The notes under the pieces are model-generated. The model was not told the DNA's origin. It made no database searches and was given only the letters and a program-made list of their open reading frames with translations. A stretch of 64,000 nucleotides of DNA, taken from positions 1 to 64,000 of the forward strand of contig CALDUF010000027.1 in NCBI GenBank assembly GCA_937923515.1, in the 5' to 3' direction. Positions 1 to 64,000 of this stretch are shown in pieces. Within the stretch, counting starts at the first letter, position 1; each line of letters opens with the position of its first letter. The translations under genes were made by a program, and so were the position numbers. The stretch comes from an uncultured Flavobacteriaceae bacterium (GTDB lineage Bacteria; Bacteroidota; Bacteroidia; Flavobacteriales; Flavobacteriaceae).

Positions 1-13
1 TATTAAAAAAAAC

Positions 14-43
14 AAAAGGATGCCGTTGCAATCCCTAACGCGG
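14..43 (+). repeat. Right half of interspersed three-arm repeat (copy A)
   Basis: The sequence AAAAGGATGCCG is followed by a CAATCCCTAACGCGG end. This matches the right ends of the fuller copies at 35892-36086 and 52561-52673. The left half is not present within the 13 bases before it and may lie outside the window. It sits upstream of the LytTR regulator gene, in noncoding sequence. Confidence 0.7.
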
Positions 44-108
44 TAAACGTCTGTAAAACACAAGCTTTAACCTTAGTTTTTAATATTTAGAAAATACATA
101 TATCAATC

Positions 109-864
109 ATGAACGTAATCATCATAGAAGACGAAAAACCATCAGCAAGACGTTTACAACGTATGCTACAAAGCTTAAATATTAATGCAGAAGTTATGCT
201 ACATTCCGTTGAAGAATCTGTGGCATGGTTTCAAACCAACGCGCACCCCGATTTAATTTTTTTAGACATACAGTTAAGTGATGGCTTATCCTTCGAAATT
301 TTTGAAATCATCGAAATTAAGTCCGCCGTAATTTTCACAACAGCTTACGATGAGTACGCCTTACAAGCCTTTAAACTTAATAGTATCGACTATTTGTTAA
401 AACCTATAGACGAAGACGATTTAGCAACAGCAGTAAAAAAATACCAAGAGCGCGCGCCACAACAACAAGCCGTTACACTCGATTTTAACGATATTAAAAA
501 ACTATTGGTAAACCCAATAGATCGCGAGTACAAAAAGCGTTTTTCAGTAAAAGTAGGGCAGCATTTAAAGCTTATAAATATTGATGAAATTGAATGTTTT
601 TACAGCGAAAACAAAGGCACTTACTTGCATACAACAGACAATAGAAATTACCTTATAGACACCTCGTTAGAACAATTAGAAGACGTTTTAGAACCACAAA
701 CCTTTTTTCGTATCAATCGTAAGTTTTTTGTAAGCATCAATGCAATAAAAGATATGGTAAGCTATACCAATTCGCGTTTACAAATAAAACTAAATTCTTA
801 TAACGAGCAAGAAGTTATTGTTGCTAGAGAGCGCGTTAAAGATTTTAAAAATTGGTTAGCTTAA
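109..864 (+). CDS. LytTR-family response regulator
   Basis: A cytoplasmic two-component response regulator. Residues 1-115 form a receiver domain, with the acidic pocket E7/D8/E9, predicted phosphoacceptor D53 (in LDIQLSDG), a Thr at 77-78 and K98. Residues 140-251 form a LytTR DNA-binding domain (FSVKVGQHLKLI start, FFRINRKFFVSINAI core). At 251 aa it has the usual length. In Bacteroidota such regulators normally follow a LytS/YehU-type histidine kinase gene; that partner would lie left of the window. Target genes cannot be told from this sequence. The start is the first ATG. Confidence 0.93.
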   Translation: MNVIIIEDEKPSARRLQRMLQSLNINAEVMLHSVEESVAWFQTNAHPDLIFLDIQLSDGLSFEIFEIIEIKSAVIFTTAYDEYALQAFKLNSIDYLLKPIDEDDLATAVKKYQERAPQQQAVTLDFNDIKKLLVNPIDREYKKRFSVKVGQHLKLINIDEIECFYSENKGTYLHTTDNRNYLIDTSLEQLEDVLEPQTFFRINRKFFVSINAIKDMVSYTNSRLQIKLNSYNEQEVIVARERVKDFKNWLA

Positions 865-887
865 AATGAGGTTGTATTAAGGGCAAT

Positions 888-1568
888 TTAATCTGCAACT
901 AAAAGTGTTTTTAGCTGTTTTAGTCCAACTGTTGCAGTTTCAGGAATAACAGTTAAGTATTTGCTATTCTCAATATTTGGCTTTGGGTCTATAAAATATA
1001 CAGGTGTTTTTTCGGGTGCATAGTGCATTAAACCAGCAGCAGGATACACTTGCATAGAAGTGCCAATAATTAGTAATATATCGGCAGTTTCACAAATATG
1101 TGCTGCCTTTTCAATTAAAGGTACATCTTCACCAAACCAAACAATATGTGGGCGTAGTTGGTGTCCTTTTTTACACGTATCACCCAACACTAAATCGGTA
1201 GTCCAATCTTGTATATCTGTAGCATCATAGGTACTTCTTACTTTTAAAAGTTCACCATGTAAATGCGTAACATTGTTACTGCCGGCGCGCTCGTGTAAAT
1301 CATCTACATTTTGAGTGATAATTGATACTTTAAACGTTTTTTCTAAGGCTGCTAAATCTATGTGAGCACTGTTGGGTACAACTTCAAATAGCTGTTTTCT
1401 ACGTTGGTTATAAAAATCTAAAACCAACCTTGGGTTTTTATTAAAACCTTCTGGTGTGGCAACTTCCATAACATCATGACCTTCCCATAATCCATTAGCA
1501 TCTCTAAAAGTTTTTACGCCACTTTCTGCGCTTATTCCAGCACCTGTAAGTGCAACTATATGTTTCAT
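888..1568 (-). CDS. cobB: Sir2-family NAD-dependent protein deacylase
   Basis: Removes acyl groups from protein lysines using NAD+. The NAD-binding motif GAGISAESG is at residues 9-17, TQNVDDLHERAG at 85-96, and the catalytic His is H104 in HLHGEL. Y53 and R56 (FYNQRR) form the YxxR signature of class III sirtuins, which prefer succinyl or malonyl lysine (family knowledge). The segment between H104 and about residue 145 lacks the four-Cys zinc knuckle of E. coli CobB; only one Cys (DTCKKGH) is seen there. 226 aa. Convergent with the LytTR gene. A good promoter lies just upstream (1578-1606). Confidence 0.92.
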   Translation of the reverse strand: MKHIVALTGAGISAESGVKTFRDANGLWEGHDVMEVATPEGFNKNPRLVLDFYNQRRKQLFEVVPNSAHIDLAALEKTFKVSIITQNVDDLHERAGSNNVTHLHGELLKVRSTYDATDIQDWTTDLVLGDTCKKGHQLRPHIVWFGEDVPLIEKAAHICETADILLIIGTSMQVYPAAGLMHYAPEKTPVYFIDPKPNIENSKYLTVIPETATVGLKQLKTLLVAD

Positions 1569-1577
1569 GTATTATAA

Positions 1578-1606
1578 CAAATTTAAGAATTAACGCAAAT
1601 TACAAA
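1578..1606 (-). promoter_or_regulatory. Bacteroidota-type promoter of the sirtuin gene
   Basis: On the minus strand TTTG (1606-1603) is followed after 17 nt by TAAATTTG (1585-1578), matching the -33 TTTG / -7 TAnnTTTG pattern of Bacteroidota promoters. The -7 box ends 9 nt before the ATG, so the leader would be very short. Inferred from pattern only. Confidence 0.5.
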
Positions 1607-1708
1607 CTGCGCATTAAGTTTTAAATAAAATTAATGTAAATAGATTTGCAGTACGCTAAACCATAGGTAGCGATTTGTATCTTTATCACATAAATATAAT
1701 GCAATTAG

Positions 1709-2368
1709 ATGAGGCATCAAGAATTATTAGAGCATTTACAAACGTATTTAACCGAAAACCGAGTAGCTAAATTTAAAACCGTAATGTCGCAACGTACAAA
1801 GCACTTTACTGTGGCTACCGAAGATGTATATCAACTGCATAATACCAGTGCAGTGATACGTAGTTGTGATGTGTTTGGTATTCAGGAACTAAGTATTGTA
1901 GAAGAGCAAAATTCTAAACGTATAGATAGGGAAATTGCTATGGGTGCGCAAAAATGGGTAGATTTAAATCGGTTTCATTCCGTAAAATCGTGTATATCTA
2001 ACTTAAAGGCTCAAGGCTATCAAATAGTAGCAACCACACCACATAAAAACGATTGTAATTTGCAGGATTTTGATATTACCAAAAAATCGTGCTTTTTCTT
2101 TGGAAGAGAAACCGAAGGATTATCAGACGAGGTTTTAAATAACGCCGATTGCTTTCTAAAAATCCCGATGGTTGGGTTTACTGAAAGCTTAAATATTTCG
2201 GTATCAGCGGCTATTATTTTACAGCATGTTACTTCAAAACTTAAACAAAGTAACATAAATTGGCAACTCTCTCCATCAGAAAAGCTTGAAAAACAGCTAG
2301 ATTGGTGCAAAAAAACCATAAAAAGCTATGATGAAATTGTAGCACGATTTTATAACACTAATAATTAA
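1709..2368 (+). CDS. trmH: tRNA (guanosine-2'-O-)-methyltransferase, TrmH/SpoU family
   Basis: SAM-dependent SPOUT methyltransferase predicted to methylate the 2'-OH of G18 in tRNA. Motif 1 is NTSAVIRSCDVFG (N45, R51), motif 2 FGRETEGLS (131-139), and motif 3 SLNISVSAAIIL (160-171), which forms the trefoil knot binding SAM. A C-terminal helical extension (about 180-219) is typical of TrmH. 219 aa. The assignment of G18 rather than rRNA as substrate rests on overall resemblance. Convergent with the next gene; no clear terminator between them. Confidence 0.88.
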   Translation: MRHQELLEHLQTYLTENRVAKFKTVMSQRTKHFTVATEDVYQLHNTSAVIRSCDVFGIQELSIVEEQNSKRIDREIAMGAQKWVDLNRFHSVKSCISNLKAQGYQIVATTPHKNDCNLQDFDITKKSCFFFGRETEGLSDEVLNNADCFLKIPMVGFTESLNISVSAAIILQHVTSKLKQSNINWQLSPSEKLEKQLDWCKKTIKSYDEIVARFYNTNN

Positions 2369-2446
2369 CAATCGTAAGCTTCACAATACAAAGCAGCTAT
2401 TCAAATGGTAATAATTATAAAAATTTAAGCGTAATGGAAGTCTTGA

Positions 2447-3223
2447 TTAAATACGACTTTTACGTCTGTTATTAAGTAGTTTATACTCTTCGTAACAGGC
2501 GCTAATGGCATCAAGTATTTGCAAATCGTTAGCAGTTTGTATAAACCCTTTCGAGTAGTTACACTGACTTACAATTTCATCTAAATCTACACGTTCCACT
2601 TTTAGAAGTGCCGTGAGTGTTTCGCGATCGTATCTTGAAGCTAAAAGATTTCTAATCTCATCATCCTTCTTCATTTGTTTTAGCTTCTTGAGTTCATTTG
2701 GCTTTTTGCCAAACATGCGATGTAAAAAATCGGCAGGATTAAAGATAGAACCTATTACTTTGGTAAGGCCAGACTTTTTTCCAGCTTCATAGCCTTTAGA
2801 TAAACCAGCAATTTGGTAGCGGTAATTATCGTTAATTTGCGGTACTTGTTTAATATCAACCTCAAGATATCCAGTGAGTTTTAACTGATTTACCACTACT
2901 TCTTCTAGTGCTAAAGCCAATTCGGTCAATTCTATTTTAGAACTCCCAAACTTTAACCAATCGTTCGTTACTCTCACTTTAATAGATTTAAAACCAATGT
3001 ATGAGAAGTGTAGAGTGTCGTTAACTTTTGCAGTAATTTGAAACTCGCCCTTAGTATTTGTAGAGGTACCTTTTACCTGATTAAGGTTTACAATATTTAC
3101 GCTTTCTAAAGGGGTATCGTTAGAAGCATCAACAACAACACCTATAGCTTTTGTAACATCTTCTTGTGCTACTGCAAAAGTAGAAGATACAAGAATTAAA
3201 AAGAGACTTAAAAAGCGTTTCAT
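2447..3223 (-). CDS. Secreted protein with carboxypeptidase-like regulatory domain
   Basis: The ATG at 3223 is preferred because it directly begins a signal peptide (MKRFLSLFLILVSSTFAVAQ); an upstream in-frame ATG at 3238 would add five residues. After cleavage, about residues 20-105 form a CarboxypepD_reg-like beta-sandwich (IGVVVDASNDTPLESVNIV...KGEFQITAK...FSYIGFK). This domain is common at the start of TonB-dependent receptors and in stand-alone flavobacterial envelope proteins. The C-terminal half is charged and helical with no family I recognise. Probably periplasmic; specific function unknown. Confidence 0.8.
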   Translation of the reverse strand: MKRFLSLFLILVSSTFAVAQEDVTKAIGVVVDASNDTPLESVNIVNLNQVKGTSTNTKGEFQITAKVNDTLHFSYIGFKSIKVRVTNDWLKFGSSKIELTELALALEEVVVNQLKLTGYLEVDIKQVPQINDNYRYQIAGLSKGYEAGKKSGLTKVIGSIFNPADFLHRMFGKKPNELKKLKQMKKDDEIRNLLASRYDRETLTALLKVERVDLDEIVSQCNYSKGFIQTANDLQILDAISACYEEYKLLNNRRKSRI

Positions 3224-3433
3224 AGGTGATTGTATCACAATATTAGTTTATAAAAGTACTAAACAAAACAGTAACTTATTGACGTTATTGTTTTAATTTG
3301 ATTAAAAATTAACAAAAAGTATACCTAAAAGATAAAACAGTTGCAATTCTCTGTACGTTTTACAATCTATTTAAAATAAATTATTGAAACCAAAACCAGT
3401 AAATGTTGCAAAAAGCACTTAAATTTGGTGATA

Positions 3434-5203
3434 TTAGCGTCTAGAACGTCTTGGTCTAGAACTTGCAAAATCACCAGATTTATTAGAGCGTCTTGGTTTA
3501 GAGCTACTATCGCTTCTGCGTCCGCTTTTGTTTCGAGAATTAGATTTGTTGTCTCTTCTGTCATCACGTCGTTTACCGCCTCTGTTTCTGTCACGTCTTC
3601 CGCCACCGCGTCTTTTGTTTTCTGAAACTTCAACGTTCACAAAACGACCGTTGTATTTGTAGTCGGTAAAAAAGCCAAGTACTTTCTCTTGTAGTTCTTT
3701 TTCAGTATTAAAAAACGAAAATGTATCTTTTGCTTCAACCTTAAATACATCGTCTTGTCCTAAACCTAAAACCTCTTTTAAGAAATCTTTTAAGCTCATC
3801 CAATCAAAACCATCTTTCTTACCAACGTTTATAAAATAGCGAACAGAGTTGCCAGAATCTTTATGGTCGTCGTTAGATGCAGAAATATTTAAATCCAACG
3901 CTTTTTGATAATAATTGTAAAAACGAGAAAACTCTACCGAAAAGAATTTTTTAATCAATTCATCCTTACTTGTATCTTCAAAAAGTGTATTTATTGCGCC
4001 TAAATAGGTGTCTATATCATGGTTAACTTCGGTATTGTGTACTTTTTTTGCTAAAGACATCAATTGCACTTCGCAAATTTCCATTCCGTTAGGAATTTCT
4101 TTCTTGTCAAACTGTCTTTTAATAATGCGCTCAATACTTTTAATTTTACGCACTTCACTTTTAGAAACAATTACCATAGATACCCCAGTTTTACCAGCGC
4201 GACCAGTACGACCAGAACGGTGTGTGTACGTTTCTATTTCATCAGGCAATTGGTAGTTTATAACGTGTGTAATATCATCTACATCAATACCACGCGCAGC
4301 AACATCGGTAGCAACAAGCATTTGTATTTGCTTATTTCTAAAAGATTTCATGACCAAATCACGTTGGTTTTGGCTTAAATCGCCATGCAATGCACCAGCA
4401 CTATAGCCATCTTCAATTAAACGCTCAGCTACTTTTTGAGTATCGCGCTTTGTTCTACAGAAAATAACAGAGAAAATATCAGGATTAGCATCGGCCAAAC
4501 GTTTTAAAGCTTGGTAACGGTCTCTTGCATTTACCAAATAATATTCGTGCGATACATTGGTAGTACTTTCATTTTTACGCCCCACGGTAATTTCTTGTGG
4601 TTGGTGCATAAAGTTTTTAGCAATAGACGCTACCTCTCTAGGCATTGTAGCAGAAAATAACCAGGTATTTTTATCTTCGGGTGTGTGCGATAAAATATCG
4701 GTAATATCTTCTTTAAAGCCCATATTTAACATCTCATCAGCCTCATCTAAAACCGAGTATTGAATTTTAGAAATATCAACCAATCTCCTGTTTATCATAT
4801 CTTTCATACGTCCAGGAGTAGCTACTATAATTTGTGCGCCACGCTTTATGTCTCGTGCTTGGTCTGTAATACTAGAACCACCATAAACTGCCACTACATT
4901 TAGGCCTTTACAGTATTTACCGTAAAGTTTCATTTCGTTGGTAATCTGTAAACAAAGCTCGCGTGTTGGCGATAAAATTAAGCCTTGGGTAGTTCTACTA
5001 TTTACGTCAATTTTCTGTAACATAGGGAAGCCAAATGCTGCAGTTTTTCCCGTTCCTGTTTGTGCCAAAGCCACCAAATCGGTTTCAGAATTTATTAAAA
5101 TGGGAATAGCTTTGTTTTGAACCTCACTAGGTTTTTCAAATCCTAAATCTGTAATTGCTTGTAAAAGGTCGTTATTAAGACCTAAATCTTGGAATGTGCT
5201 CAT
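3434..5203 (-). CDS. DEAD-box ATP-dependent RNA helicase
   Basis: Unwinds RNA duplexes, typically in ribosome assembly or cold adaptation. The Q motif is around residues 21-35, Walker A AQTGTGKT 47-54, DEAD 153-156, SAT 184-186 and HRSGRTGRAG 328-337. A C-terminal RNA-binding domain resembling DbpA lies at about 460-540, followed by a basic Arg/Gly/Ser-rich tail (540-589), as in the CsdA/DeaD group. 589 aa. It has a long structured 5' leader with a paired inverted repeat (5233-5284), a hint of post-transcriptional control. Which of several paralogous helicases it is cannot be decided. Confidence 0.95.
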   Translation of the reverse strand: MSTFQDLGLNNDLLQAITDLGFEKPSEVQNKAIPILINSETDLVALAQTGTGKTAAFGFPMLQKIDVNSRTTQGLILSPTRELCLQITNEMKLYGKYCKGLNVVAVYGGSSITDQARDIKRGAQIIVATPGRMKDMINRRLVDISKIQYSVLDEADEMLNMGFKEDITDILSHTPEDKNTWLFSATMPREVASIAKNFMHQPQEITVGRKNESTTNVSHEYYLVNARDRYQALKRLADANPDIFSVIFCRTKRDTQKVAERLIEDGYSAGALHGDLSQNQRDLVMKSFRNKQIQMLVATDVAARGIDVDDITHVINYQLPDEIETYTHRSGRTGRAGKTGVSMVIVSKSEVRKIKSIERIIKRQFDKKEIPNGMEICEVQLMSLAKKVHNTEVNHDIDTYLGAINTLFEDTSKDELIKKFFSVEFSRFYNYYQKALDLNISASNDDHKDSGNSVRYFINVGKKDGFDWMSLKDFLKEVLGLGQDDVFKVEAKDTFSFFNTEKELQEKVLGFFTDYKYNGRFVNVEVSENKRRGGGRRDRNRGGKRRDDRRDNKSNSRNKSGRRSDSSSKPRRSNKSGDFASSRPRRSRR

Positions 5204-5227
5204 TCGTGTTTATGTATGCGATTTGTT

Positions 5228-5284
5228 ATGTAGTGTTACATAAAGAAGTGCATCGACATACTTAACCTAAACTTCTAGTAACAC
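5228..5284 (-). promoter_or_regulatory. Structured 5' leader of the helicase gene
   Basis: GTGTTAC (5233-5239) pairs with GTAACAC (5278-5284), and GAAGT (5245-5249) pairs with ACTTC (5271-5275), giving a two-part stem in the leader. A competing hairpin ATGTA/TACAT (5228-5232 with 5237-5241) uses part of the same arm, so two exclusive folds are possible close to the start codon at 5203. Regulation by temperature or by the helicase itself is inference. Confidence 0.4.
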
Positions 5285-5314
5285 ATCCTCACCCTGAGGA
5301 ATAATTTAAAGGCG

Positions 5315-5343
5315 CAAAGATACACTATTTTATTTGTGATGAA
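5315..5343 (-). promoter_or_regulatory. Promoter of the DEAD-box helicase gene
   Basis: The minus-strand -7 box TATCTTTG (5322-5315) fits TAnnTTTG exactly. TTTC lies about 18-20 nt upstream in place of the -33 TTTG. The start of transcription would lie near 5308, giving a leader of roughly 100 nt. Confidence 0.5.
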
Positions 5344-5371
5344 ACGTAAAGCGAATAATCTATTTTATTTA

Positions 5372-5410
5372 GGCGTTGCCCATCCTTCTTCTAGCTCAGG
5401 GCAAGCGGTG
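5372..5410 (+). repeat. Decayed left half of interspersed repeat (copy B)
   Basis: GGCGTTGCCC (5372-5381) pairs with GGGCAAGC (5399-5406) and is followed by GGTGTGGGGTTTG. This resembles the first arm of copies at 35892 and 52561. No matching right half (AAAAGGAT...AACGC) follows, so it appears truncated. Confidence 0.4.
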
Positions 5411-5562
5411 TGGGGTTTGTGTTTATCTTAAGTTTATTAAAGGGTTATGAGTCCTCGTTCGTAGCCTAGTATGGGTTTGTCTTTAGTTTACATTTATTAT
5501 CATTGATTTTTAAAAATAGCGTGTATTGAAGATTAATTTTATAACGTGTTAACAAATGGCTT

Positions 5563-5988
5563 TTATTTTTCAGAAGACGACAGATAAATTTTGGGTTTAA
5601 TTGATATGAGAATTAAATATCCAATTAGTAATCCAGCAATAGAAAATAGCACATCATTTTTGTCGCATACATTGTTGCCACCCAAATTATGAATTTTTAA
5701 TTCTTGAGTTATTACGTAAATTCCGCTTATTGTAGTAGCAATAACATATAGCATGTTTGGTTTAACTTGTCTTTTTTTACTTAGTATTCTAGCATTTACA
5801 TACAATCCAATTCCTGTTAGGATTAGAGGGCCAATAACTGCTTCAAAAAAATTAGGTAAAGAAAGTAAAGTGATTTTGATCCACTCTAAAGGATTGTTTT
5901 CCAAAATTGTAGGTCTGATGCGCTTTAATATTATAAATAAAGTAATTAGTACGATTTGAATTCGAGCTAGTTTTAATATATCAGTCAT
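5563..5988 (-). CDS. Small integral membrane protein of unknown function
   Basis: 141 aa with about four hydrophobic segments: residues 8-22, 45-65, 78-95 and 113-130. The loop HNLGGNNVCDKNDVLFSIAGLLIGY before the last segment, with N, D and G residues, loosely recalls VanZ-like proteins, but I would not assign that family. It stands alone between the helicase and the DUF6952 gene. ATG start. It could be a recently acquired or poorly conserved gene. Confidence 0.65.
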   Translation of the reverse strand: MTDILKLARIQIVLITLFIILKRIRPTILENNPLEWIKITLLSLPNFFEAVIGPLILTGIGLYVNARILSKKRQVKPNMLYVIATTISGIYVITQELKIHNLGGNNVCDKNDVLFSIAGLLIGYLILISIKPKIYLSSSEK

Positions 5989-6098
5989 TTGGTTTGTTAC
6001 TAACGCGTTTTAGAATATGCGCCACTATTAATACCCAATACAAGTTGAACGAATTTAGCTGAATTTTTGATAAAATTAAGTGTATTAAACTAAAAAAC

Positions 6099-6113
6099 CA
6101 CCTTAAAAAGGTG
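6099..6113 (-). terminator. Terminator after the DUF6952 gene
   Basis: CACCTT (6099-6104) and AAGGTG (6108-6113) form a short stem. On the minus strand it is followed by GTTTTTTAG, so it fits an intrinsic terminator for the peroxiredoxin-thioredoxin-DUF6952 unit. Confidence 0.55.
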
Positions 6114-6139
6114 ATTTTAATTATCTAAAGAGAATGTTT

Positions 6140-6397
6140 TTAGTTATCTATAGATCCCATAACGCGCCCCATAAAACTGTTTAGTGCTTCTTTTTTTGGT
6201 GTGCCGTTTTTTGTCATTTTATTAACCTCTAAGGCACCGTACATGTTAGAGATTAACTCTCCAATAACATCAAGTTCTTCGTCTTTAAGCGAAGGCACTT
6301 CAGTTAAAGCTTCTAAGGTTTCAATAGTTTCAACAACAAAATCTTCGTCGTTGGTTTCAATAAAATTAGTTAAATGTTTTATAACTGGTAACTTCAT
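6140..6397 (-). CDS. DUF6952 family protein
   Basis: An 85-aa acidic, soluble protein beginning MKLPVIKHLTNFIE. I recognise it as the small family that in flavobacteria lies directly after a thioredoxin-like gene and a peroxiredoxin, as here. No catalytic motif or cysteine is visible. The spacing to the thioredoxin gene (40 nt) suggests co-transcription. A role in thiol peroxide defence is inferred only from the conserved neighbourhood. Confidence 0.85.
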   Translation of the reverse strand: MKLPVIKHLTNFIETNDEDFVVETIETLEALTEVPSLKDEELDVIGELISNMYGALEVNKMTKNGTPKKEALNSFMGRVMGSIDN

Positions 6398-6436
6398 AAA
6401 TAGTATTTTGTCTTATTTCCGCGCAAGCGAAAAAAA

Positions 6437-6745
6437 TTAAACAACCTCTTCTACAAGTGTTTTTAAAACATCAAACTTGTTGGTTTGTACTTGGTTTACA
6501 AATGCACCTTTTTTAAATGTTGCAAAGGTTGGTAAATTATCTACAGTGGCTAATTTTCTAGACTCTGGAAATTTTTCAGCATCAGCAATAACAAACGTAA
6601 TATCCTCTAATTCAGAAGCTAATTTTTTTACCTTAGGCTTCATAATACGACAGTTGCCACACCATGTTGCAGAATATTGCACAACTACCGTATCATGCTC
6701 TGAAACTAAGTCTTGTAAATTATCTTTATTTAATTCTTGTACCAT
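6437..6745 (-). CDS. Thioredoxin-like protein with CGNC active site
   Basis: 102 aa, a minimal thioredoxin fold. The active site WCGNC (C29 and C32) has Asn in place of the Pro of classical thioredoxin CGPC, which should raise the redox potential. The cis-Pro loop is in VDNLPTFATFKKG. No signal peptide, so cytoplasmic. It lies between the peroxiredoxin and DUF6952 genes on the same strand and is a plausible electron donor to the peroxiredoxin (inference from context). Confidence 0.93.
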   Translation of the reverse strand: MVQELNKDNLQDLVSEHDTVVVQYSATWCGNCRIMKPKVKKLASELEDITFVIADAEKFPESRKLATVDNLPTFATFKKGAFVNQVQTNKFDVLKTLVEEVV

Positions 6746-6773
6746 AACGCTTTAAGTTTTTAATATCTAAATC

Positions 6774-6807
6774 CCAAATTCCAAAACGTATCAATTTTGG
6801 AATTTGG
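6774..6807 (-). promoter_or_regulatory. Strong hairpin between peroxiredoxin and thioredoxin genes
   Basis: CCAAATTCCAAAA (6774-6786) and TTTTGGAATTTGG (6795-6807) form a perfect 13-bp stem with an 8-nt loop. On the minus strand it follows the peroxiredoxin stop and precedes the thioredoxin start. There is no T-run behind it, so it may be a partial terminator or an RNA-stabilising stem that lowers expression of the downstream genes. Confidence 0.55.
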
Positions 6808-6825
6808 CATTTTAATTTTTAGATT

Positions 6826-7470
6826 TTAATTAACGTGTGCTGCTAAATAATCGGCTACACCATCTCTATTCGCATCCATCGCTGCTTTACCTTCTTCCCA
6901 GTTTGCAGGACAAACTTCACCCTTTTCTTGTACGTGTGTTAAGGCATCAATTATGCGTAGATATTCGCCAACATTTCTACCTAAAGGCATGTTGTTAATG
7001 CTTTCGTGTTGTACAATACCATCTTCATCAATAATGTAGGTTGCTCTGTAAGTTACATTGTCGCCTTCTACAGTTACAATGCCAGTGTCTTCGTTGTAGG
7101 TTTCGTTAGTAATATCTAAAATACCTAAAGTAGATGCTAAATTTCTGTTAGAATCTGCTAAAATAGGGTAGGTAACGCCCTCAATACCACCATTGTCTTT
7201 ATCTGTGCTTAACCAAGCGAAGTGAACTTCAGGCGTATCACAAGACGCGCCAATAACTATAGTGTTGCGTTTTTCAAATTCAGCTACTGCGGCTTGAAAT
7301 GCATGAAGCTCAGTAGGACACACAAAAGTAAAATCTTTTGGATACCAAAATAACACCACTTTTTTCTTATTGTTTACCGCTTCTTCTAAAACGTTTAATT
7401 TAAAAGTGTCGCCCATATCATTCATTGCGTCTACGTTTAAATCTGGAAATTTTTTCCCTACAAATGCCAT
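6826..7470 (-). CDS. 2-Cys peroxiredoxin (AhpC/Prx1 type)
   Basis: Reduces H2O2 and organic peroxides. The peroxidatic Cys is C51 in FTFVCPTEL; the resolving Cys is C187 in GEVCPANW. 214 aa, the common length in Bacteroidota. Residues DANRDGVADYLAAH at the end form the C-terminal helix that follows the resolving Cys. It heads the peroxiredoxin-thioredoxin-DUF6952 set. A promoter is proposed just upstream (7513-7543). Confidence 0.95.
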   Translation of the reverse strand: MAFVGKKFPDLNVDAMNDMGDTFKLNVLEEAVNNKKKVVLFWYPKDFTFVCPTELHAFQAAVAEFEKRNTIVIGASCDTPEVHFAWLSTDKDNGGIEGVTYPILADSNRNLASTLGILDITNETYNEDTGIVTVEGDNVTYRATYIIDEDGIVQHESINNMPLGRNVGEYLRIIDALTHVQEKGEVCPANWEEGKAAMDANRDGVADYLAAHVN

Positions 7471-7512
7471 AATTTTATATATTAAATTTGATTATTAATT
7501 TTTATTTTGAGA

Positions 7513-7543
7513 CAAAACTACCACATCAAAACACCTCTAGAAA
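7513..7543 (-). promoter_or_regulatory. Promoter of the peroxiredoxin gene
   Basis: On the minus strand TTTC (7543-7540) is followed after 19 nt by TAGTTTTG (7520-7513), an exact TAnnTTTG match. The resulting leader is about 35-40 nt. The TTTC in place of TTTG recurs in two other promoters in this window (5315, 31752). Confidence 0.45.
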
Positions 7544-7686
7544 TAGAATGTAATTATTAAAGTTTATTGATGAATAGTATTTGCGTATCGTCTCAAAAAC
7601 CGACACTATATTTTAAGAAATATGCAGAAAATTAGGAGCAAAATTATCAAGTTGGTAAATCCTATTTAAAAGCTATACGGTATCCT

Positions 7687-9159
7687 TTATTTAGAATTTG
7701 AAAGTTGCTTAATTTTTAAGTTGAAAGCAGCAAAAAGTAAAGTGGTGAATGGGCTTAACCAGTTAAAAATAGCATAGACTAAATAATCTAAAACGTCTAC
7801 ACCCAAAACAGTAGACTGGTACGCACCACAAGTGTTCCAAGGGATTAGTACCGAAGTAACAGTACCAGAATCCTCAAGAGTTCTACTCAAGTTTTCTGGT
7901 GCAAGCCCTTTATCCTTAAAGGCTTGTTTAAACATTTTTCCAGGAATTACAATCGCTAAATATTGATCGGAAGCTGCAATATTTAAACCTAAACAACTTA
8001 TAACTGTACTGGCAAATAAACCAAAAATAGAAGTTGCTACAGATAGTAATACTTTAGTTATTCTAGCTAAAGCACCAATACCATCCATAATGCCTCCAAA
8101 AATCATGGCACTTATAATCAGTAGGATAGTCCATAGCATACCAAGCATGCCTCCAGCCGAAAATAAATCGTTTAATTTCTCATTATCAGTAGTAACTTGG
8201 GTTTCTGTTACAATAGCTGTAAGTATAACACCAAATTTAGTATCGCCTAAGCTATTTACTACTTCAGTTTGAAAAATAACAGCAAAAATAGCAGCTGAAA
8301 TAACCCCAGCTGTAAGTGCTACAATAGGTTTAGCTTTTAAAAGCACCAAGGCAATAACTATGCCCGGTACAATAAATAGCCAAGGTGAAATATTAAAAGT
8401 TGACGCTATTGCGTTTAATTGGTTTGTTAAATCTGTAGCGCCAGTTGTATCAGAGGTGAAGCTTAAAATTATAAATATTATTAATGTAACTATTACAGTT
8501 GGTACTGTGGTTAAGCTCATATACTTTATGTGCGTAAACAAATCAGTTCCTGCAAGGGCAGGTGCTAAATTTGTAGTATCACTCATAGGCGACATTTTAT
8601 CACCAAAATAAGCGCCAGATATTACTGCTCCGGCTATCATGCCTGTATTAATTCCTAGTGCAGAACCTATACCAACTAGTGCGATACCCACAGTAGCCGA
8701 AGTAGTCCATGAGCTGCCAGTTGCTATTGAAATTATAGCGCATATAACAACACATGCAGGTAAAAATATACTGGGATTTAACACCTGTAAGCCGTAGTAG
8801 ACCATAGCAGGAATTACACCGCTTATAAGCCATGTGCCTGCTAATGCACCAACAAGTAGTAGTATAAGTATGGGTACAAATACACTTTTTAGGTTTTCCC
8901 ATATCTCAGCACCAATATGGTGTATTGAAACTTTATTAAAAAAGCCTACAATAGCAGCAATAACTCCTCCAATAAGTAGAATAATATGGTTAGAATAATC
9001 ACCAAGCATAACCCCATCAGCAAATTGAATATTATAGGCTAGTAGGCTAATTAGTATAACAACAGGTATTAATGCTTCCCAAATATTCAATTCGGTATTT
9101 TCAACAATATTTTGGTCGTTGGCTTTAAATTTAGAAATAGTCTTGTCGTCATCTTTCAT
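7687..9159 (-). CDS. nhaC: Na+/H+ antiporter, NhaC family
   Basis: Inner-membrane exchanger of Na+ for protons, in line with a marine habitat. 490 aa with about 11-12 hydrophobic segments. Family-like stretches include the GSSWTTSATVG region, the following MIAGAVISGAYFGDKMSPMSDTTNLAPA with its charged D and K residues, and the later LEDSGTVTSVLIPWNTCGAY. The hydrophilic N-terminus (residues 1-25) is cytoplasmic. Monocistronic; divergent from the small gene at 9272. NhaC members can also exchange malate for lactate, so the ion pair is a family-level assignment. Confidence 0.92.
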   Translation of the reverse strand: MKDDDKTISKFKANDQNIVENTELNIWEALIPVVILISLLAYNIQFADGVMLGDYSNHIILLIGGVIAAIVGFFNKVSIHHIGAEIWENLKSVFVPILILLLVGALAGTWLISGVIPAMVYYGLQVLNPSIFLPACVVICAIISIATGSSWTTSATVGIALVGIGSALGINTGMIAGAVISGAYFGDKMSPMSDTTNLAPALAGTDLFTHIKYMSLTTVPTVIVTLIIFIILSFTSDTTGATDLTNQLNAIASTFNISPWLFIVPGIVIALVLLKAKPIVALTAGVISAAIFAVIFQTEVVNSLGDTKFGVILTAIVTETQVTTDNEKLNDLFSAGGMLGMLWTILLIISAMIFGGIMDGIGALARITKVLLSVATSIFGLFASTVISCLGLNIAASDQYLAIVIPGKMFKQAFKDKGLAPENLSRTLEDSGTVTSVLIPWNTCGAYQSTVLGVDVLDYLVYAIFNWLSPFTTLLFAAFNLKIKQLSNSK

Positions 9160-9271
9160 AGAAATTTTATTGGTTGGGTAATGTTACGATTTTATTGCTT
9201 TTTCTCAAAATTAAGTGACTATTTTGATCTTTTAGTGTCTAACTTGTAATAGATCCCAAAAAACTAAAACT

Positions 9272-9484
9272 ATGTTTATCATATTATATTTTACTATTAT
9301 TTTTGTTGTGTTATACGCTTTTATTCACGAAGGAGTTACCTCAAATTTAAGTACTAATAACTTTAGAGATATAGAAGCCAATACTAAAATGGCTAAAACT
9401 AAAAACGTTACACCACCATTAGATTTTGACTTTGAAACCTTAGTAACGCCTAATGAATTAAGTATATTGGTGTCTAAAAAATAG
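9272..9484 (+). CDS. Small single-span membrane protein, unknown
   Basis: 70 aa. Residues 2-18 are strongly hydrophobic (FIILYFTIIFVVLYAFI), then a polar tail rich in Thr, Asn and Lys. It begins 112 nt from the divergent nhaC start and has its own noncoding flanks. No family is recognised. Real coding is plausible from position and the signal-anchor layout, but a protein this short could be spurious. Confidence 0.45.
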   Translation: MFIILYFTIIFVVLYAFIHEGVTSNLSTNNFRDIEANTKMAKTKNVTPPLDFDFETLVTPNELSILVSKK

Positions 9485-9611
9485 AATTTTTAGATGTATC
9501 GTAATTGATGTTATCATATATTTATCATGTAGAACTTCATAAAAAAAATTAAAGTTTAGATTACTTTTCTGTTAGTATATTACGTATATTTAAGAATTGC
9601 TATTTAAACAC

Positions 9612-10382
9612 ATGAAAAGAACGCTCTCACAATTTCTTTTTTTATTATGTATAAATTTATTTGCTCAAGTTGGTATTGGTACAACTAATCCTTTATCTAC
9701 ATTAGATGTTAATGGCTCCGTGTCTGCAAATATCAATACAACAACAGCAAACCTCACTTTAAACGAAACCAATCACACCATTATATTAGGGGGTAATCAT
9801 AACATTACTTTGCCAGCAGCAAACACTTGCGATGGTAGAATGTATGTTATAAAAAACCCAACTTCCAACACACCTACAATAACTAGCTTTAATAATTTAA
9901 TAGGTGTAGCAACAACCACCATTGCCAGTGAAACTACAATGTGGTTACAAAGCGATGGCGTAAATTGGCAACAATTAAGTGCCAATAAAATCAATTACGA
10001 GAAAATTGTAGTTTGGGCAGAAGAGTCTTCCGATTTAGCCAATAATCAAATGGAATGGTCTTATGGAAATGGAGATACGGGCTTTATAGGTTTGCCCTTA
10101 CCTGAAGCTTGGGAGGCTTATGCAGTAAGTTTTCATGCAGATAATACCTCTAATGCTACAAACTCTATGCTAATGGCTGTGGTAAATATATCTGGAAACG
10201 GCGCTTTTACGGAGTTTTTTAGATTCACAGCTTCAGGTGCAAACGATAATTTAGCATATACCGAAATTTTAGCAACACCTGTAGCTATTCCAGAGGGTAC
10301 TACACTTGGTTTTAGATCCATTACTGAAACGGGCAGTATTAACAGTGCTAGGGTTGCTGTTTGGTTAAGACGCATACCTTAA
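9612..10382 (+). CDS. Secreted protein with GIGTTNP-LDVNG repeat-type N-terminus
   Basis: The ATG at 9612 begins a signal peptide (MKRTLSQFLFLLCINLFAQ); the frame extends to a TTG at 9597 that is less likely. The mature protein opens with VGIGTTNPLSTLDVNGSV, a motif common in Bacteroidota cell-surface proteins that resemble phage tail-fibre or hemagglutinin-like beta proteins. The C-terminal half (130-256) is a beta-rich domain I do not recognise. No T9SS C-terminal signal is seen. Export and surface location are likely; function is unknown. Confidence 0.75.
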   Translation: MKRTLSQFLFLLCINLFAQVGIGTTNPLSTLDVNGSVSANINTTTANLTLNETNHTIILGGNHNITLPAANTCDGRMYVIKNPTSNTPTITSFNNLIGVATTTIASETTMWLQSDGVNWQQLSANKINYEKIVVWAEESSDLANNQMEWSYGNGDTGFIGLPLPEAWEAYAVSFHADNTSNATNSMLMAVVNISGNGAFTEFFRFTASGANDNLAYTEILATPVAIPEGTTLGFRSITETGSINSARVAVWLRRIP

Positions 10383-10391
10383 ATGATACAA

Positions 10392-10414
10392 AAGTTGGTT
10401 AACTTTACCAACTT
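10392..10414 (+). promoter_or_regulatory. Hairpin just upstream of the start codon at 10418
   Basis: AAGTTGGT (10392-10399) pairs perfectly with ACCAACTT (10407-10414) around a 7-nt loop. It fills most of the 35-nt gap between two same-strand genes and ends 3 nt before the ATG, so it could block initiation or act as a weak terminator. Confidence 0.5.
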
Positions 10415-10417
10415 GAT

Positions 10418-11440
10418 ATGGATTCACTTACTCAAATTGTTTTAGGAGCTGCTTGCGGAGAAGCAGTGCTTGGTAAAAAAATAGGCAATAAAGCCTTGTT
10501 GTTTGGTGCTATTGGTGGCACTATTCCAGATTTAGACGTGCTAGTAGGCAACTGGTTGCATGGTAACGAGATTGATGCGATGCTATTTCATCGCGGTATT
10601 ATGCACTCTATTTTATTTTGTGTTTTAGCTGCATTTATAATGGGGTGGCTTGTGCACAAGTTGTATAATTTTGGAAAGCGAAAACATACTACAACCCAAC
10701 GCAACTGGGTGTCATTATTTTTTTGGTCGCTATTTACGCATCCTATTTTAGACTGTTTTACGCCTTATGGTACACAGCTTTTTGCACCTTTTAGTAACTA
10801 TCGCGTAGCTTTTAACAATATAGCGGTTGCAGATCCTGCTTATACCTTACCATTTTTAATATGTATCATCGTACTTATGTGTTTTAAAAGAACATCGCAC
10901 AAGCGTCACTTATGGTTAAAATGGGGTATAGGTATCAGTTCTATGTACCTTTTATTTACTTTAGGAAACAAGCTTTATATCGACTCAATATTTAGAAAAT
11001 CTATAAAAGATGCTGAAATCGAAGCCACAAGATTCAGTACGCAACCCTCAATTTTTAATAACATATTGTGGTATGGTATAGCCGAAACAGAAACCGCATA
11101 TTACGTCTCAGATTATTCGTTATGCGATACTGAAAATCGATTTATAAACTTTAGGAAAATACAAAAACAACACGATTTAAAATTATCAGAATATCAAGAT
11201 ATAAAAGACCTAGCGTGGTTTAGTAACTATTATTACAGTATATATAAATTGAGTGACAACACATATCAATACAACGATTTGCGTTACCCACTTTTAGATT
11301 TAGATAACCCAAACTCATCAGTGTTTAGCTTAACACTCTACAAAGATAACAACAGATTGAACATGAAACCCTTCGAGCCAAAATTTGATAGTTTAGATGC
11401 TGTATTCAAGTCACTCTGGCAACGCATTAAGGGTATTTAG
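10418..11440 (+). CDS. Membrane-bound metal-dependent hydrolase, YdjM/DUF457 family
   Basis: 340 aa. The N-terminus MDSLTQIVLGAACGEAVLGKK, the metal-site residues in TIPDLDVL (D38, D40) and HRGIMHS (H58, H63), and later FTHPILDCFTPYGTQ with a second His-Asp pair are the family pattern. About five transmembrane segments lie in residues 1-190; the C-terminal 140 residues are a soluble domain. YdjM relatives are LexA-linked in E. coli, but I see no such operator here. Substrate unknown. Confidence 0.9.
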   Translation: MDSLTQIVLGAACGEAVLGKKIGNKALLFGAIGGTIPDLDVLVGNWLHGNEIDAMLFHRGIMHSILFCVLAAFIMGWLVHKLYNFGKRKHTTTQRNWVSLFFWSLFTHPILDCFTPYGTQLFAPFSNYRVAFNNIAVADPAYTLPFLICIIVLMCFKRTSHKRHLWLKWGIGISSMYLLFTLGNKLYIDSIFRKSIKDAEIEATRFSTQPSIFNNILWYGIAETETAYYVSDYSLCDTENRFINFRKIQKQHDLKLSEYQDIKDLAWFSNYYYSIYKLSDNTYQYNDLRYPLLDLDNPNSSVFSLTLYKDNNRLNMKPFEPKFDSLDAVFKSLWQRIKGI

Positions 11441-11651
11441 TTTTAGTATACGCCCCAAGGGGTAAGCTTCACTTATTGATATATTATGTTAATGAATTCA
11501 TGAATATAAATATTTCACTATGCATTCTTTCCTTGGTTTGGTATTTCAAATCTCGTGTTTGTGGGACTCCATATCTAGTGCGCCCATCCACTAATAAAGC
11601 GGCTTGTTTTTTAGTTCTATAGTATCTGTAAACAGGTATCACATTAATGTT

Positions 11652-12854
11652 TTATTTTAAAATACCTAACGCTACCATGCAATCTCGCATCATTTGGTAA
11701 GTACGTGCAATATCAGCATCTAAACCTATTGAAAACCGAATTAAACCATCGCTCAAACCCATCTCCAATTGCTCATCTTCTGGAATTTCAGACGATGTTG
11801 AGGTTCCAGGAGCTGAAAACAATGTTTTATAAAACCCTAAACTCACCGCTAAATATCCTAAATTTTTGTGCTGCATCAATTCCATCAGTTGGTTGGCTTT
11901 ATCAAGCGACCCTACATCAATAGTAAGCATACCACCAAAGCCATACTCGGCGTTCATCATGCGTTTAAACAACTTGTGAGAAGGATGAGATGCTAATCCA
12001 GGATACACTGTTTTTAATCCGTCATTCTCAAAACGTTTGGCTAAATACAAACCGTTTTTACTGTGCTGTTGCATGCGTATGTGTAACGTTCTTAGGTTTT
12101 TTAGAATGGAAGAAGCTCTTAAACTATCCATTGTAGCACCCAATAGCATACCAGCCCCATCATTTACATTTCGTAAATCGTTAATAAATGCTTGAGTACC
12201 ACAAACCACGCCACCAACAGTATCGCTAGAGCCGTTAATAAATTTTGTTAAACTGTGTATTACAACATCGGCACCCAAAGCTCCTGGTGAGATAGATAAT
12301 GGTGAAAATGTATTGTCAACTACCAAAGTTAACCCATGTTGTTTTGCTATTGCAGCTAAACCAGCAATATCTGCAACCTCTAAAAGTGGATTACTAACAG
12401 ATTCACAAAACAACACCTTAGTTTGTTTAGTTATGGCCGCTTTTACTGTATCTAATTTTGTGATGTCAACAAAAGCTGTTTTTATATCAAATTTTGGTGT
12501 AAAATTTTTAAAAAACGCATAAGTACCACCGTAAATGGTTCTACTAGAAGTAATATGGTCTCCAGCATTGCATAATTGCATAATTACTGATGTTATGGCA
12601 CCCATTCCAGATCCTGTAACATTAGCAGTTTCTGTGTTTTCCATTGCAGCTAAAGCTTCACCCAAATACAGGTTGGAAGGCGAGGAGTGGCGTGAATATA
12701 AATAGCAACCATCAGCATTTCCTTCAAAAGTATCAAACATGGTTTTAGCTGAAAGAAATGTATAGGTTGATGAATCAGATATTGAAGGGTTTACACCTCC
12801 AAATTCTCCAAAATACTGTAAATCTTGGATATTATTAGCAGGTTTAAATGTCAT
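11652..12854 (-). CDS. Trans-sulfuration PLP enzyme, probably methionine gamma-lyase
   Basis: A Cys/Met metabolism PLP-dependent enzyme of 400 aa. K204 in HSLTKFINGSSD is the predicted Schiff-base lysine; YSRHSSPS (53-60) carries the phosphate-binding Tyr/Arg. Methionine gamma-lyase splits Met into methanethiol, ammonia and 2-oxobutyrate; cystathionine gamma-synthase or lyase are the alternatives within the family. It is divergent from an Lrp-family gene 156 bp away, a common arrangement for an amino-acid catabolic gene and its sensor, so Lrp control is likely (inference). Confidence 0.82.
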   Translation of the reverse strand: MTFKPANNIQDLQYFGEFGGVNPSISDSSTYTFLSAKTMFDTFEGNADGCYLYSRHSSPSNLYLGEALAAMENTETANVTGSGMGAITSVIMQLCNAGDHITSSRTIYGGTYAFFKNFTPKFDIKTAFVDITKLDTVKAAITKQTKVLFCESVSNPLLEVADIAGLAAIAKQHGLTLVVDNTFSPLSISPGALGADVVIHSLTKFINGSSDTVGGVVCGTQAFINDLRNVNDGAGMLLGATMDSLRASSILKNLRTLHIRMQQHSKNGLYLAKRFENDGLKTVYPGLASHPSHKLFKRMMNAEYGFGGMLTIDVGSLDKANQLMELMQHKNLGYLAVSLGFYKTLFSAPGTSTSSEIPEDEQLEMGLSDGLIRFSIGLDADIARTYQMMRDCMVALGILK

Positions 12855-12931
12855 AATGTAATATTTTTATATTACTAATTTCAGTATAATTAGAAAATTA
12901 ACCAACTATTAGTTTAATTTGTAGAAAATAA

Positions 12932-12957
12932 ATCTAAATAATTTAATATATTTAGAT
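12932..12957. promoter_or_regulatory. Inverted repeat in the divergent lyase-lrp intergenic region
   Basis: ATCTAAAT (12932-12939) and ATTTAGAT (12950-12957) form a perfect inverted repeat with a 10-nt spacer, one helical turn plus. It lies between the two divergent starts, where an Lrp/AsnC operator would be expected. Binding is inferred, not shown. Confidence 0.4.
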
Positions 12958-13010
12958 GTATTGTTTGTATTTTGTGTAATAAAGGGAGTTGTAACGAAAA
13001 ATTTTCAATT

Positions 13011-13469
13011 ATGATTTTTGATAAAACCGATAAAGCACTACTAGAATACCTTCAAAAGGATAGTAAGCAAACCAATAAAGAACTTTCAAATAAATTAGGA
13101 CTATCTGTTACCGCAGTTTACGAACGTATTAAAAAACTAGAAAAGGAGGGCTTTATTAATGGCTATACAGCCATAATAAATAAGCAAAAAGTTAACAGAA
13201 ACTTTGTGGCTTTTTGTCACGTTAAACTCGTACAGCACAGTCAAGAGTTTGTAGTACGTTTTGAAAAAGAAGTAAATAGTTTAGAAGAGGTTTTGGAATG
13301 TTACCACGTAAGTGGCGATTACGATTACCTTTTGAAAGTAATTGTTAAGGACATGGTAGCATTTAGAGCATTTATGGTTAAAAAATTGACAAATATTAAC
13401 CATATTGGGAGCACACACAGTATGTTTGTAATTAACGAAGTAAAACACACCCATATTATCCGTTTCTAA
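13011..13469 (+). CDS. Lrp/AsnC family transcriptional regulator
   Basis: 152 aa from the ATG at 13011 (the frame is open to a TTG at 12972, but the ATG places FDKTDKALLEYLQKDSKQTN at the correct family N-terminus). An N-terminal winged helix-turn-helix (NKELSNKLGLSVTAVYERIKKLEKEG) is followed by a RAM ligand-binding domain (residues 60-150) with GDYDYLLKV. Divergent from the PLP lyase, its probable target. The stop codon overlaps the ATG of the next gene (TAATG), so the two are translationally coupled. Confidence 0.92.
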   Translation: MIFDKTDKALLEYLQKDSKQTNKELSNKLGLSVTAVYERIKKLEKEGFINGYTAIINKQKVNRNFVAFCHVKLVQHSQEFVVRFEKEVNSLEEVLECYHVSGDYDYLLKVIVKDMVAFRAFMVKKLTNINHIGSTHSMFVINEVKHTHIIRF

Positions 13470-14095
13470 TGCAAACATTAACTTATAAAGCTACAGAGTT
13501 CTTTCTCATTTTTATACTGATACCAGTTAGTTTTGCTTTAAATTATTCGCCTTTTATTAAATTAGGAATTGGATTATTAGGATTCTTCTATGTTATTTAT
13601 GTATTACTTAAAGTAGAACACCAAAAATTTAAAATAGCTAAAACTATAAATTGGAAGGTGTTTTGGAAAACAACAGCTATTAAGTTTTTAATAATTGCAC
13701 TAATTACATTTGTATTTGTTTGGCAAACCAGTAGTAAAGCTTTGTTTTATGTAGTGCTGCACAAACCAAAATTATGGGTGTTTATATTGTTTGTTTATAC
13801 GTTCTTATCAGTTTACCCTCAAGAATTGGTGTATCGTACTTTTTATTTTAAACGTTATAATAGTTTGTTTAAAAACAATACATTTTTAATATTAAGTAAT
13901 GCTATTGTTTTTGCTTTGGCGCACTTATTTTTTAAAAATACCTTAGTTATAATATTAACATTTTTAGGCGGAATTTTATTTGCTTTAACTTATAATAAAA
14001 CACCATCTACGTTATTAGTTTCTATAGAACACGCCATATATGGTTGCTGGTTATTTACCGTTGGAATGGGGGAGATGCTCGGGTTTCCGTCGTAA
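13469..14095 (+). CDS. CPBP-family intramembrane metalloprotease homologue
   Basis: 208 aa, largely hydrophobic, six or so membrane segments. The three CPBP/Abi motifs can be traced: PQELVYR (Q118, E119, R123), FALAH (H152) and EHAIYG (H188). The canonical first motif is EExxxR, so the first Glu is Gln here. It starts inside the stop codon of the Lrp gene. Relatives cleave prenylated or other membrane proteins; whether this variant is active cannot be said. Confidence 0.78.
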   Translation: MQTLTYKATEFFLIFILIPVSFALNYSPFIKLGIGLLGFFYVIYVLLKVEHQKFKIAKTINWKVFWKTTAIKFLIIALITFVFVWQTSSKALFYVVLHKPKLWVFILFVYTFLSVYPQELVYRTFYFKRYNSLFKNNTFLILSNAIVFALAHLFFKNTLVIILTFLGGILFALTYNKTPSTLLVSIEHAIYGCWLFTVGMGEMLGFPS

Positions 14096-14170
14096 TAATT
14101 TAAATAAAATCGCACATAATTAAAACTTTTTGCTATTTTAGACAAGCTATTATTAACCAACCAATTACAA

Positions 14171-14683
14171 ATGAAAAAATTAGGACCCATTATTCTAGGC
14201 TTTATTATTGGCGCAGTATTAACATATTATTTGTGCCCACGGCCAACAGGCGAAATGCATACTCTAGATGCTAAAGTTAAAATACCAAAAGACACGATTT
14301 CTGTAGCAGAAGCAACAACACTTTTTAAAAATTGGCAAAAAAACAATGCAACAGAAATAGATTCAACACTTGAAGTAGAAGGCTCAAGGAAAAAAACAAC
14401 TAATGTATCTTGGACTTTAAGTGACGTTAGAGACTATCTTGATTATGCCGAAGCTAAATCTGATACCTTAGGATTTAAAATGACAGGTATAAGAGTATAT
14501 ATGGCCAATTACGGAAAGAATGCAAATCCAAAACTTAAAAACAGAAATACGCTATTTATAGCACCAATCGGTACTAAAAAAATATCTAAAGGCAGTGTTG
14601 TAAACTTGAATATACAAGGTCCAGGCGATACAGGAGCGCCACCATTGAACAGAGGTGGAACAGGACACGAAGATTTTCCTTAA
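14171..14683 (+). CDS. Membrane-anchored periplasmic protein, unknown
   Basis: 170 aa. Residues 4-21 form an uncleaved-looking hydrophobic anchor (LGPIILGFIIGAVLTYYLC). The rest is soluble, with a helical segment at 45-65 and a C-terminal proline/glycine-rich tail (GAPPLNRGGTGHEDFP). No recognised domain. It precedes the polytopic membrane gene by 6 nt and the histidine kinase by another step, so the three are likely one operon; it may be a sensory or envelope partner of the kinase (inference). Confidence 0.75.
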   Translation: MKKLGPIILGFIIGAVLTYYLCPRPTGEMHTLDAKVKIPKDTISVAEATTLFKNWQKNNATEIDSTLEVEGSRKKTTNVSWTLSDVRDYLDYAEAKSDTLGFKMTGIRVYMANYGKNANPKLKNRNTLFIAPIGTKKISKGSVVNLNIQGPGDTGAPPLNRGGTGHEDFP

Positions 14684-14689
14684 TTTTTT

Positions 14690-15412
14690 GTGATAGACTT
14701 TTTATTAAAACATTATAGCTTATTAACATATTCTGTAGAGCTTCTTGCTGCATTAACAGGTGTTTGTGTATTCAAAAAGTATAGAAGTGTAAGTGTTAGA
14801 TATTTCATATATTTTCTAATATTAGTATTTATTTGTGATTCATTAAATAGTTACACTTCTTTTGTTAAACCTAATCTAGCTTTAGAATTTTTAATTGGTA
14901 CCAAGTTCGAAAAAAATTTTTGGTGGTCTAATATATATTGGAGCATTGGGGCTATAATGTTTTTTAGTTTTTACTATAGATTAGTACTCAAAAATCAAAA
15001 GTATAAGTCTTATATTAAAATTCTTAGCTATAGTTATCTAATATTCTCAATTACTTACATCATACTAAATTGGACAGCCTTTTTTATTAGTAACTTTATA
15101 GTATTAGAATTGTTAGGGGCATTTATAATTTTGGTGTGTGTAGCTTTATATTTTGTTGAAATATTGAATAGCGATCGTATTTTAAATTTTTACAAATCCA
15201 TTAGTTTTTACATAAGTGCTACAATATTTGTTTGGTGGCTTATTATTACACCTCTTACATTCTACGATGTGTATTTTGTATACGAAGTTGGTATTGGGCA
15301 TTTTGATAAGGATTTTTTAGTATTAAGAAATTTCGTTTATTTATCAGCTAATATATTTATGTATCTAACTTATACCTTTGCTTTTATATGGTGCAAACCG
15401 GAGAACGAATAG
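14690..15412 (+). CDS. Polytopic membrane protein, unknown, upstream of histidine kinase
   Basis: 240 aa starting at GTG 14690, 6 nt after the previous stop. About seven hydrophobic segments span residues 8-25, 35-52, 80-98, 108-128, 130-152, 168-190 and 210-235. The seven-span layout resembles the membrane sensing part of Bacteroidota histidine kinases. The kinase gene that follows overlaps it by 25 nt and has only a short membrane stub. A split sensor-kinase pair is therefore possible (inference). Confidence 0.78.
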   Translation: MIDFLLKHYSLLTYSVELLAALTGVCVFKKYRSVSVRYFIYFLILVFICDSLNSYTSFVKPNLALEFLIGTKFEKNFWWSNIYWSIGAIMFFSFYYRLVLKNQKYKSYIKILSYSYLIFSITYIILNWTAFFISNFIVLELLGAFIILVCVALYFVEILNSDRILNFYKSISFYISATIFVWWLIITPLTFYDVYFVYEVGIGHFDKDFLVLRNFVYLSANIFMYLTYTFAFIWCKPENE

Positions 15413-16188
15413 TAAGTAGTGCCTCAGAGCGTTACATGTTGGTTTATATGATACTAGTTTTAGTTATCATTACATCGCTTGTAATTGTGTTTTTTGTAGT
15501 GTTTCAAAAACGAAAAAATAAGTTGTTGTTAGATAAAATTAAACGGCAGCGTGAATTTGAAGAGGAAATGGTAAAAGCCCAAACTGAAACCCAAGAACAA
15601 ACCTTAAAAAATATTGGTTGGGAATTGCATGATAATGTAGGGCAGTTATTGTCTTTTGCCAGCATGCAATTAAGTATTTTGAAAATGCAGGTTTCAGATG
15701 ATGTTAGAGATAAATTTAAAGACACTACAGAAGCTTTAAGTAATGGCTTAAAAGAAGTGCGTGCGTTATCTAAAACACTTAATAATGATGTGGTTTTAAA
15801 TCTAGGTTTTGAAAAATCAATAACAAACGAATTAGATCGTCTTAAACGTATGAAGTTTACTTCGGCGGAGTTAAAGATTACTGGCGATAGGGTTTCGTTT
15901 AAAGATAAAAATCATGAAATAATCGTTTTTAGAATACTTCAAGAGTTTTTATCAAATTCTGTAAAATATTCTGAAGCTAAACATTTATATTTCACAATAC
16001 ATTACACACCTTCTAACATTCGCATAATAGCTAAAGATGATGGTAAAGGTTTTAATACCGATACGGTTGAAAAGGGTTCAGGGTTAATTAATATGAGCAG
16101 TAGAGCAGCACTTATTGGAGCTACTTTAAATTTGCACTCAAAACCTAATGAAGGTGTAGAATTAATGTTGGACTATCCTTTGGATTGA
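15388..16188 (+). CDS. Sensor histidine kinase, HisKA_3 (NarX/DesK-like)
   Basis: 266 aa. One membrane segment (18-40), a coiled linker (41-75), a HisKA_3 dimerisation domain with phospho-acceptor H81 in GWELHDNVGQ, and a HATPase_c domain with EFLSNSVKYSE, DDGKGF and GSGLINM. Start at ATG 15388 overlaps the previous gene; ATG 15436 would also keep the membrane segment. No response regulator gene follows, so it is an orphan here; NarL-type regulators are the usual partner. Confidence 0.92.
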   Translation: MVQTGERIVSSASERYMLVYMILVLVIITSLVIVFFVVFQKRKNKLLLDKIKRQREFEEEMVKAQTETQEQTLKNIGWELHDNVGQLLSFASMQLSILKMQVSDDVRDKFKDTTEALSNGLKEVRALSKTLNNDVVLNLGFEKSITNELDRLKRMKFTSAELKITGDRVSFKDKNHEIIVFRILQEFLSNSVKYSEAKHLYFTIHYTPSNIRIIAKDDGKGFNTDTVEKGSGLINMSSRAALIGATLNLHSKPNEGVELMLDYPLD

Positions 16189-16213
16189 TATAGAATTGAT
16201 CATATGATACTTC

Positions 16214-16298
16214 TTTTAGCGTTCCCATGATTATAAGGAGGAATCTCATTATTTTTTTAATGTTTCTTTTTGGTACACCTTGTCTTTAAACGCTAAAA
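16214..16298. repeat. Long-range inverted repeat in convergent gap
   Basis: TTTTAGCGTT (16214-16223) and AACGCTAAAA (16289-16298) are perfect 10-bp inverted arms separated by 65 nt, lying between the histidine kinase and aldehyde dehydrogenase genes. The GCGTT/AACGC core echoes the ends of the interspersed repeat at 35892 and 52561, but the inner arms are not recognisable. Confidence 0.4.
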
Positions 16299-16322
16299 CA
16301 CCTTTACTATGGCGTACTTATA

Positions 16323-17702
16323 TCATCCTAAAAATTTAAATACCTTTCTTAGCAAACTTATTTTCCCATCATACGGTGCGTACCTAAACGAAGGGTCAAA
16401 CCAGGTGCCACGTTTCATTATAGCTTGTTCGTGCGAAAATGTATCAAAACCATGTTTGCCATGATATTTACCTATGCCGCTGTTACCAATACCGCCAAAT
16501 GGTAATTTAGCGTTACCAAAATGAACCAATACGTCGTTTATAACACCACCACCAAATCTGAATTTCTCAATAGTGTTTTTAATAAATGTTTCATTTTTAG
16601 AAAAGATATAAAACGACAATGGTGTATCATTATGTAAAATAATAGCTTCTATATCTTCTTCTGTATCATACGTAATAATAGGTAAAATAGGTCCGAAAAT
16701 TTCTTCTTGCATTATGGGGTTTTCTATATTTGGAGCATCAATAAGCGTTGGAGAAATATAATTTTGAGATACATCTATGGTACCTCCAAACAGGATGGTT
16801 TCGTCATGCAACAAACGTTTTAATCTATCTATATTTTTTGAGTTGATAATCCTTGGAAAGTCCTGTGATAATTTAGGGTCATCTCCGTACCGTTTTACAA
16901 TTTCATGTATTAAAGCCTCAACAATAGCGGTTTTAATAGACGACTTTACCAACATATAATCTGGCGCAATACACGTTTGCCCACCATTAAATAATTTGCC
17001 CCAAACCACTCTGCGCGCTACTAGTTTTAAATTACTAGTGTCGTCAACAATACATGGCGATTTTCCACCTAATTCTAATGTTGTCGGTGTAAGATGTTCT
17101 GCAGCTGCTTTTGCTACTATTTTACCAACCTTAGTACTGCCAGTAAAAAAGATGTAATCCCAGTTTTGGGCTAATAATTCGGTTGATGTTTCAACACCAC
17201 CTTCAATAGATATCGCTGTGTTTTCAGCAAATACGGCTTCTATAATTTGCGTAATGAGTTGAGATGTGTTTTGGGTAAGTTCACTGGGTTTTAATACCAC
17301 AGTATTTCCAGCTGCAATTGCCATAATTAGAGGTTCCATGGCTAATAAAAACGGATAATTCCAAGGTGCAATTATAAGCACGGTGCCATAAGGCGTCTTA
17401 TAGATATAGTCTTTAGAAGGAAAAGTGAGTAAAGATGATGTAATGCGTTTGGGTTTAGCCCATTTTTTTAGATGTTTTATCGCAAGATTTAATTCTGAGA
17501 TTACCAAACCAAATTCACTAATATAAGTCTCAAAGGCAGATTTTTTAAAATCGCTGTGTAGTGCGTCTAATATAGCTTGCTCTTTACTTATAATTTCAGC
17601 TTTTAAAGCTTTAAGTAATTGTAATCGTTGCGATACGTCTTTTGTACTCTGGGTTAAAAAGTGTGCTTTTTGGGACGCTATTATTTCAGGGATTGATTTC
17701 AT
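16323..17702 (-). CDS. Aldehyde dehydrogenase (NAD(P)+), class 3-like
   Basis: 459 aa, the short form without the N-terminal extension of ALDH1/2. E210 in LELGGKSPC and the nucleophile C244 in NGGQTCIAPDY are the catalytic pair; FTGSTKVG is the nucleotide-binding turn. The best overall fit is the class 3/fatty aldehyde group that oxidises medium to long aliphatic aldehydes. It starts 17 nt after the pseudouridine synthase stop, so the two may be co-transcribed. The specific substrate is unknown. Confidence 0.92.
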   Translation of the reverse strand: MKSIPEIIASQKAHFLTQSTKDVSQRLQLLKALKAEIISKEQAILDALHSDFKKSAFETYISEFGLVISELNLAIKHLKKWAKPKRITSSLLTFPSKDYIYKTPYGTVLIIAPWNYPFLLAMEPLIMAIAAGNTVVLKPSELTQNTSQLITQIIEAVFAENTAISIEGGVETSTELLAQNWDYIFFTGSTKVGKIVAKAAAEHLTPTTLELGGKSPCIVDDTSNLKLVARRVVWGKLFNGGQTCIAPDYMLVKSSIKTAIVEALIHEIVKRYGDDPKLSQDFPRIINSKNIDRLKRLLHDETILFGGTIDVSQNYISPTLIDAPNIENPIMQEEIFGPILPIITYDTEEDIEAIILHNDTPLSFYIFSKNETFIKNTIEKFRFGGGVINDVLVHFGNAKLPFGGIGNSGIGKYHGKHGFDTFSHEQAIMKRGTWFDPSFRYAPYDGKISLLRKVFKFLG

Positions 17703-17719
17703 CCTTTAAAGATAAAACA

Positions 17720-18418
17720 TTAAAGGCATGCATTCCAAATAGGATCACCTGGTGGTGGGGCACTTACCGATAGTGTTTCTTTTTTTACAGGATGTACAAA
17801 AGCAATGTGTTTTGCGTGTAAATGTATGCTAGCATCTTTATTACTTCTGTCAAAACCATATTTTAAATCACCTTTTATAGGGCTACCAATTTTAGAGAGT
17901 TGGGTTCTAATTTGGTGATGCCGCCCTGTTTCCAGCTGTACTTCTAATAATGTGTAATTATCTAAGGTTTTTAAGGTTTTGTAATGCAGTATTGCTTTTT
18001 TACTGTCTTTTACCTCTTTACTATGTGCGTAAGATTTGTTGTTTTTAGGATTCTTTTTTAACCAATGCGTAAGTGTGTCTTCTTGTTGTGCAGGCGCCTG
18101 CTTTACAACAGCCCAATACGTTTTTTTTATGTCTTTTGATACAAAGAGTTTATTTAATCTTGGAAGCACTTTACTGGTTTTTGCAAAAATAACAATGCCA
18201 GACGTTGGTCTATCCAAACGATGTACAGTGCCTAAATACACATTTCCAGGTTTGTTATATTTCTCCTTAATATAGGCTTTTACCACATCACTAAGCGGTG
18301 TATCGCCAGTTTTATCGCCTTGAACAATGTCACCTGCGCGTTTGTTTACAATAATAATGTGATTATCTTCATAAAGCACAAGAAGATTGTTTTGATTTGA
18401 AAGTATTTTTTTTGACAC
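17720..18418 (-). CDS. RluA-family RNA pseudouridine synthase
   Basis: 232 aa. The catalytic motif VHRLDRPTSG gives D69 as nucleophile; later GRHHQIRTQLSKIGSPIKGDLKYG is the conserved C-terminal motif. No S4 domain is present, matching the short RluA-like group (RluC/D length is larger). Starts at GTG 18418. The target (23S rRNA or tRNA) cannot be decided. It is followed closely by the aldehyde dehydrogenase gene. Confidence 0.92.
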   Translation of the reverse strand: MSKKILSNQNNLLVLYEDNHIIIVNKRAGDIVQGDKTGDTPLSDVVKAYIKEKYNKPGNVYLGTVHRLDRPTSGIVIFAKTSKVLPRLNKLFVSKDIKKTYWAVVKQAPAQQEDTLTHWLKKNPKNNKSYAHSKEVKDSKKAILHYKTLKTLDNYTLLEVQLETGRHHQIRTQLSKIGSPIKGDLKYGFDRSNKDASIHLHAKHIAFVHPVKKETLSVSAPPPGDPIWNACL

Positions 18419-18507
18419 GAACCTTTAGTATTGATATTACTGTCTCAAAAGCGCTAAGGCGCTATGATTAAAAACAATGACATGTACTGCTTATTGAGAT
18501 TGAAAAC

Positions 18508-19326
18508 TTAATATTGTTCATTCTCATTAGGAAAATCTTGCGATTTTACATCATCAACATATTGAGAGATCGCGCCACTCATTTCTTCATATAAGTTTAA
18601 ATAACGACGTAAAAACCTTGGGTTAAATTCATGCGTCATCCCAATCATATCGTGTAATACTAATACTTGTCCGTCTACACCAGCACCAGCTCCAATTCCT
18701 ATAATAGGAATACTCACGCTTTTTGCCACTTGTTCTGCTAACTTCGCAGGAATTTTTTCTAATACAATACCAAAACATCCTAATTTTTCTAGCATTTTGG
18801 CATCTTCTATAAGTTGTTCAGCTTCTTGTTCTTCTTTAGCACGCACCGTATACGTTCCAAATTTATATATAGATTGAGGTGTTAAACCTAAGTGGCCCAT
18901 TACTGGAATACCAGCATTTAAAATTCGCTTAATAGATTCTTTTATTTCTTTGCCACCTTCTAGCTTTACAGAATGTGCGCCGCTTTCTTTCATAATTCTA
19001 ATGGCAGAACGCAATGCTTCTTTAGGATCACTTTGGTAACTTCCAAAAGGTAAATCTACCACAATAAGAGCTCTGTCGATGGCTCTAACTACCGATGATG
19101 CATGATAAATCATTTGATCTAAAGTTATAGGCAACGTAGTTTCATGGCCTGCCATAACGTTACTTGCAGAATCACCTACCAATATCACATCAACACCAGC
19201 ACTATCTACAATTTTGGCCATGGTGTAATCATAAGCGGTAAGCATAGATATTTTTTCGCCAGTAGATTTCATATCAACAAGTGATTTTACGGTAACGCGC
19301 TTATATTCTTTTTTAGCAGTAGACAT
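18508..19326 (-). CDS. panB: 3-methyl-2-oxobutanoate hydroxymethyltransferase
   Basis: First committed step of pantothenate synthesis: transfers a hydroxymethyl group from methylene-tetrahydrofolate to 2-oxoisovalerate giving ketopantoate. 272 aa. Family signatures [40 protein letters not shown] and [19 protein letters not shown] are all present, including metal-binding Asp and the catalytic Glu in LEKIP. Cytoplasmic. 89 nt upstream of the RluA-type gene; transcription together is possible but not obvious. Confidence 0.97.
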
Positions 19327-19879
19327 GTGTTATCAATTTTTGATTGCTGGTAAAAATAGTAAATAAAGCTATTGTAGGTAAAATTATTCTATGAAGATTG
19401 TAGTCAATTTTATTTTTAAAAAAATAGTACAACGTATATTCAATTTTATACCATTTAAATATTGACTGTTTTACCTCAAAACGTCATTTTGCTTTTTAAC
19501 ATTGTAACCTTTTAATGTTAGCCAGCTAACATTAAGCGGTCTGCCTAAGTTTTGATATCAAAAGCATAAAACATAAAATTTTGTTAAAATTAAGTTTTTT
19601 TGAAATTATTGAAAATCATAAATACTTGATTATTAGGTTTTTGTTTAATTTTTTTGTTGGTCTTTTGTTTTGATTTTAAAATTGTGTTGTAAGTAAAGTA
19701 TAAGCTTTCTACTAACTCTGTGTTGAGAATTCAGAAAAAAATGATACTAATTTTCTTGACATTTTATTACTCCGTTTTGGCCAAAACATAGTGATTTTTA
19801 ATCGATAGAATTATATAAAAAAGCAAACCAGCTACATTGTAATTCATCCAAAATAATTTAAACAAAAAAATATATAAAA
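19327..19879. other. 553-nt noncoding region with three perfect palindromes
   Basis: Very AT-rich with no credible gene. It carries TTAATGTTAGC (19512-19522) and its inverse GCTAACATTAA (19525-19535), TTTTGATATCAAAA (19550-19563) and GTTTTGGCCAAAAC (19774-19787). It separates panB (leftwards) from the lipoprotein gene (rightwards), so it holds both promoters. Confidence 0.6.
19512..19563. promoter_or_regulatory. Two adjacent palindromes
   Basis: An 11-bp perfect inverted repeat with a 2-nt centre (19512-19535) and a 14-bp self-complementary site TTTTGATATCAAAA (19550-19563), 14 nt apart. They could be operators of the divergent genes, or the first a transcript hairpin. Function is not known. 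Confidence 0.4.
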
Positions 19880-21202
19880 ATGAAAAATTTTAGAAATACC
19901 ACCGCAGCCATATTATTGGCAGTTTTAGGCCTAACGTCTTGCGATATTAATGATGATGGCGATACTATACTTATTGAAGAAACTCCTACAGCAGCAGAAC
20001 TTTTGTTAAATAGTATACGAGCAGACGGCGGAACACCTTTTGATGTATCAAACCCTGCATTAACATTTACTAGTGCTCAAAATGTGTTTTTACCTAGTGT
20101 TTTAGGTATTGATTTTAGAGTAGATAGAAGCGTTGTACCACAAGGGCCAACTGCTAGATTCCCTATGTTTAGAGGATGGGAAACCTTACCAGATGGCAGT
20201 CAAAGAGAGGCGTATTATGTAATAACTGAAGCATCAGACGCTAATTTAGCAAGAGACTTAGGTGTTATTTTCGCACCAAGAATGGCAGCAGCTATAGGTT
20301 CTGGAGGTGAACAAGACTCACAATGGACTGAGGACGGTAGGCTAGTTTTTGAAGGGTCTGTAGATTTTTCACCTAAACGCTCATTAATTGCAGGCGGACC
20401 TTCTGAGGATGGTATGTTAGTAGGATTTCCTCCAGCTGAAGTTAACCCTGGCGCCATAGCAGATGATAATTGGTCTTCGTTTGTTGTATTACCAGATACT
20501 AATATTGTAATTAATGCGCAATTAGTGGCTAACAGCACAGGAATTCATGACAGAATACCTCATCCTGATGGTAACAGTCAAGCACAGGAAGACGATTTAA
20601 ATAACCCTAATTTTGCACCAGATCAAGCATCAGTAGTAATGCAGCTTTTAGACGGATGGCATGATGATAGACCTTATTATTTTCATATTGTAACTGATAC
20701 TTCCGATCCTGCACCTGCAGCTATAGAACTTGGGGTATTTGCTCCTAAACTAAATAACTTACCTGCTTTTGGTTTGTTTCCAGGCGGCTCAATGCTACCA
20801 TTTAGCCCAACTGCAAATGGAAGAACTGTTGATACTGGAGACGGGCAAGGCGTACAAGGTTTAAATACTGCGTCTTTAAGCGATCGCCAAGTGCAAGATC
20901 CTACAAATACATTTCCAATAGACCCTAGTGATTCTAGATATTCGCCAATGTGGGATGCTCACATTACAGAGTTTACTGTACCTGCTGATGAACGTCCAAT
21001 TTTAACAAGTTTTGATCAAATTAACACGTTATTAGAGCAAGGTATTTTAATTCCTTTTAGAGGAAACCTTAACCAAGAGCCTTTAGCAAATTCGTTATCT
21101 AATTTGTTAACAGCTACAGGCGCAATCATCAACTGTCCGGTAATTACGCAACCAGATGGTAGCGTGATAGGCACACAAATAGGGTTACCTAGAAATCAAT
21201 AA
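19880..21202 (+). CDS. Outer-membrane-type lipoprotein, unknown
   Basis: 440 aa. Signal peptide with lipobox LGLTSC (Cys at residue 21), then an acidic linker DINDDGDTILIEE. The mature part is beta-rich; notable blocks are GWETLPDGSQREAYYVITEASD, PHPDGNSQAQED and YSPMWDAHITEF near residue 355. The last is reminiscent of DUF7482-type proteins, but I am not certain. Monocistronic, with a strong terminator at 21251. Probably anchored in the outer membrane; role unknown. Confidence 0.8.
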   Translation: MKNFRNTTAAILLAVLGLTSCDINDDGDTILIEETPTAAELLLNSIRADGGTPFDVSNPALTFTSAQNVFLPSVLGIDFRVDRSVVPQGPTARFPMFRGWETLPDGSQREAYYVITEASDANLARDLGVIFAPRMAAAIGSGGEQDSQWTEDGRLVFEGSVDFSPKRSLIAGGPSEDGMLVGFPPAEVNPGAIADDNWSSFVVLPDTNIVINAQLVANSTGIHDRIPHPDGNSQAQEDDLNNPNFAPDQASVVMQLLDGWHDDRPYYFHIVTDTSDPAPAAIELGVFAPKLNNLPAFGLFPGGSMLPFSPTANGRTVDTGDGQGVQGLNTASLSDRQVQDPTNTFPIDPSDSRYSPMWDAHITEFTVPADERPILTSFDQINTLLEQGILIPFRGNLNQEPLANSLSNLLTATGAIINCPVITQPDGSVIGTQIGLPRNQ

Positions 21203-21250
21203 ATAAAAAGTTTAAATATTTAAACGTAACACCTTAGTTATAAATAATTT

Positions 21251-21285
21251 AAAAAGTCAAGAACACCAGTGTTCTTGACTTTTTT
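21251..21285. terminator. Bidirectional intrinsic terminator
   Basis: GTCAAGAACAC (21256-21266) and GTGTTCTTGAC (21269-21279) make an 11-bp stem flanked by A5 and T6 runs, so it can stop transcription from both sides. It sits between the lipoprotein gene and the convergent T9SS protein gene. Confidence 0.9.
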
Positions 21286-21297
21286 ATTAACTAAAAA

Positions 21298-22053
21298 TTA
21301 TTCTCTTTTAATAATTTTAAAAGACTTTTCGTTGCCGTTTTGATTGGTTGTTAAAATATAAATACCTACTGATAAATTGTAACCATTAATAGGGAGTTTG
21401 TAATTTTGATTATCTTCTGAAATGGTAATATTACCAGAAGTTATAGCGCGCCCCATGATATCATAAAGCACAAAATCTACAGGTTCAGATTGTGATAAAC
21501 TTACCACTCTAAGATTAACGTCGTTTACAAACGGATTAGGATATACTGATGCATTATAACCATCTTCTTCTTCAACCACGATGAATGGGTCGGTAATAGA
21601 AATTTTTAATTCACTTAAACCAAAACAATCTCCACCAAAATTTGAATTTGCTGTAATTAATACAAATCTTGCTTTTGAAGCATTAAAGTTAGGGCCTTCC
21701 ATACCTTGGTATGTTGAAGCACCAGTAGCTTGTTCTATATTAAAAGTGCCTAAATTATCCCATGTTACGCCATCTAAAGAATAATCGATGTTAAACTCAT
21801 TAATACCGTAATCTAAATGTTTAGGAGCGTTGCTATTCCAAAATTGTGTTTCGTTAAGTACGTAATCATATCCTAAATCGTACATAATCCAATGCGTTTC
21901 ACCATAAGATGAAATGGGGTTTTGTGATGGTTCACAAGATACCCAACCGTCAAACCAATTGGTGCTGTGTCTGTCTGGATAACACTGCGCACCTAGTGTT
22001 TGCAATCCAAAAGCAAAAAATAATATTATGTATAGATAAACGTTTTTCATCAT
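21298..22053 (-). CDS. T9SS-secreted protein with discoidin-like domain
   Basis: 251 aa. Signal peptide (residues 1-22), a F5/8 type C (discoidin)-like region in the middle (WIMYDLGYDYVLNETQFWN ... ARFVLITA), then a type A sorting domain at about 170-251 (VYPNPFVNDVNLRV, LYDIMGR, LSVGIYILTTNQNG, FKIIKRE). Exported through the type IX system and probably surface-attached or released. Its ATG overlaps the stop of the DUF1501 gene (ATGA), making it the third gene of that operon. Confidence 0.9.
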   Translation of the reverse strand: MMKNVYLYIILFFAFGLQTLGAQCYPDRHSTNWFDGWVSCEPSQNPISSYGETHWIMYDLGYDYVLNETQFWNSNAPKHLDYGINEFNIDYSLDGVTWDNLGTFNIEQATGASTYQGMEGPNFNASKARFVLITANSNFGGDCFGLSELKISITDPFIVVEEEDGYNASVYPNPFVNDVNLRVVSLSQSEPVDFVLYDIMGRAITSGNITISEDNQNYKLPINGYNLSVGIYILTTNQNGNEKSFKIIKRE

Positions 22054-23468
22054 GTTATATTCATAAAACCTAATGGTGAAGCACCACTGTTTGTGTCATA
22101 AAAATTAGATAAATTGGGTAAAATAGTATTTAAATCTGATGCCGAAACACCAAACCAAAGTGCCAATTCTGCCATGTATAAATCTGCAGCAGTGGTAGGT
22201 ACCAATACACCACTCCTTAAATCTAAATCACTATCTAAGGCAAGTGTAGGATAGTCTCCGTATATTTCTCTACCGTTTACAGCACCTCCCATCATAAAAG
22301 CGTTTCCGCCCCAAGCATGGTCTGTACCGTTACCGTTTGATGTTAATGTTCTAGAAAAATCCGAAACACTAAATGTAGTGACACAATCGTTCATATTTAA
22401 TTCGAACATCAAACTATTAAAATAGCTTAAGGCATCATTTACTTCTTTTAAATTTTCACCATGATTGATAAGCAATTCATCATGATTATCAAAACCGCCA
22501 ATTTCTACAAAGAAAATTTGCCTAGAAAAACCAAGTGTATCTCTAGCACCAATGGTTTTAGCAACCATTCTTAATTGCTCTGCTAGATTGTTATCTTCTG
22601 GTAGCGGTGTTACAAACTCCTGTATACCATCTACAGCAGATTGAAATGCTAAATTGGCATCATTAGAGGTTTTAATTGTGTTTTTATAAGTGTTTTTATA
22701 AATATCTTGATAGTCTTTTTCCAGCATTGAGTTTAGCGCTTGGGTTTTCAATTCGTTAAAAAAACCGTTGCGACCATAACCATTTATACCTACACTACCT
22801 GATCGTTTTATGGCATAAGGTGTGATTTGATCGCCTCGCTGAAAAATATTTGCACCACGAAGCGAAATATTCATAGATATTTCATCACTAGAATTCATAG
22901 ATTGTACCAAATCTGCAATTTTGCCACCCCAACCAATATTTGAGCGTTCTGCTGGATTACCAGTTTGCCATTGCTGTGATTGATCAGAATGTGAAAACAA
23001 CCCAAGTGGTGTTTTAACTAAGTTATTTCTAATATCACTTTTAGTAGAAGGCTCAATTAAAGTACCAACATTAGCTAAGAATGCTAAATTACCACCCTCA
23101 AACATTTGTTGCATATCAGCAAGTTGTGGATGTAAACCAAAAACTCTACCATCACTTGTATTTGGGTTTATTTGTAAAATATCGTTTTGCGGAATCGCTA
23201 AGTTAGAGCGCGATGTCGCATACTCGTTGTATTCTATGTTCCCTTTAGGAATTAGCATATTAAAGGAATCGTTTCCGCCACTTAACATCAAACAAACTAA
23301 AGCTTTATAATCTCCGCCATATGTAGTAATAATAGACGAATTATCAGTTGCCGCAGCTGCCATTGCCTTTAAGTTGATTAAAGAAGAAAATAAAGTAGTA
23401 TAACCCAGTGCAGCACACGAGTTTCCTAAAAACTTTCTTCTAGACATTGTGTTTTTTTTCTTCGTCAT
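22050..23468 (-). CDS. DUF1501 family protein
   Basis: 472 aa. Begins with a twin-arginine signal (MSRRKFLGNSCAALG within residues 8-22), so probably exported folded by Tat. Family hallmarks: LVCLMLSGGNDSFNMLIP, the metal-site-like FFVEIGGFDNHDELLINHGENL and TFSVSDFSRTLTSNGNGTDHAWGGNAFMMGG. DUF1501 proteins relate to sulfatase/alkaline phosphatase-like folds and almost always accompany DUF1800. It lies 5 nt after the DUF1800 gene and overlaps the T9SS gene by 4 nt. Biochemical role unknown. Confidence 0.94.
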   Translation of the reverse strand: MTKKKNTMSRRKFLGNSCAALGYTTLFSSLINLKAMAAAATDNSSIITTYGGDYKALVCLMLSGGNDSFNMLIPKGNIEYNEYATSRSNLAIPQNDILQINPNTSDGRVFGLHPQLADMQQMFEGGNLAFLANVGTLIEPSTKSDIRNNLVKTPLGLFSHSDQSQQWQTGNPAERSNIGWGGKIADLVQSMNSSDEISMNISLRGANIFQRGDQITPYAIKRSGSVGINGYGRNGFFNELKTQALNSMLEKDYQDIYKNTYKNTIKTSNDANLAFQSAVDGIQEFVTPLPEDNNLAEQLRMVAKTIGARDTLGFSRQIFFVEIGGFDNHDELLINHGENLKEVNDALSYFNSLMFELNMNDCVTTFSVSDFSRTLTSNGNGTDHAWGGNAFMMGGAVNGREIYGDYPTLALDSDLDLRSGVLVPTTAADLYMAELALWFGVSASDLNTILPNLSNFYDTNSGASPLGFMNIT

Positions 23469-23473
23469 AGGTT

Positions 23474-25279
23474 TTATTTAAGTATCACATAATCTGGACT
23501 AATCATTAAAAGATATAGCGCCATTTTTACTCTTAAGTCGGCTTGCGTAGTATCATCATTCCATCCTCTAGTTATACCATCAACAGCAGTTACAATAGTT
23601 TGTTTTGTGTCTTCTGAAAGTTGGCCACGGGTAAACAGTTTGTCTAATTGATTAATTAAAACTTCGCTATCTTTTGCATAGTATTTTAAGCCTTCAAAAT
23701 CTAAAGGTGTGCCTTCTAGCTCTAAACCCCAAGTGCGTAATACTTCATACCAACGCAAATTGGTCCATGCATCCACCTGATTTAAATAATTAATACTAGT
23801 TGCCGTATCGTGAATTTGAAATTCTGGAGCTACGATATTTGCAGACGCAAACGCACTATTTGGAACGTAATCTGGTAGAAAAAAGTTAAATACGCTTGGT
23901 GCAGATAACGGTGCTTGTCCTGTATTCCTATAAAAATCAAATCCGTTGTTCCAAAAACGATTGTCGTCATTATCCAAATCTATTTGTCGCACTACATTGA
24001 AATAGCGCATCATGGGTTCAATCATTTTTCCACTTGTTGGGTTTTCAATCCAGCTACAACTTCTAGCTTCTTCATCTAAAAGAATGGCTTTAACTACAGC
24101 TTTCATATTACCTCTAACACCTTTTGTATTATTAAATGCAGCACTTACGCGCGATATATAACCAGGTGAAGGGTTTGATTTTACCAATTGCTGAATTAAA
24201 CGTTTTGAAATAAACGGTGCTGTGTTTTTATGATTGAAGAGATGATCTATAGCAGCATCTATATCTTGCATGCCCGATTGGCCACCAGGTATGGTATAGC
24301 CATTTAATAATTGTTTAGATCCAGGTTCGTGCCATTCATCATACATTAGCATTGGTATATCTTTTCTGGCTTGATAGTGTCCTAAGCCAAATCGAGGTGT
24401 TCTATCTGAAAAATCTTCTACATCGGCAGGTCCTAGTCCTGTGAATACTTTGGCAAATTCTTTTATATCGTCATTATCATAAGTTGGAATGCGATTACCA
24501 TCTCCATCTAAAATATAGGTGCCGTTTTGGTTTAACTCGTAAAGCCCAATGGTAAATAATTGCATAATTTCTCGTGCATAATTTTCATCAGGATGAATGT
24601 TTCTCTCTGGAATACTTTTTGGGTTGTTATAATGACTTAAATACACACCCATCATAGGATGCATTGTAACATCTTTAAGTAAATTTTTAAAATTCCCAAA
24701 AGCGTTATCTTTTAAAACATCGTAGTAATCTGCTAAACCAACACCATAACCCGATAAATTGGATTCTCTAGAAATAACCAAAATTTCGCTCAATGCTAGG
24801 GCGATTCTTTGGCGTAGTAGGTCTTGGTTGTTAATATTACTTTGCCACCAAGCATACATAAAATACTGCCAGTTGAGATTATCAAAATCATCAGCATTTC
24901 CACCGTTGGATATATGAATTTGTTTAGCCTCAGCATAAATATCTTGAGATAATTGTTGTAGGGGTTGCGAGTCTATACTAAATTGATTGTCTATCCAATC
25001 TTCAAAATTTATTTCTGATACTGTTTTAATATACTCTAAATCGGTGCCAAAAGTAGCTTGGGCTAAAAAACGTGACGTTTCTAATAATCGTCCATCTAAT
25101 CCTTCACCATTTATAGTGTTAATGGCATTTGCACTTTCTCTCCAGTCTGTTTTTTGTTGTTGACTACTAGAGGTTACAGTAATACCTTTGCTGTGGCCTG
25201 CACCTAAATAGTCTCTGTAATTTTGAGCATGACCACTAATTGTTAAGCATGAAAGTATAAAGAGTAGATATGTTTTCAT
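23474..25279 (-). CDS. DUF1800 family protein
   Basis: 601 aa with a signal peptide (MKTYLLFILSCLTISGHA). Family blocks include LAQATFG, LRQRIALALSEILVIS, HPMMGVYLSHYNNPK, NYAREIMQLFTIGLYELNQNG and PSVFNFFLPDY. DUF1800/DUF1501 pairs are exported and of unknown biochemistry; they are frequent in marine Bacteroidota and Planctomycetota. It is the first gene of a three-gene operon with DUF1501 and a T9SS cargo protein. A cluster of CGATAA hexamers lies in its upstream region. Confidence 0.94.
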   Translation of the reverse strand: MKTYLLFILSCLTISGHAQNYRDYLGAGHSKGITVTSSSQQQKTDWRESANAINTINGEGLDGRLLETSRFLAQATFGTDLEYIKTVSEINFEDWIDNQFSIDSQPLQQLSQDIYAEAKQIHISNGGNADDFDNLNWQYFMYAWWQSNINNQDLLRQRIALALSEILVISRESNLSGYGVGLADYYDVLKDNAFGNFKNLLKDVTMHPMMGVYLSHYNNPKSIPERNIHPDENYAREIMQLFTIGLYELNQNGTYILDGDGNRIPTYDNDDIKEFAKVFTGLGPADVEDFSDRTPRFGLGHYQARKDIPMLMYDEWHEPGSKQLLNGYTIPGGQSGMQDIDAAIDHLFNHKNTAPFISKRLIQQLVKSNPSPGYISRVSAAFNNTKGVRGNMKAVVKAILLDEEARSCSWIENPTSGKMIEPMMRYFNVVRQIDLDNDDNRFWNNGFDFYRNTGQAPLSAPSVFNFFLPDYVPNSAFASANIVAPEFQIHDTATSINYLNQVDAWTNLRWYEVLRTWGLELEGTPLDFEGLKYYAKDSEVLINQLDKLFTRGQLSEDTKQTIVTAVDGITRGWNDDTTQADLRVKMALYLLMISPDYVILK

Positions 25280-25347
25280 GATTTTATAGTTGAATAAGCT
25301 TTTTTGTAAGTTTTTTACGTCTTAATACACTCAAATATAAACAAATA

Positions 25348-25403
25348 ACCGATAATTAGATAGTTTTTTCGATAAGTTACATATTCATTTATCGTTTTAT
25401 CGA
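25348..25403. promoter_or_regulatory. Cluster of CGATAA/TTATCG hexamers
   Basis: Four copies within about 55 nt upstream of the DUF1800 operon: two in one orientation (near 25350 and 25370) and two in the other (near 25389 and 25398). TCGATAA (25369-25375) and TTATCGA (25397-25403) form a perfect inverted repeat. A binding cluster for one regulator is inferred. Confidence 0.35.
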
Positions 25404-25472
25404 GGTTTTTTGTGTTTTGATGAAAATTTAACGCTGTATGTGTGTAATTTATTGTGAATCAGTCAATTTGGA

Positions 25473-26894
25473 CTAGCAATCTGATAAATGTACACCAACG
25501 GCTAAACCACCTGTTGAGGTTTCTTTGTATTTGGTATTCATATCTTTTGCAGTTTCCCACATGGTACTCACTACTTTGTCTAGGGGCACTTTTACATGTT
25601 CTGGAGAGGTATCTAACGCCAATTCTGATGCGTTAATTGCTTTTATGGCTCCCATAGCATTACGCTCAATGCACGGTATTTGCACCAAACCACCAATAGG
25701 GTCGCAGGTTAGGCCCAAGTGGTGTTCCATGGCTATTTCGGCAGCAACCAACACTTGTTCTGGTGTGCCACCTAAAAGTTCACAAAGTGCCCCTGCAGCC
25801 ATAGCTGAAGACACTCCAATTTCTGCTTGACAACCACCCATTGCAGCACTAATTGTGGCACCTTTTTTAAAAATACTACCAATTTCTCCAGCCACTAAAA
25901 GAAAACGTTTAATATCCTCGAAATTACCATCATGGTTTTCAATAACTAAGTAATACATTAAAACCGCAGGAATTACACCCGCACTCCCATTAGTTGGTGC
26001 AGTAACAACACGCCCTAATGAGGCATTTACCTCGTTTACTGCTAAAGCAAAACAGCTTACCCATTTTAGTATTTGGCGAAATTTAACTTCGGTATCGCGT
26101 ATGGCGTAAACCCATTCTACAGGATTACTGTAGGCTTTTTTTCCTTTTATATTTTGATAGATATCGTATGCGCGACGCCTTACATCTAAACCACCGGGTA
26201 ACGTGCCTTCTGTATGGCAACCTATATACATACATTCTAGCATGGTGTCCCAAATGCGTTGCAGTTCTGTATCTATTTCTTTTGAAGACCGAATTGATGT
26301 TTCGTTACACAGTACCACTTCTGAAACGGATTTGTTAAGTTGCTTACAAAATTGCAACAAATCTGCGCCTTTATCAATTGGGTAGGGGAATGTGCATTTT
26401 ATTTCGAAATTCCGTTTTGCATTTTTAAGAGCTTCTTTTACTACAAACCCGCCACCTATTGAGTAAAATTTTGAAGTAGTTTCTTTACCTTTTATTACTG
26501 CTGTAAAACTCATACCATTGGCATGAAATGGTAAAAATTTTTTATTGAATATGATATCTGTTTTCGGGTTGAAGGTTAGTTGAATTTCTCCTCCAAAATT
26601 CAAAATATGATTTTCCTTTATGAGTGTTACGGTGCTTTCAATGCCATCTGTAGGGATGGTTTCAGGGTCTTTTCCGCTTAGTCCTAACATAACGGCGTAG
26701 TCTGTGGCGTGTCCTTTTCCTGTTAAGGATAATGAACCGTAGAGATTAACCGTAATTTTTTCAACATTTTGGAATTTATCCGCCGCTTTAAGTTCGTCTA
26801 TCCAACGTTCTGCAGCGCGCCATGGTCCGAGGGTATGCGAACTTGAAGGGCCAATACCTATTTTTAGCATATCGAAAACAGAAATACATTCCAT
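25473..26894 (-). CDS. sdaA: L-serine ammonia-lyase (single-chain, Fe-S)
   Basis: Converts L-serine to pyruvate and ammonia with a [4Fe-4S] cluster. 473 aa: the beta domain (residues 1-160, [18 protein letters not shown]) and alpha domain (170-470, with [37 protein letters not shown] and [22 protein letters not shown]) are fused, the normal layout of the E. coli SdaA type. Cluster cysteines are in CQAEIG, CDPIGG and CIERN. Monocistronic. No terminator is obvious after it. Confidence 0.96.
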
Positions 26895-26965
26895 AATTAC
26901 GCAAACGTTGTAGTTTACAAATATATCAAATAGAACTTTTAACTTTTAAGTTTTTGTAAAATAAA

Positions 26966-26995
26966 AAAGCATTTTCAAATTGATGAAAATGCTTT
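26966..26995 (-). terminator. Terminator of the collagen-like lipoprotein gene
   Basis: AAAGCATTTTCA (26966-26977) pairs with TGAAAATGCTTT (26984-26995), a 12-bp stem with a 6-nt loop, followed on the minus strand by a T-rich run (TTTTTTATTTT). Confidence 0.85.
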
Positions 26996-27035
26996 AATTA
27001 TCTGTATTAGTGTTTCTGCCTATTCGGTATATATT

Positions 27036-27557
27036 TTATCTTATAACAAACGACTTAATGGCATTGGTATCCATCATTAAATCAAAGTTTGATGTGTCAA
27101 GTCCATCAATATTGTCAGCAGGAACAACTACTACTCTAAATACTTGATTTTGGGTAAAAGTAGCATCTAAAGTATTAAAATCTATTGTTCCATCTAGGAA
27201 GAATCTAACATCTTGTTGCGTAAAATCGTAATTATAAACCAAAACGCCATTGTCAAAATATTCGGTTTGTGATAATAATCTCCAAATAGGTTCACCATCA
27301 TCGTTTTCCCATTCAATATAAACTAAAGTTACATCAGATGGTAGCACTTCAAAACCATAAGATTCTGTAAACTCATAATTATTATCAGCATTAAAATCAA
27401 CTTCAATTTCAAAAGCAGAAGCCACAATAAGACCTCCATCTTGCCCATTACTACCATTAATACCATCAAAACCGTCAAACCCAGGAGGACCTTGTGGGCC
27501 AGTACAAGATGTAAATAATAAGGCGAATACTGCAATAAAAGATAAAATACGTTTCAT
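27036..27557 (-). CDS. Lipoprotein with short collagen-like repeat
   Basis: 173 aa. Signal peptide with lipobox FALLFTSC (Cys at residue 18), immediately followed by Gly-X-Y triplets GPQ GPP GFD GFD GIN GSN GQD, seven repeats (about 20-40), then a beta-rich globular part (45-173) rich in Asp and aromatic residues. Very short collagen-like stretches after a lipobox are frequent in flavobacteria, probably as stalk or trimerisation units. Function of the globular part is unknown. Own terminator at 26966. Confidence 0.85.
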   Translation of the reverse strand: MKRILSFIAVFALLFTSCTGPQGPPGFDGFDGINGSNGQDGGLIVASAFEIEVDFNADNNYEFTESYGFEVLPSDVTLVYIEWENDDGEPIWRLLSQTEYFDNGVLVYNYDFTQQDVRFFLDGTIDFNTLDATFTQNQVFRVVVVPADNIDGLDTSNFDLMMDTNAIKSFVIR

Positions 27558-27634
27558 AATTATTAGGATTTATAATTATGTAATCAAATGATATACCAAA
27601 GTGATTATTATTTTATTAATGTTTAATATAAATT

Positions 27635-27651
27635 TATGACATCATGTCATA
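27635..27651. promoter_or_regulatory. Perfect palindrome in the dnaK upstream region
   Basis: TATGACAT-C-ATGTCATA is a perfect 17-nt odd palindrome (27635-27651), followed by a related TTGTCATGGCATAA (27656-27669). It lies 77 nt before the dnaK ATG at 27728, a fitting place for a heat-shock operator. The binding protein is unknown. Confidence 0.5.
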
Positions 27652-27727
27652 TTTCTTGTCATGGCATAATGATTGACTATCACTAATCGAATTTAAAATG
27701 AACATTCAACACAATAAAAAATATATT

Positions 27728-29641
27728 ATGAGTAAAATTATTGGAATCGATTTAGGAACAACTAACTCTTGCGTTTCGGTAATGGAGGGTAACGATCCTG
27801 TTGTAATACCAAATGCGGAAGGTAAACGTACCACGCCGTCTGTGATTGCATTTGTAGAAGGTGGAGAGATTAAAGTTGGTGATCCTGCAAAACGACAAGC
27901 GGTAACAAACCCTACTAAAACAGTTTATTCTATTAAACGTTTTATGGGTAACAAATATTCTGAATCTAAAAACGAGGCAGAACGTGTACCTTACAAAGTA
28001 GTAAAAGGTGATAATGATACGCCAAGAGTAGATATTGATGGTAGATTATACACACCACAAGAATTAAGTGCAATGATTCTTCAAAAAATGAAGAAAACTG
28101 CCGAGGACTATTTGGGAACAGATGTAAGTAGAGCGGTAATTACTGTGCCTGCTTATTTTAATGATTCGCAAAGACAGGCTACTAAAGAAGCTGGTGAAAT
28201 TGCTGGCTTAAAAGTAGAGCGTATTATTAATGAGCCTACTGCTGCGGCATTGGCTTATGGTATGGACAAAAAAGGAACGGACCAAAAGATAGTGGTTTTT
28301 GACTTTGGTGGTGGTACGCACGATGTATCTATACTTGAGTTAGGTGATGGTGTGTTTGAGGTATTATCTACAGATGGTGATACGCACTTAGGTGGTGATG
28401 ATGTAGATGAAAAAATCATCAATTGGTTAGCTGATGAGTTTAATGCTGAAGAGTCTATGGACTTGAGACAAGACCCAATGTCTTTACAACGTTTAAAGGA
28501 AGCTGCTGAAAAGGCTAAGATTGAATTATCATCTTCTGCACAAACTGAAATTAACTTGCCTTACATTACGGCTACTGCTAGCGGACCAAAACACTTAGTA
28601 CGAACATTAACACGTTCTAAATTTGAGCAGTTAATTGACGATTTGGTAAAACGTACTATAGAGCCATGTGAGTCTGCTTTAAAAGCAGCTGGTTTAAGTA
28701 AGAGTGACATTGATGAAGTTATATTAGTAGGTGGTTCTACACGTATTCCTGCTGTACAAGAAGCTGTTGAAAAATTCTTTGGGAAAGCACCAAGTAAAGG
28801 TGTAAACCCTGATGAAGTAGTATCTTTAGGTGCTGGTATACAAGGAGGTGTTTTAACTGGTGATGTTAAGGACGTATTACTTTTAGATGTAACGCCATTA
28901 TCTCTTGGTATTGAAACTATGGGTAATGTATTTACTAAGTTAATTGAAGCAAATACAACGATTCCTACCAAGAAATCGCAAGTATTCTCTACAGCGGCAG
29001 ACAATCAACCATCGGTAGAAATTCACGTATTACAAGGTGAGCGTGCTATGGCTGCAGATAATAAAACTATCGGTCGTTTTCATTTAGATGGTATCCCACC
29101 AGCAAGACGCGGCACACCACAAATTGAGGTAACGTTTGATATTGATGCGAATGGTATTATTAAGGTATCTGCAGAAGATAAAGCTACTGGTAAGAAACAA
29201 GATATAAGAATTGAAGCATCTTCTGGATTGACTGAAGAAGAAATCCAAAAAATGAAAGCTGATGCCGAGGCAAATGCAGAAGCAGACAAAACAGCCGCAG
29301 AAAATGCTCAAAAATTAAATGAGGCAGATTCTATGATTTTTCAAACAGAAAAATTATTAGAAGAGTCTGGAGATAAATTATCAGCAGATAATAAATCTAA
29401 GATAGAAGAAGCTTTAGCAGAATTGAAAAAGCAATTTGAAACTAAAGATTTAGCATTAATTCAACCTGCTTTAGATAACCTTAATGAGATTTGGAAAACG
29501 GCTAGTGAAGAAATTTACAAAGCACAGGCTGCAGATGCACAACAAGCAGGCGGGGCGCAACCAGGACCAGATGCTAGCGCAGGAGCAGATACAGCAGAAG
29601 GTAATGATGTTGAAGATGTAGATTTTGAGGAAGTGAAGTAA
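27728..29641 (+). CDS. dnaK: Molecular chaperone DnaK (Hsp70)
   Basis: ATP-driven chaperone. Start at ATG 27728 gives [21 protein letters not shown]; the open frame begins at 27698 but the ten extra residues are not part of the family. 637 aa: ATPase domain 1-385 (phosphate motifs [23 protein letters not shown]), linker [15 protein letters not shown] (about 388-402), substrate domain to about 505 and a helical lid ending in acidic [22 protein letters not shown] is followed by HDVS rather than the usual FDVS. No dnaJ follows. A terminator ends the gene. Confidence 0.99.
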
Positions 29642-29677
29642 TAGACCATTCCTGCTTGGTTAGTAATTATATAAAGC

Positions 29678-29711
29678 AAAAGCGCAATCATGTATTTGAT
29701 TGCGCTTTTTT
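29678..29711 (+). terminator. Terminator of dnaK
   Basis: AAAAGCGCAATCA (29678-29690) and TGATTGCGCTTTT (29697-29709) form a 13-bp stem with a 6-nt loop, running into a T-run. A textbook intrinsic terminator. Confidence 0.93.
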
Positions 29712-29774
29712 CATGTTTATAAGTAAAGTAAGCTAAAATTTGGTTAGATTTATCTCACGCTATAATCATCAAGA

Positions 29775-31061
29775 ATGAATTTAAATATCAGAGCTAGAAT
29801 ATTTTGGGGTTTAGATGTTTTACGAAAATCACCAATAAAGAAACGATTATACAAGATATCTAAAATTAATGATGGCGATACCTACAATACATATCATAAA
29901 GCAGAATTGCATCTACTTTTAAAGCATGCAAAAACTACCACCGCATATTATGAAAATATTGAGACCTTAAACGTATTAGATTATCCTGTAGTGAATAAAA
30001 ATATAATTAGAGATAATTTAGCCTTATTCTTATCCAAATCATTCACTACAAAAACACGTAAAAAGATTTTTACTAGTGGTTCAACAGGTACACCATTTTA
30101 CGTATATCAAGATCATAATAAAGTACTACATAACATTGCAGATAATATCTATTTTTATTCTAAATGTGGTTACTCTATTGGCGAAAAATTAATATACATT
30201 AAAATATGGCCAGACGTTTTAAAGTTTAAACTTAAACTTAATCTTTTTGTAAAAAACATACGCCCTATTAATGTTTATAGTTTTGAATTTGAGGATATTA
30301 TGTACCACATAAAAAAACTAAATGCTAGTAAAACTAATTTAAGTATTGTTAGTTATGTATCTGTATTCAAAAAAATGTTTAGGTATTTAGATAAATTACC
30401 CCACAACCCTATAACTTTTAAGCCAAAAGCGATAATAACAATTTCTGAGGCACTCACTGATGATATTAGAAAACAGATTGAAGCCTACTTTAAAGTTAAA
30501 CCGTTGTCTAGATATTCAAATAATGAGAACGGAATTATAGCACAGCAAACAGTACTCAGTGGTACTAAATTCAAAATAAACCATTCTAGCTATTTTATTG
30601 AGATATTGGATTTAAAAACAGATGTTCGTTTGGAACATGGTAATTTGGGAAGAATTATTTTAACCGATTTAAAAAATTACGCTACACCTTTAATACGCTA
30701 TGACACTGGGGATATTGGTGTTATGGAACTAGATGCTCATGGCGTGCCTTACCTAAGTAAAGTTTTAGGAAGAAAAATAGACGCGCTCTACGACACCAAT
30801 GGGCAAATAGTAAGCTCACATATTGCATATAAATTGTTTAAATACGGAGATTTTAAACAAGTACAGTTCGTACAAAAAACTAAAAAAGAGTATCATGTAA
30901 ATCTTAATACTTCAGAAAAAGTAGATGAAAATGCCATAGCTATTGAATTTAAGAACTATTTAGGCGACGATGCTGTTATAAAAGTGAACTATGTTAATGA
31001 AATACCATTACTATCGTCTGGAAAACGCAGACAAATTGTTAATGAGTATTATAAAGATTGA
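29775..31061 (+). CDS. Phenylacetate-CoA ligase-like (PaaK/CapK) adenylate-forming enzyme
   Basis: 428 aa. The ATP-binding loop FTSGSTGTPFYVYQD (about residues 98-112), ISEALTDDIRKQIEAYF (about 223-239) and YDTGDIGVME (about 313-322) follow the PaaK/CapK pattern. CapK-like members lie in polysaccharide loci and probably activate an acyl group for transfer to sugars. Here the convergent neighbour, 1 nt away, is a NeuD-like acyltransferase, which supports a role in glycan modification (inference). Substrate unknown. Confidence 0.85.
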   Translation: MNLNIRARIFWGLDVLRKSPIKKRLYKISKINDGDTYNTYHKAELHLLLKHAKTTTAYYENIETLNVLDYPVVNKNIIRDNLALFLSKSFTTKTRKKIFTSGSTGTPFYVYQDHNKVLHNIADNIYFYSKCGYSIGEKLIYIKIWPDVLKFKLKLNLFVKNIRPINVYSFEFEDIMYHIKKLNASKTNLSIVSYVSVFKKMFRYLDKLPHNPITFKPKAIITISEALTDDIRKQIEAYFKVKPLSRYSNNENGIIAQQTVLSGTKFKINHSSYFIEILDLKTDVRLEHGNLGRIILTDLKNYATPLIRYDTGDIGVMELDAHGVPYLSKVLGRKIDALYDTNGQIVSSHIAYKLFKYGDFKQVQFVQKTKKEYHVNLNTSEKVDENAIAIEFKNYLGDDAVIKVNYVNEIPLLSSGKRRQIVNEYYKD

Positions 31062-31062
31062 A

Positions 31063-31728
31063 TTACCCTAAGTATTTACCATTTGATGGGCGTTCTCTAA
31101 TAACTTTGGCAGGATTTCCATAGGCTATAAGATTATCTCCTACAGACTTTAATACGATAGCACCTGTACCAATAACTGTATTTTTACCAATAACAACTCC
31201 TGGAATAATTGAAGCTGATAGGCATATTGCTGAACTATGGCCTATTTTTACATTACCTCCAATAGTAACACCAGAGGCTAAACTCGCAAAATCTTCTAAC
31301 ACGCTATCATGACCTAGAGATGACTTTGTGTTTAAAATACAAAATTTGCCAACTTTAGCATCAGCATTTACAATAGCTCCAGACATTATTACGGTACCTT
31401 CAGGTATAATTACGTCACTAGCAATTATTGCGTTAGGATGAATAACCGATAAGAATTTGAGCTCTGGGACTAAGCTTTCAATTTGTTTTTTTACTTTAAG
31501 TCTTGCGCTATTATCTCCAATACCAATTATTATTCCTGTAATATTATGCTTTTCTACAATGGTACTTAAGTGAGATTCATTTCCTAAAACTTCAAATCCA
31601 TAAACCGATTCTCCTATAGCTTTAAAACTATCAATAAACCCAAGTAGGTTTAGCGTATTGTTTTTTTGAATGATATCTATAATCATTTTTGAATGACCAG
31701 ATGCTCCAAAAAGCAATATATTTTCCAT
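31063..31728 (-). CDS. NeuD/PglD-type sugar O-acyltransferase
   Basis: 221 aa. The N-terminal PglD-like Rossmann part (ILLFGASGHSKMIIDII, 4-20) binds the nucleotide sugar; the C-terminal left-handed beta helix (about 100-205) is built of hexapeptide repeats and holds the catalytic-type His in GHDSVLEDFASLASGV. It acetylates a sialic acid-like or UDP-amino sugar. Convergent with the CapK-like gene with 1 nt between the stops, outside any large capsule cluster. A good promoter is at 31752-31781. Confidence 0.9.
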   Translation of the reverse strand: MENILLFGASGHSKMIIDIIQKNNTLNLLGFIDSFKAIGESVYGFEVLGNESHLSTIVEKHNITGIIIGIGDNSARLKVKKQIESLVPELKFLSVIHPNAIIASDVIIPEGTVIMSGAIVNADAKVGKFCILNTKSSLGHDSVLEDFASLASGVTIGGNVKIGHSSAICLSASIIPGVVIGKNTVIGTGAIVLKSVGDNLIAYGNPAKVIRERPSNGKYLG

Positions 31729-31751
31729 AATCGTAGGTTAAATTATAATTA

Positions 31752-31781
31752 CAAAGGTAGTAATTGTAATTAAAAATGAAA
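31752..31781 (-). promoter_or_regulatory. Promoter of the NeuD-like gene
   Basis: On the minus strand TTTC (31781-31778) is followed after 18 nt by TACCTTTG (31759-31752), an exact TAnnTTTG -7 box. The start codon is 23 nt downstream of the box. Confidence 0.55.
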
Positions 31782-31954
31782 GTTTTATTAAATATCTAAT
31801 CAAAAATTCAGTGATTTTAGTGTTTAATACCACTAACTCATTTAATTAAATTATTATAAAATACATTGTATTTTAGTTTAAAACTTTCAAGTCAAATGAA
31901 TTCTAAATAACAAACTACAAATACATGTTCTTTACATTGTATGGCTAATATTTA

Positions 31955-32031
31955 TATAACGTCTTGATTTGGTAGGATTTATACTTCAAAAAGAATTGTT
32001 TTAGTCAACTTTCTACTAATAAGACGTTATA
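31955..32031. repeat. Distant inverted repeat TATAACGTCTT / AAGACGTTATA
   Basis: Perfect 11-bp arms at 31955-31965 and 32021-32031, with 55 nt between, inside noncoding sequence. It could be a decayed mobile repeat or a long hairpin in the leader of the T9SS gene that starts at 32149. Confidence 0.45.
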
Positions 32032-32148
32032 ATTACACTAAATGCTTTATTTGTTATAAAACACAACGTAATATGATGATATATTAGCTATAGCCAATTT
32101 TGTTAACTAACATGTATTGGAATTAATTCATTATAAAACCTTATTAAT

Positions 32149-32961
32149 ATGAAAAAAATTACAATTATTTTATTACTATTATTTACTGGTGCTACATTTG
32201 CCCAGAGCTTATTGCTTGATTTTGAGAACCAATCTTTCGATCCAGATACAGGTGAAGTATCTAACGATTTTAGTTTTGGTAGAGTAACTAATGGAAACAA
32301 TAGATTTTCGAATCCTCCTTATGAAGCAAACCCTTCAGTTGATGCCACAAATGGTTCTGCTAGAGTTAGAGAGGTAAACGTTAATGTTACTAATGATGGA
32401 TTTGGTTCTTACAGAATTATCTTTAGAAATAATTTTGATCTTAATGCTGAACCATTTTTCTCTTTTTTAATGCGCTCTGCTCAAAATAATACTAGCGTAA
32501 ACATTCAAGCAGCAAACAGCGATCCTAATGCTGAACCTTTTCATGGTGGCGATGTTACTTATACAGGAAATGGTGATTGGCAGTTAGTTGAAGCTAACTT
32601 AACAACATCTAATGGTGGATCTGGAGTTTATCCTACCTTACAGTTTAATCCTGCTGAGCCTACTAGTGGCGCTTATTCTTTTTTTATTGATGATTTAACT
32701 TTAAATGCTAATGCTACATTGTCAAGTAGTGATTTTAATAAAGCTAATGCTTCAGTATATCCAAACCCAGCACGTTTAGCTATCAATATTAGAGCTAATA
32801 TCACTGATAAGGAAGCACATATATACGATGTTCATGGTAAACTTTTAGATACAAGAGCAATAACGGGGGATTTTAATTCTGTTGATGTATCTAGGTTATC
32901 TGCAGGTATGTATTTTCTTGTTTTAGAAAGTGGTTCTTCATTTAAATTTATTAAAGAGTAA
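32149..32961 (+). CDS. T9SS-secreted beta-sandwich protein
   Basis: 270 aa. Signal peptide 1-18 (KKITIILLLLFTGATFAQ), a beta-sandwich of carbohydrate-binding-module type in the middle (LLLDFENQSFDPDTGEVSNDFSFG ... FFIDDLTLNA, about 20-190), and a type A sorting domain (VYPNPARLAINIRA, YDVHGKLLDTRAI, LSAGMYFLVLESG, FKFIKE; about 200-270). Secreted through the type IX system. Ligand unknown. Monocistronic with its own terminator at 32986. Confidence 0.9.
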   Translation: MKKITIILLLLFTGATFAQSLLLDFENQSFDPDTGEVSNDFSFGRVTNGNNRFSNPPYEANPSVDATNGSARVREVNVNVTNDGFGSYRIIFRNNFDLNAEPFFSFLMRSAQNNTSVNIQAANSDPNAEPFHGGDVTYTGNGDWQLVEANLTTSNGGSGVYPTLQFNPAEPTSGAYSFFIDDLTLNANATLSSSDFNKANASVYPNPARLAINIRANITDKEAHIYDVHGKLLDTRAITGDFNSVDVSRLSAGMYFLVLESGSSFKFIKE

Positions 32962-32985
32962 GAATACTTTATAATACAGTCTCTC

Positions 32986-33016
32986 AAAAAAGGTTAGTGA
33001 TTCACTAACCTTTTTT
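32986..33016 (+). terminator. Terminator of the T9SS gene at 32149
   Basis: GGTTAGTG (32992-32999) pairs with CACTAACC (33003-33010), extended by A6 and T6 on either side, followed by a T-run. A strong intrinsic terminator. Confidence 0.92.
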
Positions 33017-33109
33017 TGTTTAAATACTTCAATTAAAATTAATACAACTAATTTTACGCCACATTACACAACTAAACATTGTGGTAATAGATGTCTATAA
33101 ATTTTAGTA

Positions 33110-34342
33110 TTGATTTTTTCTAATAAAATAAAAGCAAATTATAAACCTAAGCGTCTGGCAATTAAACTAAATGCTAAAGGCGAGCAATTTGTAGCTCAAA
33201 ATCACCCATGGGTTTTTTCAAACAATATCACTAAAGTAAACCAGGATGCACGTTCTGGTGATTTAGCTATTATATTCAGTAAGAATAAAAATAGGGTTAT
33301 TGGTTTAGGTCTGTATGATGCCAATTCACCAATTCGAATCAAAATGTTGTATTCTGGTATCGAAAAAGTAGAAATCAATTCGAATTTTTTTGGCAATAAA
33401 ATTGAAAACGCTTTTAATAAGCGAACCCCCTTATTAGATACAAATACTAACAGTTATCGCTTATTATTTGGTGAAAACGATGGTTTTCCAGGGTTGATAG
33501 CTGATGTGTATGCATCGGTTTTGGTAGTAAAAATTTATTCTGAAATTTGGTTGCCCTATTTACAGGCTATTTTAGAACATCTACAAAAAATATGCAAAGC
33601 AAAAACCATAGTATTGCGTTTAAGTAGAAATTTAGAGCAATCTAAAGTACATCAATTAAAAAATGGTGATGTTGTTTACGGAACTTTAGAAAATGAAGTT
33701 GTAACCTTTATTGAACATGGTGTTAATTTTTCAGCCAACGTTATTAAGGGACATAAAACTGGTTATTTCTTAGACCATCGCGCCAATAGAAAAAAAGTAG
33801 GCGAGTGGAGTAAAGGCAAAACAGTTTTAGATGTGTTTTCGTATGCTGGTGGGTTTTCGGTACATGCGCTTGCTAATAATGCAACAGAAGTTACAAGTTT
33901 AGATATTAGTAAGCAAGCTTTAGAAATAGCTGTAAATAATGGTAAATTAAATTCATACACAGGCATTCATAAAACCATAGCGGGTGATGCCTTTAAAGAA
34001 TTGAAAAAACTAATAGCATCTCATATAACTTTTGATGTAGTAGTTATAGACCCACCAAGTTTTGCAAAACAAGCTTCTGAAGTAGAATTAGCCAAACGAA
34101 AGTACGCGCAGTTGGCTGAATTAGGAGCACAACTTACTGCTAAAAACGGATTATTGGTTTTGGCATCGTGTTCCTCTAGAGTTATAGCGCAAACATTCTA
34201 TGATATTAATGCCCAAGTGTTATCTTCAAAACAAAGGCCATTTACCCTAAAGCTTAAAACCCAACACGATATAGATCATCCTATTGGCTTTACTGAAGGA
34301 GCTTATTTAAAAACAGGATACTATCAGTTTAACGATGTGTAG
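33110..34342 (+). CDS. rlmI: Class I SAM-dependent rRNA (cytosine-C5) methyltransferase, RlmI-like
   Basis: 410 aa. An N-terminal PUA domain (about 15-85, KRLAIKLNAKGEQFVAQNHPWVFSNNI), a central EEHEE-type region and a Rossmann methyltransferase domain (VLDVFSYAGGFSVHAL, DVVVIDPPSFAK, LVLASCSSRV). RlmI modifies 23S rRNA at m5C1962 in E. coli. The start is uncertain: the only in-frame choice upstream of the PUA domain is TTG 33110; an ATG at 33091 is in another frame and ends in TAA at 33123. Confidence 0.88.
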   Translation: MIFSNKIKANYKPKRLAIKLNAKGEQFVAQNHPWVFSNNITKVNQDARSGDLAIIFSKNKNRVIGLGLYDANSPIRIKMLYSGIEKVEINSNFFGNKIENAFNKRTPLLDTNTNSYRLLFGENDGFPGLIADVYASVLVVKIYSEIWLPYLQAILEHLQKICKAKTIVLRLSRNLEQSKVHQLKNGDVVYGTLENEVVTFIEHGVNFSANVIKGHKTGYFLDHRANRKKVGEWSKGKTVLDVFSYAGGFSVHALANNATEVTSLDISKQALEIAVNNGKLNSYTGIHKTIAGDAFKELKKLIASHITFDVVVIDPPSFAKQASEVELAKRKYAQLAELGAQLTAKNGLLVLASCSSRVIAQTFYDINAQVLSSKQRPFTLKLKTQHDIDHPIGFTEGAYLKTGYYQFNDV

Positions 34343-34351
34343 GTTGTAATT

Positions 34352-34382
34352 TATTATGCATGCATAATATTTGTTATATTTG
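34352..34382 (+). promoter_or_regulatory. 18-bp palindrome abutting a -7 box
   Basis: TATTATGCATGCATAATA (34352-34369) is a perfect 18-bp palindrome. Five nt later TATATTTG (34375-34382) matches TAnnTTTG. The palindrome covers the -33 region, where a repressor would block RNA polymerase. MarR-type repressors use ATGCAT-centred palindromes, so a MarR operator is my best guess. Confidence 0.55.
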
Positions 34383-34404
34383 TTTTAAAATACTATTTTT
34401 AAAT

Positions 34405-35352
34405 ATGGATACAGCACTCACGCAACTTTTACATATAAAATATCCCATTATACAAGCACCAATGTTTTTAGTGTCTAATGTTGCTATGGTTAAAGAGGCC
34501 ATGTATGGCGGTATAGCAGGTTGTATTCCAGCATTAAACTATAGAACTTTAGATGAACTAAGATTTGCGTTGCGAGAATTAAAAGCTGCAAAACCTAAAG
34601 GTGGTTCTTTTGGGTTTAATTTAATAGTAAACAAATCAAATGTAAAATATAAAGGGCAGTTAGAAGTTATTTGCGAAGAAGGTTGCGATTTTATCATAAC
34701 TTCTTTAGGAAGCCCTGAAGAAACTATTAATCAGGCACATAAAGCAGGTATTAAGGTGTTTTGTGATGTTACTGACTTGAGATTTGCCAAGAAAGTTGAA
34801 GCTTTGGGTGCAGATGCAATTATAGCGGTTAATAATAAAGCAGGCGGACATCGAGGTAATATAGCCCCAGAACAACTGATAGGTGATTTGAGTAAAAACT
34901 GTAAAATTCCTGTAATTTCTGCTGGCGGTGTAGGCTGTAAGGCAGATATTGACACCATGCTAGGTTATGGCGCACAGGGTGTTTCCGTTGGTAGTCCGTT
35001 TATCGCATCATTAGAAGCCGAGGTTACTAACGATTATAAACAAGCCTGTGTAGACTATGGGGCAGAAGATATTGTAATGACCGAGCGTATTTCAGGTACA
35101 CCATGTACTGTAATAAATACCCCTTACGTACAGAAAATAGGAACAAAATCTACATGGATAGAAAACCTGCTTAATAAAAATAGAACCTTAAAAAAATGGG
35201 TTAAAATGATTCGGTTTTCTATAGGCATGAATGCTACTAAAAACGCAGCCACAAAAGCAACGTACAAAACAGTTTGGGTTGCAGGTCCAAGTATAGAGCA
35301 TACCAAGGCTATTTTGCCAACACGTCTAATAATTAAGAAGTTAATTAGCTAA
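34405..35352 (+). CDS. Nitronate monooxygenase/2-nitropropane dioxygenase family flavoenzyme
   Basis: 315 aa from ATG 34405, which gives the normal MDTALTQLLHIKYPIIQAPMF start; the frame also contains an ATG at 34360 adding 15 residues, but it would lie before the putative promoter. FMN-dependent TIM barrel with NNKAGGHRG (His of the active site), PVISAGGVG and GAQGVSVGSPF. Oxidises propionate-3-nitronate or related compounds. The palindrome upstream suggests repressor control. True substrate unknown. Confidence 0.88.
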   Translation: MDTALTQLLHIKYPIIQAPMFLVSNVAMVKEAMYGGIAGCIPALNYRTLDELRFALRELKAAKPKGGSFGFNLIVNKSNVKYKGQLEVICEEGCDFIITSLGSPEETINQAHKAGIKVFCDVTDLRFAKKVEALGADAIIAVNNKAGGHRGNIAPEQLIGDLSKNCKIPVISAGGVGCKADIDTMLGYGAQGVSVGSPFIASLEAEVTNDYKQACVDYGAEDIVMTERISGTPCTVINTPYVQKIGTKSTWIENLLNKNRTLKKWVKMIRFSIGMNATKNAATKATYKTVWVAGPSIEHTKAILPTRLIIKKLIS

Positions 35353-35390
35353 ATAGAGGCATTTTATTAAGCCCCAAATTCTCAACAAAA

Positions 35391-35774
35391 CTAATCGATT
35401 TTAATCATTTTAAAAACCATATCGTTTGCTTGTATATGATTTTGCTTCATAATACAAGTGTAATTGCCCTTAGAAGTTTGTGATATTATAATTTCAAAAA
35501 CAGCACCAATTGCTTGTGTGTAAGCATCTTGAGATACCTTAGTGCAAGTAAGCGTAAACTCGCAGGCAGATTGCCAATGTACCGCGTTGTGAATCACTAA
35601 TCCAGTAGCATTATTAATTTCAATTTGCTCAGTAGCAGTTCGTGTAATTATCCAATCAGAATAGGCTACATTATCATATTTAAACGTACCAGTAACAAAA
35701 TCGGTACAGGATGTTTCTTGACTAAACATACTTAATGAATACAGCAAGAACATCATGAAAACAGTGGTTTTCAT
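35391..35774 (-). CDS. Small secreted protein, unknown
   Basis: 127 aa. Signal peptide 1-19 (KTTVFMMFLLYSLSMFSQ), then a beta-rich domain with four or so cysteines (C23, C70, C76 region, C105), such as CTDFVTGTFKYDNVAYSDWIITRT and FTLTCTKVSQDAY. It resembles a recurrent type of small flavobacterial periplasmic protein, but I cannot name the family. No operon partner. Confidence 0.72.
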   Translation of the reverse strand: MKTTVFMMFLLYSLSMFSQETSCTDFVTGTFKYDNVAYSDWIITRTATEQIEINNATGLVIHNAVHWQSACEFTLTCTKVSQDAYTQAIGAVFEIIISQTSKGNYTCIMKQNHIQANDMVFKMIKID

Positions 35775-36227
35775 AGCTTTAAGGGTGTTGGTTGGTGTTA
35801 TAAATATAAGAATATTATTATAAAGTAAGAAAGTTATTTCATAAAAGATGAATTTAATTACATTTTTAGTGTAATTTTTTTAATATTTATTGGGCGTTCC
35901 CCCGCTTATACACTTTAGGCGTTTAGTTTTTAAAATAGTTTGTAAGCGGGGTCGTGCTATCCGCTATATCTTTTGTTATTTCATCCTTGCGAAGGTAGTT
36001 TTCTATTACCATAATAGGTGCTTGAGCTAAAATCCTATTTACTTTGTATACAAAACAAAAGGATGCCGCTACTATCACTAACGCGGTCTAATGTGCTAAA
36101 AATTGTTTTTAAAATGTAGTGTAGTGTTTTCTTTGGAAAGGTAATTTATGAGCATTAATAGACCAAAATAATCTTAGTATCTAGCTTTAAAGTGAAGTTA
36201 TTATTTACTTTAAACTTAAAAAGCGCT
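35775..36227. other. 453-nt noncoding region containing the interspersed repeat
   Basis: Mostly the full repeat copy C (35892-36086). To its right a perfect inverted repeat TTTAAAGT/ACTTTAAA (36186-36193 with 36207-36214) lies just beyond the end of the photolyase gene and may end the long minus-strand unit. No gene is visible. Confidence 0.6.
35892..36086 (+). repeat. Interspersed three-arm repeat (copy C, full)
   Basis: Outer arms GCGTT (35894-35898) and AACGC (36080-36084) enclose arm 1, CCCCGCTT (35900-35907) with AAGCGGGG (35944-35951), and arm 2, CTTTTG (35970-35975) with CAAAAG (36056-36061). The ends read GGGCGTT and AACGCGG. The same design, with different loop sequences, occurs at 52561-52673. 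No open reading frame. Likely a structured RNA or a nonautonomous mobile element. Confidence 0.7.
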
Positions 36228-37532
36228 CTAATTCAAAGCACTTTTATACGTTTCTAAACAACGTTCGCGTGCCATTTTATGGTCTACAATAGGTTGCGGA
36301 TACGTTAATTCTTGAAAATCAGGAACCCAAGTTTTTATATAAGTTAAGTCCTTATCAAATTTTTGAATTTGGGTAGTAGGATTAAAAATTCTAAAATATG
36401 GCGCAGCATCAACGCCGCTACCAGCTACCCATTGCCAATTACCAATGTTACTAGCCATGTCGTAGTCGTGTAATTTTTCAGCAAAATAGGCTTCGCCCCA
36501 ACGCCAATCAATAAGTAAATGTTTACATAAAAAACTCCCCACAAGCATACGCACTCTATTATGCATAAAACCAGTTTCGTTTAGTTGTCTCATGCCAGCA
36601 TCTACAAAAGGATACCCTGTTTTACCTTCGCACCAAGCCTTAAATTCCGTTTCGTTATTACGCCACTTAATCCTGTCGTATTTAGATTTAAAACTGTCTT
36701 TAGCCGTATGCGGAAAATGCCATAGTATTTGCATAAAAAATTCGCGCCAAATAAGTTCTTGCCAAAATATTTCGTTTTTTTCTGCAATAGCTTTTTTTAC
36801 CATTTTGCGAACGCTTGCCGTACCAAATCGTAAATGTGGCCCTAATCTAGATGTAGCATCTTTAGCAGGAAAGTTACGTGTATCTTCATAATCTTGTATA
36901 AGTTTTGGCGTAACTGTGTAGGGTGTAATATTTTGGTGTGATGTTTTAAAACCTATATCAGATAAACTTAAATTCGGTAATCGTGTATGTTCTACCAAAT
37001 TGTCCATATAAGCGTTGGTGTAAAAAATTTCTAAATTATAAGATTTAAATTTTTCTTTCCAAGTTTTCATGTATGGCGTGTATACTACATAAGGGGTGCC
37101 ATCTGCTTTTACAACCTCGTCTTTTTCAAATATAACTTGGTCTTTATATGTTTTAAAATCAATATTATGCGTCTCTAAAAATGAAGCAATAGCTTCGTCG
37201 CGTTCTTTAGCATAAGGCTCATAATCGTGATTGGTGTATACCGTTTCAATATCATACGCTTCTACCAAAGTTTTATAAATATCTATAGGTTTACCGTGAT
37301 AAATGGCAATACTACTGTTATGTTCCTTTTGTAAAACCTCGCGCATATCTTGGAGTGTTTTATGTATAAATGCAACTCTTGCATCATCTTTAGGCAGTTT
37401 ATCCAGTATATCAGTATCAAAAATAAATATAGGCAATACAGTATTTTTTCCTTTTAAGGCTTCGTAAAAACCTAGATTGTCATCTAGTCTTAAATCACGA
37501 CGAAACCAAAATATATTCAGGGGTTGTTTCAT
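36228..37532 (-). CDS. phr: Deoxyribodipyrimidine (CPD) photolyase, class I-like
   Basis: Repairs UV-induced cyclobutane pyrimidine dimers using blue light. 434 aa: an N-terminal alpha/beta antenna domain (NIFWFRRDLRLDDN, 5-18) and a C-terminal FAD domain with WRWGEAYFAEKLHDYDMASNIGNWQWVAGSG(V)DAAPYFRIFNP, a strong signature. ATG start. It is the last gene of a long minus-strand run of photolyase and redox genes (to 50610). Could also be a cryptochrome in function; repair is the family default. Confidence 0.93.
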   Translation of the reverse strand: MKQPLNIFWFRRDLRLDDNLGFYEALKGKNTVLPIFIFDTDILDKLPKDDARVAFIHKTLQDMREVLQKEHNSSIAIYHGKPIDIYKTLVEAYDIETVYTNHDYEPYAKERDEAIASFLETHNIDFKTYKDQVIFEKDEVVKADGTPYVVYTPYMKTWKEKFKSYNLEIFYTNAYMDNLVEHTRLPNLSLSDIGFKTSHQNITPYTVTPKLIQDYEDTRNFPAKDATSRLGPHLRFGTASVRKMVKKAIAEKNEIFWQELIWREFFMQILWHFPHTAKDSFKSKYDRIKWRNNETEFKAWCEGKTGYPFVDAGMRQLNETGFMHNRVRMLVGSFLCKHLLIDWRWGEAYFAEKLHDYDMASNIGNWQWVAGSGVDAAPYFRIFNPTTQIQKFDKDLTYIKTWVPDFQELTYPQPIVDHKMARERCLETYKSALN

Positions 37533-37582
37533 GGGTATTCCTGCGTTTTAGTGGTGCTTAAATTTACAAACTGTTTAAAAAT

Positions 37583-38044
37583 CTAGTAAGTTCCAAAAAG
37601 TTCTTCTAACTTTTTAGTTCTGTAACTAAATATTTCTTCAAGTTTTGGTTTTACTAAAATAGGATGCGCAAGTTGCCCAAGTATACCTAGAGGAATTTTG
37701 TAATCTATAATATCTTCCATTTCTACACCACCATCAATTTCTTTGATAAAATGTTTATGATGCCATAATGCGTAAGGCCCAAAGCGTTGTTCATCTACAA
37801 AATAGTGCTTGTCAGTTACATGTGTAATTTCAGTGACCCATTTGGTTTTAATACCCAAAACGGGCGTTACAATATATTGAATAATTTGTCCAGCAAACAT
37901 CGGTCTGTCTGCACCAGATAAAATATTAAAACCCATATAATCAGGCGTTATGGTTTTTAAATTTTTTGGATCAGATAAGAAATCCCAAGCTTTATCAACA
38001 GTTATGGGTAAATTCTGTTTTTTGTGCAGTCTATAAATTTTCAT
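37583..38044 (-). CDS. SRPBCC family protein
   Basis: 153 aa, a START-like (Bet v 1) fold: KIYRLHKKQNLPITVDKAWDFLSDPKNLKTITPDYMGF at the start is the canonical opening, and EMEDIIDYKIPLGILGQLAHPILVKPKLEEIFSYR the long C-terminal helix. These proteins bind hydrophobic ligands. It occurs often beside photolyase genes in marine bacteria. It lies 50 nt upstream of the photolyase and 2 nt after TspO. Ligand unknown. Confidence 0.9.
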   Translation of the reverse strand: MKIYRLHKKQNLPITVDKAWDFLSDPKNLKTITPDYMGFNILSGADRPMFAGQIIQYIVTPVLGIKTKWVTEITHVTDKHYFVDEQRFGPYALWHHKHFIKEIDGGVEMEDIIDYKIPLGILGQLAHPILVKPKLEEIFSYRTKKLEELFGTY

Positions 38045-38046
38045 AT

Positions 38047-38508
38047 TTAGTTATTCAATAAAATATAACCATTAAGTGAAGTTGCTATACACAACCAAAT
38101 TAAATAGGGTAAAATTAGTATAGTTTTTAATTTTAGATTGTTATTATACTTAAATGTAAAAACACCTACCACAAATGTTAGTAGCGTAATTATAGTAAAA
38201 CCTAAACCAATGTAATGCAAATTAAAAAAGCAGTAATTCCAGATAACGTTTAGTATAAATTGGATACTAAAGAGTAGTATAACATCTAGTTTTGGTAATA
38301 ACCTGTACAAATAAGCCATGTACACAGAAAAACAAAGCATTATAGTAAACCATGCAGCACCAAATACCCATCCAGGAGGCGTCCACGGTGCTTTATTCAA
38401 ATTTAAATACCAATCTGTTCTTGGGCCATCGGCCATTAATAAATTTCCAATTGCTAGCGCACCAAAATTTACTACAAGAAAAAAAATGACAAGTTTAAAT
38501 AATTTCAT
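38047..38508 (-). CDS. tspO: TspO/MBR family membrane protein
   Basis: 153 aa with five membrane helices. Family signature GPRTDWYLNLNKAPWTPPGWVFGAAWF (residues 28-54) is clear, with the later NVIWNYCFFNLHYIGLGF. TspO binds or transports porphyrins and is linked to photo-oxidative stress in Rhodobacter. Its start overlaps the end of the frameshifted small gene (to 38495) by 14 nt, and its stop is 2 nt from the SRPBCC gene start, so they form one operon within the photolyase region. Confidence 0.94.
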   Translation of the reverse strand: MKLFKLVIFFLVVNFGALAIGNLLMADGPRTDWYLNLNKAPWTPPGWVFGAAWFTIMLCFSVYMAYLYRLLPKLDVILLFSIQFILNVIWNYCFFNLHYIGLGFTIITLLTFVVGVFTFKYNNNLKLKTILILPYLIWLCIATSLNGYILLNN

Positions 38509-38670
38509 GCGTCATGCTATTGAGTTGTTTTGCAATTTCTTGGGCTTCATCATACTTTTTATCGCTCGCTAATTTATTTTTAGATGAGAGTTCGTGCCAC
38601 TCCTGCATTAACTTTTTAAATTTTTCCTCTAATTTTGTTTTTTTGTTTTTCTGATAAATAAATTAAACAT
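38495..38670 (-). CDS. Lacal_2735-family small protein, split by a -1 frameshift
   Basis: The ATG at 38670 opens MFNLFIRKTKK and ends at TAG (38631-38629). Reading the A AAA AAA heptamer (38644-38638) with a -1 shift joins it to KLEEKFKKLMQEWHELSS...DKKYDEAQEIAKQLNS, ending at 38495. The joined product of about 58 aa looks like the Lacal_2735 family of small flavobacterial proteins: a short hydrophobic-basic N-terminus, then a coiled coil. The heptamer is in the correct frame for a slippery site. Alternatives are an assembly error or a recent indel mutation. It sits 8 nt after the glutathione peroxidase stop and overlaps tspO by 14 nt. Confidence 0.65.
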
Positions 38671-38678
38671 AAGTTTAC

Positions 38679-39215
38679 TTATTTAAGATGTTTCGTGATT
38701 TTTGAACTGAGCGGACTGGTTGAAGAAAAATAATAATCAATCAAATAACCGTTGGTATCCACTAAGTATTTTTGAAAATTCCATTTTACAGAAGAGTCCT
38801 TTTTACCATTATTTATCTTTTGGGTCAACCAACTATATAAAGGATGTTGTTGTTTCCCTTTAACATCAATCTTTTCAGTAATTAAAAAACTTACACCGTA
38901 GTTAACTTCACAAAAGGTTTCAATAGTATTAGAATCTCCGGGCTCTTGTCCTCCAAATTGATTACAAGGCACTCCTATAATTTTAATCTTATCTCCAAAC
39001 TGTTCATATAATTCTTGTAATGATTTGTATTGTGGTGTAAATCCGCATTTGGAAGCAACATTTACAAACAGTATATGTTTTCCTTTGAATTCTGATAAAT
39101 TTATGGGCTTGCCTTGTAAAGAATTAATTTGAATGTCATAAATTGAATTTATATCCAATTTCTTTTTAGAACTACCCGAATTTATGGTGGCTATAAATGC
39201 CTTTAAAGGATTCAT
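38679..39215 (-). CDS. Glutathione peroxidase family thiol peroxidase
   Basis: 178 aa. The catalytic Cys is C57 in NVASKCGFTPQYKSLQELY, with PCNQFGGQEPG (Gln) and KWNFQKYLVD (Trp, Asn) completing the catalytic tetrad. Cys in place of Sec means it probably uses thioredoxin. The first about 20 residues are not part of the family core; the start is uncertain. It lies between an SDR gene (4 nt upstream) and the frameshifted small gene in the photolyase region. Confidence 0.93.
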   Translation of the reverse strand: MNPLKAFIATINSGSSKKKLDINSIYDIQINSLQGKPINLSEFKGKHILFVNVASKCGFTPQYKSLQELYEQFGDKIKIIGVPCNQFGGQEPGDSNTIETFCEVNYGVSFLITEKIDVKGKQQHPLYSWLTQKINNGKKDSSVKWNFQKYLVDTNGYLIDYYFSSTSPLSSKITKHLK

Positions 39216-39219
39216 AAAT

Positions 39220-39903
39220 CTAAATTTTAAAACTTACAATACCACAATCCATTTCATATACTTGTCCTGATAGTGACGCCGCATTATCAGACAGTAAAAA
39301 CTCTGCCATTGCTGCTACCTCTTCAGGTGATAAGAATTTTTTTAGAGGATGACGTTCCGTAATGTTTTCAATCATTTTGTCATTACGCAGTAGTTTAGAT
39401 GCTAACTCAGTATTGGTAACTGTTGGTGCAATAGCGTTTATACGTAATGTAGGCGCTAATTCCGCTCCTAAAGACTTCACTAAGCCTTCAACACCAGATT
39501 TAGCAACGGCTACACTGGCATGAAACGGCATACCTAATTTTGCAGCCACAGTACTAAACAATACTATGGAAGGTTTATCTCCTTGCTTTAAAATTGATAA
39601 GTATTTTTGGATAACCTTTACCGCACCAAGTACGTTAATTTCAAAATCATTTTTAAAATCGTCTATACTTAATCTCGATATAGGTTTTAAATTGATGCTT
39701 CCAGGACAATATACAAGCCCATCAGCCTGTTCAATTTCAGGAAGTTCATCTTTAGTTACATCGCAATCGTAGTGAGTTAAATTTTCGTGCGATATATCGG
39801 GTGTGCTTCTGCTTATATTAATTACTTTGCAGTATTCCAGTAATTTAGTAACAATGGCTTTACCAATGCCCTTACTACCTCCAACTATTAGTATTGTTTT
39901 CAT
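39220..39903 (-). CDS. Short-chain dehydrogenase/reductase
   Basis: 227 aa. The cofactor loop is GGSKGIGKAI (8-17); the catalytic Ser is in VLFSTVAAKLGMPFHASVAVAKSG, where the usual Tyr of YxxxK is replaced by HASVAVAK, so the YxxxK Tyr appears to be missing. This may mean a non-catalytic or atypical SDR. NAD(P)-binding is still likely. In an operon with the glutathione peroxidase (4 nt). Substrate unknown. Confidence 0.85.
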   Translation of the reverse strand: MKTILIVGGSKGIGKAIVTKLLEYCKVINISRSTPDISHENLTHYDCDVTKDELPEIEQADGLVYCPGSINLKPISRLSIDDFKNDFEINVLGAVKVIQKYLSILKQGDKPSIVLFSTVAAKLGMPFHASVAVAKSGVEGLVKSLGAELAPTLRINAIAPTVTNTELASKLLRNDKMIENITERHPLKKFLSPEEVAAMAEFLLSDNAASLSGQVYEMDCGIVSFKI

Positions 39904-39926
39904 AGGTTTCAGGGCATTTTGTTAAC

Positions 39927-40142
39927 TTACGGCCTGCCCTTTAGCCGTTTTTCTATTTTTTGTTTTATTACAGTTAAACGCTTCATCAAATCCATAATTT
40001 CAGGATCTTTTTCTACTTTGTAGATGTCGTTTAAACTTAATATTAAACTCTTTACTTCTCTAGACGATTCAATACGCTCACTCGTTGTCTTAAACGTGTG
40101 TCTTCTTTGTTCGAATTCCAGAGCTTTGTCAATAATCTCCAT
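39927..40142 (-). CDS. Small coiled-coil protein, paralog of 40292
   Basis: 71 aa, basic and almost entirely helical: ALEFEQRRHTFKTTSERIESSREVKSLI through IMDLMKRLTVIKQKIEKRLKGRP. About 60 percent identical by eye to the 76-aa product of the gene at 40292. Tandem copy near folE. I do not recognise a named family. It lies 23 nt from the SDR gene. A coiled-coil regulatory or binding role is possible; no motif shows one. Confidence 0.8.
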   Translation of the reverse strand: MEIIDKALEFEQRRHTFKTTSERIESSREVKSLILSLNDIYKVEKDPEIMDLMKRLTVIKQKIEKRLKGRP

Positions 40143-40165
40143 AATTTTTTAACCTTACTATAATT

Positions 40166-40200
40166 TTTTTGTAAAATGCCGACTTATCGGACATTTTCGC
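40166..40200 (-). promoter_or_regulatory. Hairpin between the twin coiled-coil genes
   Basis: The inner arms CCGA and TCGG enclose loop CTTA, and outer arms AAAATG and CATTTT extend it to 10 bp with one bulged base (about 40175-40199). It lies in the leader of the 39927 gene and after the end of the 40292 gene, so it may attenuate or insulate the two. A T-run is weak. Confidence 0.45.
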
Positions 40201-40291
40201 AATATAGTAAAATATAGAAGATTACTTGATTTTCTAGAGATTTATTAGATAAAATTTAATATTTAGGCGTTTTAGCCTTTTATTTTTTTAG

Positions 40292-40522
40292 TTATGCTGT
40301 TAAAGGTGCGCCTTTTAATCGCTTTTCTACTTTGCGTTTAATAACAGTTAAACGTTTCATGATGTCCATAATTTTTTCATCTTTTTTCTCTTTGTAGATC
40401 TGATTTAAATCTAATATCAAAGATTTAGCTTCTCTAGATATCTTTACACGATCACTCGTTGATAATGATCTCATTTTTCTTTGTTCAAATTCTAATGCTC
40501 TGTTAATTAATTCTAATTCCAT
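40292..40522 (-). CDS. Small coiled-coil protein, paralog of 39927
   Basis: 76 aa: MELELINRALEFEQRKMRSL start, with SREAKSLILDLNQIYKEKKDEKIMDIMKRLTVIKRKVEKRLKG. Strongly basic and helical. The twin at 39927 shares ALEFEQR, SRE-KSLIL-LN-IYK, KD--IMD-MKRLTVIK and EKRLKG. It starts 4 nt after the stop of folE, so it is co-transcribed with it. No family name can be supported. Confidence 0.82.
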   Translation of the reverse strand: MELELINRALEFEQRKMRSLSTSDRVKISREAKSLILDLNQIYKEKKDEKIMDIMKRLTVIKRKVEKRLKGAPLTA

Positions 40523-40526
40523 AATA

Positions 40527-41222
40527 TTAGTTATTTAAATAATTTTGTAATTCCGTGATTTTTTCTGATGTGTTAAACTGTCCGCCATAATAAGCAGTAA
40601 CAGTAGAAGATGTATCATCTTTGATGCCTCTAGAGGATACACACAAATGTTTTGCATCTATAATAACAGCCACGTCCTCAGTATCTAAGATTGTTTTTAA
40701 TTCGTTTGCGATTTGATTTGTTAAACGCTCCTGAACTTGCGGACGTTTTGCATAATACTGCACTATTCTGTTTAGCTTAGAAAGTCCAATAACTTTACCA
40801 GAAGAAATATATGCAACATGCGCTTTCCCTATAATTGGCACAAAGTGATGTTCGCAATTAGAGTAAAATGTGATGTTTTTTTCTACAAGCATTTGGTTGT
40901 ATTGGTACTTGTTGTCAAACAATGCTACTTTAGGTTTATTTGCAGGATTTAATCCAGAAAATATTTCATCTATATACATTTTCGCAACACGTTTAGGTGT
41001 ACCTTGTAGAGAATCATCTGTGAGGTCTAAACCCATTACGTCCATAATTTCTTCAAACAGAATGGCAATACGCTCTTTTTTCTCGGCATCAGTAAGTTTA
41101 AACGCATCGGCTTTCATTGGTGTTTCTAGACCCGTGTATAAATGGTCGTCACCAATATCTTCGGTTGAAAATCCATTAAGTTTGTGCCCGTTAGTTTTTG
41201 TTTTTAATTTTTCTAATTGCAT
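40527..41222 (-). CDS. folE: GTP cyclohydrolase I
   Basis: Converts GTP to dihydroneopterin triphosphate, first step of folate and pterin synthesis. 231 aa. The zinc site is visible: C and H in YSNCEHHFVPIIGKAHVAYI and C in DAKHLCVSSRGIKD. RPQVQERLTNQIANEL is also conserved. The N-terminal about 50 residues are less conserved. Pterins matter here since photolyases use methenyltetrahydrofolate as antenna, and folE lies among four photolyase genes; a supply role is inferred. Confidence 0.97.
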   Translation of the reverse strand: MQLEKLKTKTNGHKLNGFSTEDIGDDHLYTGLETPMKADAFKLTDAEKKERIAILFEEIMDVMGLDLTDDSLQGTPKRVAKMYIDEIFSGLNPANKPKVALFDNKYQYNQMLVEKNITFYSNCEHHFVPIIGKAHVAYISSGKVIGLSKLNRIVQYYAKRPQVQERLTNQIANELKTILDTEDVAVIIDAKHLCVSSRGIKDDTSSTVTAYYGGQFNTSEKITELQNYLNN

Positions 41223-41335
41223 GTCATCTTTTTTGTGTGCTGTCTCAAATTTAGAACTCTAATTTTCAAATAATTGTAAATTTCACATTCAACTTTAACT
41301 CAAAAATTTAAATTCGTCTATTTAATCAAAGCACG

Positions 41336-41608
41336 TTAACGTTTCGATATTTTATTGTGCGTAATTTGTTTTTGTCTGCTACATTTAAAGCGACCTTTAT
41401 CAAATACTCTTAATTTTTCATGTTTAGTGGAGCGCCCTTGTACGCGTTTGCGCCACATTTTGAAACTACTTGGTTTCATTTCCTTTCGCATCAACTCTAT
41501 AACATCTTGCTCTTTTAAACCAAATTGAAAGTGTATAGCCTCAAATGTTGTGCGGTCTTCCCAGGCCATTTCTATAATTCTATCTATGTCTTCGGTAGAT
41601 AATGTCAT
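41336..41608 (-). CDS. TIGR03643 family protein
   Basis: 90 aa with an N-terminal helix-turn-helix-like region (STEDIDRIIEMAWEDRTTFEAIHFQFGLKEQDVIELMRKEMKPSSFKMWRKRVQGRSTKHEKL), which I recognise as TIGR03643 (DUF2805). This small family is typically next to photolyase or cryptochrome genes. It overlaps the 41605 gene by 4 nt. A DNA- or partner-binding role in light response is suggested only by context. Confidence 0.9.
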   Translation of the reverse strand: MTLSTEDIDRIIEMAWEDRTTFEAIHFQFGLKEQDVIELMRKEMKPSSFKMWRKRVQGRSTKHEKLRVFDKGRFKCSRQKQITHNKISKR

Positions 41609-42033
41609 AAACCTTGAAAGTTGTATTGTTCGTCGTATTTTATCTTTTCATCTAACATCTTCGTGAAAAACCGCTTATTCTCTTTAAATGTTTTGGTGTT
41701 TTTAAATTGAATAAATTTTCCTTGTGCATGTATGCTCGCGCCGTTAGTTTTATACATTACTAGTTGATAATAGGGGATTGCCCAAGTAAAATTTTGCAAG
41801 CCCTTATTAATAAATACTAAAATACCTTTAGTACGTAGTTCTATATTGGCATAGTTGATGTCTGCAACGGTATTCATGTAAGTGCTTAAATTAGGACTTA
41901 CATTTCCAATAATCATTCGTTTAGAACCAACACCTTTCATTTTTAATGATTCTAAAAGTGTGAAAGATCTACCAACCAAATCTGTTAGCATTTGTTTGTG
42001 GTCTCTATCAAAATGTGTTGTATTTAATACCAT
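41605..42033 (-). CDS. Unknown protein at head of the second photolyase-region operon
   Basis: 142 aa, soluble, no signal peptide. Mixed alpha/beta: DRDHKQMLTDLVGRSFTLLESLKMKGVGSKRMIIGNVSP, then LSTYMNTVADINYANIELRTKGILVFINKGLQNFTWAIPYYQLVMYKTNG. No cysteine or metal motif. It is the first gene after the shared promoter at 42051 and overlaps the TIGR03643 gene by 4 nt. No family name; PH-like or lipid-binding shape is possible but unsupported. Confidence 0.78.
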   Translation of the reverse strand: MVLNTTHFDRDHKQMLTDLVGRSFTLLESLKMKGVGSKRMIIGNVSPNLSTYMNTVADINYANIELRTKGILVFINKGLQNFTWAIPYYQLVMYKTNGASIHAQGKFIQFKNTKTFKENKRFFTKMLDEKIKYDEQYNFQGL

Positions 42034-42050
42034 TTTATCAACTTATACTT

Positions 42051-42096
42051 CAAATATACAAAATGTTTAACCTTTTTTAAAATAAGTTGAACAAAA
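42051..42096 (-). promoter_or_regulatory. Shared promoter/operator, copy 1 (upstream of 41605-42033)
   Basis: The minus-strand -7 box TATATTTG (42058-42051) lies 17 nt before the ATG. Upstream comes a block nearly the same as at 50628-50673: ATACAAAATGTTTAA (42056-42070), TTAAAATAAGTT (42077-42088) and AACAAAA (42090-42096), at identical spacings. About 35 of 41 positions match. TGTTTAA (42064-42070) and TTGAACA (42087-42093) form an inverted repeat with a 16-nt spacer, one mismatch. No -33 TTTG is seen at the usual distance, so an activator may be needed. Confidence 0.7.
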
Positions 42097-42155
42097 AATA
42101 TAATATCACTATAAGTGAAGCCTATTGAAATGTGTAATTAATTGAATTTCAATAT

Positions 42156-43637
42156 TTAAGATTTTAAAAAGCGTGTTTTAAGAGTGTGCTTTTTAAGTAT
42201 TCTTTGGCTTTCTTTCAAAACGGTTTTGTCTTTTCGTAGTTCCCAAAGTGTATCACCAGCTTTTTTTCTTGTAGTTTCCAAGTCTACAATAGGGCTTGGA
42301 TAGTCTTTATCTAACTGAAAGTTATAAAACTGTTGTTCCATTTCAGTCATTAAATAAGGTTGATGCGCAAACGGTGTATCAAGTGCTTTAAGTTCTGGCA
42401 CCCATTTTTTAATAAAAGTAGCATCAGGGTCGTGTTCTAAACTGTTTTTAACAGGATTGTAAATACGCAACATATTTATACCAGTTTCTCCAGCCTGCAT
42501 TTGTAATTGCGGAAAGTGTATCCCGGGTTCAAAATCCAAAAACATTTGTGATAAATGAGTTGTTGCTTCTTGCCAAGGTTGCCATAAATTATGAGTAAAA
42601 AATGACACCACTAAGGCTCTCATTCTAAAATTTAAATACCCCGTTTCATTTAAACATCTTATACATGCATCTACTAAAGGATAGCCAGTTTGCCCTTTTT
42701 TCCAAGCGTCTTGGTAGTGTTGTGATATGCTTTTTTTTAATTTATGAAACCCTCTATTAACGCTAGCTTCTTCCATAGTGTGTTCCATTTCAAACTTTTG
42801 AATAAAATGGGTTTGCCAACGTAGGCGAGACATAAATGCTTCTAAAGCTTTTTTGTGTTTAGATGTTTGCTTTAAATGATACGCTTGGTGATATACTTCT
42901 CTTACCGATAGATTTCCCCAAGCTATGTATGGCGATATTCTGCTGCAACTTGTTCTTGCTAAACTTGGTTTAGAAATATTAAACATGTAATTAGGATAGC
43001 GCTCCTCAAAAAAAGATTTTAAATATCTGAGACCAGTGGAACGTCCACCTTTTTGAAACACAGTATCTTTTGGAGTATTTAAATCTGGAACGGTAAAGTT
43101 TGCTTCTAAACCTTCAATAGCTTCTTTTGAAATTAACTGATTGTGTTTTGGTAAAAACTTTAGAGGTTCTATGGCATAGTAATTATCAACCAGCTCCGTC
43201 CAATTATCTCTGTTTTGCAAACCACGTTGTACGCCGTTATTAATATTTTCGTGCCAATTTATAAGGTTGTTTTTGCAGTATCTTTTAAAATTTTTATCAC
43301 GCTCAAAAGTGACTAGTATTCCGGTTTCTTGATGAGAATAAATATCTGAAATATAATAGTGTGCCTGTAATTGGTTTATAGCAGCGATAATATCAGATTG
43401 TACAGCGAGTATTTTAGAATTATAAGGTTCTAAATCTTTATTTAAATCTATGATAGATTGTTTAATAAAGTTCCAATGCCGTTCACTATAATGCGCATCA
43501 TTTAGTAACAGTGGCTCAAAACTATATAGAAGCAATGTAGGTTTACCTGTATTTAAGGCATTGTATATGGCTTCATTATCGTGTAAACGTAAATCGCGTT
43601 TTAACCAAACTACAGCTATATGGGGTTTAGTATTCAT
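42156..43637 (-). CDS. Photolyase/cryptochrome family FAD-binding protein
   Basis: 493 aa from ATG 43637 (the frame also allows TTG 43649). Antenna domain start HIAVVWLKRDLRLHDNEAIYNAL; FAD domain with QKGQTGYPLVDACIRCLNETGYLNFRMRALVVSF, then LQMQAGETGINMLRIYNPVKNSLEHDPDATFIKKW. It resembles bacterial cryptochrome-like photolyases distinct from the class I enzyme at 36228. It overlaps the (6-4) photolyase gene by 11 nt, so the two are co-translated. It may be a repair enzyme or a light sensor. Confidence 0.93.
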   Translation of the reverse strand: MNTKPHIAVVWLKRDLRLHDNEAIYNALNTGKPTLLLYSFEPLLLNDAHYSERHWNFIKQSIIDLNKDLEPYNSKILAVQSDIIAAINQLQAHYYISDIYSHQETGILVTFERDKNFKRYCKNNLINWHENINNGVQRGLQNRDNWTELVDNYYAIEPLKFLPKHNQLISKEAIEGLEANFTVPDLNTPKDTVFQKGGRSTGLRYLKSFFEERYPNYMFNISKPSLARTSCSRISPYIAWGNLSVREVYHQAYHLKQTSKHKKALEAFMSRLRWQTHFIQKFEMEHTMEEASVNRGFHKLKKSISQHYQDAWKKGQTGYPLVDACIRCLNETGYLNFRMRALVVSFFTHNLWQPWQEATTHLSQMFLDFEPGIHFPQLQMQAGETGINMLRIYNPVKNSLEHDPDATFIKKWVPELKALDTPFAHQPYLMTEMEQQFYNFQLDKDYPSPIVDLETTRKKAGDTLWELRKDKTVLKESQRILKKHTLKTRFLKS

Positions 43638-45159
43638 CTTGGTGTGCAATTATATGTTGCGCCTTTTTTTTAATGTTTTGTAATTGCGCTTTATCCATTT
43701 TATCCAACAAACTGTACATCATACCCATTCTAAAATTGTTGCCTAAATACTCGCGTTTTTCGTCAAGAAAATTCCAGTACAAACTGTTAAAAGGACACGC
43801 ATCATCTTCTGTTTTTTTACTTTTATTGTAATGGCAACTACTGCAATAATTACTCATTTTATTAACGTATGATCCTGAGGACACATAAGGTTTTGTTGCA
43901 ATTTTACCACCATCGGCAAATTGGCTCATGCCTCTTGTGTTGGTAAGTTGTACCCATTCTACAGCATCTACATAAATACCCAAATACCAATCATCAACTT
44001 CATCAGGATTCGTTTGTGTTAAAAGCGCATAGTTTCCTGTAATCATTAGGCGCTGTATGTGGTGCGCATACCCGTTATCTAACGAGTTTGTAATGGCATG
44101 CTTTAAACAATTCATTTTAGTATTGCCTGTCCAGAAAAATTCAGGCAAGCTATTGGTGTTATTCAGCTGGTTTAAATTTTTATATTCTGGCATAAAGGCC
44201 CAATACATTCCGCGCATATATTCGCGCCAGCCAATAATTTGGCGCACAAAACCTTCTACCTGCGAAATATTAATATTGTCGCCATGTTTTCGGTAGTAGT
44301 TCATCACCGTTTTTACTACATCTTTTGGCGAAATCAGTTTTAAATTTATGGCAAAGGATAATCTAGAGTGAAACAAATACACTTCATTTGTATGCATCGC
44401 ATCTTGATAATCTCCAAAATGAATTAGCAAATGCTCGCAAAAATATTTTAATTGTTCTAACGCTTGAGACCGCGAAATAGGGTAGGCAAAAGTTTTTGTT
44501 TTAAATGTGCCTATGGTTTTTATTTTTGCATGTTCAATAGCTGTAACTATATCAGAAACATTGTTTTTAAATATTTTATAGTTGGGTATTGCCACATCAC
44601 CTTTCCATTTGTTTCTATTGCTTTTATCGTAATTCCATTTACCACCTTCTGGTTGGTCTGCAACCATAAGTATATCGTGTTTTTTGCGCATATCTCTGTA
44701 AAAATTCTCCATGAGATATTGTTTCTTACCTTTAAAAAACAATTTTAAATCGTTTCTTTCGGTATAAAAATGTTCTGCAGAAACTGCATTTGTTTCAATA
44801 CTTAAATTATCACAATAGTTTTTAAGTTGTGTGTCTAAGCGGTGTTCATCTGGAAAGATGTATTCAAAACTTTCAATATGATGTTCTTTTATTAAAAGTG
44901 AAATATTATCAACTAAACTTTGGGTATTATTTGTGTCGTTAATTTTGAAGTAAATTACCTCATGTCCAGCAGCTGTTACATCTTCGCTAAACTGACGCAT
45001 TGCGGCAAAAAAACCAATCACTTTTTGGATGTGATGTGTTACATAATCGGTTTCCTGACGCATTTCGAACATGCAATACGTAATATTGTCGTTAGTTTCT
45101 TTAAACCACGAATGCTTGCTATTGAGTTGGTCGCCCAGTATGAGTCTTAGCGTTTTCAT
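43627..45159 (-). CDS. Fe-S bacterial (6-4) photolyase (FeS-BCP/PhrB type)
   Basis: 510 aa. The first domain (LRLILGDQLNSKHSWF) fits the FeS-BCP group. Four likely [4Fe-4S] cysteines are seen: one in MNCLKHAIT and three in YCSSCH...DDACPFN with the spacing C-x2-C-x12-C that matches Agrobacterium PhrB. Repairs (6-4) photoproducts in that group. It starts one base past the stop of the DASH gene (45160) and overlaps the next gene, so the three photolyases lie in one operon. Confidence 0.94.
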   Translation of the reverse strand: MKTLRLILGDQLNSKHSWFKETNDNITYCMFEMRQETDYVTHHIQKVIGFFAAMRQFSEDVTAAGHEVIYFKINDTNNTQSLVDNISLLIKEHHIESFEYIFPDEHRLDTQLKNYCDNLSIETNAVSAEHFYTERNDLKLFFKGKKQYLMENFYRDMRKKHDILMVADQPEGGKWNYDKSNRNKWKGDVAIPNYKIFKNNVSDIVTAIEHAKIKTIGTFKTKTFAYPISRSQALEQLKYFCEHLLIHFGDYQDAMHTNEVYLFHSRLSFAINLKLISPKDVVKTVMNYYRKHGDNINISQVEGFVRQIIGWREYMRGMYWAFMPEYKNLNQLNNTNSLPEFFWTGNTKMNCLKHAITNSLDNGYAHHIQRLMITGNYALLTQTNPDEVDDWYLGIYVDAVEWVQLTNTRGMSQFADGGKIATKPYVSSGSYVNKMSNYCSSCHYNKSKKTEDDACPFNSLYWNFLDEKREYLGNNFRMGMMYSLLDKMDKAQLQNIKKKAQHIIAHQDEY

Positions 45160-46470
45160 TTAAAATAATGTTTTTTGTAACCACAAATTTTGAAATTTAC
45201 CAGACGCATCATAGCGCGATGCTTGCAAATCCACGTTAAACTTTCGGTCTCTAGGATCGTTGCCAACGCCAGCAACGTACATCCAATTGCCATAATTGCT
45301 ATGCACATCATAGTCAATAAGTATAGACTCAAAGTAAGCAGCACCTATTCTCCAATCTAGCAACAACTCTTTAGCAAAAAATGAAGCCACATTTTGCCGT
45401 CCTCTATTGCTCATCCAGCCTGTATGCTTAAGTTCTAGCATATTTGCATTCACAAATGCAGAACGTGTTTCGCCATCAATCCACTTTTTAATTAGTTTTT
45501 TATCGTGCTTCCATTCGTAATCCTTTTCAAGAATACCGCCAATTTTAAAAATGGAGTTACCGTGTTTTAATGATGTGTATTTAAAATAATCTCTCCAAAT
45601 CAGTTCAAAAATCAACCAATATGTAGATTGGTTTTTATAATGCGCTTTTTCGAATTCCTTTACCTGATGATAAATTGTTCTAGCAGAAATACTACCGTTT
45701 GCTAGCCATGGCGAAAATTTAGAGCTATAGTCTTTACCTACTAAGCCATTTCTAGTTTTCTTGTAGAATCCTAATTTTTTAGTTTTAAAAAAATAATCGT
45801 CTAAGCGATCTAGTGCAGCGTTTTCTCCACCTGAAAATGGGAAGGCAGTATTTGGATGTACATCAAAATCTTCAAAGCCTAAAGCGTTAAGCGATGGAAT
45901 TTTGGTGGTGTTTGTAATATCTTTTAATGGTAAAGCTTTGTTTGGGCGATTAGTATATTGTACCTCGCTATATTTTTCAACTTTTTTTCTAAAGTTTGTG
46001 AATACGGGTGGTATATCGCTAAACGATATATTTATGTCCTTCGGATGAAATAAAAACTGATCGTAATACTCATGGAATGTTACCGATGTTTGGATATTTG
46101 CTTTTACTATGTCTATAATTTTAACTTCTTCGCTAGTCCACTCTTTTTGTAGATAAATTGAATCTATTTTAAATTGTTCTACAAGTTTAGGTACCGCATG
46201 CTCAGGTTTATCTTGGTAAACAAAAAGATCAATGTGTAACTCTTTAAGATTTTCTCTTAAATTCTGAACTGTTTCAACTAAGAATTTCGCTCTAAACTGT
46301 TCCGTTTTTTTAAATCCGAATCTATCAATTTCAAATAATTTAGGGTTAAAACAATACACTGCTATAACGTGTTTATGATGTTTTAGCGCACGGTTTAAAA
46401 CCTCATTGTCGTTTACTCTTAAATTGTTATTATACCAAACTAGTGCTGTGGTGTTTTGTTTCTCCTGCAT
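45160..46470 (-). CDS. DASH-family cryptochrome
   Basis: 436 aa. N-terminal [22 protein letters not shown] and, in the FAD domain, [54 protein letters not shown], the clear DASH signature (VGNDPR...FN). DASH enzymes repair CPDs in single-stranded DNA and some act as light sensors. Just upstream of the (6-4) photolyase. Its ATG at 46470 is preceded by a 75-nt gap after the SDR gene stop. Confidence 0.95.
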
Positions 46471-46545
46471 TTTTCACTACAATATTTTACGTTGTCCCAA
46501 TTTTTCTCCCATTTCTTTCTCCAAGTAAAAGGTAGTTTACAGGTA

Positions 46546-48006
46546 TTACACGTTTTCTGTGGTAAGTGTTGTTTTTTGTGGCTCAACTTTTACGAGTTTA
46601 TTAATCATACCTGAAAATATAAAACCATGAAATGGTAATACTGCATACCAGTATAACCTGCCCCAAAGCCCACGAGGCCTAAACGTTGCAGTTTGTTTTA
46701 GTTTATTATCCTCAATTTTAAATTCTAACCAAGCTTCTCCTGGTAAGCGCATTTCGGCATAAAGTAGTAGTTTTTGTTTGTCTTTATCTGCAAAAATTAC
46801 ACGCCAAAAATCTAGAGCATCTCCAGCGTCTAAATCGGTTGGACTTGTTCTACCACGCCTTAAACCAATACCTCCAAAAAGTTTATCGATATACCCTCTA
46901 ATACGCCAAAGGATTGTACCGTAATACCATCCATTTTTACCGCCAATACTCCATATTTTGTCAATGGTTTTGTCAGCGTCAACTATGTCACGTTCCTTAT
47001 AATCTTTAAAACAACCAAATTTTGGCACATTAACGTATTTATGCAATTGTTGGCCTAAACGCCCACTGCTCACCATAGAATCTTTCCAGCTAGAAACAAT
47101 ACCGTTCTGCTCAATTTTTTCGAATGCTAAGGCAACCGCTTCTTTGTAGGTTATAGGATTTACATTTAATATTTTGTTGATGTCGCTATCTTTTCCAATA
47201 ATTTGAACGCCCATACTATCAACCAACGAGGTGGCTAACTTATACGATGTTGATGTTACAAAATACAACCAATATGATGATAATTTTGGCGTCATCACAG
47301 GCACTGTTACAATAGTGCGTTTTAGTTCACGTACCTCGGCAAACTGCAACAACATTTCTTTGTAGGTGATAATTTCTGGACCAAAAACATCGTAACTTTT
47401 ATTATAAAGTGTTTCATTACCAACAGCTCTTGATAAAAAGAACAGTACATCTCTAACCGCCAATGGTTGTGTTTTGGTGTTTAACCATTTTGGCGCAATC
47501 ATAAAAGGTAGTTTTTCAACTAGATCTCTAATAATTTCAAAAGAAGAACTGCCAGAGCCCACAATAATGCCTGCCTTAAAAATAGTTAGTGCATAGGCTT
47601 TTGAAGCTAATATGTTTTCTACATTTTTTCTAGAACGCAAGTGTTTAGAGAGTTTATCTTCATTGGTAATACCACTTAAATAAATAACCTGCTTGGTATC
47701 TGTTTTTTCGATATACGATTTGAAGTTTACAGCACATTTTTCTTCTAACGATTCAAAATCTTTAGAAGAATTAGACATAGAGTGTATTAAATAATACGCT
47801 GCATCAATATTGGCAGGAATATTACTTAGTGTTTCAGGCTTTAAAAAATCGGCCTCAATAACATAAAGGTTTTCTTCTTCACTGTAACTTTTATCGGCTC
47901 TCAATCTATCTCTTACAACACAAACAACAGTATGTCCCTCATTTAATAAAAAGGGGATAAGGCGTTTGCCTATATAACCTGTTGCTCCTGTTACAAGTAT
48001 TGTCAT
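46546..48006 (-). CDS. NAD(P)-binding SDR with DUF2867 C-terminal domain
   Basis: 486 aa. N-terminal atypical SDR Rossmann domain ([17 protein letters not shown], 5-21) and a C-terminal DUF2867 domain from about residue 330 ([32 protein letters not shown] near 445-475). The latter contains an arginine- and aromatic-rich stretch that may bind a lipid or pigment. This protein type is common in photolyase operons. It overlaps the flavin reductase gene by 4 nt. Substrate unknown. Confidence 0.9.
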
Positions 48007-48635
48007 ACGGTTTGTGTTACTGGTTTAGGTCTTTGGTATCCAAATCTCACTCTGCTTTCTGGTACTACGTAACCATCTAGACCGTTAATAGCAGCAACCT
48101 TTGCTTTTGAAAGGTTGATAAAGCCGTCTTCTTCAATAAGTTCATCGTTTACATATAAACCAGTTACTTTCCCAATTACTAAAATGGTGTTGTTGGCTTT
48201 AATAGGATATTCTTCTAAAAATTCCATTTGCAGCTGTACAGGCGATCCTTTAACAAAAGGAGCTTTACAGCCTTCTTTATATTCAGCTTCAAGATGCGTC
48301 ATATCAAATTCTGAAATCGTATCATCATACTTAGCTGATGTATGATGCGCATCTTCTTTAATAGCCTCGTGTATATGATTTATGGTATACACGCCCGTTG
48401 TCTTTAAATTTTCGTAAGTGTTACGAATTACAGTTGTTGGCCTAAGAAAAAAACCAAGAATAGCAGGACTAGACCCTATATGCGTAATAGAACTAAACAC
48501 TGCTACGTTTTCTACACCATCTTCAGATATAGATCCAACAAGGTTAGCAGATTTGTACCCCGAACAACTATTCATCAAATTTATTTTGTAAATATGTTCT
48601 AAACCTTGTATGTCTTGTTCACTAAAGTATGTCAT
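48003..48635 (-). CDS. Flavin reductase-like domain protein
   Basis: 210 aa, a split-barrel FMN-binding fold: NLVGSISEDGVENVAVFSSITHIGSSPAILGFFLRPTTVIRNTYENLKTTGVYTINH is the canonical stretch. Reduces flavins or binds FMN. In a photolyase operon it may help keep FAD or FMN reduced, but that is inference. It overlaps the DUF2867 gene by 4 nt and begins 1 nt after the ABC1 gene stop. Confidence 0.92.
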   Translation of the reverse strand: MTYFSEQDIQGLEHIYKINLMNSCSGYKSANLVGSISEDGVENVAVFSSITHIGSSPAILGFFLRPTTVIRNTYENLKTTGVYTINHIHEAIKEDAHHTSAKYDDTISEFDMTHLEAEYKEGCKAPFVKGSPVQLQMEFLEEYPIKANNTILVIGKVTGLYVNDELIEEDGFINLSKAKVAAINGLDGYVVPESRVRFGYQRPKPVTQTV

Positions 48636-48636
48636 A

Positions 48637-49950
48637 TTAAGATAGTCTTAAATAATTGTTGATTTTAATGTGTTGTGCTTTTAAATCAAACATCAAATTA
48701 TAAAGCCCAAAAAAGGTTCTGTTAATGTATATAAAGTGCTTAGAACCTCTGTTACCATTCATCTTCTTTAAATCTGTGCTTTTAGAATAGCGTTCGCCTA
48801 ATTCGGCAATTTTTCCGAAGAATTCAGCATCAGAAAAATCGAAAGTGTCTTGGTGAAACGGTTGTGTAAACAAGCTTAGCATGTCGTAAAACATTTCAGT
48901 AAAAAATGCTAATTCAGCTTTTGAGTCGTCTTCTCTTAAAATTTCTAATTCGTAAAGTTTCGCAACAAAATAATCTCTATTACTGATATTTTCTGGTTTC
49001 GCTAACTCAAAATAAGGTGTATAAAATTCCTGAGGGATAGATTTCATACACCCAAAATCAAGCGCTATTAATTCTCCTTTTTTAGAAATTAGGAAATTCC
49101 CAGGATGTGGGTCTGCATGTACTTTCTTTAAGTTATGAATTTGATACATGTAAAAATCCCAAAGGGCTTGTCCTAATTTATTAGCTTTATCTTGGTCTGT
49201 ATTATGCCCCGTAAATTCCGAAAGGTGTTCTCCTTCCATATAATCCATAGTAATAATACGTTCAGAAGATAAATCTTCGTAGTATTTTGGAAATTGTAAG
49301 TTAGAAATATGAGCACAAGCTTTAGATATTTCCTTGCTTTGTTCTACTTCTAAAATATAGTTGGTTTCCTCAACTAACTTGTGTTCTACTTCTTTAAAAT
49401 ATTTATCAGAATCTTTTCCTTTGATGTTAAACATGCTCATGGCTATAGGTTTTACCATAGCCAAATCTGATGCGATACTTTCTGCAACTCCTGGATATTG
49501 GATTTTCACAGCAAGTTTTTTCCCATTCTTAGTTGCAATATGCACCTGACCGATGCTAGCAGCGTTTACAGAAGTTGCGTTAAAAGTATCAAATAGATCA
49601 TCGGGATGTTTCCCAAAATATTTTTTAAATGTTTTTATAACTAGAGGCGGCGATAGTGGCGGCACCGAAAATTGTGCTAAAGAAAATTTTTCCACGTACG
49701 CTTGTGGTAAAATACTCTTTTCCATACTTAGCATTTGTGCTACTTTAAGGGCGCTGCCTTTTAGTTGTTTTAAACCGTCATAAATATCAGAAGCATTGTT
49801 TTTGTTTAAACGTTCTTTAGCTTCTTCTTCGGTTTTTACAATTTTATCACCATAATACTTTAAATAGTTTACGCCTACTTTAGCACCTGTAGATACTAAT
49901 TTTGTAGCACGTTGTATTTTTGATGTAGGTATGTTGTCTATGGTTTTCAT
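48637..49950 (-). CDS. ABC1/UbiB-family atypical kinase
   Basis: 437 aa. Kinase-like motifs: the KxGQ-like stretch KQLKGSALKVAQMLS (about 41-55), AVKIQYPGVAESIASDL, VHADPHPGNFLI and IALDFGCMK. Members regulate isoprenoid quinone or lipid metabolism with ATPase activity rather than protein kinase activity. 3 nt separates it from the TetR gene. Its partner isoprenoid pathway in this region is not visible. Confidence 0.93.
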   Translation of the reverse strand: MKTIDNIPTSKIQRATKLVSTGAKVGVNYLKYYGDKIVKTEEEAKERLNKNNASDIYDGLKQLKGSALKVAQMLSMEKSILPQAYVEKFSLAQFSVPPLSPPLVIKTFKKYFGKHPDDLFDTFNATSVNAASIGQVHIATKNGKKLAVKIQYPGVAESIASDLAMVKPIAMSMFNIKGKDSDKYFKEVEHKLVEETNYILEVEQSKEISKACAHISNLQFPKYYEDLSSERIITMDYMEGEHLSEFTGHNTDQDKANKLGQALWDFYMYQIHNLKKVHADPHPGNFLISKKGELIALDFGCMKSIPQEFYTPYFELAKPENISNRDYFVAKLYELEILREDDSKAELAFFTEMFYDMLSLFTQPFHQDTFDFSDAEFFGKIAELGERYSKSTDLKKMNGNRGSKHFIYINRTFFGLYNLMFDLKAQHIKINNYLRLS

Positions 49951-49953
49951 TTA

Positions 49954-50610
49954 CTAATTGCTATGAAATTTTTCTTTAAATAAAAATTTGCCTAAGTCTA
50001 TTACACTTTTAAGTGGTGCTACGTCTAAAACATCAAAAGTTGTGTTTACTGATTTTTCGATAAAAATATCAGTCTTCTCAAATGATGCAGAGGTATCATC
50101 TAACCAAAATTTCATGGTTAGTAATAGCTGAAACCATGCAGATTCTTTTAAGGCATTATCTTGTATTTTTTCTAATTGTTCCTGCTTTAGGTCTAGCATT
50201 TGTATACCCAATTCGCTAATGTAGTGTGTAAAGTGTTTTTTTAGTCCAGATAATATTTTTAAACCCTTAAGGTCTTTTTTATACTTGTCTAAAACATGCT
50301 TTACATAACTTCTGTTTGCTGTTAAGTTTTCAAAAAAGGTGTAGTAAAAACTTAAGAGTTTATTTCTAGCATCAAAAATTTTGTAATCCTCACTTTTGTT
50401 CAATGCTATAATTGAGTTTGAGAAAAACGCTTCGAAAATGCCTTTTTCAATAGCCTCGAATGATGTAAAATACTCGTAGAATTTAGCTTCTTCAAAATTG
50501 TTCATTTTGGCAAAAGCAAATACTGTTTTAGGATTAGCATCGTGCTCCAACACATAATCCATATACCATGTTATAATATCGTTTTTAGAAACTGATTTTT
50601 TCTTCGCCAT
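49954..50610 (-). CDS. TetR-family transcriptional regulator
   Basis: 218 aa. N-terminal TetR-like helix-turn-helix (SKNDIITWYMDYVLEHDANPKTVFAFAKMNNFEEAKFYEYFTSFEAIEKGIFEAFF, 6-62), then an all-helical ligand-binding domain. First gene of the long minus-strand operon, directly behind the promoter/operator at 50628 that recurs at 42051. It is the most likely protein to bind that inverted repeat (inference). Ligand unknown. Confidence 0.9.
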   Translation of the reverse strand: MAKKKSVSKNDIITWYMDYVLEHDANPKTVFAFAKMNNFEEAKFYEYFTSFEAIEKGIFEAFFSNSIIALNKSEDYKIFDARNKLLSFYYTFFENLTANRSYVKHVLDKYKKDLKGLKILSGLKKHFTHYISELGIQMLDLKQEQLEKIQDNALKESAWFQLLLTMKFWLDDTSASFEKTDIFIEKSVNTTFDVLDVAPLKSVIDLGKFLFKEKFHSN

Positions 50611-50627
50611 AATTATAATATTTATGG

Positions 50628-50673
50628 TAAAGATACAAAATGTTTAAAAATAATTAAAATAAGTTAAACAAAA
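50628..50673 (-). promoter_or_regulatory. Shared promoter/operator, copy 2 (upstream of the TetR gene)
   Basis: The minus-strand -7 box TATCTTTA (50635-50628) lies 17 nt before the ATG, exactly as in copy 1. The same blocks recur at identical offsets: ATACAAAATGTTTAA (50633-50647), TTAAAATAAGTT (50654-50665), AACAAAA (50667-50673). TGTTTAA (50641-50647) and TTAAACA (50664-50670) make a perfect inverted repeat with a 16-nt spacer. Confidence 0.7.
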
Positions 50674-50700
50674 TAAATTACAAGTATTTGGGTGCTGCGT

Positions 50701-51357
50701 TTAGCAACACTGTTCCTCTTTTACTAGTTTACAGCTAGACACTGCAGTAATTGCGCCTAAAATTGGTGCGGTAATATATAACCACAGGTATTGGAAATTT
50801 CCAGTAAATAAAGCAGGAGCAATAGAGCGTATGGGGTTCATAGAGGCTTTCGTCATTGGGCCAGCAAACATAGCTTCTAGTAAAATTACACCACCAACGG
50901 CTACAGCGGCCATAGTGCCAATTTCTTTACTTCCAGTGGATACGTTAATAATCACTACCATTAAAAAGAAGGTGAGTAAAAACTCTAAAATAGCGGCTTT
51001 ATAAGACGGAAACCCTTCTGCAGGTGTGGTTTCTCCAAGAAACTGACTCTCAGGAAACAAAAACCATAATAAAAAGGCAGCTAAAATTGCGCCTATGGTT
51101 TGTGCTAATATGTACTTGGGTACTTTATGCCAAGGAAATTTTTTAGCAAATGCAAAACCTATAGTAACTGCAGGATTAAAATGTGCGCCAGATATTTCAC
51201 CAAAAGCGTAAATCATGGCCATTACTATAAGTCCCCAAGTAATAGCAACACCCACGTGCGAGATGCTTCCGTTTGTAATCTCATTAATGGTCATGGCACC
51301 ACAGCCACAAAAAATCATGGCGAATGTGCCTATTACTTCAGATATGTATTGTTTCAT
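50701..51357 (-). CDS. Aquaporin family (MIP) channel with C-terminal Cys pair
   Basis: 218 aa, six membrane helices. The first NPA motif is HFNPAVTIG; the second is MNPIRS with Ile in place of Ala. The C-terminus is KLVKEEQCC, an unusual Cys pair that could bind metal; CGCGAM near residue 20 adds cysteines. Aquaglyceroporins that take part in arsenite transport sit in ars operons, but no ars gene is visible here, so this is only a hint. Long leader (about 175 nt) with a GC-rich block. Confidence 0.92.
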   Translation of the reverse strand: MKQYISEVIGTFAMIFCGCGAMTINEITNGSISHVGVAITWGLIVMAMIYAFGEISGAHFNPAVTIGFAFAKKFPWHKVPKYILAQTIGAILAAFLLWFLFPESQFLGETTPAEGFPSYKAAILEFLLTFFLMVVIINVSTGSKEIGTMAAVAVGGVILLEAMFAGPMTKASMNPIRSIAPALFTGNFQYLWLYITAPILGAITAVSSCKLVKEEQCC

Positions 51358-51543
51358 AACTTCTTATCTAGAATTTAGACGACTTTATTTTACGTATTGC
51401 GTCCAGCACCTGCTAGAGCGACTCCCAAAATGCCAATTCACAAATTCACTAATTAAAATTTACACCAATGCGTAAAGCTCAACCCTTTGTGGGGAACCTG
51501 TCTAACTAAGCGTAGGTATTCATATTCATGTGGAACAAAGATA
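51358..51543 (-). promoter_or_regulatory. Long leader of the aquaporin gene with GC-rich block
   Basis: A -7 box TATCTTTG (51543-51536) starts a leader of about 170 nt. Within it, 51400-51431 on the plus strand is markedly GC-rich for this genome. No known riboswitch consensus is recognised, and no gene is present. It could be a structured RNA or a gene remnant. Confidence 0.4.
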
Positions 51544-51635
51544 CAACGTCTTATTTTAAGCTTTTGTTAACAATAACCGATTTTTTAATAGTTAATTTTA
51601 ACCCGTTATACCTTAATATTTAATAACAAAAAAAT

Positions 51636-52484
51636 ATGAAAAAAGTACTATTATTATTAATGACTTGCGTTACCATTTACAGTGTACAAGCGCAAATTGA
51701 AACACCACAACCAAGCCCTAGTGCAAAATTGGAGCAAAAAGTGGGATTAACCGATGTAACCATAGAATACTCTAGACCAGGTGTAAAAGGACGTAAAGTT
51801 TTTGGTGGTTTAGTGCCTTACGGTGAAATGTGGCGCACTGGTGCTAACAAAAATACAATTGTAACCTTTAGTACAGATGCTACTGTTGATGGGCAAACGC
51901 TTAAAGCAGGATCTTACGCTATTTTTACGAAACCAGGAAAAGAAACTTGGGATGTATATTTTTATACAGATACTGAAAATTGGGGAACACCACAAAACTG
52001 GGATGATAGCAAAGTGGCTGCAAAAACCAATGTAAAATCATATTCTGTACCTTTTGATGTTGAAACGTACGCTATGGATATTAATAATATTACTAATGGT
52101 GGCGGACATTTAGAGATAATTTGGGAAAAAACCTATGTAGCTGTGCCATTTACAGTACCTACCGATGATGCCGTGTTAAAAAGTATTAGTAACGTAATGG
52201 GTGGCCCTGGTGTAAACGATTATTACTCGGCTGCTGTATATTATTTACAAGAAAATAAAGATATAGAAAAGGCCAGAATGTGGATTGATAAGGCTATAGA
52301 TATGACTAAAAGTAAGCCACGTTTTTGGATGTTGAGACAACAATCTTTAATTCATGCTAAGGCGGGTAACACTAAAAGCGCAATTGCTGCAGCAAAACAA
52401 TCCTTAGAGTTAGCTGAAAAAGCTGGAAACAAAGGTTATATAAAAATGAATCAAGATTCTTTGAAAGAGTGGGGTGCGTTGTAA
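51636..52484 (+). CDS. DUF2911 family secreted protein
   Basis: 282 aa. Signal peptide 1-19 (KKVLLLLMTCVTIYSVQA), then DUF2911 (about 22-175) with LEQKVGLTDVTIEYSRPGVKGRKVFGGLVPYGEMWRTGAN, and a C-terminal TPR-like helical part (MWIDKAIDMTKSKPRFWMLRQQSLIHAKAGNTKSAIAAAKQSLELAE). Common in Bacteroidota; role unknown. Followed by the 11-mer GTAAGCTTCAC and repeat copy D. Confidence 0.92.
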   Translation: MKKVLLLLMTCVTIYSVQAQIETPQPSPSAKLEQKVGLTDVTIEYSRPGVKGRKVFGGLVPYGEMWRTGANKNTIVTFSTDATVDGQTLKAGSYAIFTKPGKETWDVYFYTDTENWGTPQNWDDSKVAAKTNVKSYSVPFDVETYAMDINNITNGGGHLEIIWEKTYVAVPFTVPTDDAVLKSISNVMGGPGVNDYYSAAVYYLQENKDIEKARMWIDKAIDMTKSKPRFWMLRQQSLIHAKAGNTKSAIAAAKQSLELAEKAGNKGYIKMNQDSLKEWGAL

Positions 52485-52560
52485 GCTTCACTCATCATAA
52501 AATTTTATGATTAATTAGTTTAAAAGGGCGCAGCTACTGGTAGTTGTGTTCTTTTTTTTT

Positions 52561-52673
52561 GGGCGTTACCCCGCTTGGTCGCTCAGGCTCCACAAGCGGC
52601 GTCGCGCTTTACACTAAAAGTTTTGGTTCGATGCGCGCCTCACCAAAAGCTACCGTTACAATCGCTAACGCGG
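52561..52673 (+). repeat. Interspersed three-arm repeat (copy D, full, compact)
   Basis: Outer arms GCGTT (52563-52567) and AACGC (52667-52671) enclose arm 1, CCGCTTG (52571-52577) with CAAGCGG (52593-52599), and arm 2, TTTTGGT (52621-52627) with ACCAAAA (52642-52648). Ends GGGCGTT and AACGCGG are the same as in copy C, while inner sequence differs. Strikingly GC-rich against the genome. Lies between convergent genes. Confidence 0.7.
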
Positions 52674-52700
52674 GCGTATTTGCTAAAGGTATTTTATAAA

Positions 52701-53690
52701 TTAATAACTCAGGTTTATTTGCTTTCTTATAGCATCTAATGTTTTAATAAGCTGCTCACTAAAGGCAAAAGTCATCACATCACTTTCCTTTTTTTCTTGT
52801 CTTAAAAGTTCATTAAAATGGATAGCTTCATAATTATATCCTATGGTATTGTAACCAAAATCTAAAGTTTCGGGTGTACCGTTTTCTGGAATTAAAGTGA
52901 CTGTTGTAGGCATGTGAAACATACCGTTAATTTTAATAATACCCGTTTCACAATAAAAAATAGCTTCGGTTGGTGTGTCTTCAATAAGTGAGCTTATTAA
53001 ATATGCCTTTACATCGTTGTCATACTCAAAAACCATATTGCATGTAGCGTCTACTCCGTTATCAAAATATGTAGCCGTAGCTTTACGCTGTTTTGGAAGG
53101 CCTAAAGTAGATAAAGCCACAAAAATAGGGTAGATGCCAATATCTAATAAGCTGCCACCACCAAGCGCTTTATTAAACAACCGATGTGAATCATCAAAAG
53201 CGCGATAAAAGCCAAAATCGGCTTCTAGTTTTACAACCTCACCATACATTTTATTTTTTAAAGCATCTAACACGTACTGATAATGCGGTAAAAAATACGT
53301 CCACAGGGCTTCCATAAGCAGCACATTTTTAGTTTTCGCTTTTGCTATCATTATTGCTACTTCGTTGTAGTTCATAGCAAACGGCTTTTCACACAATACC
53401 GCAATACCATGTTCTAAACACAATAATGTGTTTTCCTTATGCAGCGCATGTGGTGTGGCAATATACACCGCATCTATATTCGTGTCTTTTACTAAAGCGT
53501 CATAACTATCAAAAGCAGTTACAGCATTATGTTTTGCAGCAAAAGCATCTGCTTTTTCTTGGTTTCTAGAGGCTACAGCATATAGTTTTGCGCCTTTAAT
53601 AGTCAACACATCGCTTGCAAATTTATGGGCGATATTACCAAGACCAATAATGCCCCAGTTTATGGTTTTAGGTAGTTGTTGGTTGCTCAT
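52701..53690 (-). CDS. Gfo/Idh/MocA family oxidoreductase
   Basis: 329 aa. N-terminal Rossmann domain (INWGIIGLGNIAHKFASDVL, 10-29) and C-terminal alpha/beta domain; conserved AVLCEKPFAMN carries the catalytic-type Lys, with LLDIGIYPIFVALSTLG downstream. NAD(P)-linked sugar or inositol dehydrogenase or isomerase. Its start overlaps the symporter end by 23 nt, so the product is made from the same operon as the symporter and PIG-L gene. Substrate unknown. Confidence 0.93.
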   Translation of the reverse strand: MSNQQLPKTINWGIIGLGNIAHKFASDVLTIKGAKLYAVASRNQEKADAFAAKHNAVTAFDSYDALVKDTNIDAVYIATPHALHKENTLLCLEHGIAVLCEKPFAMNYNEVAIMIAKAKTKNVLLMEALWTYFLPHYQYVLDALKNKMYGEVVKLEADFGFYRAFDDSHRLFNKALGGGSLLDIGIYPIFVALSTLGLPKQRKATATYFDNGVDATCNMVFEYDNDVKAYLISSLIEDTPTEAIFYCETGIIKINGMFHMPTTVTLIPENGTPETLDFGYNTIGYNYEAIHFNELLRQEKKESDVMTFAFSEQLIKTLDAIRKQINLSY

Positions 53691-55377
53691 GTTTAGATAG
53701 TGTTTGAAGTAAACAGGCTATAAAAATAACAATAATACAGCCAATAAAATTTAACCATAAATACGGCAAATTTATATACTCGTATTTATCTAATAAAAAC
53801 AGTGCAATTACAGCTATTTGTGTTATTAAAGCGCCAATAAAAACGGCATTACCTTTAACAAACTTAAAGAAAAAAGCTAGCAAGAAAATACCCAAAACAT
53901 TTCCGTAAAAAATAGAGCCAATAATATTTACCAACTGTATAAGGTTTTCCATTAGGTTTGCAATACAAGCAACACCTATAGCTATAATACCCCAACCAAA
54001 TGTAAACCATCTAGAGGCTTTTACCATTTGTTCATCGGTTTTTTCAGAGACATTTCGCTTGTATAAGTCCATGGTGGTGGTAGATCCTAATGCATTTAAT
54101 TCGCTTGCTGTACTAGACATGGCTGCACTTAAAATTACAGCCAATAACAAACCAATAAGGCCGCGTGGAAGATTATTCAAAATAAAATGAATAAATACAT
54201 AATCTTTATCATTGCTCTCTACCTTCATTTCGTAGTTTTCTCCAGCTTTATCAATCAAATTTCTAGCGTCTTGCCGTAACTCATCATTAGCAGCATTGGC
54301 AGCCGAAATGTAGTTTATAGCGTTAGGATCATCAGATGTGGTATACGCTTCTATAATTTTTTGTTTGTCTCTAAATATTTGCTGTTGTTCTGCTTGTAGT
54401 TTTTTGTAGGCATCCGCATATTCAGAATTTAAAACCACCTCAGTTGCTGTAGGATTAAAATTTACAGGTGCTTCGTTAAACTGATAAAAGACAAATACCA
54501 TAACGCCAACCAATAAAATAAAGAATTGCATGGGTATTTTTAAAAGGCCATTAAAAATTAAACCCAATTGCATCTCTCTAACAGATTTTCCAGAAAGGTA
54601 GCGTTGTACCTGACTTTGATCGGTTCCAAAATAAGAAAGCATTAAAAACGTACCGCCAATAATACCACTCCAAAAGGTATACCTATTATCTAAACTAAAC
54701 GAGAAATCTAAAACCTCCATTTTACCGCTAGCGCCAGCAATTTCTAAGGCTTTAGTAAAGGTGATATCGTGTGGTAGTTTGTCAACTATTAAAAAGAAAG
54801 CCACCAGCATACCAATAAAAATAACCACCATTTGATGTTTTTGCGTTACGTTAACAGCCCTGGTGCCGCCAGATACCGTGTAAATAATAACCAAAAACCC
54901 AATGGCGATGTTTAGCGTAAGTAAATCCCAACCTAAAACAACCGATAAGATAATGGCGGGCGCAAAAATGGTGATTCCTGCTGCTAAACCACGCTGAATT
55001 AAAAATAAAATGGCCGCTAATGTTCTAGTTTTTAAATCGAATCGGTTTTCTAAAAACTCATAAGCGGTATATACTTTTAAACGGTGGTATAAAGGAATAA
55101 ATACCAAGCATATTACAATCATAGCAATTGGCAAACCAAAGTAAAACTGCACGAATCCCATGCCATCATTAAAAGCTTGCCCTGGCGTAGATAAGAACGT
55201 TATAGCGCTAGCTTGTGTTGCCATAACTGATAAACCAATGGTCCACCATTTAGAGGTATTGCCACCACGTAAATAGTCCTTTACATTTTTACTGCCACGT
55301 GTTTGTAATGTACCATAGGTAACTATAGTAATTAATGTAATGGCGAGTACTGTCCAATCTACCCAATTTAGTTGCAT
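53668..55377 (-). CDS. Sodium:solute symporter (SSS family)
   Basis: 569 aa with about 13-14 membrane helices. Family markers: ATQASAITFLSTPGQAFNDGMGFVQFYFG, LSYFGTDQSQVQRYLSG and LSAAMSSTASELNALGSTTTMDLYK (Na-site region). A helical insert (about 310-385) with a charged coil separates two membrane parts. It likely imports a sugar, uronic or amino sugar together with the neighbouring enzymes. Starts 3 nt after the 34-aa membrane protein stop. Confidence 0.95.
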   Translation of the reverse strand: MQLNWVDWTVLAITLITIVTYGTLQTRGSKNVKDYLRGGNTSKWWTIGLSVMATQASAITFLSTPGQAFNDGMGFVQFYFGLPIAMIVICLVFIPLYHRLKVYTAYEFLENRFDLKTRTLAAILFLIQRGLAAGITIFAPAIILSVVLGWDLLTLNIAIGFLVIIYTVSGGTRAVNVTQKHQMVVIFIGMLVAFFLIVDKLPHDITFTKALEIAGASGKMEVLDFSFSLDNRYTFWSGIIGGTFLMLSYFGTDQSQVQRYLSGKSVREMQLGLIFNGLLKIPMQFFILLVGVMVFVFYQFNEAPVNFNPTATEVVLNSEYADAYKKLQAEQQQIFRDKQKIIEAYTTSDDPNAINYISAANAANDELRQDARNLIDKAGENYEMKVESNDKDYVFIHFILNNLPRGLIGLLLAVILSAAMSSTASELNALGSTTTMDLYKRNVSEKTDEQMVKASRWFTFGWGIIAIGVACIANLMENLIQLVNIIGSIFYGNVLGIFLLAFFFKFVKGNAVFIGALITQIAVIALFLLDKYEYINLPYLWLNFIGCIIVIFIACLLQTLSKHEQPTTT

Positions 55378-55380
55378 ACG

Positions 55381-55485
55381 TTAAAAGGCTTGTGTAATGA
55401 TGTAAAAGATGATAAAGTATACTGCATTGGCCACTAATACAGCGGTGTATAGCTTGCTCCATTTTTGTTTAGGTGCGTCTTCCAT
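55381..55485 (-). CDS. 34-residue single-span membrane protein
   Basis: An ATG at 55485 opens MEDAPKQKWSKLYTAVLVANAVYF, then IIFYIITQAF and a stop at 55383-55381. It has a charged N-terminus and one transmembrane helix. It fits tightly: 2 nt after the PIG-L stop and 3 nt before the symporter start. A small membrane partner of an SSS symporter is known from other families, so a helper subunit is a reasonable guess. It was too short to be noticed by length filters. Confidence 0.75.
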   Translation of the reverse strand: MEDAPKQKWSKLYTAVLVANAVYFIIFYIITQAF

Positions 55486-55487
55486 AG

Positions 55488-58013
55488 TTAATCGTCTAAA
55501 TTAAGCGAATTCTTGATGTCGTCTTTTCCTAAAGATAACATGTTTGCAAATAAGCGATACGCTCCAGAAACCCCCGCAGGAAACTCCCTGAAAAAGCTTA
55601 AACCCGTGTAGATGTAATGCCCTTTGCCATGTTTAGCGATAAGCAAACTACCATCTTTTGCAGTTTCGCCCTTATCGTTCATTGATAAAATAGGCGTAAA
55701 CGCTTTAGCCCATTTATTTGGAAAGTACAAACCGCGCTCTTGCGTCCATCCTTTAAAATCGTTCTGTGTGATTTTGTTAGGGAAGTTTAAAACATCGTGC
55801 TCTGGCTTTAAAAAGCGAACTTCAGCATGTTCATCAGTAACCCGATCTCTGGATAAGGTTAAATCATAAGGTGCTAATTTTTCGGTTTTTAAGCGATACG
55901 ATGTATTGTACTGCACAATCATATTGCCGCCATTTGCTACAAAATCAAAAAGTTGTTGCTGTTTAAATTGTAAATCTTCTAATGTGTTATAAGCTCTAAT
56001 ACCCACAACAATAGCATCAAACGTACTTAAGGTTTCAGGGTTTATATCATCTGGAGTAATAACACTAACATTGTAACCAATTTGTCGTAGACTTTCTGGA
56101 ACTACATCGCCTGCACCTTGTATATAACCTATGTTTTCACCTCGTTTTTTTATGTCTAAACGCACTACCTTACTTTCGCTAGGTAATAAAACCGTTTGAA
56201 AGGGAATGTGATTGTAATCTATTGCTATGAGTTCTTTAGCGTAATCTTTATCTCCAATATGAACAATGGGCCCTATGAATCCTTCGCTTTGATTCGTCGG
56301 CGGAACAACAGTAAACACCAAGGTTTGTGCTTCGCCTTTGTGGGTAATAGCTACTTTTTGTTTTTTCGGATAAACACTCCAGTCTTTTGGATGCTGTATT
56401 TCAACATCGCCCTCTAAATTATCGCGACCTGCTTTAACCACTACCGTAATGTCTTGTTGCTGGCTATTTTCAAAAATAATAACCTTTTCCTTGATTTTTG
56501 CAGATGCTTCTGGAATTACTTCAAACGGACGATACAGTTCGCCCTTATCAGGTTTTGAAAAGCGCTGTATCACAGGTTTTGTAAACGTTATGGGTGTATT
56601 ATCTATTAAAAGATTAAAATTAATATAGTGAACGCGTGGCGTCTCAGGTTTTCCAATTAAAGTTTTATCATCAACCTGATACATACCTAGTGTACCTTTT
56701 TTATCTAACCAATATGGTGTTGTAGGAGTAGCTGTTGCATCAATTTTTAGAACTTCTTTAAAGGTAAATCGTGTATTATTTTCAAGGTTTATATTTTTTG
56801 AAATGGATAAATTGTTACTATTATCAATACTCACCAAGGTAATTGGGAGTTTGCTTCTGTTTAAAACTTCAAGTCCTACATTTACCACATCGCCAGCAGT
56901 AGCCCAATTAGAGCTTGCAGAAGCTTCTAAATACAAACCAGCACACATTTGGATGATGTCTTTTAACGCTTTTGTTTTTTGCGTTTTCCAATGTTTGTCT
57001 TCAATATTTTGTAATAATTTATAGGCTTTTAGCAAATCTGCTATATGCACAGACGGGTTTTGAAAATTAAAGTTATTCTCAATGGAGTATAAAATGTCGC
57101 CAATAGCGCTACCACCTTTTATGCGACTCCATGAGGTATCGATACCTGCAAATACATCTGGCTGGCCGTTTAAAGGTGTTCCTTTTAAAAACTCAATATA
57201 TTCGGTTTGCGAGCCGCGGGTAGCAACACGTCCAAAACCTTGGCACAAATGTTGGCTACTAGCTAAAGACGCCAACTCGTTATTACTCATTCCTTTTAAC
57301 GGGTAATACGTACCAATGTCAAAGCTAATCATGTTGCTTTTATCAACTTTATCAAATGCTTCTCTGCTACCATAACGCCACCAACTGGTGTTGTAGAATA
57401 AACGCTTAGGTTGCCATAACTCAGTTTGTTTTAGCTGTTTTGGGTATGCTGTTTTATCGTTGGCAAGCTCAAAAGCTTCCATACTTAACATGGCAGAGGT
57501 GGTATGGTGCCCGTGTGTAGTGCCTGGTGTTCTATGGTCAAACCTGTTAATAATAACATCTGGTTTAAACTGCCTGATGGCCAAAACCACATCGCTTAAC
57601 ACCTGATTTTTATTCCAAATTTCTAAGGTTTCGTCTGGGTGTTTTGAGTATCCAAAATCGTTGGCTCTAGTAAATAACTGTTCGCCACCATCAATACCTC
57701 TTGCCGCTAAGAGTTCTTGTGTTCTAATAACACCTAAAAGTTCTCTTAGTTCTGGCCCAATCAAATTCTGGCCACCATCGCCACGTGTAAGCGATAAATA
57801 AGCAGTACGTGCTTTTACGTGGTTAGACATATACGCGATTAATCGTGTATTTTCATCATCAGGATGTGCAGCGACATATAATACGGAACCTAAAAAATTT
57901 AATTTTTGAATAGATTCATAAATTCCTGAAGATGAAGGTGTTTTAGGTTTTTGAGCTTGAGTAGTAAATAGCGAAAAAATAGCCATCACTACATAAAGTA
58001 TGTGTTTTTGCAT
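55488..58013 (-). CDS. PIG-L family deacetylase, large form
   Basis: 841 aa with a signal peptide (residues 1-20). The zinc site AHPDDE (49-54) and TTHGHHTTSAMLS are those of LmbE/PIG-L N-acetylglucosaminyl deacetylases (about 35-310). Beta-sandwich regions follow (360-600), then a C-terminal glutamine amidotransferase/ThuA-like flavodoxin fold (SLRQIGYNVSVITPDDINPETLSTFDAIVVGIRAYNT, about 650-690). Periplasmic deacetylation of amino sugar glycans is likely. First gene of the operon with the small membrane protein, symporter and oxidoreductase. Confidence 0.93.
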   Translation of the reverse strand: MQKHILYVVMAIFSLFTTQAQKPKTPSSSGIYESIQKLNFLGSVLYVAAHPDDENTRLIAYMSNHVKARTAYLSLTRGDGGQNLIGPELRELLGVIRTQELLAARGIDGGEQLFTRANDFGYSKHPDETLEIWNKNQVLSDVVLAIRQFKPDVIINRFDHRTPGTTHGHHTTSAMLSMEAFELANDKTAYPKQLKQTELWQPKRLFYNTSWWRYGSREAFDKVDKSNMISFDIGTYYPLKGMSNNELASLASSQHLCQGFGRVATRGSQTEYIEFLKGTPLNGQPDVFAGIDTSWSRIKGGSAIGDILYSIENNFNFQNPSVHIADLLKAYKLLQNIEDKHWKTQKTKALKDIIQMCAGLYLEASASSNWATAGDVVNVGLEVLNRSKLPITLVSIDNSNNLSISKNINLENNTRFTFKEVLKIDATATPTTPYWLDKKGTLGMYQVDDKTLIGKPETPRVHYINFNLLIDNTPITFTKPVIQRFSKPDKGELYRPFEVIPEASAKIKEKVIIFENSQQQDITVVVKAGRDNLEGDVEIQHPKDWSVYPKKQKVAITHKGEAQTLVFTVVPPTNQSEGFIGPIVHIGDKDYAKELIAIDYNHIPFQTVLLPSESKVVRLDIKKRGENIGYIQGAGDVVPESLRQIGYNVSVITPDDINPETLSTFDAIVVGIRAYNTLEDLQFKQQQLFDFVANGGNMIVQYNTSYRLKTEKLAPYDLTLSRDRVTDEHAEVRFLKPEHDVLNFPNKITQNDFKGWTQERGLYFPNKWAKAFTPILSMNDKGETAKDGSLLIAKHGKGHYIYTGLSFFREFPAGVSGAYRLFANMLSLGKDDIKNSLNLDD

Positions 58014-58050
58014 AACTAGCAGTTAGATAAGTGCCAAATATAAATAAAGA

Positions 58051-58070
58051 AACCAGCGGGTGTGCTGGTT
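58051..58070 (-). terminator. Terminator after the ABM-family gene
   Basis: AACCAGC (58051-58057) and GCTGGTT (58064-58070) with a 6-nt loop; on the minus strand a T-rich run (TTCTTTATTT) follows. It lies between the PIG-L gene start and the end of the 58112 gene, so it separates them. Confidence 0.65.
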
Positions 58071-58111
58071 TTAGTTTTTATTTAACGCTTAGATATTTTG
58101 TTTAAATGCTA

Positions 58112-58405
58112 TTAAAGTGGCGTCAATTCATGGATAGAAAACGCTTCTACTGCGCCATCTGTAGCTTTTGCATATTCAGCTAAATGTGTGTTTTTCATGT
58201 GTGCTTGCCATAACGCTCTGTTTTCCCAGTTTTCATAAAACAAAAACAGGTTTTCATTGTCGTTATCTTGGTGCAAATCATAATTAATACATCCTTTTTC
58301 TAGTTTTGTGGGTGCTATGAGTTTTATTAATTCATTTTTAACTAAGTCTCTATAATCAGGTTTCGCTAAAATTTTAGCTACAATTGTTAATTTTTGGTTA
58401 TTCAT
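58112..58405 (-). CDS. ABM-domain (putative quinol) monooxygenase
   Basis: 97 aa from ATG 58405, which gives MNNQKLTIVAKILAKPDYRDLVKNELIKL, the usual start (an upstream ATG at 58435 adds ten residues). Dimeric ferredoxin-like alpha/beta fold of the antibiotic biosynthesis monooxygenase/YgiN family: EKGCINYDLHQDNDNENLFLFYENWENRALWQAHMKNTHLAEY. Substrate unknown; YgiN relatives oxidise quinols. Monocistronic. Confidence 0.9.
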   Translation of the reverse strand: MNNQKLTIVAKILAKPDYRDLVKNELIKLIAPTKLEKGCINYDLHQDNDNENLFLFYENWENRALWQAHMKNTHLAEYAKATDGAVEAFSIHELTPL

Positions 58406-58863
58406 AATCTGTTGACGAGTGTTTTGGGTCTTCAAAACACAAATGTATTATATCTGTTTTAAATTGCTTTTTTTTGAGTTGGCATTTTATTTTCTGTTTC
58501 AGAAGGAATCATCATGCCTTAATTTTTATTTACAAGATCTGCCAAAATAATAAATAGAATTATATTATTCTTGTTTAGTTTAGTGGTATTTTCTTCCTTT
58601 TTTAAACCATGTCCTGAACTAAGTTATAGAAAAATCAAAGATAAAGTTATACCATAATTGAAAATATTTTAATTTTTAAATTAATATTTAAAAGGGTAAA
58701 AAAATAAATATTTATCAATAAATGAGGTGATTAATTAACATATTTACTTATTCAGCTATAAATATTGGCATTTGCTAACCAGTATTGTGCAGGATAGTGT
58801 AGCTGATTTTTATCTTGATATTTGATAATAGCTAAACTATTTTTTACCTATAAAAAACTAAAA
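58406..58863. other. 458-nt noncoding region
   Basis: AT-rich sequence between divergent genes. I see no gene, no riboswitch and no clear repeat. Promoters of both neighbours should lie here, but none can be assigned with confidence. Confidence 0.5.
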
Positions 58864-59760
58864 ATGACAAAAAAATTAAATTTAAAACAACTCAAAATTT
58901 TTATGGCAGTTGCAACTTTAGCAACTGTAATGTCTTGTTCCAACGATCAAGATGATATTTTAGAAACGGACTCAAGCGTGACCCAAGAAGATGATCTTCT
59001 GGTTGCAAGTAACAGTTCTGAAGCGTGTAGTACCGTGATGACAACTTATAGAGGTCCTGAGACAGACGTTAATAAAAATGTTAACAAAACTATTGATGAC
59101 AGATCTTGTGTTTACGATTATGTACAAACAAAGTATGGAACAAGAAGTACTTGGGGTATGTATAGGCTTAGAGCCAATACGAGCTCTGACGGTAGAGATA
59201 CTAGAATAGAAAGAGCTAGTAAGGTTGTGCGAAAAGTAAAAAGTGGTAATTATGTTGAAATAACAGGCACTGTTAGAATTGTTAGAGCTGGAGAGTTTCC
59301 AAACGAAACAAGACCACTTGGTAGTATGACTAATAGAGATGGTACTTACTTTATACAAGCAAAAGGTAAGGATAGAAGTGGAAATGGATCTCCAGATCCT
59401 GCAATTTGTCTATTTATTGCAAAACCAGTTAAGGTAAACGGCAAAGACTATTTTAATATTTACCGAGAAGAAATAAAAAGACGCGGTGGCGAAGGTGAAG
59501 GCGGAAGAAGGTTAACTTATATAACAAGAGTTAAAGCAAACAGAGACTTTTATGTGAAAGTTAAGACTGGTTTCGAGACGCGCAATGGTAAGTTGAGACA
59601 TTATGTAAACTCTTCAATAAACGGTGTATTCAAAAGTTTTACAGTACCTAGACCAGACCAAGCTACGCAGGCTAAATTACGTATGGGTGCTTACCGTTGT
59701 AAAGCTGGTGAGGCAGTAATTTTATGGAGAAATGTTAACTCTAAAATTGTAAATAAGTAG
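58864..59760 (+). CDS. Lipoprotein, unknown, basic C-terminal domain
   Basis: 298 aa from ATG 58864 (the frame opens at TTG 58822). Lipobox in TLATVMSC, acidic linker (SNDQDDILETDSSVTQEDD), then a basic beta-rich domain (LRANTSSDGRDTRIERASKVVRKVKSG, TRVKANRDFYVKVKTGFETRNGKLRHY). The pattern of repeated IARK/VKVKTG-type strands resembles polysaccharide lyase or lectin-like beta-jelly folds (alginate-lyase-like), which is only an impression. Anchored at the outer membrane. Terminator at 59800. Confidence 0.8.
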   Translation: MTKKLNLKQLKIFMAVATLATVMSCSNDQDDILETDSSVTQEDDLLVASNSSEACSTVMTTYRGPETDVNKNVNKTIDDRSCVYDYVQTKYGTRSTWGMYRLRANTSSDGRDTRIERASKVVRKVKSGNYVEITGTVRIVRAGEFPNETRPLGSMTNRDGTYFIQAKGKDRSGNGSPDPAICLFIAKPVKVNGKDYFNIYREEIKRRGGEGEGGRRLTYITRVKANRDFYVKVKTGFETRNGKLRHYVNSSINGVFKSFTVPRPDQATQAKLRMGAYRCKAGEAVILWRNVNSKIVNK

Positions 59761-59799
59761 CTTAAATAATAACTATTAAAAAAAATAGTTTAGCAAAAG

Positions 59800-59831
59800 A
59801 AGGGTGTTTAATGAATTTAAACACCCTTTTT
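59800..59831 (+). terminator. Terminator of the lipoprotein gene
   Basis: AAGGGTGTTTAA (59800-59811) pairs with TTAAACACCCTT (59817-59828), a 12-bp stem with a 5-nt loop followed by T's. Strong intrinsic terminator. Confidence 0.92.
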
Positions 59832-60051
59832 AGTTTGTTGTACCAACACCTGCAAGCACCTTGTTCCAAATTCAAATAGTTTATTCTCTTTTGAGAATAG
59901 AAAACTTTTCCATAGTTTGAATCTTAAAGTTAAATACATAATCGGAATGTTTTAAGCAGTTAAAAACCCGTTAATAAAACCCTAGTCATATTTTAATTAA
60001 AGCCACTTCATATTTAAATTATTCCTTTTCTTTGCATCACAATACATAATT

Positions 60052-61230
60052 ATGAGTCAAGAAGTTTCAAAACGTTATGCCCAACGCGGAGTTTCCGCTT
60101 CAAAAGAGGATGTGCACAACGCTATAAAAAATATAGATAAAGGACTGTTTCCAAAGGCATTTTGTAAGATAGTGCCAGATTATTTAACAAATGATGATGC
60201 GTATTGTTTGATTATGCATGCCGATGGTGCAGGAACAAAATCATCGTTAGCTTACATGTATTGGAAGGAAACCGGTGATCTTTCAGTATGGAAAGGCATA
60301 GCTCAAGATGCACTTATCATGAATATAGACGATTTATTATGTGTTGGCGCAACCGATAATATTATGCTATCGTCAACTATCGGAAGGAATAAAAATCTAA
60401 TACCTGGCGATGTTATTGCTGCTATTATAAACGGCACAGAATCGCTTATTGAAGACTTAAAATCGTTTGGCGTAACCATTCATTCCACTGGAGGTGAAAC
60501 TGCTGATGTTGGTGATTTGGTGCGTACCATCATTGTAGATTCTACTGTTACTGCAAGAATAAAACGTAGCGATGTTATTGATAATGCCAATATTAAAGCT
60601 GGCGATGTTATTGTTGGTTTAGAGAGTTTTGGGCAAGCGTCTTACGAAACCGAATATAACGGTGGTATGGGTAGTAATGGTTTAACATCAGCACGTCATG
60701 ATGTGTTTCATAACTATCTAGCAGAAAAATATCCTGAAAGTTTTGACGCTGCTGTACCCGAAGATTTGGTGTATTCTGGTAATGTGAAATTAACTGATAA
60801 AGTAGATAATGCACCAATTGATGCTGGTAAATTAGTATTGTCGCCAACCCGAACCTATGCGCCTATTATTAAAGCAATGCTTGCTAAATATAAAAGCGAT
60901 ACCATTCATGGTATGGTACACTGCTCTGGTGGTGCACAAACTAAAATACTGCATTTTATAGATAATTTGCATATTGTGAAAGACAATATGTTTTCAATTC
61001 CGCCCTTGTTCAAGTTAATACAAGAACAATCACAAACAGATTGGAAAGAGATGTACCAAGTCTTTAATTGCGGGCATCGTATGGAGCTTTATGTATCTCC
61101 AGATATCGCTGAAGATTTAATTAAAATCTCTAAGTCTTTTAATGTAGATGCTAAAATTATTGGCAGGGTAGCGGCATCAACAAAAAAGCAACTCACAATA
61201 AAAAGTGAGTTTGGTGAGTTTAATTATTAA
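60052..61230 (+). CDS. purM: Phosphoribosylformylglycinamidine cyclo-ligase (AIR synthetase)
   Basis: Purine synthesis: FGAM plus ATP gives AIR. 392 aa, longer than the about 345 aa of E. coli PurM, as usual for the Bacteroidota form. Motifs: HADGAGTKSSLAYMYW, WKGIAQDALIMNIDDLLCVGA (metal/ATP binding), STGGETADVGDLVRT, GMVHCSGGAQTKIL. Lone gene, not in a pur operon. ATG start. Confidence 0.95.
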   Translation: MSQEVSKRYAQRGVSASKEDVHNAIKNIDKGLFPKAFCKIVPDYLTNDDAYCLIMHADGAGTKSSLAYMYWKETGDLSVWKGIAQDALIMNIDDLLCVGATDNIMLSSTIGRNKNLIPGDVIAAIINGTESLIEDLKSFGVTIHSTGGETADVGDLVRTIIVDSTVTARIKRSDVIDNANIKAGDVIVGLESFGQASYETEYNGGMGSNGLTSARHDVFHNYLAEKYPESFDAAVPEDLVYSGNVKLTDKVDNAPIDAGKLVLSPTRTYAPIIKAMLAKYKSDTIHGMVHCSGGAQTKILHFIDNLHIVKDNMFSIPPLFKLIQEQSQTDWKEMYQVFNCGHRMELYVSPDIAEDLIKISKSFNVDAKIIGRVAASTKKQLTIKSEFGEFNY

Positions 61231-61308
61231 AATTTTTATAATAATCTTGAACGGAATAGTTTTTGATACATAACAAAATTTTGAAATTAACCACACAATC
61301 AGTAAAAG

Positions 61309-62355
61309 ATGAACATAAAAAAACGTTCGTTAATCAAAAAGAGTATAAATTATCTTCTACTTACAAAATTGGAAAATAAAACGCCAGATAGGATTAAAAA
61401 TATACTTTTGGTAATTGTTTTCTTGTTTATATGTATTTCAGCGTTTGCACAACCAGATTCGTTGTATCTTAAAGAAAAACGGGTATATGATGGTCCGCAA
61501 TGGAAGCAAAATCAAAACGCAAGTATTGATATCAGTCAAGTAAGCTTTACAAATTGGAATGCTGGAGGAACCAACTCGATATCTGCACTTTTAGGGTATC
61601 AATTTACTGCTAACTACAAGGATAAATTTTTCTTTTGGAATAACAGGTTGCGTTCAAGCTACGGCGTAAATAAGCAAGAAAGCAGGGAACTGCGAAAAAC
61701 AGATGATATTTTTGAAATCACTTCTAATCTTGGTTACCAACCTTCTAACGATTCTAAATGGTTTTATTCAGCACGTTTTAATTTTAAAACACAACTAACA
61801 GATGGTTTTAGATATCCAGATACAGAACGTGCAATATCAGGTTTTTTAGCGCCAGGGTATTTGTTTTTTGGAGGCGGTATGGAGTATGGTAAAAATATAG
61901 AAGAACTGTCATTTTATGTATCTCCTTTAACACTTAAAGCCACGGTTGTTTTAGACCAAGATTTAGCCAACGAGGGCGCATTTGGTGTAGATCCTGCTGT
62001 GTTTGATGCTAACGGTAACCTAATTAGAGAAGGCGAAAATTTAAGAAACGAAGTTGGTATTTTAATAACAAATACTTATGCTATGGATTTGGCAAAAAAC
62101 ATTAAAGCGACAAACCTATTAAGTGTTTATACCGACTATATAAATAACTTCGGAAATATAGACGTAGATTGGAGAGTTAATTTTGATTTTAAAGTGAACA
62201 ACTTTGTTAGAGCAACTTTAGAATCGCATTTACGTTATGATGATGATGTAAAAACGCTAGAACCGTCTCCTACTGTTGCTGGTGAATTTGATGAAGCTGG
62301 TGCTAAAATACAATGGAAACAATTTTTAGGTATAGGCTTCGCAGTAGATTTTTAA
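61309..62355 (+). CDS. DUF3078 family outer-membrane protein
   Basis: 348 aa. A signal sequence lies unusually deep (about residues 30-50, KNILLVIVFLFICISAFAQ); the true start may be later, but no ATG is available between. The mature protein is DUF3078 (GPQWKQNQNASIDISQVSFTNWNAGGTNSISALLGYQFTANYKDKFFFWNNRLRSSYGVNKQ), a beta-barrel outer-membrane protein of unknown role with alternating hydrophobic strands. Ends in an aromatic residue (F), typical of barrels. Confidence 0.9.
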   Translation: MNIKKRSLIKKSINYLLLTKLENKTPDRIKNILLVIVFLFICISAFAQPDSLYLKEKRVYDGPQWKQNQNASIDISQVSFTNWNAGGTNSISALLGYQFTANYKDKFFFWNNRLRSSYGVNKQESRELRKTDDIFEITSNLGYQPSNDSKWFYSARFNFKTQLTDGFRYPDTERAISGFLAPGYLFFGGGMEYGKNIEELSFYVSPLTLKATVVLDQDLANEGAFGVDPAVFDANGNLIREGENLRNEVGILITNTYAMDLAKNIKATNLLSVYTDYINNFGNIDVDWRVNFDFKVNNFVRATLESHLRYDDDVKTLEPSPTVAGEFDEAGAKIQWKQFLGIGFAVDF

Positions 62356-62544
62356 ACTTCACTTAAAACATATTAATATTTGTTAACTTCTTAGTGTTGA
62401 TAAATAATTAAACACCTGATAAATAGATATTTGGTTGTTTTTTTATGTAAACTTTAAATGTTGCGCTGTCTTTAAAATGAAATATTTTTTGTTGTTTTAC
62501 AGTGTCTAAAATAGCCGTAATTTTTTAATATCTAATTTACTATA

Positions 62545-64000
62545 ATGCACATAAAAACACCATCTAACCATAAAGCATTTACACAAGAAGAAGCTTTTGA
62601 AGCTTCATTAAAATATTTTAATAACGATGACTTAGCGGCTCGTGTATGGATCAATAAATATGCGCTAAAAGATTCAGATGGTAACTTATTTGAAAGCTCG
62701 CCAAACGATATGCACAAGCGTATTGCTAAAGAAATTGCAAGAATTGAGAAACGCTATCCTAACCCGCTTAGTGAAACTGAAATTTTCGATTTAATTAAAG
62801 ATTTTAAATATATTGTACCGCAAGGTAGCCCTATGGCGGGTATTGGTAATCCGTATCAAATTGCATCCTTATCAAACTGTTTTGTTATTGGTAATGATGG
62901 CGATTCTGATTCTTACGGTGGTATCCTAAAAATAGACCAAGAGCAGGTGCAATTAATGAAGCGTAGAGGTGGTGTTGGGCACGATTTATCCCATATACGC
63001 CCTAAAGGGTCGCAAGTTAAAAATTCAGCATTAACATCAACAGGTATTGTGCCTTTTATGGAGCGGTACTCCAACTCAACTAGAGAGGTGGCACAAGATG
63101 GTAGAAGAGGTGCATTAATGTTATCTGTTTCTATAAATCACCCTGATGCGGAAGATTTTATTGATGCCAAATTAGTGGCAGGCAAGGTTACTGGTGCCAA
63201 TGTATCGGTTAGAATAGATGATGAATTTATGAAAGCAGTTACATCTGGTTCAGAGTACATTCAAAAATATCCTGTGTTTAGCGAAAATCCTAAATTTTCA
63301 AAAGCTATCGAAGCTAATACTGTTTGGAAAAAAATTGTACACAACGCATGGAAATCTGCCGAACCTGGTATTTTATTTTGGGATACCATTACCAAGGAAT
63401 CTGTTCCTGATTGTTATGCCGATTTAGGGTATAAAACTGTATCTACAAACCCCTGTGGAGAAATACCATTATGTCCATATGATTCTTGCAGATTACTGGC
63501 CATTAACCTATTTTCTTATGTTGAGGCACCTTTTACTAAGCAAGCAAATTTTAATTTCGATTTATTTAAGAAGCACGTGGCCTACGCACAACGTATTATG
63601 GATGATATTATCGATTTAGAATTAGAAAAAATCGACGCTATTTTAAATAAAATTGATGCAGATCCTGAGCAAGACGACGTAAAACGTGTAGAGCGTAATT
63701 TGTGGCTAAATATTAAGAAAAAAGCCGAAGAAGGTCGCAGAACAGGTATTGGTATTACTGCCGAAGGCGACATGCTTGCTGCTTTAGGTTTGCGATATGG
63801 TAGTGATGCTGGAAATGCATTTTCAGTAGCGTTACACAAAACTATTGCACTTGAAGCTTACAGAGGTTCTGTAACTTTAGCCAAAGAGCGCGGTGCTTTT
63901 GCCATTTTTAATTCCGATAGGGAAAAAGATAATCCGTTTATTTTACGTTTAAAAGCGGCTGATGAACAGTTGTATTATGAAATGCTGGAACATGGTAGAC
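62545..64000 (+). CDS. nrdJ: Adenosylcobalamin-dependent ribonucleotide reductase (class II), partial
   Basis: Reduces ribonucleoside diphosphates or triphosphates to deoxy forms using adenosylcobalamin. About 485 residues are present and the gene runs past the right edge. Signatures: SLSNCFVIGNDGDSDS (N-terminal active-site Cys), LMKRRGGVGHDLSHIRPKG, GRRGALMLSVSINHPD, STNPCGEIPLCPYDSCRLLAINLF (catalytic Asn-Cys-Glu) and GRRTGIGITAEGDML. It needs no O2 or iron cofactor, only B12. No cobalamin riboswitch is seen in the 189 nt upstream. Confidence 0.95.
   Translation, partial: MHIKTPSNHKAFTQEEAFEASLKYFNNDDLAARVWINKYALKDSDGNLFESSPNDMHKRIAKEIARIEKRYPNPLSETEIFDLIKDFKYIVPQGSPMAGIGNPYQIASLSNCFVIGNDGDSDSYGGILKIDQEQVQLMKRRGGVGHDLSHIRPKGSQVKNSALTSTGIVPFMERYSNSTREVAQDGRRGALMLSVSINHPDAEDFIDAKLVAGKVTGANVSVRIDDEFMKAVTSGSEYIQKYPVFSENPKFSKAIEANTVWKKIVHNAWKSAEPGILFWDTITKESVPDCYADLGYKTVSTNPCGEIPLCPYDSCRLLAINLFSYVEAPFTKQANFNFDLFKKHVAYAQRIMDDIIDLELEKIDAILNKIDADPEQDDVKRVERNLWLNIKKKAEEGRRTGIGITAEGDMLAALGLRYGSDAGNAFSVALHKTIALEAYRGSVTLAKERGAFAIFNSDREKDNPFILRLKAADEQLYYEMLEHGR

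Follow-up and report, generated by a model that had tools for sequence, protein, structure and literature searches.

CarH proteins, described in Thermus thermophilus, Bacillus megaterium and Myxococcus, are repressors that act as adenosylcobalamin (AdoCbl) photoreceptors. They combine a MerR helix with four-helix and Rossmann B12 domains, are encoded next to carotenoid genes, and act at operators that overlap promoter elements and consist of three or four tandem 11-bp direct repeats (nAnnTnnACAn) (PMC8156234). The CarH photoreceptor signature comprises GxxW, EH, GxxH, and GxxxP (PMC11796333), and His132 is the light-state ligand in Thermus CarH (PMC10442372). The class II LitR proteins of Pseudomonas (PplR, PmlR) govern a light regulon whose members include phrB, cryB, folE, and an SDR gene, and PplR1 lies inside its own regulon. 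These proteins have the four-helix bundle only, are described as unlikely B12 binders, and are associated with the operator TGTACA-N12-TGTACA; PmlR2 works with a LOV protein (PMC9758184). Among the titles and abstracts of the matches listed, drawn from openly available papers, we noticed none that treats a LitR/CarH operator in Bacteroidota, although one may exist.

How does the locus described here compare? The window that we analyzed is a stretch of 64,000 nucleotides from an uncultured marine Flavobacteriaceae bacterium. Its candidate regulator shares with CarH the predicted set of domains, the equivalents of Trp131, Glu141, His142, and His177, and the adjacency to carotenoid genes; the putative operator likewise overlaps promoter elements, and its reversed left arm, AAGTTAAACAA, fits the CarH half-site (PMC8156234). 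The differences are the absence of His132, a 32-bp inverted repeat in place of tandem direct repeats, and a wide putative regulon that takes in photolyases, cryptochromes, folE, FAS1, and a mevalonate-kinase-like gene. A comparison with the CarH-type direct-repeat operator, at the level of conserved repeats, showed instead two inverted arms at fixed spacing around a variable spacer. With the class II LitR system the locus has in common part of the gene set that is light-induced in Pseudomonas (phrB, cryB, folE; PMC9758184), an SDR gene, dyad ends reading TGT/ACA, and a regulator gene inside its own putative regulon, whereas the operator sequence differs and the MerR protein here is predicted to carry both B12 subdomains.

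Two copies of a putative operator

The two promoters lie on the minus strand at 42051-42096 and 50628-50673. A preliminary description had put their match at about 35 of 41 positions; our recount gave 35/41 over the first 41 positions and 38/46 over the full length. Judging from the sequence, both are copies of one 32-bp putative operator, TTGTTTAAC-N14-GTTAAACAA. Copy 1, TTGTTCAAC-N14-GTTAAACAT (42063..42094, minus strand), lies upstream of a hypothetical/DUF2805/folE unit (unit 1), and copy 2, TTGTTTAAC-N14-TTTAAACAT (50640..50671, minus strand), lies upstream of tetR (unit 2). The inverted repeat TGTTTAA-N16-TTAAACA is indeed perfect in copy 2 and has one arm reading TGTTCAA in copy 1. We also recovered the reported -7 box 17 nt before the ATG in both copies. 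That of copy 1, TATATTTG (42051..42058, minus strand), is offset by 36 nt from the start of the left arm, and 17 nt separate its end from the ATG at 42033; that of copy 2, TATCTTTA (50628..50635, minus strand), was read by eye from the sequence and precedes the ATG at 50610. No TTTG was found 19-21 nt before the -7 box in either copy (scripted for copy 1, by eye for copy 2), in agreement with the claimed lack of a -33 TTTG. A pattern covering both copies had exactly two matches in the window and none in 100 shuffles.

All genes of the two units are on the minus strand. Unit 2 begins with a TetR-family protein (TetR_C_23 by Pfam; 49954..50610) and continues with an ABC1/AarF atypical kinase (48637..49950), a flavin reductase-like protein (48003..48635), an SDR/NmrA-DUF2867 protein (46546..48006), a DASH-family cryptochrome (45160..46470; TIGR02765 above cut-off), and a photolyase-related protein (DPRP; 43627..45159). 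Its last gene encodes a photolyase/cryptochrome-family protein (42156..43637 from an in-frame ATG; the ORF list has TTG at 43649). Unit 1 starts with a conserved hypothetical protein of 142 aa (41605..42033), which had no match in Pfam or NCBIfam and whose orthologues adjoin the site in other genomes, followed by a DUF2805 protein (41336..41608) and GTP cyclohydrolase I (FolE; 40527..41222). Further genes on this strand may belong to unit 1 (36228..40522: two small ORFs, an SDR gene recognized by eye, glutathione peroxidase, TspO, a 153-aa protein that is presumably SRPBCC-like, and a DNA photolyase). Elsewhere, a TspO gene (G050) and the gene for a protein resembling by eye the 153-aa one (G021) have an operator copy of their own.

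In the genome of the window, the full 38-nt pattern with up to three mismatches occurred only as the two window copies, and the palindrome was also present between merR and crtI; the unit that recurs genome-wide is the palindrome, not the whole 41-mer. Two other matches in this genome were taken as chance, one before a cytidine deaminase gene recognized by eye (C88:17111; arm without the C) and one inside coding sequence (C26:42408); among the remaining two-mismatch matches, C86 was the one examined.

The comparison with relatives lends good support to the earlier claim that one regulator serves both units. The operator was kept upstream of tetR in 80/80 named tetR loci and upstream of the 142-aa gene orthologue in 67 of the 68 named loci holding that gene. 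It recurs elsewhere: the palindrome is also seen where merR begins and ahead of crtI, crtW-like, mevalonate-kinase-like, FAS1, and azurin genes. A single spacing accounted for 85 of 107 distinct sites, with 30 spacings permitted, and the arms and the -7 box were conserved while the spacer varied. On the 3' side of merR, a site scoring at least 14/18 was present in 29/38 loci, one of which (L117) entered the count through a chance match in place of its perfect site. Random scatter across the genome, which the preliminary description had named as grounds for refutation, was not seen: recurring neighbors belong largely to pigment and photoprotection families, and the reversed pattern had no match in any of the 80 genomes. 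Several recurring neighbors (secreted repeat protein, CIA30) lacked a -7 box at each of the three offsets described below.

The candidate MerR regulator and its possible signal

The merR gene of this genome lies outside the window (L013:6506-7402, minus strand), directly upstream of crtI, and is followed by crtI, crtB, a short gene that we take to be hydroxylase-like, and a lycopene cyclase gene. The protein has an N-terminal MerR helix-turn-helix (PF13411, 53.9 bits; cut-off 21.6) and a four-helix B12 domain (PF02607, B12-binding_2, 39.7 bits; cut-off 23). Pfam gave no report of PF02310, the Rossmann B12 domain, and the predicted fold matched the whole B12-binding part of CarH (Z 18.4, 191 residues, 2.8 A). 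The best PDB match was Thermus LitR/CarH by sequence (1e-13) and CarH by fold. The CarH equivalog NF052513 was the top NCBIfam model, yet at 65.7 bits it scored far under the cut-off of 400. A MerR domain, both B12 domains, and adjacency to carotenoid genes, the features used to assign LitR/CarH family membership, were thus all found. A second MerR gene of this genome (C81, 109 aa) encodes no sensor domain and is similar in length to MliR of Bizionia (PMC9478572).

The strict 31-bp site was present in 38 of 57 genomes with merR and in 0 of 23 without it. The 19 merR genomes lacking it comprise 5 with a Lys-type MerR, 9 with homologues of at most 45% identity, and 5 whose MerR is 50-56% identical and yet goes without a strict site (G012, G027, G029, G034, G045). 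Five more genomes, three of them without MerR (G049, G058, G063), have the palindrome only at another spacing and were not counted among the 38. The operator also varies with the recognition helix of MerR: RIWE goes with TGTTTAA, and RKWE (Ile24 to Lys, in one clade) goes with TGTCTAA, a covariation that rests on this clade and G033 and so on few independent changes. G033 retains TGTCC arms beside merR, and the left arm at the merR start is still TTGTTTAA in most Lys-type genomes. In the operator/helix comparison, a site preceded tetR in 15/27 genomes; the 12 without it include the Lys-type G024, G080, G083, and G084. Searched by itself, the TGTCTAA operator was not above control (6/80 genomes versus 7/80 for the reversed pattern), so its weight lies only in its placement at the tetR and merR promoters.

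The preliminary description had left the choice between a MerR-type light sensor and the TetR protein of the second unit. Gene adjacency, co-occurrence, and operator/helix covariation favor the former, so that the site is probably bound by a MerR of the LitR/CarH type (B12 photoreceptors) encoded outside the window; the TetR candidate is not supported, given the TetR-less genomes with the site.

Could this MerR protein control both units in response to a signal other than light through B12, for example redox state or singlet-oxygen products, like the non-B12 LitR proteins? The position of His132 is Gln in this protein and His in only 1/50 aligned homologues, and the four-motif CarH signature is incomplete: GLLW, EH, and GESVP are present, and GxxH reads NEIH with the cobalt-binding His kept. 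The class II LitR proteins discussed above offer a precedent. Against this, the equivalents of Trp131 and His177 are found in 50/50 aligned homologues and the EH pair in 48/50, and structure prediction gives a full B12 fold. This genome has a cobalamin adenosyltransferase gene, as do 56/57 merR genomes, but so do 15/23 without merR, and with a gene this common the co-occurrence says little. On balance, we consider a non-B12 signal unlikely.

Promoter geometry and proposed mechanism

The offset of the -7 box from the left-arm start was +36 in 67/80 tetR promoters, +16 in 25/29 merR-3' sites, and -5 in 32/32 merR promoters; the latter were taken from 50 loci after exclusion of 12 from the Lys clade, G033 included, and of 6 more lacking the arm at -30. 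FAS1 offsets come from 12/16 rows, and opposite-strand offsets are possibly off by one. The right arm at merR was counted in 41/50 loci, a generous figure because template GATGAACAA was included and the arm doubles as coding sequence, so the evidence at merR promoters is the constant position of the left arm and of the -7 box. In the photolyase units, the dyad center precedes the -7 box by ∼20 bp and so coincides with the -33 region, whereas in the crtI, FAS1, GHMP-kinase, and crtW-like promoters it falls on the -7 box; at merR, the dyad follows closely behind the -7 box and extends as far as the start codon.

It is highly probable that both window sites are operators of one LitR/CarH-type MerR repressor regulon. 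We infer that, in the dark, MerR with adenosylcobalamin would bind the 32-bp inverted repeat and block RNA polymerase. Light would break the Co-C bond, the repressor would release the DNA, and photolyases, cryptochromes, FolE, and carotenoid genes would be switched on jointly.

Many MerR proteins activate transcription, and this one might be an activator, needed because the two window promoters lack a -33 element, as seen from the missing TTTG at the normal spacing from the -7 box. We judge this quite improbable, since the left-arm offset to the -7 box takes three values (+36, +16, and -5), which put the dyad at three positions, one of them downstream, which suits blocking better, and since CarH and PmlR2 are described as repressors (PMC8156234, PMC9758184).

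The TetR protein and the meaning of the proposed regulon

Many TetR proteins are autorepressors acting on palindromic sites. As in such systems, copy 2 is followed first by tetR, and the site is conserved there, so that the TetR of unit 2 could be imagined to bind the palindrome and repress its own operon, unit 1, and perhaps the remaining sites. Presence of this TetR does correlate with the site (31/41 genomes with it versus 7/39 without; among merR genomes, 31/39 versus 7/18), a correlation that comes partly from shared ancestry. The operator is not, however, confined to genomes encoding this TetR: 7 of the 18 merR genomes without its homologue carry the 31-bp site, which lies at most 1 kb from merR in 4 cases (G028, G050, G060, G069), and neither of the 2 genomes with TetR and without MerR has it. 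In G028, which lacks this TetR, the site still precedes the SDR gene of this cluster, the operator base change tracks the MerR helix residue, and Pfam detects only the C-terminal TetR_C_23 domain in the TetR protein. Binding by TetR was rejected on co-occurrence and covariation and has very little probability. In G028, a different TetR_N protein is encoded divergently at the SDR site.

That the promoters are alike through recent duplication of one promoter, or as generic AT-rich promoters, with no regulator is almost certainly wrong: the sequence is AT-rich and -7 boxes are alike in these bacteria, but the reversed pattern is absent, the arms and -7 box are kept as the spacer varies, the same site precedes unrelated genes, and random AT-rich likeness was rejected on shuffle, reversed-pattern, and spacing controls.

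A broader proposal, for and against which we see equal weight, is that the B12 light repressors of Bacteroidota form a separate branch. This branch would signal without His132, use a rigid 32-bp inverted repeat at three positions 20-21 bp (∼two helical turns) apart relative to the -7 box, and couple carotenoids, UV repair, folate/pterin, and secreted FAS1 proteins; in one clade, Ile24 to Lys would have moved the regulon from TGTTTAA towards TGTCTAA. The natural specificity switch and a likely photoreceptor without His132 would be useful for understanding how B12 light repressors release DNA. For marine Flavobacteriaceae, these results put forward a concrete, testable operator and a regulator through which light would control DNA repair and pigmentation. 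The proposed regulon, with the 142-aa, DUF2805, FAS1, and GLPGLI proteins as predicted members, would tie sunlight to UV repair and carotenoid pigments.

The two window promoters and their palindrome

According to the preliminary description, the two units in the photolyase region start from near-identical promoters under one shared regulator, either the TetR protein or a MerR-type light sensor. The near-identity was borne out: 42051-42096 and 50628-50673 are equal at 38 of 46 positions, and at 35 of 41 over the first 41. The same held for the -7 boxes 17 nt before the ATG and the missing TTTG (both partly by eye for copy 2), as well as for the perfect dyad of copy 2. Copy 1 (42063..42094, minus strand) precedes unit 1, with the gene for a 142-aa hypothetical protein, DUF2805 and folE; copy 2 (50640..50671, minus strand) precedes tetR, the first gene of unit 2. 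A pattern spanning both copies had two matches in the window, against none in 100 shuffles, and only two in the whole assembly (2.71 Mb in 136 contigs, 87.6% complete), even with three mismatches allowed.

The motif can be cut down to a pair of arms, TTGTTTAAC-N14-GTTAAACAA. A site with at least 14 of 18 arm positions lies upstream of tetR in all 80 named loci with a TetR relative (the best 80 of 174, close species included) and upstream of the 142-aa gene in 67 of the 68 of these loci where that gene was found; random 150-bp windows from the same loci reached 14 in 36 of 2,000 cases, some of them probably true sites. The arms hardly vary across 78 distinct tetR sites, in contrast to a loose spacer.

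Elsewhere in the genome, the palindrome lies between merR and crtI (contig C26, L013:6462-6493), before a small ORF (found by eye, presumably Lacal_2735-like) and a DUF2452 gene (C86, L003:1501-1532) and, with a spacer longer by one base, upstream of the genes for azurin and, after it, an FAD amine-oxidase-like oxidoreductase (C80, L018:1422-1454). Looser copies were seen near a large secreted-protein gene and near a deaminase gene. The arm pattern was found in 43 of 80 related genomes; the reversed pattern matched in none of the 80, nor in the genome of the window. When the gap was left free between 2 and 31, 107 distinct sites were recovered in 48 genomes, 85 of them sharing one spacing.

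A candidate regulator beside crtI

A search with PF13411 revealed two MerR genes in the genome, the first encoding a 109-aa product without a sensor domain. The second (L013:6506-7402, minus strand, outside the window) encodes a B12-binding domain, and the best solved-structure match of its product, by sequence and by predicted fold, is Thermus LitR/CarH. This merR lies just upstream of crtI, crtB, the gene for a short protein with no Pfam match (which we take to be hydroxylase-like) and lycopene cyclase. The site falls on the 3' side of merR in 29 of 38 merR loci, a count made by position alone, whether or not the next gene was confirmed as crtI, and including a chance match in L117, whose real site was found separately. 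The protein lacks the CarH features GxxH and His132 and lies below the equivalog cut-off; at the position equivalent to His132, 49 of 50 aligned homologues have Gln, Gly, Thr, Ser or Leu, and only G035 has His (signature residues from passages of PMC11796333, role of His132 from passages of PMC10442372).

Is the site found where this MerR is found? The 31-bp site (the strict pattern with the main spacing) occurs in 38 of 57 genomes with MerR versus 0 of 23 without, three of these 23 (G031, G067 and G070) having weak partial MerR matches that were counted as absence, and in 7 of 18 versus 0 of 21 among the 39 genomes without TetR (Fisher P = 7e-9 and 0.002, values that are too small because the genomes are related). 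Without the 11 congeners, the counts were 27 of 46 versus 0 of 23. Five further genomes, three of them without MerR (G049, G058 and G063), carry the palindrome with another spacing only.

The MerR recognition helix is RIWEKRY in the relatives nearest the window and RKWE(T/S)RY in 11 genomes of five genera. Every one of the 11 RKWE genomes has at least one TGTC arm, which lies at the merR start or between merR and its upstream neighbor. The pairs are often imperfect (TGTCAAA with TTAGACA, for example), and the left arm of the site at the merR start mostly remains TTGTTTAA. Before tetR, both arms are TGTCTAA in four RKWE genomes (G046, G081, G082 and G048), and the site was not found there in four others (G024, G080, G083 and G084). 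The tetR arms are TGTTTAA in 11 other genomes of this comparison, save for one TGTTCAA arm in G020; the helix, read in ten of these (all but G090), carries Ile in all ten, G089 included. G033, placed inside the Lys clade with weak support, has an Ile helix, TGTTTAA both at tetR and next to the gene for the 142-aa protein, and TGTCC arms beside merR. A Lys facing G in place of A would be chemically sensible.

Placement of the dyad relative to the -7 box

Counted from the start of the left arm to the start of the -7 box TAnnTTT(G/A), the offset is +36 in 67 and +35 in 6 of 80 tetR promoters, +36 in 51 and +35 in 14 of 68 promoters of the 142-aa gene, and +16 in 25 of 29 merR-3' sites. Among promoters taken for TAnnTTTG only, it is +16 for 7 of 7 GHMP-kinase, 6 of 6 GLPGLI, 2 of 2 crtW-like and 9 of 12 FAS1 genes, and -5 for 32 of 32 merR promoters; in the TAnnTTTG search, none of the three offsets fitted the four secreted-repeat, two CIA30 and TspO/153-aa rows. 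The dyad is thus centered on the -7 box or about 20 bp to either side of it, in steps of 20 and 21 bp, near two helical turns. From all three positions, a bound protein would hinder RNA polymerase.

In the genome of the window, the crtI start codon lies 7 nt after the -7 box; judged from sequence, the mRNA may therefore lack a leader, and the spacing looks similar in several relatives.

Neighboring genes and known systems

Genes adjoining sites in 52 loci were grouped by BLAST, with one member of most groups scanned; some rows had no gene within reach. The rows comprised FAS1 proteins (16), mnmA (10, for the most part divergent from FAS1), a mevalonate-kinase-like GHMP protein (7), the 142-aa protein (6, not counting the window), GLPGLI (6), a secreted repeat protein (4), crtW-like, CIA30 and, by eye, TonB-receptor-like proteins (2 each), and single rows for TspO, a 153-aa-protein-like product, an aldehyde-dehydrogenase-like product (by eye) and SDR/DUF2867. 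Counterparts of TspO and of the 153-aa protein are encoded behind unit 1 in the window, which fits a unit 1 longer than first thought, with putative operon borders. Between folE and an SDR gene, two adjacent minus-strand ORFs of 71 and 76 aa (39927-40142 and 40292-40522) look like tandem paralogues, the first without a Pfam match.

The tRNA 2-thiouridylase gene mnmA and a FAS1 gene share an intergenic region and operator in L244, L247, L255, L259, L260, L264 and other loci. In L121 and L123-L127 (G046, G036, G033, G040, G024 and G048), merR is transcribed away from a gene with a seemingly FAS1-like product, and FAS1 genes bear the operator in the other clade too. An algal FAS1 protein is described as a carotenoid binder in a passage of PMC10147662.

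According to the passages of PMC8156234 that describe it, CarH forms a tetramer with AdoCbl that in the dark binds across promoter elements, its operators being tandem 11-bp repeats (nAnnTnnACAn), unlike the palindromic one found here. Because of this difference and the three missing CarH features, the protein is classed as a LitR/CarH-type MerR and not as CarH; from its sequence and modeled fold, we think that it works like CarH. Passages of PMC9758184 report that Pseudomonas PmlR2 binds TGTACA-N12-TGTACA and that the PplR set contains phrB, cryB and folE. Our confidence is very slightly lowered because of mixed arms and of merR-less genomes with other spacings, and we still consider it very probable that both window sites are operators of one LitR/CarH-type MerR repressor regulon, in which the parts played by light and B12, and the direction of control, are predicted.
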